In this document: positions 1 to 30,313 of the stretch, in pieces
How positions within the stretch are numbered: position 1 is the first letter of the stretch
Layout of the letters: each line of letters opens with the position of its first letter
Source: a virus
DNA: 30,313 bases
Direction: 5' to 3' (one strand)
IMG/VR virus record: IMGVR_UViG_3300022227_000020
Span: 1 to 30,313 of that record
Notes under the pieces: model-generated
Told to the model about the DNA's origin: nothing
The model's database searches: none
What the model saw: only the letters and a program-made list of their open reading frames with translations
Position numbers and translations under genes: made by a program

Positions 1-1
1 G

Positions 2-310
2 CTATTCAAACAACGGGTGTTCAATGGTCCACGTGTTTTCATACAATGAACGGTGAGGGATTTTTCGAACTAAATTGGGATAAGAATCATTGACAAAAAG
101 AAGGGGCTCGTAAAGCTCAAAGGTTGTGACGATGGAATTAAAGTAGCTTGCTATGGCAATTTCAGAATTGTAATCTAAGAGATAAGCTTGCTTTCTTCTT
201 TTTAGCCTAAATTTTAATACTTTCTTTTTATCTCTTGACTGCCCTTCTTTTCAAGATATTTTTGGAGATCATTTATATCTTCTTCCATTTCTAAATAAAC
301 AGAGTCCTGC
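2..310 (-). CDS. Open frame of about 70-100 codons without a normal start, unknown
   Basis: One frame stays open on the minus strand from about 310 down to a TAG at 2-4. The last 70 residues have natural composition, with a segment like YLLDYNSEIAIASYF and the end TWTIEHPLFE. No ATG, GTG or usable TTG start is visible before the conserved-looking part. The frame overlaps the 3' end of the neighbouring gene (stop at 214) in the -1 register. It could be reached by frameshifting, start at a rare codon, or be a decayed gene. The function is not recognised. Confidence 0.4.
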
Positions 311-615
311 TTAGAAAAAGCAACTCAATCACCACCATTTGGAAACGCTATATAAATTATCTCTTTGGTATCCAAATCCTGAACCATAAGGTAGTTATAC
401 ATTCCGTCTGAAAAAGATTTGCCCTTACTCATATCTAATCTGACTTTTTTACCATATGTAAGTTGATCTGTCGAAACTTTGTACCAGATATTTGTAGGCT
501 CTTCACATACCGGGCATTCTTCACACTCAGGCGTTGTTGCTTGTGCAGCCAGCAACCCTAAATAAAAAACTCCTAGGCTTACAGTTGCTATTTTTAAGGT
601 TTTATATAGATTCAT
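214..615 (-). CDS. Small secreted or membrane-anchored protein, unknown
   Basis: 133 residues when TGA at 325-327 is read as Trp; with standard code it would stop after 96. An N-terminal hydrophobic stretch (residues about 8-25) looks like a signal peptide or anchor. It is followed by a Cys-rich segment (CEECPVCEE). Beyond the TGA the frame continues into a charged helical tail (LEMEEDINDLQKYLEKK) before TAA, which supports read-through as the true product. An AAGGGG Shine-Dalgarno lies upstream of the ATG. No family is recognised. Confidence 0.65.
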
Positions 616-822
616 AATAACGTCCCCTTCAGCTATTGTTTTTGTTTATTAATGATATTGCTTATAGGTTCTCGCATAAAGACTCAGACCCCGATATTTA
701 GTGCACCAACTAAAAAATTAAATCAAAAGTCGGATTGAACATATATATATAAATTATAGAATCCTAATATTAAATTAAGTCTAACTGCTAATTGTAATAA
801 ACCTACATTATCTTTAGTTACT

Positions 823-1113
823 TTAATTTGAAACAAGCTCTTCTCCCGGCTTTCCTCAGTTTTCTGTGTAAACTACATGATCACAAATAGGTCCACATTT
901 ATATGTATCTATATGTGCTAAATGGTGATGGTCCGCCTCACAATGAGCTGGACAAAAATAATTATTTTTATAGTTGTGTGTGCGTGAAACTAGAAGGGAG
1001 TCCATACCATGATTAGGTATGTAAAGGTAAGTAAGCTGTGGCTTATGCTTTTCGTGGTAATACTTTGGTACTGTAACTAATATAATTACTACACATATTT
1101 CGAAGATTGACAT
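823..1113 (-). CDS. Small membrane-anchored His/Cys-rich protein, unknown
   Basis: 96 residues with TGA at 856-858 read as Trp, ending at TAA. The first 17 or so residues form a hydrophobic anchor (FEICVVIILVTV). The remainder is rich in His and Cys (CPAHCEADHHHLAH, then CGPICDH), which suggests metal binding. An AAAGG site precedes the ATG. The stretch between this gene and the next one downstream (616-822) is AT-rich, with an ATATAT tract and no visible gene. No family is recognised. Confidence 0.55.
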
Positions 1114-1191
1114 TTGCCTTTACACCCATTTCCAGTTATTCTAATTCTAAGCATTTAGTACTCGCCTATTTTAGTATAAGTGGAAGTTTGA

Positions 1192-1228
1192 AAAAAGCAA
1201 GTGGCCCACACCAAAGTGTGATGCACAT
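1192..1228 (-). terminator. Possible terminator after the coiled-coil gene
   Basis: Just downstream of the TAG at 1239 on the minus strand there is a 5-bp stem, CACAC/GTGTG with a TTTG loop. A T-run follows on that strand about 10 nt later (AAAAAA on plus near 1191-1196). It is weak but correctly placed. Confidence 0.35.
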
Positions 1229-1238
1229 CAAACTTTAA

Positions 1239-2555
1239 CTATTTATTTCGCATGTTCGGCGCTCTATAAGTATATAATGGGGTTGAAGTATCTTCAAACA
1301 CAAAAAATCCATCTGTTAATTTAGTACTAGCTGTTAGTACCGGCTCATCTACGGCTGTAGGTGTTTCCACAGTTGTGGTAACTGTATTAGGCGCTTCAGC
1401 TGGTGTACTAAGTTGTGCTTCTAGAGAGTTTGTCAGCGCATTCAAATAGGCGTTTAAGTTGTCAAGTTTTTCGTCTTTGTCAATTTCAGCTGCATCATTT
1501 TTTATTTTTTCAAGCTCTGCTTTTAAATTTACTATATTTCATGCTAAATCATCTTTTAAATGTTCAGTTAGTTGTGTACTTTCTGTAGTTACAGCTGTAG
1601 GCGGGGCTATACTGTCTGCAGCAAGTAATGTGGTAAGATCATCTATTCGACCATTTAGAGCTGAAACGAGGTCCCTTTGGTATTCTTCTTTAATACCTAT
1701 AATTTCTGTTTTTAATGTATTTAGCATCTCGTCTTGCTGTAGAGTAAGATCACTAGGATCTGTACTTGAAGCAACCTCTAAGTTATCTATCTTATCAGCC
1801 AACGCCTGTATAACAGCATTTTGCTCCGAAAAATCATCTGTGGAAGTATTCTCAGTTGTTGCCTCTAATTTATTTACTTGTGCCTGTATTGCACTTAACT
1901 CTGTAGCCCAGCCTGTTGTCACAGTAGACGGCGTAGAATTTACTCCTGAAACGATGAGAGCTGATAACGCTTCAAAATTATTATTCAAGGAACTAATCAA
2001 TGCCTCTTGATTATCTCCTCCAACTTCAACAACTGTAGGCGCTACAGAAATACCTGTTTCTTTTAATTTAGCTAGCTCAGCCGTTAAAAAGTCAATAGCA
2101 GCTTGTTGCTCAACAGTCTTTTGACTGGGCGCATTAGCCAATGCAGTTGTAAGTACCTCTATCTGATTTGATAGAGAAGAAATAAGTTGGTCATGATTCT
2201 CATATGTTGTCACTGTTGCCTGTTGACCCGATTTTAATGAAGTTAATTCTGCCTGTAGATATTCTAATAAGTCTTGCTGTTCCATAGTCTGGCTACTTGG
2301 TGCATCATTAACAATGTTAACCACAGTTTCAGGCTTAAAAACAGGTAGAGACCCTTGATTTTTTAAAATAACTTTATCATACGATTGATTAAAAGCTTCT
2401 TCCGGGGAGCCTTCAAATATAGCCTGGCCATTTTTAATTGCATAACAAGTATTATCTTGTGGCAGATCAGTTCATTCACCATCTAAATATTGTGGTGTAA
2501 ACTCATACCTGCTAAAAATTACTTCTTGTTTCTTTAAATCAAAAAAATACGGCAT
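1239..2555 (-). CDS. Long coiled-coil repeat protein, probably virion or tail associated
   Basis: 438 residues in a single frame once TGA codons at 2472 and 1539 are read as Trp. The short N-terminal region contains LDGEWTDLPQDN, with Trp from TGA. From about residue 70 to 330 the protein is built of degenerate repeats of the type 'EQQ..(L/I).(F/Y)L.AEL..LK' followed by 'LISSL.N..E.L...L', about 45-50 residues each and typical of coiled coils. A Thr/Pro/Val-rich linker and a short globular tail follow. AGGAAAA sequences precede the ATG. The function is unknown; a structural or tail-fibre role is inferred from the composition and late-type code. Confidence 0.7.
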
Positions 2556-2585
2556 TATTTTCCTCGCTTCTTTTTTCCTCACTGT

Positions 2586-2619
2586 AGTCAGTGGCCACAG
2601 AAAACTGCAGCCACTGATT
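2586..2619. other. Long imperfect hairpin between two late genes
   Basis: A 10-bp stem (one G-T pair) lies at 2586-2595 with 2610-2619. It continues past a 2x2 internal loop into three more base pairs capped by AAAA. It lies between the 50-residue gene ending at 2629 and the coiled-coil gene starting at 2555. There is no T-run on the minus side. On the plus side a T6 tract follows about 12 nt later, so it may be a processing or translation-control hairpin, or a terminator for opposing transcription. Confidence 0.45.
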
Positions 2620-2628
2620 GGTGGGTTA

Positions 2629-2781
2629 CTATTTTTTAAACACTTTCGTAATGCTGCCTCAACAGATATCTAATAAAATATCGTCATAAGGATTTTTTGT
2701 AAGCTTTACGATTTTTTCTGCTGCGTAAAATACCGCCAAACATGTCGGCCAGTTACCAGCAATCCAGTCTATTATAACCAT
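2629..2781 (-). CDS. Small hydrophobic protein, unknown
   Basis: 50 residues, starting MVIIDWIAGNW, with a hydrophobic N-terminal half and a Lys-rich end. It contains one in-frame TGA (2659-2661) read as Trp and stops at TAG. A very strong AAGGAGG Shine-Dalgarno lies 6 nt upstream of the ATG and sits directly after the stop of the preceding gene, so the two are translationally coupled. It could be a small membrane protein of the lysis or virion type. No family is recognised. Confidence 0.6.
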
Positions 2782-2793
2782 ATACCCTCCTTG

Positions 2794-2961
2794 TTACTTG
2801 TTCTTGTTTTTGTTAAGCCACTCCCTTTGAAGATCACTTAACATGTAGTACATTACGTCGTACTGCGATCTCATCTCTAGTCTCACTTTTTCACAGTATT
2901 TATAGTTTCCATATACTAGAGGTGCGAGAATTATTAAAACAATAACTGTTTCTATCATCAT
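2794..2961 (-). CDS. Small single-pass membrane protein, unknown
   Basis: 55 residues. The N-terminus (ETVIVLIILAPLVYG) is a transmembrane segment, followed by a charged helical tail ending in NKNKNK. It contains one TGG Trp and no TGA. A GAAGGGG site precedes a double ATG; the first ATG is used here. It sits just downstream of the RNA polymerase gene on the same strand. Confidence 0.6.
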   Translation of the reverse strand: MMIETVIVLIILAPLVYGNYKYCEKVRLEMRSQYDVMYYMLSDLQREWLNKNKNK

Positions 2962-2996
2962 TTGCCCCTTCCCTACTAATCCCTACTAAAGATAAT

Positions 2997-5900
2997 TTAA
3001 TAAAAAATCCCTTTAGCTGGATCTGTTTTTCCGAACTCATCCCCATATAAATAAGCCGGTATTGGATCTTTACCATGAAGATTAGTATAAGATCCGCTTG
3101 CAACACCCTCTTGTAAAGCCTGTTTAATTCTATTGGTTGTAAATTTTGTTAGCCAATCTTCTTGGTCAACATTTGAGGTTTCAATGGATTTGAAGTATGG
3201 TGTATATTTTATTAACTCCAAACCTTCTTTCGCCCGTTCCTTATTTATATGTTTAAGTTCTGAGAGCGTCATTTTATCCCCTTTATAATACCCACTCTTA
3301 TCCGGCGCATCTACGACTTGCGCATTGTCTGAAATAGCACGTACAACGGTCTCAAAACTTTTTTTATTAAAGTTATCGCCATAAATCTTATTTAATTCAT
3401 CCACAATATATTGTTGGGCCGTTAAATGATTTGTTACTTTTCCTAGCTCTTGAGGTTGAATACTGCCATGTGTTAAAGCCTGACCCTTCGTTACACGAGT
3501 TCCCGGTTTAATACTAACCCGCTGCTCAGGCGGAGAGATATACGTCTTTCCATTAATTGTTATATCCTGGCCTCCTATTGGATTTTTGGTAACCGACTCC
3601 ACTTCCCCAGCCTCTCTCGCAATAATACCTTTGCTAGCCAACGTTTCAGGAACCTCTAATAATTGTTTTAGTCTTGGGAAACTGCCTGTAATTCCACCGC
3701 CAGAGAGAGCGGTGCCCCCAGAGTGAAATGTTTGCATTGTAAGTTGAGTGCTACGTTCCGTTAAAGCTTGTCCTTCTAATACTCCGACATTTTCCCCTAT
3801 CGAAGGTAGCTGACCATTTGGTAATAAGCCATAGCATTTGACACAAATACCATTAGACGTTTCGCATGTTAGCGGGCTTCGTACGGGTACAAGCTTAATA
3901 CCAGAGAATTTTAACTTTTGTAAAATATCAGTGTCTATAATACTATTTTTACTAGCAACACCTGAAAGTGTTTTAGCAAGGAACCGGTCCATAGCATCCT
4001 TTGATGATATTTCAATCTCAACAAATTTCTTAGTATCACAATCGTTTTCAGTTATTAATGTTCGTCGAGTGACTGAAAGTAAGGCTTTATTTAATGCTCC
4101 ACTGTCCATCGTATTTACAGATCTATCCACCTGTCCTTTACGGACTCCATATAAGGTATTTCAATAATCACCCGTTTTTAGTCCCTCCCCATAGGATTTT
4201 AAAATAGGAGTGGTTATCGGCTGGCCTTTAACATCTTGCATTACACCCGGCATTGATAAAATTTGTCGTACAGAGTCTGGTTTACTAAATGAACCAGAAT
4301 CTAACATTTCATAAATATTACTTTTCTTACCTAGCGCGCTGTCCTGTGCTTTTTGTACTTTTAATGTTAGTTTATTTAAAGCTTCAATGCGCCGTGCCCC
4401 TTTAAATGTGTTTATAGCAGGCATATACTTCTTTAAAAGTTTATCTCTATATGAACGGACGCCTGTAAAATCATTTAATGAAACTGTAGACCCACGTTGA
4501 AAAGCATACATGTAACCTAAATCCTTATAGTTATTAAGGACATCAGGAAACTTTTTTGGGTATTGTTTGGCAACCTTTTCCAAAATTTGTGTTACCGACT
4601 TTTTATCAAGTTCACGGGTGTAATCTTTTAAACTTTCTGGGAGCGGCGAATTTAAAAGAATCTGTCCAATAGTTACTTGTTTACCATTCATTGTAAAAAC
4701 ATCTGTATACTTGAGACCGGCAGCTTTTGCGGCGCGTCAATTTGGAAAGGACTGCTTACTATCATGACCAAACTTACTTAAAAAATGGAGTCCTAAAAGG
4801 TAGTCTTGACTAACATTTGGTACCAGACTATTATCTCCATGTTTAAATAAAATTTTACTTGGGATCATTTTTCAGGCTTCTTCAACAGCCTCTGGCTCAA
4901 CTGGTACATGGATAGCCATAGTATCACCATCAAAATCTGCATTAAATCCTTTTACTATTAACGGATTGAGGTGGATACTTTTTCCCGCAGTTAAAACAGG
5001 CTTAAATGCTTGAATGGCATGTTTATGCAATGAAGGTGCGCGATTTAACATTATAGGCCTCTTATCCATAGCTAAGTTAAGTGCCTCTTTAGCTCGTGTT
5101 GAGAAGTCTTTTACTTCTTTTAGCGCCTGTGCCGCAGGCATTCCCTGTTGGACCAATTCACGTACGATAAATGGATGATAATATTTTTTTGCTAAATCGT
5201 GCGGTAGTCCAACTTCATCTAGCCCTAATGCTGGCTCAACAGTAATAGTAGACCGAGCTGAAACGTCTTGTCGTTTACCTCATGCTAAAGCTTGAATAAG
5301 ACCAAACTTAGCTTGTTCACCTGCCAGCTCTTTAATAACACCTTTATATTTTTCTTGGCCGTAAGTAATTGGATCGATAAACCCCTGTAAAGCTTTTACC
5401 CCGTTATAAAGATCATAATCATATTTTAATTCATCAGGCTTAGACATGCCTCCCAATGTGTTGAGATCTTTAAATCCTTGTGTAAGTAAGCCTACTTGCC
5501 TATAGTGTTTATTAATATCGGAAACAGCTAAATCACCACTTGGTAACGGGTATACCGGCCTAAAAGCCGGCGGTATAACTGGGACATATTTCATTAAGTA
5601 AGCTTTATCTGGAGATTTATAACCTAAAGTTTTTAACGCGTGTAAATAACGTAGCTTAGTGTTTAAGCGATTAACATTAGTTGGAGGAGCCGTTTTTAAA
5701 GTTTGTTTTGTACTTTCTAACTCTGCATCAACATCCATTCCCGCGAGTGCGGCAATAATAGCATCAATTCCAGTCTTATCATTTAATTGATCCTGTCCTT
5801 GCAAAATACTTGTATACTTGGCTTTTGTTAATCCCAGCAGCTTTAAAATAGCTTCTTCATACATCGGTGAGGGAATCTTACGATGTAAAGTTATATGCGC

Positions 5901-8900
5901 CCATTGTTTACCTAAATGTCCTCCAGTAACAGCTGGATCAAATAGGCCACCTGCTTTTTCACTTAAATCCTTTCCTCGTAACATTTGGCCGGCGTCTTTA
6001 ATCTCGCCTGAAGATAATTTTAGGACTCCTTTATCAGTTAGCGGCAGTAAATACATTTTATTCCCGTCCTTTTTCACATCCACACCGGCGCCCCGAAGAT
6101 AATTAGTCATTTTTTCAAAAACAAAATTACGATTTGGACGTACGGGAGGGAGGCCAAGCTGTAATCGCCTTCAATATTCGTCATTTTGTCGGCCTTTAAG
6201 AGCCGTCATTTCATACAAATTCTTTTTAGCCCCATGTGCTAATAAAGAATAAGTCAACATTGGGTCAACTTTCTGCGCACCTTTTCCTGTAGGTTGTTCA
6301 TTAATATCATAAGAGCCTAAACCATGAGCAGCTTGTTTTTTCTTAACCGTATGACGTAATTTTAAAAAATATTGATTGCCTACATAGACGGGCTGATCAA
6401 AGGGCTTACCGGACGCTCCATTCGTTAAAATTTCATTTGCAGGTATCTGCAGTTTTTTTAATTGTGCTGCCACTTCATTAGCGGTATCAGTGCTGGCAAA
6501 GTTTTCGACAAAGTATGGCTTGCCTGTTTTCTTTGCAATCTTACCAGCAGCGGTTTCAAGAATTTGCCCAATATTCATACGGCCGGGCACGCCATGAGGA
6601 TTAAGCATAATATCAATAGTAGACCCATCCTCACGATGAGGTGCATCACTATCTGGTATAATTTTTGTCACAATATTTTTATTGCCATATCGTCCAGCTA
6701 ATTTATCTCCTTCTTTAAATGGGTGGGTAGATTTTAAATAAATATCAACATTTCGCCCTGTTTTAACAAGATCAATAACCTCTCCAGCCTCATCTTCATC
6801 TCATTCAACTATCTTTTTTACGTAGTTATTAAATATAGCTTTGTTTAGGCGACGTAAAACTTTATCTGTATCAGACAAGTCACGCTCTTCTAAATAAGCA
6901 GCTACTAATTCCCCAGGATAAAATATCTCACCTATCTTAGGTAAGCCTTCCGCGTTTAATTTAGCTCTATTTTCAGCTGTCATAACCCCAGGGAAATAGG
7001 CGCGAAATTTAGTTAAATTAAAAACTGCTGTTTTTGGACTGAAGAATATATTTTTTCGGGAAATGAGTTCATGCGATAGCTTTTGGGCAGCACCTTCCGT
7101 AATGACAGCTCCATCCTCAAAGTTATAACCTTTTCACGGCATATAGGCGACAGTCAGATTTTTCCCTATAGCTAGAGTATTACCCACACTATAGTTTGTT
7201 TCGGCTAAAGGAGTGTTATGCGTTATTTTATCGCCCGCTTTGACTAAAGCTTTGGAATGTAGAAAGCCGTCTTGATTTAAAGGGAAGTTATTGTAAAGAC
7301 CCTTTTTAATTGTTTTCCCGTCTTGATCACGCCTAATATAGATGTAATCATCAGACACTCTAGTTACTTTACCAGAGGCATTTCTAGTTGTTGTGCCCTT
7401 AGTCACTTGCCCTAGCACTGGATTTAAATAGCCACCAACTACGTCTTCTCAAATTACATTACGTTTAGCGTCTTTTACTTGAACTAAGGGCGCCTCCTTA
7501 TTTGTCAAAGACATGGCCTGACTAATCATACGGGCTGCCGTTGAGGCTCTATTACCTTGAGTAGACTGGATAAAAGGTACTAAATTAGTCGCAATTGAGA
7601 AAAGATCTTGTGAACTATAAATATAAGCATCCACTTTAGATGCAGGCACAGACATAACTTTGCCACGGTATTGAACATTTACAGCTCGAGGCGAGGTTGC
7701 TACTACTTTACCATTTTTAACTATATACTCATCAGGAAAGCCAATGTAATGGCTGTGAAGCTTTATTGGTGATCAATATTCTTTTCGCCCAGCCTTAGTC
7801 ATAACTGGAGCTAACAAATCTTGACCTTGTTTTTTTACACCTACAGCCATACCAACTGTAACACCAACCCTACCACCTTCAGGAGTGGAGAGTGGGTCAA
7901 GTATTCCTAAATGTGATGGCTGCACATCACGGGTATCTAAAGTAATTGCGTGCGGGGTTTGAATACCGCCCAGACCCATAGGACTTGTTTTTTGCCAATC
8001 AGTCAATATTGTAACAGGATTTGTTTGCGGAGGAGTAGCAGCAAGTGAGCTAACTGTAAAAAATTCTTTTATAGGTTTACCAAACGTACCAGAGGAAACA
8101 ATCTCTCGAACTCTTTCTTTTGTGCGTAAGCGACGTTCTAACTTTTTAGTAACAACCTCTGTTTGAGCCTTAAATTGCGCAACAAGTAAGTCATCAATGC
8201 CGTATAAATCTTTAAAAATTAAACTGTCACGATCATCCGGTTTAGCCTCTCCACGAGTAATCTTCAATAATTTTATTGAAGCTGCAAGTAAAGTTTTTCC
8301 ATCAACTCTGTTATATTTTTGACCCAGTGTTAATTGCGTGGTTGCGGGGTCTACCTCTGTATAATTGTTAAAATACTCTTTAAGCCCCTCAGTTACAATG
8401 GCAAAGTCTGTTTCGTCTTTACGGTACACTTTTTTATAAATAGATGTCATTTCAGAAACTTCAGTGTTTAAAGCGCCTTTTTTATTTAATTCATAAAGTT
8501 CATCTCCTCACGCTTTACGTACACTTTCTTCAGAGATTTCTAATAGATTTAATAAAGTTCAGAGCCTATATTTTCTATTATTAAACACCACATAAAATAA
8601 CTGCTTTTGAGGATCGAGTTGCATGTCAAAATTAAAGCCTTTAGATAGATTAAATTCATTTTCTAAATCCCCATTATTTTTTATTCGTGCATAAATACCT
8701 GATTTTCGCCGAATCTGATTTGTAGTCTGATATTCATTTCCATCTACAATGGTAGTAAAACGATTTGTAAGTTTTGGAATAGCTCCAATTTTAATTTTAG
8801 CGGACTTATCAATTACACGATTAGTTTTCGTATCAACAATTTTTACATTTGCAAAAATGGGAACTTGCCACGTCTTTCGATTTAATTTAAATGACTTTTG

Positions 8901-9062
8901 TTCCGGAAAATCATCACTAACAAGTTTGTCTGTGACATAAACATCTGTAAGTTCTAGGCGTTTGCCGCCAGCCTCAATCGGAAAAGATTGTTGGATACTG
9001 TCGCGAATCGTCTCTTGTATAAGAGCGTTCTGTGTATAATGATTTAATGAATTAATAACCAT
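2997..9062 (-). CDS. Fused RNA polymerase beta-beta' subunit (single chain, TGA=Trp)
   Basis: One frame of 2021 residues, from ATG at 9062 to TAA at 2997, interrupted only by TGA codons (at least eleven, e.g. 8559, 8508, 7773, 7449, 7134, 6801, 6171, 5280, 4872, 4737, 4161). I checked several junctions and found no TAA or TAG there. Beta signatures come first: MP(W)KGYNFEDG with Trp from TGA at 7134, GDKLAGRYGN, and GVPGRMNIGQILE. Near residue 985 it passes into beta': GLFDPAVTGGHLG, PVIPPAFRP, LNRAPSLHKH, and the catalytic NADFDGD (residues about 1374-1380, 4923-4937). The second zinc cluster (CETSNGICVKC) and a bridge/trigger-region TMQTFHSGG follow. The chain is about 700 residues shorter than E. 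coli beta plus beta'. The N-terminal beta' zinc finger is missing: GLF...GG runs straight into the WAHITL segment. It likely transcribes phage genes; packaging in the virion is only an inference. Confidence 0.93.
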
Positions 9063-9174
9063 AAGCTTTTTTTATTTATCTTGGTATAAGAACAATACAC
9101 CTAAATGACACTTTACATTTAATTCAGCACTTTAAATTTAAAGTAAAATCACAAGAAAATCAAGGAGAAATTGG
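9063..9174. promoter_or_regulatory. Divergent promoter region between the two code blocks
   Basis: 112 bp of AT-rich DNA separates the minus-strand RNA polymerase gene from the plus-strand block. Candidate elements include TTTACA near 9113 for the plus side and AT-rich TATA-like stretches. No clear consensus pair can be fixed by eye. The polymerase gene lacks a strong Shine-Dalgarno, whereas the plus gene at 9175 has AAGGAG. Confidence 0.4.
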
Positions 9175-9279
9175 ATGATCCGCAAAATCAAGGCCTTCTT
9201 AGAAGAGTACTTCGACTTGGAAATCAAGGAAGAAATCAAGGACAGCAGAGCTAACGAACTGCTATACGAGATCCTTTAA
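9175..9279 (+). CDS. Small charged helical protein, unknown
   Basis: 34 residues, beginning MIRKIKAFLEEYFDLE and ending ANELLYEIL, predicted helical and highly charged. A good AAGGAG site lies 7 nt upstream of the ATG and the gene ends at TAA. A hairpin follows directly. It is the first gene of the plus block and may be an early regulatory peptide; that role is inferred only from size and position. Confidence 0.5.
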   Translation: MIRKIKAFLEEYFDLEIKEEIKDSRANELLYEIL

Positions 9280-9284
9280 TCTCG

Positions 9285-9310
9285 AAGAGAGCATCACGTG
9301 ATGTTCTCTT
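9285..9310 (+). terminator. Near-perfect hairpin after the 34-residue gene
   Basis: An 11-bp stem (9285-9295 with 9300-9310, one G-T pair) encloses the tetraloop ACGT. It starts 5 nt after the TAA at 9279. The following bases (TAGCATAAAA) contain no long T-run, so it may be a weak terminator, an attenuator or a processing site. Confidence 0.45.
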
Positions 9311-9342
9311 TAGCATAAAAATAACTAACCACATTCATACTC

Positions 9343-9531
9343 ATGGCACGAAAAAAGAAAGCAAGTAAATCTGAATCACAGGTTTTTGTAGACAAACAAG
9401 CCGTACAAAAGATAGTTGAAGGATTAACTGAACTACTTATGGGCGTGATAACTGGCAACGACAACCTAGCAACTAACAAGGAGATAGATGTAAATGGACA
9501 ACTTAATAAAGACACTTCAAGCACTACTTAG
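9343..9531 (+). CDS. Small Lys-rich protein, unknown
   Basis: 62 residues, starting MARKKKASKSE, ending at TAG. The basic N-terminus is followed by a helical segment (VQKIVEGLTELLMGVITGN). There is no convincing Shine-Dalgarno before the ATG. The end overlaps the start of the next gene by 38 nt in another frame, and the AAGGAG of that next gene lies inside this one. No family is recognised. Confidence 0.45.
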   Translation: MARKKKASKSESQVFVDKQAVQKIVEGLTELLMGVITGNDNLATNKEIDVNGQLNKDTSSTT

Positions 9532-9925
9532 ACGTTTAGCAACCGACATAACCTACACGGCCCCGCCGGAAGCTTTAGAAAGCACCACGTTTGGCGTAAT
9601 AACAGGTAACATAACAAACCCATTTGGCGATAAAATTTTTATTTATATTCGTAAAAATATGTTTGAGCTAGTTACTGATTTAGAAGTCGTTATTACTTCG
9701 GGAGTTCTTAAAAATGATATAGCCATCGAGCTTATTCAACCTAATACATTCCTGAATACAAACGAGTTAGAAGACAGATTGGATGATGTAGTAGGCCGTC
9801 TTATTTCTACATTAAAAACCAATCAGCAAGAATATCGACAAGCATCTAATCAACTGGAACTCTTTCCTGACGAAAGTAGATTGCTAAATTCTCTAGTTGA
9901 GGATTTACCTAATCGCGCTAATTGA
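9494..9925 (+). CDS. Unknown protein, 143 residues, ends at TGA
   Basis: It starts at ATG 9494 behind AAGGAG. The N-terminal helix (NLIKTLQALLRRLA) is followed by a mixed segment and a Gln-rich helical C-terminus. It appears to stop at TGA 9923-9925. A GAGGAG Shine-Dalgarno overlaps this stop and serves the ATG at 9935. Read as Trp, the TGA would fuse this frame with the next gene and then run about 85 nt into the ATPase gene, which is less sensible. This is one of two cases arguing for standard TGA stops on the plus strand. No family is recognised. Confidence 0.6.
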   Translation: MDNLIKTLQALLRRLATDITYTAPPEALESTTFGVITGNITNPFGDKIFIYIRKNMFELVTDLEVVITSGVLKNDIAIELIQPNTFLNTNELEDRLDDVVGRLISTLKTNQQEYRQASNQLELFPDESRLLNSLVEDLPNRAN

Positions 9926-9934
9926 GGAGACTGC

Positions 9935-10144
9935 ATGCCACTAATAATAGATAAAGAAGGCCGTCGACTATGGATCGATGGCCCCCAAGGCTATAATACC
10001 CTAACAGATAAACAAAAAAACTCGCTGAACGTGAAGCCTAGGAAAAGAAATCAAGGCCTTAAATTTGAAATTGAACTGTGCAGGCGTACAAGTTCAGCAT
10101 ATCATCATAACTTATCACAACAAAAAACGGAGGACATAAAATGA
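9935..10144 (+). CDS. Small basic protein, unknown, ends at TGA
   Basis: 69 residues, starting MPLIIDKEGRRLWIDGPQG. The Trp is encoded by TGG. The stop TGA (10142-10144) overlaps the ATG of the ATPase gene as ATGA, the classic coupled arrangement. A GAGGAG site lies 7 nt upstream of its own start. It is in the same frame as the preceding gene, separated by a TGA. No family is recognised. Confidence 0.55.
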   Translation: MPLIIDKEGRRLWIDGPQGYNTLTDKQKNSLNVKPRKRNQGLKFEIELCRRTSSAYHHNLSQQKTEDIK

Positions 10145-11304
10145 CACCTGTGGAAAAACTGTTGAATACCGAACAAATCTTATCATCTCACTTTATTGAG
10201 CGCGATGAGGAAATTCACGGATTAACATTAGCTGCTATTAGTAATACTAATATGTTGTTACTAGGCCCTCCTGGAACGGGGAAAACACTACTAGTAGATA
10301 GTTGGGCCAAATTAATTACTAAGAATAAACACTTCAGTTGGCTATTACATAAATTTCTTACGCCAGATGAACTATTCGGCCCAGTATCATTAAAAGGTTT
10401 AAAAGATGAAAAGTTTAAACGAAATACAACGGGCAAACTACCAGAAGCAACAACTTGTTTTCTGGATGAAATATTTAAGTGTAATGCCGGCAGTTTAAAT
10501 GCCCTTCTGTCCCTTCTTAATGAAAAAGTATTCTTTAATGATGGAAAGGCTATCAAAACTCCGCTTATGTTAGCAATCGGGGCTTCAAATGAGCTACCAG
10601 AAGAGTCCGATAATCTTGAAGCATTAGATGATCGTTTTCCTCTACGTTACCACGTTTTCCCGATACAAGACGCAGCGAATAAAGCCAAGCTATTAGAAAT
10701 CTCCTTATTGATAGACGAAAAGCCAGTAGCTAGTTTAGCAGATATAAAAAAGGCACGATTAGAGGCTCAACAACTTCCTTTGACAGATGATGTCGTGGAG
10801 CACCTAATTACGCTAGTGGACTGTTTAAAAAACGAGGGCATCGTCGTGACTGATCGAACCTTCAGGCAGACTAAATTTCTGTTACAGGCTGAGGCATATA
10901 CTAAAGGACAAGAACAAGTAAAAATTGACGATCTTGAAATTTTAAAGAATGTATTGTGGCGTCAGCCGGAACATATCAAACTAGTTCACTCACATATATT
11001 GCGTCTTATTAATCCTGAAAAGGACAAAATTAGATCTCTGTATGATGATGCAGAAGAAATTTTCGAAACTGCAATGTCCTTAGTAAAGTCAAAAGACACC
11101 AAAAAAGCGGCAAAAGAAGGTATCGAAATTGCGGACAAACTTAAATCCGCTAAACGAGAAATTGACAAACATATAAACGTAATGAAGTCCAAATCTAAGA
11201 ACGTAAAAGAGGCAATTAAAATGAAAAAACAAGTTGAAGTTTGGCTCGAGAAAGTTTTTAGTGACCTGTGTGGAGTCGATTTTGGTTTTCCAGATAAAGT
11301 TTAG
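10141..11304 (+). CDS. MoxR/RavA-type AAA+ ATPase
   Basis: 387 residues. Walker A is GPPGTGKT (residues 42-49), Walker B is CFLDE (106-110), sensor-1 Asn is at about 150 (IGASNE), and an arginine-finger-like DDRF lies near 163-166. The segment LNALLSLLNEKVFF is typical of MoxR ATPases. The C-terminal third is a Lys-rich helical region (about 290-365). The gene has a GGAGG site 7 nt upstream of the ATG and overlaps the VWA gene by one base (TAGTG), so the pair is a translationally coupled ATPase/VWA unit. Such pairs (e.g. RavA-ViaA) act as chaperone-like complexes in bacteria; the phage target is unknown. All Trp codons are TGG. Confidence 0.88.
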   Translation: MTPVEKLLNTEQILSSHFIERDEEIHGLTLAAISNTNMLLLGPPGTGKTLLVDSWAKLITKNKHFSWLLHKFLTPDELFGPVSLKGLKDEKFKRNTTGKLPEATTCFLDEIFKCNAGSLNALLSLLNEKVFFNDGKAIKTPLMLAIGASNELPEESDNLEALDDRFPLRYHVFPIQDAANKAKLLEISLLIDEKPVASLADIKKARLEAQQLPLTDDVVEHLITLVDCLKNEGIVVTDRTFRQTKFLLQAEAYTKGQEQVKIDDLEILKNVLWRQPEHIKLVHSHILRLINPEKDKIRSLYDDAEEIFETAMSLVKSKDTKKAAKEGIEIADKLKSAKREIDKHINVMKSKSKNVKEAIKMKKQVEVWLEKVFSDLCGVDFGFPDKV

Positions 11305-12845
11305 TGAAGAAAGTACAGTCACGCTTCAAAAGCATAACCGATACGCTCAAAGCTGAAAAATACTCGGTGAAATATGACCCTTTTGATTTACGAAATTTTC
11401 GTAGAATTCGTGATCATAACCCTCGTATCTCCACAACATACGAAGAGGGTCGACAGGATTACCCACCTTTCGAAGAATTACAACAAGATGTGTTTAGTGC
11501 GTTGTATAAATATGCGCCAGAACAGATAGACTCTTCCAAAATGGAATTAGCCTGGCATTTAAATCACCAAGTTATGACATCAGTACTTGAGTCACCGAAG
11601 TATAAAGAGCTGCGTATACTTACCAGAATGGATATTATAAACTCTACCGTAGGTACAGAAGTGTTAGGTGAAGATGTTAAGAATCTTGTTGATGAATTAC
11701 AAAAAGATTTTACTAAACAACTTGACAAAGCACAGCAGGCACAAGCGAAAGTGGACCAAGCGGAAAGAGATCAGGCAGACTCAGCGGAACCAGGGGAGGA
11801 TGATGCAGATGGAAATGCTAAAAAGAAACAAGCCCTAACTTTACAACAGGCCAAGGACGTATTGAAAGACTCTCTAGAGAATATGAAAAAGCCCCTGGAT
11901 AAAAAAACAGAGCGGAGTATAAATAAAATGCTTGATAATGCAATACAAAATACTAGAGATATGTCCCAAGTCATCTCAAATTGGGGATTGGAACAAGATC
12001 CTACGTATTCACGCATGGGTTATACTGAAAAAGTTAAATTAGTGAACCGATTAAAAACGTCAGAAAAGTTGCAAAAATTAGCCCTACTGGCTGGCCGGTA
12101 TAAACGCTTAGCTAGTATAGCTAGACACACAAAAATAAAATCGGGAAGTGATGAGCTTTATAATACAACCCTAGGCGATGATCTTAGCCGAATGCTGCCA
12201 AACGAGTCGCTAAAATTGATTGATCCAGATCTAGAGATGCTTTTTCAAAAAGACTTTTTAGAAAAGCGTCTGCAGCAGTATGAGTATAAGGGAAAGACCA
12301 AGAAGCATAAGGGACCCATAGTTTGCTGCATAGACGGATCAGGCTCAATGAGTGGCTCTAGCGAAATTTGGGCTAAAGCAGTGGCAATATCATTGCTAGA
12401 AATAGCACGTAGTCAACATAGAAACTTCTTTGTAATCCATTTTGATGCTACATGGGATGCAGGCCAGTTACATACGAATAGTTTCTTAAAGTCAGAACCA
12501 TATAATGTTAGAGAAGTTATTGACCTAGCAGAGTATTTTCCAGGAGGAGGCACTTTATTTGAACCTCCTCTAGACGCCGCACGAGAAAAAATTATGCTCG
12601 ACTCGGGATTTTCAAAAGCTGATATTGTATTCATTACAGATGGGTGCAGTACAGTACGTGAGGATTGGTTACTTGAGTATAAAATTTGGAAACAGAAAAG
12701 TAGAATTAATATATATAGTGTAATAATAGATACAGGGTATAACACCGACATTGCACTAGAAGAATTTTCTGATCAAATAATTCCTTTACGACATCTTGAG
12801 CGACATAAAGATGAAGCGGCTTTAGAAATATTTGGACTGATATAG
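11304..12845 (+). CDS. VWA-domain protein, ViaA-like partner of the AAA+ ATPase
   Basis: 513 residues from a GTG start that overlaps the ATPase stop. The N-terminal half is helical, with an acidic linker (about 150-170) and a Lys/Gln-rich segment. The VWA domain carries the MIDAS motif DGSGS (Asp at about residue 344), the Thr motif in GGGTLFEPPL, and ITDG for the third metal ligand. The partner gene and layout match the MoxR-VWA/ViaA arrangement. The VWA protein is expected to bind substrates through the metal site while the ATPase remodels them. It has no TGA codons and ends at TAG. Confidence 0.87.
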   Translation: MKKVQSRFKSITDTLKAEKYSVKYDPFDLRNFRRIRDHNPRISTTYEEGRQDYPPFEELQQDVFSALYKYAPEQIDSSKMELAWHLNHQVMTSVLESPKYKELRILTRMDIINSTVGTEVLGEDVKNLVDELQKDFTKQLDKAQQAQAKVDQAERDQADSAEPGEDDADGNAKKKQALTLQQAKDVLKDSLENMKKPLDKKTERSINKMLDNAIQNTRDMSQVISNWGLEQDPTYSRMGYTEKVKLVNRLKTSEKLQKLALLAGRYKRLASIARHTKIKSGSDELYNTTLGDDLSRMLPNESLKLIDPDLEMLFQKDFLEKRLQQYEYKGKTKKHKGPIVCCIDGSGSMSGSSEIWAKAVAISLLEIARSQHRNFFVIHFDATWDAGQLHTNSFLKSEPYNVREVIDLAEYFPGGGTLFEPPLDAAREKIMLDSGFSKADIVFITDGCSTVREDWLLEYKIWKQKSRINIYSVIIDTGYNTDIALEEFSDQIIPLRHLERHKDEAALEIFGLI

Positions 12846-13175
12846 CATAAAAATTTAACTGTAGTATATATTTGGCTAATACACTTGCCAAAGGAGAGTG
12901 ACGATACGTCAATCTAGTATACATTAATTAAAGGCATACGAAGGAACGGTTTAGTCTTTAGAGTACAGTTAGTAAAGAGCTCATGGAACTTCGGTCAAAC
13001 ACGAAGACGTACATGATCGTTTAGCGCTATCGCTAAACTGCAAATATAAACATGATACAAACAGTTGGACGAGCATCGAAACCGGATGGGTTTCTCAGGC
13101 TGCGCCCAGTAGTAATTGTACATTTAGCTTGTGAGGCATCAATTTTGGTGCCTCACACTAATTTAGGAGTAACAT
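12846..13175 (+). ncRNA. Hairpin-rich leader, candidate retron msr-msd RNA
   Basis: 330 bp with no gene, just before a retron-type reverse transcriptase. Visible stems are 12899-12911 (5 bp), 12989-13006 (5 bp), 13019-13038 (8 bp, loop CTAT), 13078-13094 (6 bp) and 13130-13157 (11 bp with one G-T, loop AATTTT). Retrons carry their template RNA immediately upstream of the RT gene, so the position fits. I could not find a convincing a1/a2 pairing or the branching G, so the exact borders are unknown. Confidence 0.5.
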
Positions 13176-14090
13176 ATGGCAATAAGTTTATATTCAATGA
13201 TCGGTGAAACAGAGGAGTCTATTGACACATTAATAGAAGACATAGATAATTTATATTTATCGTACCCTATTAAAAAGCGAAATGGAAAGTTTCGTTGGAT
13301 AGACGCTCCTCTATCTCCTCTCATCGAGGTACAAAGTAAAATACTGTATAAAATTTTATACAAATTTAAACAGCATAAATGCTGTGTAGGATTTACAAAA
13401 AATAAAAGTGTACGCGATGGAGCGAATATACACTTAGGATCAAAAGTTTTACTAACGATGGATTTAGAAAACTTTTTTAACAATATTAAAACACCAGCTG
13501 TCTATTCAGTTCTCGATCATCTAGCATACAAGTTGAGATTAAATAGCAAATCTAAAAAGGACCGTATTGAGACAGGTGAGCTACAGAAAATAGCTAGAAT
13601 TATGACGTTTAAAAATCAGGTTCCTCAAGGTGCACCTACATCGCCAGCCATTGCAAATTTAGTTGCCTATAAGCTGGACATGGCACTAGAGAAGTTAGCA
13701 GATGCGGAGGGCTGTACGTATACGAGATATGCAGATGATTTAGCCCTTTCAAAGACAGATAAAAATTTTAACATTGGAAGTCTGATTACGCAAGTCAAGA
13801 GTATCATCATAGATCACGGCTTTGCATTAAATTATAAAAAAACTAAAATAAGACGTCCCCATAACCGCATGACAGTTACAGGGGTAGTCATTAATGATAA
13901 ACTCACAGTTCCAAGATGGAAATGGCGAAATTTTCGTGCGCAGTTACACAATTTAAAAACGGCAAATAGCCCTATTTCACTGGAACAATATCAACAACTT
14001 AGAGGATATGCTGAATGGATAAGAAGCCTTCACCCAATAAGAGGTCAGCAGTTCATAACAGAACTTGGAAAGATTCCGTTAGTGACCTAA
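13176..14090 (+). CDS. Retron-type reverse transcriptase
   Basis: 304 residues. Motifs in order: MDLENFFNNI (RT2-3 region), VPQGAPTSPAIANL (about 149-162), TRYADDLALS with the catalytic YADD at 185-188, and VTGVVIND (retron-type RT7). The C-terminal segment ends with a conserved LRGYAEWIRS-like stretch. QGAPTSP and VTG distinguish it from DGR reverse transcriptases. It would copy part of its upstream RNA into msDNA. An AGGAG site precedes the ATG. A second gene overlaps its 3' end by 76 nt and may be the retron partner. Trp codons are TGG and the stop is TAA. Confidence 0.88.
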   Translation: MAISLYSMIGETEESIDTLIEDIDNLYLSYPIKKRNGKFRWIDAPLSPLIEVQSKILYKILYKFKQHKCCVGFTKNKSVRDGANIHLGSKVLLTMDLENFFNNIKTPAVYSVLDHLAYKLRLNSKSKKDRIETGELQKIARIMTFKNQVPQGAPTSPAIANLVAYKLDMALEKLADAEGCTYTRYADDLALSKTDKNFNIGSLITQVKSIIIDHGFALNYKKTKIRRPHNRMTVTGVVINDKLTVPRWKWRNFRAQLHNLKTANSPISLEQYQQLRGYAEWIRSLHPIRGQQFITELGKIPLVT

Positions 14091-14578
14091 TAGAGTTACG
14101 GCAACGCTTTTCAAATTTAGAAATGGCGAGTATAGTTTTGCCTTACGGATTTGATACTTTTGAATCCTCTCGTAGCCCTCAAAAATTTAAACCATTTGGA
14201 AATTTCAATTTGCTTATAGAGGATTATTTAAATATAACTAAACCCAAAGACAGTTCTTTGGATCCTACTATATACCCAATGGTTTTTAGTGTAGGGCAAT
14301 ACCCAAATACTAGACGGCCTTATCGACGTTTAATACAGGTTTTCCCTGCACAAATTACGGACTCCTTTTATAAAAGACGCCCAGGATATTATTATAAAAT
14401 AAATAAAATCACCGGCAACAAAAAGGAGATTTTTATTTCTAAAACTCTGATAACTGGCAACCTCACAGAAATTGAAAAACAAGCAGGAAAATTAATACAG
14501 GAATGTAATAGATTTTTCTTCCTGAATTGTGAAAATATAGAACCAGTAACTAACCAACGGCACAGGATGCCATTTTAA
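14015..14578 (+). CDS. Unknown protein overlapping the RT gene, candidate retron partner
   Basis: 187 residues if started at ATG 14015, which has AGAGG 8 nt upstream inside the RT gene. A later start at 14123 (MASIVLPYGFDTF) is also possible and would remove the 76-nt overlap. The body is mixed alpha/beta, with YPMVFSVGQYPNTRRPYRRL and PGYYYKINKITGNKKEIF segments, and ends at TAA. No toxin or nuclease motif is recognised. Tight coupling to the RT suggests a shared function, but that is inference. Confidence 0.6.
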   Translation: MDKKPSPNKRSAVHNRTWKDSVSDLIELRQRFSNLEMASIVLPYGFDTFESSRSPQKFKPFGNFNLLIEDYLNITKPKDSSLDPTIYPMVFSVGQYPNTRRPYRRLIQVFPAQITDSFYKRRPGYYYKINKITGNKKEIFISKTLITGNLTEIEKQAGKLIQECNRFFFLNCENIEPVTNQRHRMPF

Positions 14579-14579
14579 T

Positions 14580-14708
14580 ATGCTTAAATTGTTCGGATTG
14601 GCTATAGCCTCCGCCCTAGGCTCTGTAATACACAGATGGGCGAATGGACAAATAGATCAAACGACAATTAACAACAAGCAACCTAAAACTAAAAAGAATA
14701 AGGAGTAA
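14580..14708 (+). CDS. Small protein with hydrophobic N-terminus, unknown
   Basis: 42 residues beginning MLKLFGLAIASALGSVIH and ending in a Lys-rich tail. It starts one base after the preceding TAA. The AAGGAG at its 3' end is the ribosome site for the next gene. It could be a small membrane peptide. Confidence 0.5.
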   Translation: MLKLFGLAIASALGSVIHRWANGQIDQTTINNKQPKTKKNKE

Positions 14709-14710
14709 CT

Positions 14711-14917
14711 ATGCACTTCCGAGTTAGTCTAACAGTAGGAAAAAAGGGAAGTCAATCACGAGTTCTACATGTGCGTGCTAATGACATAATGGACGCGATG
14801 ACCATCGGCAAGAAAATACGCGGTGGCCGTATCAACCATATAGAATCTATTTCATATGAAGACTATATGAAAGGTGTACACGCAAAATACGAACTTCCAG
14901 TTTGGAAACAAAAATAG
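14711..14917 (+). CDS. Small basic protein, unknown
   Basis: 68 residues, starting MHFRVSLTVGKKG, predicted alpha/beta with many Lys and Arg. AAGGAG lies 5 nt upstream. It ends at TAG, 5 nt before the next ATG, in an apparent operon with the radical-SAM-type gene. No family is recognised. Confidence 0.55.
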   Translation: MHFRVSLTVGKKGSQSRVLHVRANDIMDAMTIGKKIRGGRINHIESISYEDYMKGVHAKYELPVWKQK

Positions 14918-14921
14918 ATAA

Positions 14922-15686
14922 ATGAAACTGGAAGCTTTTACTGAGAACTCAAAAACCTTACTATCAATCGATTTTGATCGCTTTACCACATGCCCACAAA
15001 TTTGTGAATATTGCTATGTTGGTAATCTTGAACGACTTTACCCAGCTTACAAAGCTAAAATAAAGAAAAACGACAACCGATCAAAAGACAACCCGACAAT
15101 GTTCGCCCAACAATTAAACAGCGAATATAGGAAACTCAGAAAAAGCAAAAGTAAAAAATATACAAAATTAGACAAATTACCCGTCAGAGTATATGGATCA
15201 GGAGATTTTATACCCGACCACTTATTATGGTTAAACCAATTGGAATTTAAATTCTATCTTATCTCAAAATCTCTTACAAATCTAGGGTATCACAAATATA
15301 TAAAACAATTATTAGAGATACCAAATCTGACAAAGATTATACTTTCTTTAGATGATCAAAATTTAATGAATTATGATCTTATAAAACACTTTAAAGGTGC
15401 AGACCGCTTTGGTCTAGCCTATACCGGTATGGCAGATGATTATAATCATCATGTAGCAACAGGAAAACTGTCCGCTACAATCTTCTTTAATATATCAAAC
15501 AAACATACCGAAAAAGCAAAATCACGTTTGATTAAAGAACAATGCCCTTGTGATTCCGGAGTTCTAAAACTCGCTAAAAGTTGTTCATTCTGCAATAAGT
15601 GCTGGAGAAGCACTAAAACCAAAGGCCAACAATGGAATACTTTGATGACAGACGACCACGTGGCTTCGCAAGTTATCTCGAATTAG
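14922..15686 (+). CDS. Gp88-like radical-SAM-type iron-sulfur protein
   Basis: 254 residues. The N-terminal motif CPQICEYC gives Cys24, Cys28 and Cys31 in a CX3CX2C pattern, the 4Fe-4S site of radical SAM enzymes. It is followed by ERLYPAYKAKIKKN. RVYGSGDF (about 88-95) matches the SGDF element of the phage Gp88 family as I remember it. The C-terminus has a second Cys cluster (CPC...CSFCNKC, about 207-229), possibly an auxiliary cluster. The substrate is unknown. Family assignment rests on these motifs only. TGG is used for Trp and the stop is TAG. Confidence 0.65.
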   Translation: MKLEAFTENSKTLLSIDFDRFTTCPQICEYCYVGNLERLYPAYKAKIKKNDNRSKDNPTMFAQQLNSEYRKLRKSKSKKYTKLDKLPVRVYGSGDFIPDHLLWLNQLEFKFYLISKSLTNLGYHKYIKQLLEIPNLTKIILSLDDQNLMNYDLIKHFKGADRFGLAYTGMADDYNHHVATGKLSATIFFNISNKHTEKAKSRLIKEQCPCDSGVLKLAKSCSFCNKCWRSTKTKGQQWNTLMTDDHVASQVISN

Positions 15687-15853
15687 TAGAGAAACTTACT
15701 TCCTTAGAAACAGTAGCTAGGCAATCACTCGAAAGAGGAGAAATGCTCCCAGGCCGAGAATACAGGCGTGGATTAAGAGAATTCAAAGATATGCTAAAGC
15801 ATGCAAGGGAAGAAAGCCTTCGGCGTAGTAGTAGAGACCCAGATCCAATCTAA
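15632..15853 (+). CDS. Small Arg/Glu-rich helical protein, unknown
   Basis: 73 residues. It overlaps the end of the preceding gene by 55 nt in another frame, with AAAGG upstream of the ATG. It is helical and highly charged (LERGEMLPGREYRRGLREF). It ends at TAA, directly before the structured non-coding island. No family is recognised. Confidence 0.5.
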   Translation: MEYFDDRRPRGFASYLELVEKLTSLETVARQSLERGEMLPGREYRRGLREFKDMLKHAREESLRRSSRDPDPI

Positions 15854-15886
15854 CTCATAGTTTAACTTATTAATTTTCACTACAAC

Positions 15887-15905
15887 CCCTAACGCTACGT
15901 TAGGG
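15887..15905 (+). repeat. Copy 1 of a repeated hairpin
   Basis: An 8-bp stem with loop CTA. It matches a second hairpin at 16386-16404 with loop TTA. The loop-side core AACG-YTA-CGTT is the same in both. The outer pairs differ but still pair (C-G versus T-G and T-A), i.e. compensatory change. The copies are 499 bp apart. Confidence 0.6.
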
Positions 15906-15950
15906 TAAAAGACTCGCTGGGACGAAATCGTCCCAGAATGTTAAGCCTCA

Positions 15951-16310
15951 GGGCCCACAGGCCCTTAGCTGCAGCGTCAAGATCCAGCAGGTCCCGCCAA
16001 CCAGGGGACAGCTGGCCCGGACCCGATCGCGCGCTTCCCCCGGATCATGATATCCGCGGGACCGCTTCCACCGTCGCCGGCGCCAGAACTTTACATGCAC
16101 GTGCTCCGCCTTCACCGGACGGCAGCTCGAGTACCGTTTCAGGCTGGTCCGAACAAAAGCTTAGCGGATCCAAAGGTGTCGACTTCGCTCGACGGGCTTC
16201 CGACGCAGCCGCACTAGTCACCTGGCCATGGTCCCACTGTATGATCAGGGAGACTGGGCACCGCCCAACCGGTTAACTTCGAAGTAAGAAGAGACAGGAT
16301 AGCATGCTTA
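15951..16310. other. Dense, non-redundant cluster of 6-bp palindromes
   Basis: By hand I count 24 different 6-bp palindromes in 360 bp: GGGCCC, CTGCAG, CAGCTG, CGATCG, CGCGCG, GCGCGC, TCATGA, GATATC, CCGCGG, GCCGGC, GGCGCC, CACGTG, CTCGAG, AAGCTT, GGATCC, GTCGAC, ACTAGT, TGGCCA, CCATGG, TGATCA, ACCGGT, GTTAAC, TTCGAA and GCATGC. About 6 are expected by chance and none repeats. Several extend to 8 bp, and one to 10 bp (16276-16285). The flanking 300 bp to the right shows only background density. The function is unknown. Confidence 0.75.
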
Positions 16311-16385
16311 ACGAGTATGAGTTAGTACCACGCACATTACATAGCTTATAGACTGACACCTCTTAAAATGTGTCAAACAGTCTAA

Positions 16386-16404
16386 CTTTAACGTTACGTT
16401 AAGG
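16386..16404 (+). repeat. Copy 2 of a repeated hairpin
   Basis: An 8-bp stem with loop TTA, the partner of the hairpin at 15887-15905. It retains pairing despite changed outer bases. A further small stem follows (CGGA/TCCG at about 16419-16433). Confidence 0.6.
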
Positions 16405-16606
16405 TCTAGGAATATTCGACGGAGAAACAATCCGCCGACGCAAGATCTGGAGGCGCTCATCCTTCCGGGTTTTAGATGCCGACGCATTATGGATGCCCCC
16501 CATTCCAGAATACGCCGTCATACGAAAAACACCGAAAGGCAGGACGCCATCCAGACTTGGTCGGCCCGAGCCAGACCAGGCGCTCCGCGCAGTATGTAAT
16601 TTAGAA

Positions 16607-16657
16607 TTAATAGGACGTACTTAATTGTGCGTCCTATTAAGCTGATGTATTTTTTTT
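16607..16657 (+). terminator. Strong hairpin plus T-run at the end of the ncRNA island
   Basis: An 11-bp perfect stem (16607-16617 with 16630-16640), extended by three more pairs, has loop TTAATT. An 8- to 9-base T-run follows (16650-16657), with 8 nt between stem and T-run. That gap is longer than in a textbook intrinsic terminator, but this is the best candidate in the region. Confidence 0.6.
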
Positions 16658-16671
16658 ACACTAAATAAAGT

Positions 16672-16700
16672 TTGATTTTGTGTGTAATAATAGTTATATT
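16672..16700 (+). promoter_or_regulatory. Candidate promoter for the glycosyltransferase gene
   Basis: TTGATT at 16672-16677 and TATATT at 16695-16700 are separated by 17 bp, a sigma70-like layout. They lie about 40 nt upstream of the ATG at 16738 and just after the terminator of the ncRNA island. No strong Shine-Dalgarno precedes the ATG. Confidence 0.45.
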
Positions 16701-16737
16701 GAAGTAAGACCTTATAACCTCTAACCAAAACCTTTCT

Positions 16738-18096
16738 ATGACAACACAAAAACCTAAACTTTTAGTTTGGTGTGATTTTTTAGTCCCAACGGGCTTCGGC
16801 AATGTTGCCAAAAATTTATTAGATACCCTGCATGAAGATTATGAGGTATACGTGCTGGGTATTAATTATCGTGGGGAGACTCTATATGATACCGATAAAT
16901 ATTTTGTTTTCCCAGTTGATAGCCAGGATTTATTAGGGCTTCAAAAACTACCTCGAATTATCCACCAAATTAAACCTGATCTTTTATTTTTGTTTCAAGA
17001 TGTTTTTCACATCTCAGACACTATAGAAGCTATTAGAAAACAAGTTGGATTTAAAACGAAAATTGTTAGTTATTTTCCAATAGATGGTGCTCCATTTAAT
17101 TTAGGCTGGCAAAATGTTTTGGATTATTCAGACGCTGTTATTACTTATACAGATTGGGCCATCTCAGTTATTAAAGATAGATTCCCTACCTATAACCAAA
17201 CTCCTATACATAAATTATATCATGGAGTCGATACCAGTGTATTTTACGCGAAGTCGGCAACGGAAATCACGGCAATAAGGAAAAATTTAGGTTGGACAGG
17301 TAAATTTACAGTGGTTAATGTAAATCGTTTCCAACCTCGTAAATTTATTCCGGCTACAGCGAGAGCTTTTAACATGTTTGCAAAAGGCTATAAATTAAAT
17401 CCTGAAAATGGCCATATGATGCCATTAGATCGGAATCGATGTGAATTAAGTGGCTCTACGGATTTAGAGACTCACGAACGAGGCTTGGAGGATGTATTTT
17501 TATATCTACATATGAATGCAAAAGAACCTATAATGGGACCGGGACGTGCAAATGTTCTACAAGCTCACTTATTAAATTCAAACTACAATGATCGAGATGT
17601 TAATAAATTAGTAGGTTTGAATGCTAGAAATGTATATAGTGGCGAGATCTCAGAATCGTTTATTAATGATCTATATAATGGAGGCAATGTTAATATCAGC
17701 TCGACTATTGGAGAAGGCTGTGGCCTAAGTTTAATTGAATCAGCTGCCGCAGGGACCCCAAGTATAGCACCCAATAATAGTGCGATTCCTGAAATGTTGA
17801 AAGCTACAGGACATAAAGTTAAAAATTCAACGGTGTTTAATATGGCGCTTGATAACGGGCATTGGAGGCCTATAGTTGATTGTGGGGATATGGTGCGGGC
17901 CTTAGATATAGAATATAAAAAATGGAAGCAGACCGGTGTTGACAAAGACGTTAATTTAGAGTGTGTTAAGCATATAAAGGAATGTTATTTATGGCCCGAT
18001 AAAGTTAGTTTGCTAAAATCTATTTTTACTGATGTTGCGTCTCAGGTTATGACTGATACAGTGCAGCAGCCAAAAATAACTACTGCTATTCAATAA
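16738..18096 (+). CDS. GT4-type glycosyltransferase (GT-B fold)
   Basis: 452 residues. The N-terminal Rossmann half starts KPKLLVWCDFLVPTGFGNVAKNLL, with the usual Gly-rich loop. The linker has HGVD, followed by NVNRFQPRKF. The C-terminal half has EGCGLSLIESAAAGTP (about 326-341), the E-x7-E region that binds the sugar-nucleotide in GT4 enzymes. The likely role is modification of phage or host glycans or DNA; the acceptor is unknown. All Trp are TGG and the stop TAA directly abuts the TAG of the convergent minus gene, with no terminator between them. Confidence 0.85.
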   Translation: MTTQKPKLLVWCDFLVPTGFGNVAKNLLDTLHEDYEVYVLGINYRGETLYDTDKYFVFPVDSQDLLGLQKLPRIIHQIKPDLLFLFQDVFHISDTIEAIRKQVGFKTKIVSYFPIDGAPFNLGWQNVLDYSDAVITYTDWAISVIKDRFPTYNQTPIHKLYHGVDTSVFYAKSATEITAIRKNLGWTGKFTVVNVNRFQPRKFIPATARAFNMFAKGYKLNPENGHMMPLDRNRCELSGSTDLETHERGLEDVFLYLHMNAKEPIMGPGRANVLQAHLLNSNYNDRDVNKLVGLNARNVYSGEISESFINDLYNGGNVNISSTIGEGCGLSLIESAAAGTPSIAPNNSAIPEMLKATGHKVKNSTVFNMALDNGHWRPIVDCGDMVRALDIEYKKWKQTGVDKDVNLECVKHIKECYLWPDKVSLLKSIFTDVASQVMTDTVQQPKITTAIQ

Positions 18097-18279
18097 CTAA
18101 AAGCCTATTACGTCGTCACTCTCTTTTTCCCACCACACAGTAATGATAGCACGACCAGTCTTATCGTATGCAAATTGGTCTTTAATGATATAGACGTCAG
18201 GGTCATTTAAAAGCATTTCATAATTTGCTTTTTCTTCCGGCTTATCAATAATAAACTTAGCTACTGATTTAATTTCCAT
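18097..18279 (-). CDS. Small acidic protein, unknown
   Basis: 60 residues, with two adjacent Trp encoded by TGG-TGG, ending at TAG. It overlaps the 3' end of the upstream gene by 11 nt. It is last in the head-gene block and convergent with the glycosyltransferase. Composition suggests a small soluble alpha/beta protein. No family is recognised. Confidence 0.55.
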   Translation of the reverse strand: MEIKSVAKFIIDKPEEKANYEMLLNDPDVYIIKDQFAYDKTGRAIITVWWEKESDDVIGF

Positions 18280-18445
18280 CAGTAGCTTCGTTATTTTCAG
18301 GATCTTCTTCTAATTCAATTCAGCATCGTTCATCTTTTAACTCTGCTATCTTTTCTATATCTTCTGGTGATTCATATCTAAATCTCCGTAATTCACCAGA
18401 ACGTTTATGTTTAAAAACTTTATATGTTCCATATTTTGTCATCAT
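18269..18445 (-). CDS. Small charged protein, unknown
   Basis: 58 residues, starting MMTKYGTYKVFKHKRSGE, with an acidic C-terminus. It contains one TGA read as Trp (CW-IELEEDPENN). Its ATG overlaps the portal TAA by one base (TAATG), and its stop overlaps the start of the following gene. No family is recognised. Confidence 0.6.
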
Positions 18446-20319
18446 TATACGTTCCCCTTTGTTGGTCCTTTTTGTTTCGTATCAGGACTTTGTTCTGTTT
18501 TCGTACTAGCGGAGTTGTCGGGCGCCATAGCTCCTGGGGCACCCATCTCTTCTTCCATCCTTAGCTCGGCTTCTAGAGATGCCGATTGTAATTGTGCTAA
18601 GCGGCTTTGAATTAAGGTAGCAGTCGTAGGCATTTTTTGTGCCAAAGCTTGTAAATACTTTAAGGCTTCAGGCTCCTCCATCATTGAAATTTCTAAAGCA
18701 TATTTTTCAATAATTTTATACGGTTCCTCAGGAATTGCCTGAAGTTCAACACTTAATTCATCCTGGAACATTTCAGTTTGTAATCTAAGCTGTTCTAATT
18801 CCATAGCTTTTTGAGCACGTACTTGATATGTACCACCTATAACGGTGGCCTCGCCTTGCGCCGTTGCTTGCGCTTGGTTATCTTCTATTAGTTGTGCACG
18901 CTGAAATTTTAAACTATCTTTTATAGCTTTCATTTCTTTGTCATGATTGTAGCCCAAGTCTTCTAACAATCGTTCGTTCGATAGTTTTCCACTTTGATTT
19001 AAATTTAGCAATAATTGTTTTGCTTGAACATCATCAGCCATCTTAAATGTCTTAAAACGTAATGGTACATTTGGATAATTGAGATATTGAGAGATTTTAT
19101 TTACAACAAAATAGTTTAAAAAGTCACTTAATAACTCTCTATAATTTAAAAAATGATTCTCGACAATTCTTAAACTTACGCTTCCACTAGTAAAAGTTGA
19201 TCCCCCTTTGATAAATTCTAAAGGTACACCCATAGAATTAATAATCTCCTCTTCAAGAAATTTCATTTCGGGCGTCAACATTAGAGCTCGAGCATTACCA
19301 CCTAATTCTTGATAGCCTATGGGGATAGGAAAGACACCTATATGATTTGGATCAGTCCGTCATTTTTTTATTTGTTCCTCAATTTTAGCCTTTCATTTTC
19401 CTAAGTTCATTTGTGTATAAGGATCTAGAGTAGTTGTATTTGCAGGGTAAATACTTTTTTTCGGAACAATATGCTCATTAGCAATTGCCTCTTGCCCTCG
19501 TTGCAATGTTTGTAAATAATATAAAATTTTTAGTGCGGGTAAAATTATAGGTTTTCCCCATCCCATATCATCTTCTGCAAGGGTCGGCCGTTTAAAATGA
19601 TAAAAATTATCTGCGTCAATAACAATTCGTTTGTTCTTACGTAACGATTCTAAAAAAACCACCGGAATCGTATTTAAAATATGCCTATTTCCTTTTAAGA
19701 TTTTTGCCTTTAGTGCTGCTGGCATTACATAATAATATTCACTAGTGTTTGTTATAGGATTAAAATCTATATCAATATGTTCTGGTGACCATCGGACGAA
19801 CTTGAGATTTCTAATACTTTTTACATGGTCGTCTTCAACACTAAAGGTGATACCACCTGCTAGACACTTCGGACAATTACCAAAAAATTGAAACTTCTTT
19901 AGTTTATATTGGACATTATCAATCGGCATAGACTCTTCGCATGAGGGACATTTTAAATAACGTTTAGTTGTAATTTGTAATGAAATAAACGCATTACCAT
20001 ATGTATAATAATCTAAACCAATTTCAATTAGAAGTGACTTAATTTTAATATGATTATTAAGTAATGAGAGTCATTTTTCACGTACTTCTAAGTCAATTTC
20101 CGGGCCCACTAAAACTTCTGTGATAGGATACTCTGTTAATTTAGTAATAACATTACGGATAAATGCATTAGTATAAAAAAATGTTCGGCAATAAGAAAAT
20201 AAGGTTTTTATATTTTTTGGAATATAATTTTTTGCTAGATCAAAAAAAGGATTAGGGTATTTTCTTCCTGAAAAAGGCCCATCCAGCATCTCTGTATCAG
20301 TGTAGTGTTTAATCGGCAT
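18445..20319 (-). CDS. Portal protein
   Basis: 624 residues when TGA codons at 20071, 19393 and near 19361 are read as Trp; three separate open pieces lie in one frame. The fold signals are a portal-like N-terminal half, a central long helical region (MKFLEEEIINSMGVPLEFI) and a helical C-terminus with a Gln/Glu-rich tail. A CxxC-x21-CxxC zinc ribbon sits near residues 124-152 (KCPSC...NCPKC), as in some phage portals. As the head vertex ring it would dock terminase and tail. Neighbours are also structural-type genes. Assigned from the overall pattern rather than a diagnostic motif. Confidence 0.75.
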
Positions 20320-20803
20320 AATTACGTTTCTCCTCTATGTAGTGAATTATTTTTAAATATTTATACGCTTGCATACCCATACGGTCTTCTTTTAAAGGAA
20401 ATGGCCCACGCTCAGCTATAGCTTGTACTGATCATAATTCATTATCAGGAATATCTGCATATTCAGGATAAAACCAACAGCCTGCATCATTGTAAATATA
20501 CTTTATATACATTTTAACTTCGTGGGAGAACTCACGTTTTTTTGTATACTTACTCATGATACTAAGGGCGTACCAAATGTGGCTTGGTAATAATCCTTCC
20601 ATTCTAGTAACATTAGGGGTTATTCCATTTAAAACAAGCACTGCATTCTCAAATACATCCATATCTTCATATACAGAGCGTGTGTTTTTAATAGTTCAAA
20701 TCGTTAAAGCCTTTTCGACTTCAAAATCTGAGAGGTTGGTGAGACTACGAATAGTCTCCGGTTCAATTGGGGTGGGACTGTCTATAATGCTCTGAAAATT
20801 CAT
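20309..20803 (-). CDS. Unknown head-region protein upstream of portal
   Basis: 164 residues, with TGA near 20696 and at 20432 read as Trp. Helical segments include SLTNLSDFEVEKALTIWTI and ENAVLVLNGI. The stop TAA overlaps the portal start by 11 nt. A GAGGAG for the portal gene lies inside its 3' end. It could be a packaging or connector protein by position; no motif supports a specific call. Confidence 0.6.
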
Positions 20804-20808
20804 TATAG

Positions 20809-21195
20809 TTAAGGCTTACTTGTAAAATATTTATCGAATTGTCGCTTGGCAAAGCCATATGTACCAAGTGTTACAGCAGTACCTGGAACAGTTTTTAACA
20901 ATTTAAAAGGTAGTCCTTTATATAAGTTTAAAGCTCGATTAAGACGGGAAGTTGGATTAAATGTCTGGGTAAGTGGAAGTCCTTTTCAAACCCGTTCAAG
21001 TGCAGTAGTGCCCTGATAGCGTTTCCCACTTGTTAAAGATCTTGCCTGTGCACGCGTAGTTAAGGTGTCTAAAGGAAAGGTAGCTAGAGTACCAGCAGCG
21101 CCACCTAATAATCCTGAGCTAACATCTTTAGCAGTCTCCGACATATAGGGCCGTTTTTTTCTACTTAATTTATGAAAGCCAAGCTTTTTAAACAT
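20809..21195 (-). CDS. Single mitochondrial-carrier-like repeat protein
   Basis: 128 residues, with TGA at 20986 read as Trp. The sequence follows one repeat of the mitochondrial carrier (SLC25, Mito_carr) family: GLLGGAAGTLATFPLDTL...R (the PxD signature with a following Arg), a loop with YQG, then LYKGLPFKLLKTVPGTA and GTYGFAKRQ. This corresponds to the family's Y-K/R-G and 'P...Y....K' elements. Carriers normally have three such repeats (about 300 residues), so this would act as an oligomer or in another role. The family is almost wholly eukaryotic, making this an unusual phage gene. It lies between the actin-like gene and the head genes. Confidence 0.65.
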
Positions 21196-21198
21196 AAC

Positions 21199-22221
21199 TT
21201 ACTCCTCTTCTAATAAAGCGTCTGCAAAACAGCCTCTAGCAACTGCGGTTAAGGGCTCATCAACTTGACGAATCTCACTTATATTTATAGGAAATTCTTG
21301 TTTAGTAAATTGGTCATTAAAAATATCAATAAATCCAGGCATCATAGAGGTCCCTCCTCCAACTACAATTGGTACAGGATTGGGGAAATTAGGCATATCT
21401 GAAGATTCTGTAAATTGTTTTGCAATGTTCGCTAACAAGTATCTAATCAGTACTCCATAATAAGTTTTAATAGCCTGCTCTTCACGTGTTAATACAGGAG
21501 CCTCTTTAATACCAGCCTTACCGCTTTTTATAACAACTTGAGCTGTTTGGTCAATTCCAGACGACATATGCTCTTTAATATACTGAGCTTTCGCCGGTGT
21601 TATAGCACAGTCTCGGGCTGCATTTTCATCAACAAAGTCACCTCCACGTGCTACACTAAAATTTAAAGCGGACATACCTGCATACATAATACATATATTA
21701 CACATTCCCGCACCCATCGAAATAGCAATTCCAGTTAGATTATCATCCGTTAATCCTGCAAAAGCTAATGCCTCCGCTTCATTTAAAGCTCTGGCTGTAT
21801 AACCTAAGGACTCAATTAATTGTTTTAGTACGTCTTCATGATAATCTACAAAGTGTTCATTATCAATAGGTTTGCCTGGTACACAGTACACCACTAACTC
21901 ATCTGGATTTGTAGGCTCCCCAAGGATATCCTTTATAATTAACCGCAATACTGGTAGCGCATCTTGTTCTTTAGGATTCAATAATCCTGCTGACATAGGA
22001 CGACGTAACTCCGCATTCCCAAATATTTGTGCATATTCATATGCATGTCGGCCAACTACATGTACACAATTATTTATCTCTACAAATGGAATTTGTAACC
22101 TTTGTAAAGATTTTTTAGTTGTTGGATTCTTTTCTATAGTTAAAAAGGCGTTACGTTGAAGTTTAATATTGTCTTTTGTAGCTGCAACGTAATTACCTGT
22201 TCCGCAATCCAAACCTTTCAT
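21199..22221 (-). CDS. Actin-like ATPase (ParM/Alp-type fold)
   Basis: 340 residues. Phosphate-1 loop: LDCGTGNYVAA near the N-terminus. Phosphate-2 region: ISMGAGMCNICIM (about 170-182). Adenosine motif: PIVVGGGTSMMPGF (about 286-299). The order and spacing fit the actin/Hsp70/MreB fold, and the length fits ParM-like proteins. It may build filaments for DNA or capsid positioning, but this is inference. It contains no Trp codon. AGAGG precedes the ATG. Confidence 0.75.
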   Translation of the reverse strand: MKGLDCGTGNYVAATKDNIKLQRNAFLTIEKNPTTKKSLQRLQIPFVEINNCVHVVGRHAYEYAQIFGNAELRRPMSAGLLNPKEQDALPVLRLIIKDILGEPTNPDELVVYCVPGKPIDNEHFVDYHEDVLKQLIESLGYTARALNEAEALAFAGLTDDNLTGIAISMGAGMCNICIMYAGMSALNFSVARGGDFVDENAARDCAITPAKAQYIKEHMSSGIDQTAQVVIKSGKAGIKEAPVLTREEQAIKTYYGVLIRYLLANIAKQFTESSDMPNFPNPVPIVVGGGTSMMPGFIDIFNDQFTKQEFPINISEIRQVDEPLTAVARGCFADALLEEE

Positions 22222-22223
22222 AT

Positions 22224-22544
22224 TTACTTTTTACCTCTCAATTTTTTTAATTTTTTGGCAACATTAACACCAGTATCCTTAACGTTTTGCTTTTCTGATT
22301 TTAACGAAGTGGTGCCAACTTTAGCTTTTGGTATTGATGCCTTTACATTTACAAATGAATCAATATCAATCTCTTTTTTAGCCTGTTTCTCTTGTTCTCA
22401 AGGCGTAGACTTGGAAGCATTTGGACGCCCACCTTCAATAACTATTGGCGCAGCTTCTCTTGAATAAAATTTTATATTTTTTACACTTCATCTTAAAATA
22501 AATCACCCTGCTAATGCTGCTTGTCAAAGGAGTAAACTATACAT
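22224..22544 (-). CDS. Small membrane-anchored basic protein, unknown
   Basis: 106 residues, with four in-frame TGA codons read as Trp. With standard code no product longer than a few residues could be made. The N-terminus (LLLWQAALAGWFILRW) is a membrane anchor rich in Trp. The rest is Lys-rich and probably disordered, ending KKLKKLRGKK. It ends 3 nt before the actin-like gene start and is likely co-transcribed. No family is recognised. Confidence 0.65.
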
Positions 22545-22606
22545 AACAAGGTGTTGTACGTGATGCATAACCACCTTCAAATTAAAATTTTCAGGTCCCA
22601 TAAACT

Positions 22607-23689
22607 CTATGAAGCGAGTTCGTCTAAAATGGAGCTACGAATAGGTTTAGGCAAGCTTTTTAAAACTGCTATACCATCCTCCCCTTTCAATTCTGATATT
22701 ACATCATTGCCAACTAACTTGGTAAGGGCTCCCTCATCAAGTGTACGTAATGTTGAATGTTTTACTAAGACCCCATCAACAGTACCAGAATCAGTGCCTA
22801 CAGTAGATAAGGTAGAAAGTATTGGGTCTTCTACCCCATTACCATAAGCGCGAGTTATATCAGCCTGCTTGTCTAATTCATACATAACTTCAGCTGTTTT
22901 AACTGGGCCCAACTCTTCTGCTCGTGAAATTAGATCATCATATAATGTGATAGAGTCATCTTGATTATCATTAACAAAGGAGCGACGAATTTCAACATGG
23001 CCAGCAAAGTCTGTATTAAAATGGCTACTACTTAAATTAGAATATTTTTCTATTTCAGTTTGTTCAACCGGAATATCAGCCTTACTTGCAGCAAGTTTGG
23101 TATTAATAGCGTATTCGAGTTTTTTGCCAATATCTGTGAACTCTTTGTGATAGCGTTCAAAATATGCAACTGCTTCTTTTATATTTTCATCAGAATCTAA
23201 AGGATATTTTTGTTCAGCGGGCCAAGCAAATGTATCAGGCTCAATCGCTTTTGCTATTTTCTCTGCATATTGAACGGAATTTATATCTCTAACATCAACT
23301 GTGTTAGAAATGTAAGCGTTTGCGCTAGCTCATTTAGTTAATCCTTCAGGAACTCCTATGTTATATTTCTTAGCTGCTGTTACTAAGTTAGTGGCTGCAA
23401 CTTTAATTACTTCTTCAGGCAAGTTGTTTTGCTTATCATCGAGATAAGCCAGATTAAGCTCTGTAAGTTCTGGAGTATAAAGGGCATATTTATGAATGAT
23501 GCCACTATGAGGGTGAAATAAAACTAATGCAAAATCTTTTTCAGGTCTCTCATGTTGCTCTTCGACACTAGGAATATAAGCGACTTTAGTCTCTTCACTG
23601 AGCGGCCCAATTATTTGCGCTAATTTTTCTATACTTCCATTTAATACCTCATCGACAACATCAAAGCTCATCGACATTAAATTAGTCAT
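22607..23689 (-). CDS. Unknown phage protein, 360 residues
   Basis: One frame from ATG 23689 to TAG 22607, with TGA at 23330 read as Trp; I found no TAA or TAG in the linking stretch 22913-23330. The N-terminal part is mixed alpha/beta (FALVLFHPHSGIIHKY); the rest is helical and acidic. The start overlaps the endolysin stop as TAATG. Position suggests a structural or assembly role. No motif is recognised. Confidence 0.65.
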
Positions 23690-24276
23690 TATGCGGTTCT
23701 CCTTTTATTTATTTCAGTCATTATGGCGTCACCTGGACATGCCGGCTTACCAAAGTCACAGTGACCATAAATATCACTGCTTTTTAATTTAAGCTCATTT
23801 TGTAATTTATTCAAGAGAAAATTTAAATTTCTTAATTGTAATTCTGTTGGCTCAGTTGCACCAATATGGTCCACACCACTAAAATCTCCTGCTACCATAA
23901 TGCTTACAGAACATGAATTTTGTCCTTTACAATGTCAAACAGTAGCACTATGAGGGTTTACTTTATAAACAGTACCGTCTAAATCAATACCATAGTGATA
24001 CGCAAAATGTGGAGCCCCTTTATTTGATAGGTGATTTTGCTTACCGGGAGTAATGTGGTAGTTATTAACTTGCTCAACTAGGCCCATTCCTAATTCTTGA
24101 TGCACAACTATTTTTTTAATACTTTTTAAAGCACGTTTAGATCAAGTTCTGGAAGCGTGTCAAGGAAGGGTTCTAATTGCATTAATAATTTCAAATGGGG
24201 GTAAATCAGATTTTTGTTCTTTAGGTAAAAAGATAGATAAAAATTTAGCTAAAGTTTCAAATATAAATTTTATCAT
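23689..24276 (-). CDS. N-acetylmuramoyl-L-alanine amidase endolysin (Amidase_2/PGRP)
   Basis: 195 residues, with TGA codons read as Trp at residues 39, 45 and 114. It cleaves the amide bond between MurNAc and L-Ala in peptidoglycan. Zinc ligands are His59 (VVHQE), His172 and Cys180 in GHCDFGKPACPG, with AYHYGID and VWHCKGQN as typical core segments. A hydrophobic N-terminus (residues 3-17) may be a signal-anchor. The ATG lies 11 nt downstream of the tRNA 3' end, without a clear Shine-Dalgarno, and overlaps the end of the upstream frame. It lies next to spanin-like genes, giving a lysis module. Confidence 0.9.
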
Positions 24277-24560
24277 GAGGTATTTTGCAGGGGCGGAAGG
24301 AGTCGAACCCTCGGGCAGGACTTTGGACGCCCCGCATGGTTTTGAAGACCATCCCCGGAAACCGTAGCCGGGTCCACGCCCCTATAGGTAGTTAAATATT
24401 TAGTAGCAGCAGTATAGGCCTCCTGCTCCGAAGTAAAAGTTTCATCCAGTATAATTACTCGTTGCTGTTCATAATTATTAATTTGTACTGAGTACCTATT
24501 AGTATCATATACTGGATCAATATAAGCGTCTGGAACAGTGAATTTCTCCATAATATTCAT
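24270..24560 (-). CDS. Small protein whose 3' half runs through the tRNA gene, unknown
   Basis: 96 residues if started at the ATG overlapping the previous TAA (TAATG). The first 56 or so residues look like a real protein (VPDAYIDPVYDTNRYSVQINNY). The remainder is translated from the tRNA. It ends TGA-TAA, so it stops under either code, and the TGA overlaps the endolysin ATG. The tRNA may have been inserted into, or grown out of, the 3' part of an older gene. Confidence 0.5.
24288..24383 (-). tRNA. tRNA with anticodon UCA, tRNA-Sec-like long variable arm
   Basis: 96 nt including discriminator G73; CCA is not encoded. The acceptor stem is 7 bp (24377-24383 with 24289-24295). The D stem CCCGG/CCGGG has loop CTACGGTTT. 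The anticodon stem ATGGT/ACCAT encloses the loop CTTCAAA, so the anticodon is TCA. The variable arm is long, with a 5-bp stem (GGGCG/TGCCC), and the T arm GAGGG-TTCGACT-CCTTC is intact. The anticodon loop and long arm match tRNA-Sec (E. coli selC also has CUUCAAA). An 8-bp acceptor is not clear and the D loop is longer than usual for bacterial tRNA-Sec. It would read UGA. Charging with Ser/Sec is expected from the shape, yet the genes require Trp. Confidence 0.8.
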
Positions 24561-24907
24561 TAGTTGTAAGAGTTCCAAAATATTGCACCTAACATAAACA
24601 ATGCCCGTTCAAACCATCGGTCTTCCCACCAAGGTTTACTATAGTCTTCATATTCTTTAATCAACGAATCTTGTACTGCAATTAAAGAGTCTGCATATAT
24701 TAAAGTTTCTGAACACCCATGCGCGCGCGAAGTTAGACTATCCATTTTGAATTTATGTGCTGTTAACTTTAATAACAAGGTATCAAATTCCTCTGGTGTA
24801 AGTACATATTTATTTTCAATAGTTGTTGCTTCTTCAACATACGTTTGTCCAGTATTAAAGCTTAGACAACAGATCATTAAAGTGATCAATTTTATCTTTT
24901 GGTGCAA
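24560..24907 (-). CDS. Probable outer-membrane spanin-like protein
   Basis: 115 residues. The signal-like N-terminus (IKLITLMICCLSF) has a lipobox-like Cys. A helical middle follows, then a Trp-rich C-terminus with a hydrophobic stretch (FERALFMLGAIFW). It overlaps the preceding gene by 53 nt, like overlapping Rz/Rz1 spanin pairs, and lies next to the endolysin. All four Trp codons are TGG. The spanin call is inferred from architecture. Confidence 0.5.
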   Translation of the reverse strand: MHQKIKLITLMICCLSFNTGQTYVEEATTIENKYVLTPEEFDTLLLKLTAHKFKMDSLTSRAHGCSETLIYADSLIAVQDSLIKEYEDYSKPWWEDRWFERALFMLGAIFWNSYN

Positions 24908-25193
24908 GTTGTTTAATCTCCTTAGTTACAGCTGCCACTTGTTTTTTTATAGACGTACGCTCGCCCCTTATATTATTGTCTACCATTACGTGATATTTAG
25001 CTTGCAGTTTATTACGCTTATCAGTCAACAATTTTATTTTTATACGTGCTTGTTGGATAGCTAAAAAATCAGTTTTAAAGAGCTTTAGAAAAAAATAAGT
25101 AATTAAAAAGTAGCTTAATAGATGAAAACTATTCCGTATAGTAGTTAACCACATCATATTACTTTGTCGTTTCCACTGTAGTTCCCTGCTCAT
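24855..25193 (-). CDS. Probable inner-membrane spanin-like protein
   Basis: 112 residues. A transmembrane segment (LLSYFLITYFFLKLF, about 25-39) is followed by a Lys-rich coiled coil, the layout of an i-spanin. It overlaps the next gene by 53 nt and the upstream coiled-coil gene by 35 nt. Trp codons are TGG. With the endolysin it would form a lysis cassette; the exact role is inferred. Confidence 0.5.
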   Translation of the reverse strand: MSRELQWKRQSNMMWLTTIRNSFHLLSYFLITYFFLKLFKTDFLAIQQARIKIKLLTDKRNKLQAKYHVMVDNNIRGERTSIKKQVAAVTKEIKQLAPKDKIDHFNDLLSKL

Positions 25194-25368
25194 TTATTAG
25201 CTCATTTAAGATATCAATTTTTCCACGAGTATGATCATGAGCTTCCTTCAGACTACTAATATTAACTTGTAGTCTCTCTATTTGAGTGTTACAATCACGC
25301 ACCTGTTTAGCTCGGTTTTCATTTTCCGAACGTAAGGCAGTAAGTTTATCTTGTAAAGTATCGGCCAT
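25159..25368 (-). CDS. Small coiled-coil protein (paralogue 1 of 3)
   Basis: 69 residues, almost entirely helical (LQDKLTALRSENENRAKQVRD), ending at TAA. It contains no TGA. It lies in tandem with two similar small coiled-coil genes, and its 3' end overlaps the spanin-like gene. It might be a virion-associated or lysis-control protein. No family is recognised. Confidence 0.55.
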   Translation of the reverse strand: MADTLQDKLTALRSENENRAKQVRDCNTQIERLQVNISSLKEAHDHTRGKIDILNELINEQGTTVETTK

Positions 25369-25382
25369 ATTTTTATCCTTGA

Positions 25383-25619
25383 TTAAATGTTTAGAGCTTT
25401 TATTTTAATATCGTCTAAGACCTGTTTCTGTTGTGTGTGGTCCTGCACCGCTTTTGTTAGATTATGAATTTCATTAGTTAATGTAGTAACCGCAGTAATG
25501 TGGGCACTTCGCTGATTAACCATTTCCTGCTGTTTTACTGCTAAACCCGACACAGCTACAGCTAAACCGCTTTCCACAAGGGCTAATTCATCGTCAATAA
25601 GTTGTTCATAATTTGCCAT
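25383..25619 (-). CDS. Small coiled-coil protein (paralogue 2 of 3)
   Basis: 78 residues, with a short Ala/Val/Gly-rich segment (LAVAVSGLAVKQQ) and helical heptads. It ends at TAA and starts 12 nt before the next gene upstream ends. It has the same size class and helical pattern as its two neighbours. No family is recognised. Confidence 0.55.
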   Translation of the reverse strand: MANYEQLIDDELALVESGLAVAVSGLAVKQQEMVNQRSAHITAVTTLTNEIHNLTKAVQDHTQQKQVLDDIKIKALNI

Positions 25620-25631
25620 AATTTATTTCCC

Positions 25632-25808
25632 TTAGGTTTGTAATTCGGTCAAAGCTTTAATTTCACCAGTAAGAACATCATAATCTTCTTTAATCTTCAA
25701 AAGTTGCTCCCTTAAAACACTAATCTGCTCATTAGCATGAGTAGCTTCGGTTTGTTTTTGAGTTCGCTGCTCCTCTAGTGTAGATATTTTTTCTTTATAA
25801 TTTGTCAT
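25632..25808 (-). CDS. Small coiled-coil protein (paralogue 3 of 3)
   Basis: 58 residues, starting MTNYKEKISTLEEQRT and helical throughout. It ends at TAA. Its start (M-T/A-N-Y-x) resembles that of the neighbour at 25619, consistent with duplication. No family is recognised. Confidence 0.55.
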   Translation of the reverse strand: MTNYKEKISTLEEQRTQKQTEATHANEQISVLREQLLKIKEDYDVLTGEIKALTELQT

Positions 25809-25898
25809 ATGTATATTACTTGATTAATTGGTTAAGGTTTATACTTTAATATAATACTTTTCAAACCAGAAATCAAACTAAATTTACGAAAAAAAAAT

Positions 25899-28130
25899 TT
25901 ACATTGGCGGAGCTGGTATACCATAAGTAGTTACTTTTTCTTGATGAACCATAATATTTCCAGCAAAAAAATTGCCGTTGATTGTATCTTCTGTAGCTGT
26001 AAACAGCGTGTAAGAGACCTGTTCTTCAACTATTTCCTCTATTGAAATTAAAGTACTGGATTTTAAAAACGTATTACTTGCTTCATCAACACCAAAGCAA
26101 GAATAAAATGTGTCACCGGGCTGTACTTTGTTACACTTATTTTTTGTTACTCCATACTTAGCAACAGAACTCTCCGGATCGTATGAGCATCATCCTTTGT
26201 GATTAATAGAGAAAATAGGATGATCAGGTGTAGCAGTTAATGTAGTATTATCAAACGTATATTTCACAAAATTAGTATGCGTTGGTGTTTTTATTTCTGT
26301 TACAGTATCATAAACCGTTTCCATTTTTAGCGGCTGATATGTTAATATTTTATCTCCAACAGAAATAGATTCGATAGGTACCTCCCCCTCTTCTGTATGA
26401 ACTGATGTACCAGCCACAAAACAGTGAAAAATTCAATTTTGCTGTCATAGGTTTGAAACATAACGAGCACGAGTCGCGCGATAATGCCACTGAATATCCC
26501 GTCAGTCTAAGGCAACCATGTAATAGTTAAACATGCCAATATGGCCGCGAAAACCGTTCTGGGTAGTATACCTGGTTCCCAGTCGTCAATGACTATTCAT
26601 GTAAGTTGGAAAACCAGGCCCGGCAGCATAATTTGCGCCTCCATTATGTATACAAATATCAGATTGGTAAGATAAGTCCGCTCCGTTTACAAAAAAACGA
26701 CATTGACCACCTACACCTTCTGTCGTTATTCCAAGATGATATCATTGCATACCCTGACCATGGTCCTGTCATGGTCCGCCCTCTCCAACAATCCCATTAT
26801 GACTGTCTGACCATGTAATCCTCATATATCTGCCATTACCATTCCCAATAATAAAATCATAACCTTCATAATTAAATATCATCCAAACGCCATTGTGTGT
26901 TGGGTTTGTTATGTTAGTCGCTCTTGTATCACACAAATAATGTACAGTAGTAGAACTATGCTTTATTCAACAGAGTATCGTACCGGGATAAGTAGACCCA
27001 CTTCAACCCTGGCTTGGGCCATCCATTCCCTTGGTTCCGGCAGTACCAAAATCAAAAACCCAACCTTGGTCTGTTCAGGTTTTCGCAGGGAAATTAGTTC
27101 CGCCAGATCCTCCCGTCCCCGTAGCGCTATGGACCGTATGTCCATAGTCTATCTCTCGCCCGGCATTAGCTGTTCGGTCTTCCCCAGTAGGGTTAAAACA
27201 AAATATGTTCCCTGACTCAAGTCAAAATTTTCTCGTATCAGTTAATACCGCACTATCATCTCATTCCTGATAATCTTGGTCATAATACTCAGCGAGATAA
27301 ATGCCATCAACATAATAACCGGGATCATAATACAGATTCTGCTTTATAGGACCACACATACCTCAATCACCAATGGTTATATCTTGAGGATATAGACTCC
27401 ACCCACTATAATACAAATAATGACTAGCACTATCGACATTATTATCTAGACGTACACTTAGAAATTCACATCCTGATGTTAGATAATTATTTGCATCAAG
27501 CGTTCACTCAACTGATATTGCATATCAAGTAGAAGTAGATGTTCCCATATATTTTGCCTTAACCTTAAAATAATCAGTACTATCAGAAGGCCAGTTAAAT
27601 TCATGGGTCATACCAAATACAAACATTTCTGCATCGGGTCCGGAGGGGTTCACTCCGTGTGGATTATTTACCCATACTCTACTTCGCCACGATTGCGGTG
27701 CACCATTACCTCCGGCGCAAGCCATAAGATAATCTACACTATGATTTCAATTACTTGTATAGTTGTCACCTCCGACACGAGCTGGGATTCGGAGACTATA
27801 TGTTTCCTCATCTCTCGTGATCATCTGATCGGTACCTAAGGTATTCCAACCTGTGCCATCTTCACGCACACTAGAATACGGATATTGCAAACCACTATCT
27901 ATATCAGGCAGATAACCTCCTTCAGAACCTATACCATCATCGGTTTCAGGCAGGCCTGGTTCTCTAATAACTGCATAAGGTCATGGCCCACCTGCAGCCA
28001 CGGTACCTGTTTCAGCATCTGATTCTAGTACGTTTCAAGGTGAACTAGTTATACGGCGTTTATGCGCCGTACTTTGAGATTCTCCATGGCGTCCATAGGC
28101 TTTTGAATATAAACTGACTGTATATGGCAT
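25899..28130 (-). CDS. Tail protein with LamG-like domain and C-terminal Hint domain
   Basis: 743 residues with 18 in-frame TGA and about 9 TGG, by my count. The N-terminal part is Gly/Tyr/Trp-rich. A concanavalin/LamG-like domain lies at about 330-560 (WYHLGITTEG, RFFVNGADL, HIGMFNYYMVALDWRD). A Hint (hedgehog/intein) domain starts at Cys570: CFVAGTSVHTEEGEVPIESI, then the block B TATPDHPIF with His at about 637. The C-terminal part of the domain ends near GNIMVHQE, about 13 residues before the stop. Hint domains carry out self-splicing or C-terminal cleavage and attachment; the Gln in place of the usual Asn after His makes cleavage chemistry uncertain. It could process a tail fibre. Confidence 0.82.
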
Positions 28131-28142
28131 AATGGTTTTCCT

Positions 28143-30313
<2,171 letters not shown>

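What the first reader, a model, noticed from the sequence alone, without database searches (positions are those of the whole stretch)
15951..16310. 360-bp natural 'polylinker': 24 different 6-bp palindromes, none repeated
A chance expectation for 360 bp is about 6 six-base palindromes (64 of 4096 hexamers). I count 24, all different, and some overlap or extend to 8-10 bp. Neighbouring DNA shows no such excess. This looks like a collection of restriction-type sites in a GC-rich non-coding stretch. Possible roles are decoy binding for restriction or methyltransferase enzymes, RNA-RNA dimer (kissing) sites, or protein binding. A vector or engineered contaminant is also possible.
Basis: partly seen in the sequence, partly recalled or inferred. 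Interest (0 to 1): 0.85.

Follow-up and report, generated by a model that had tools for sequence, protein, structure and literature searches.

The report
Natural restriction-site array beside phage retron
Large uncultured phages carry, next to a retron-type reverse transcriptase, a short non-coding stretch packed with nearly one copy each of dozens of known restriction-enzyme target sites, which looks like a naturally evolved decoy (or sensor) for the bacterial enzymes that cut foreign DNA.

Summary
It is not vector, chimera or chance. The window is part of a large-phage contig. Related contigs carry an equivalent, unalignable array at the same gene locus: at least 18 lineages, the best with 35 palindromes per 360 bp. 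The array lies beside the same retron-type reverse transcriptase, downstream of the operon or directly upstream of the RT. Four tests point to mimicry of real Type II restriction sites. (1) Enrichment is for exactly 6 bp; extension to 8 bp is at chance. (2) Sites are non-redundant within an array. (3) Palindromes with no known enzyme are under-used in arrays but not in the flanking genome. (4) Interrupted palindromes with a known enzyme are enriched 1.7-fold, those without 1.14-fold. Best explanation: the RT copies the array RNA into multi-copy cDNA that titrates, or senses, host restriction enzymes. The array, its conservation and the mimicry are shown. RT templating and the decoy function are inferred. 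I found no published precedent in the library searched.

The parts
15946..16310 (+). Restriction-site array: 24 different 6-bp palindromes plus CCTNAGG (15946), GCTNAGC (16159) and three RGGNCCY sites
15887..15905 (+). Hairpin CCCTAACG-CTA-CGTTAGGG, 5' part of the putative ncRNA
   Evidence: sequence; 5' parts fold far better than shuffles (window z -4.9)
15917..15936 (+). Hairpin CTGGGACG-AAAT-CGTCCCAG, 5' part of the putative ncRNA
16386..16404 (+). Hairpin CTTTAACG-TTA-CGTTAAGG, start of a folded 3' module (to about 16600) with no restriction-site excess
16607..16657 (+). 14-bp hairpin and nearby T-run: terminator-like 3' end of the putative ncRNA
   Evidence: comparable terminators precede the glycosyltransferase in relatives
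13176..14090 (+). Retron-type reverse transcriptase (YADD, VTG; GANIH in place of NAXXH)
   Evidence: Pfam RVT_1 5.7e-22; PADLOC retron RT_XIII 9.3e-77
14015..14578 (+). ORF187, overlaps the 3' end of the RT gene and is conserved with it; no family; model only weakly like YbjN and secretion-chaperone folds
14711..14917 (+). ORF68, small conserved protein of the RT operon; weak fold resemblance to RNA-polymerase epsilon (YkzG) and T7 Gp2
14922..15686 (+). GP88-family protein (PF17338) with N-terminal CxxxCxxC-like motif
15632..15853 (+). Small ORF of 73 aa directly before the array
16738..18096 (+). Glycosyltransferase directly after the array; synteny anchor

Best explanation
The stretch is a naturally selected library of Type II restriction-modification recognition sites, about one copy per specificity. 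It forms the body of a non-coding RNA gene that belongs with a retron-type reverse transcriptase in a family of large phages. I infer that the folded part of the RNA is bound by the RT, which copies the site array into multi-copy cDNA, as retrons do. This cDNA, as RNA-DNA hybrid or after second-strand synthesis, would present dozens of unmethylated restriction sites in trans and titrate whichever Type II enzyme (and its methyltransferase) the host has while the phage genome replicates. SHOWN: the array, its conservation by function and not by sequence, its linkage to the RT, and its match to known Type II specificities. INFERRED: transcription, reverse transcription, double-strandedness and decoy action.
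For: (a) Chance and contamination excluded. (b) Conservation: arrays in at least 18 divergent lineages between GP88 and the glycosyltransferase, or between the vWA gene and the RT. (c) RT linkage: every relative whose neighbourhood was long enough to show it carries the RT here. The array is found at one end of the operon or the other and I saw no locus with both. 17 of 18 array-bearing RTs fall in one supported clade (100/97), and an array also sits directly upstream of a much more distant RT in L182. About 60 more distant retron loci lack arrays. (d) Restriction mimicry: pooled 6-bp palindromes 392 against 118.7 expected, all excess at exactly 6 bp (extension to 8 bp 26% against 25%). Non-redundant use: 388 distinct against 344 expected. 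No-enzyme palindromes under-used within GC classes, permutation p 0.0009, yet at expectation in the flanking genome. Known-enzyme interrupted sites 162 against 94.9, no-enzyme forms 1367 against 1198, binomial 2.4e-6. (e) The 5' part of the RNA is strongly folded while the array mostly is not. (f) None of three major DNA methyltransferase families was found in ten array-bearing phage records.
Against: No transcript, cDNA or restriction data exist here. The ncRNA is not next to the RT in most relatives, and no common a1/a2 inverted repeat was found. Retron products are single-stranded, whereas Type II enzymes generally need duplex DNA, so an extra step is needed. Six RTs of the main clade (L015, L035, L121, L125, L132, L137) lack a significant 6-bp array. 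Array borders were set by eye around dense stretches, which inflates per-array counts; the locus-wide scan and the known-versus-unknown contrasts do not depend on that. L009 repeats CCCGGG six times.
Confidence: 0.62

Rival explanations
1. Sensor or guard: the RT-made site array is a tripwire. When a host nuclease cuts it, or a methyltransferase methylates it, a partner protein (ORF187, GP88) is released and answers. It works like a defence retron, but watches for restriction enzymes.
For: Conserved partner genes overlap and follow the RT; retrons are known to act as guards (established knowledge).
Against: ORF187, ORF68 and GP88 show no toxin, nuclease or NTPase signature. A lytic phage gains more from blocking restriction than from sensing it.
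Confidence: 0.14
2. The array acts as DNA within the phage genome, without reverse transcription, for instance as a sacrificial or methylation-catching segment.
For: The array is duplex DNA only in the genome; in most relatives it is separated from the RT by three or four genes.
Against: One copy cannot titrate an enzyme while the same sites occur all over the genome: the window holds 115 further copies of the array's 24 sites, as expected. It would not explain the RT linkage in two gene orders and in L182.
Confidence: 0.12
3. RNA-RNA kissing, dimerisation or cruciform sites: palindromes serve base pairing, not enzymes.
For: All sites are self-complementary and probably transcribed.
Against: Pairing would reward palindromes longer than 6 bp; extension to 8 bp is at chance. 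It predicts no preference for palindromes with a known enzyme, nor enrichment of known interrupted sites.
Confidence: 0.03
4. Cloning-vector polylinker, synthetic DNA or assembly chimera.
For: Looks like a polylinker; base composition differs sharply from the flanks.
Against: No match among plasmids or phages; many different arrays at the same locus in independent contigs; identical copies in up to five metagenomes.
Confidence: 0.01
5. Recognition-site cassette for the phage's own machinery (methyltransferase, integrase, packaging or homing enzyme).
For: Fixed locus in related phages.
Against: Arrays share no common sequence, use all 64 palindromes between them, and no DNA methyltransferase of three families was found.
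Confidence: 0.04

Closest known systems
Retrons (msr-msd ncRNA plus retron RT; PADLOC RT_XIII scores best)
   Same: RT family (Pfam RVT_1, PADLOC retron models), VTG motif, YADD; several array RTs keep NAXXH; ncRNA with folded part followed by a candidate template; in L036, L037, L110 and L182 the array lies upstream of the RT
   Different: Usually encoded downstream of a multi-gene operon; no common a1/a2 repeats found; array carries tens of distinct restriction sites; no recognised effector; carried by large phages
Antirestriction DNA-mimic proteins (T7 Ocr, Tn916 ArdA, T4 Arn; PMC12707154)
   Same: Proposed outcome: occupies host restriction enzymes so that the phage genome is spared
   Different: Those are proteins; this would be nucleic acid covering many specificities. 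The 2025 review contains no occurrence of 'decoy'
Defence-associated reverse transcriptases (DRT) with ncRNA templates
   Same: RT plus a non-coding template RNA in the phage-bacterium conflict
   Different: DRTs are bacterial anti-phage systems; here the system is on the phage and the best RT models are retron ones
Restriction-site avoidance in phage genomes
   Same: Another response to the same selection
   Different: Here the sites are concentrated in one place; elsewhere palindromes with an enzyme are only slightly depleted (2620 against 2864)

Membership tests
Retron | Retron-type RT (family match, YxDD, VTG in region Y) | tested here: met
   motif definition from PMC6868368
Retron | NAXXH in region X | tested here: inconclusive
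   Present in L036, L037, L110, L121 and L125; GAxxH in window and L003, HAEAH in L035. Two of 16 validated retrons also deviate at the asparagine
Retron | msr-msd ncRNA bounded by a1/a2 inverted repeats | tested here: inconclusive
   Long terminal complementarity in L112 and L110 only; combined Fisher p 0.16 over 18 loci
Retron | Branched multi-copy msDNA made from the ncRNA | not testable with these tools
   needs nucleic-acid extraction
Retron | Associated effector protein or domain | tested here: inconclusive
   ORF187, ORF68 and the GP88 protein match no PADLOC family; weak folds only
Antirestriction DNA-mimic protein | Encoded acidic protein mimicking B-DNA | tested here: not met
   The array is non-coding DNA; its one longer ORF (15938-16276) has no family, and relatives share no reading frame there
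Synthetic polylinker | Match to vector or absence from natural relatives | tested here: not met
Type II restriction-site mimic | Preference for recognition sequences of real enzymes over matched palindromes with none | tested here: met
Diversity-generating retroelement | Template and variable repeat pair with adenine-specific mutation | not tested
   RT models point to retrons, so not pursued

The most novel reading that the evidence does not exclude
Large phages use a retron-like reverse transcriptase to mass-produce a cDNA carrying nearly every common Type II restriction site once: a broad-spectrum nucleic-acid decoy against restriction-modification, a counter-defence with no described precedent that I found.
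Probability: 0.5. Interest if true: 0.97.

Novelty: categorically new. Interest (0 to 1): 0.93.

Why it matters
If right, it is a new way for phages to beat restriction-modification: a nucleic-acid decoy against many specificities at once instead of a protein inhibitor or DNA modification. It would give phage-borne retron RTs a counter-defence role. It would also be a natural record of the restriction specificities a phage lineage meets: site usage ranks CTGCAG, TTCGAA, GGCGCC, GCATGC and GGATCC highest, and palindromes with no known enzyme are nearly absent. The idea is directly testable with laboratory strains, and the programmable array could become a tool.

Tried and rejected
DNA similarity to plasmids and phages: only short chance matches. 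The single-sequence RT scan of viral contigs found nothing; the alignment-based scans worked. Search for shared terminal inverted repeats: not significant. Array as a structured hairpin template: arrays fold mostly like shuffles, z 0 to -3. Type IIS and other asymmetric sites: enriched against spacer shuffles but not in the arrays tested against dinucleotide shuffles, so not claimed. Polymorphism within arrays: copies are 100% identical, so uninformative. Number of isoschizomers as a predictor of site use in the first five arrays: no clear trend, and Biopython's list is biased. Isolated relatives: portal hits to Salmonella phage Arash and Vibrio phages at about 31% identity; none of these records appears among the RT matches. 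Shared promoter motif before the ncRNA: TATATTAAAG-like motifs were found mainly before the glycosyltransferase, not before the ncRNA. ORF187 and ORF68 folds: weak matches, no function inferred. Literature: no paper found on retron decoys or restriction-site arrays.

Full report
WHAT WAS CHECKED. The 360 bp at 15951-16310 contain exactly 24 six-base palindromes, no two alike. Dinucleotide-preserving shuffles average 6.05 and never reach 24 in 20,000 trials. Drawing 24 palindromes at the local composition gives 24 different ones in only 63 of 200,000 draws. Four-base palindromes are in excess only because they are the cores of the six-base ones, and extension to eight bases is at the chance rate. 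The stretch is 62% GC in a 38% GC contig.

WHERE IT LIES. The window is a complete IMG/VR record of 30,313 bases with the genes of a large phage: RNA polymerase beta-like, volactin, MoxR, vWA and a portal gene. The array lies in an 880-bp non-coding interval between a GP88-family gene with its small follower ORF and a glycosyltransferase. A retron-type reverse transcriptase is encoded 1.9 kb upstream on the same strand: Pfam RVT_1 5.7e-22, PADLOC RT_XIII 9.3e-77, YADD and VTG motifs (motif definitions from PMC6868368).

RELATIVES. Seven scans of viral contigs with the glycosyltransferase, GP88 and RT proteins and their alignments gave relatives; an eighth, the first RT scan, found none. Gene order is nearly constant: MoxR, vWA, RT, ORF187, ORF68, GP88, glycosyltransferase, portal. 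A scan for six-base palindromes over whole loci put these loci at the top: L037 35 per 360 bp, L110 28 (all different), L003 25, L105 24, L032, L103 and L009 23, L034 and L112 22, L033 and L036 20. The roughly 60 more distant retron loci of that scan stayed at z 4.0 or below. L182 (22) and L145 (21) came from the last scan. The arrays cannot be aligned; they share function-like content, not sequence. In most phages the array is between GP88 and the glycosyltransferase; in L036, L037, L110, L139 and L182 it is upstream of the RT. I saw no locus with both. An RT tree puts 17 of 18 array-bearing RTs in one clade (support 100/97); L182 is far outside it, yet has an array directly upstream of its RT. 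Identical arrays were assembled from up to five metagenomes. Contamination or misassembly is therefore excluded for practical purposes.

WHAT THE ARRAYS MIMIC. Pooled over 17 arrays there are 392 six-base palindromes against 118.7 in shuffles, z 25.7. Those extending to eight bases are 26% against 25% expected, so selection acts on exactly six bases. Within arrays the sites are non-redundant: 388 distinct against 344 simulated, maximum 366 in 2,000; together the arrays use all 64 palindromes. The eight palindromes for which Biopython's REBASE copy lists no enzyme are under-used within GC classes (permutation p 0.0009; CGCGCG once against 12.6 expected), while the flanking genome shows them at expectation (1004 against 1039). 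An independent class of sites gives the same answer. With the six-base palindromes held fixed and the spacers shuffled, interrupted palindromes that have a known enzyme are enriched 1.71-fold (162 against 94.9; CCTNAGG 13 against 2.0, GCTNAGC 8 against 2.4, GACN5GTC 7 against 1.3). Forms without an enzyme are enriched 1.14-fold, and coding control stretches show 1.18 and 1.13 (binomial 2.4e-6). L030, poor in six-base palindromes, has 11 known interrupted sites against 4.6. Hairpins, kissing loops and generic protein sites do not predict this; restriction recognition does.

HOW IT LIKELY WORKS. The interval looks like an RNA gene: the 5' part folds far better than shuffles (z -2.0 to -8.9), the array mostly does not (z 0 to -3), and many loci end in a terminator-like hairpin before the next gene. 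A folded part plus an unstructured body next to a retron-type RT suggests binding module plus template. One genomic copy could not act as a decoy, since the genome carries the same sites elsewhere at the expected number (115 observed, 114.9 expected). Reverse transcription into many copies would solve that. None of three DNA methyltransferase families was found in ten array-bearing records of 73-210 kb, so self-methylation by these is not evident. I therefore favour a trans-acting decoy for Type II restriction enzymes (0.62), with a restriction sensor as main rival (0.14) and a DNA-only role next (0.12). Transcription, reverse transcription, the duplex state of the product and the anti-restriction effect are inferred.

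LIMITS. Array borders were set by eye; the locus-wide scan and the known-versus-unknown contrasts are not affected by this, but per-array z values are. The enzyme list is Biopython's subset of REBASE. Terminal a1/a2 repeats typical of retrons were not found in common (Fisher p 0.16), so I do not file the element as a retron; it has a retron-type RT. L007 is only modestly enriched, L015 is not significant for six-base palindromes, and L035, L121, L125, L132 and L137, inside the same RT clade, lack an array. The literature search covered open PubMed Central papers only.

VERDICT. A natural restriction-site library, tied to a phage reverse transcriptase, conserved by content and not by sequence. 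I know of no described counterpart.

Noticed in passing
window 18448-20319 (-) and 24287-24383 (-): The portal gene has three in-frame TGA codons, two aligned to Trp in the relative L007, and the window carries a tRNA with anticodon UCA (called tRNA-Sec). This suggests TGA is read as an amino acid, perhaps Trp, in some genes of this phage.
   Followed up: partly
L003 7998-10334; also L112, L113, L120: The glycosyltransferase gene is split by an insert of about 1 kb; in L003 it carries an intein splicing domain (PF14890).
   Followed up: partly
L031 4089-5120, L032 4376-5316, L112 3459-3763: vWA genes (L031, L032) and the RT gene (L112) are interrupted by inserts, possibly introns or inteins.
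   Followed up: no
L145 8024-8135: A tandem repeat of about 28 bp containing CCTAGG lies just upstream of the restriction-site array.
   Followed up: no
L009 8809-8870: CCCGGG occurs six times, mostly 11 bp apart, inside an otherwise diverse array; an exception to the one-copy rule.
   Followed up: no
L015 8618-8660: The array-like stretch contains GGATTCGAACCCCC, which resembles an antisense tRNA T-arm.
   Followed up: no
window 16380-16610: A second GC-rich, well-folded module follows the array but has no restriction-site excess.
   Followed up: partly
window 21199-22221 (-): Volactin-family actin homologue (PF25216, 9e-71) in the same phage.
   Followed up: no
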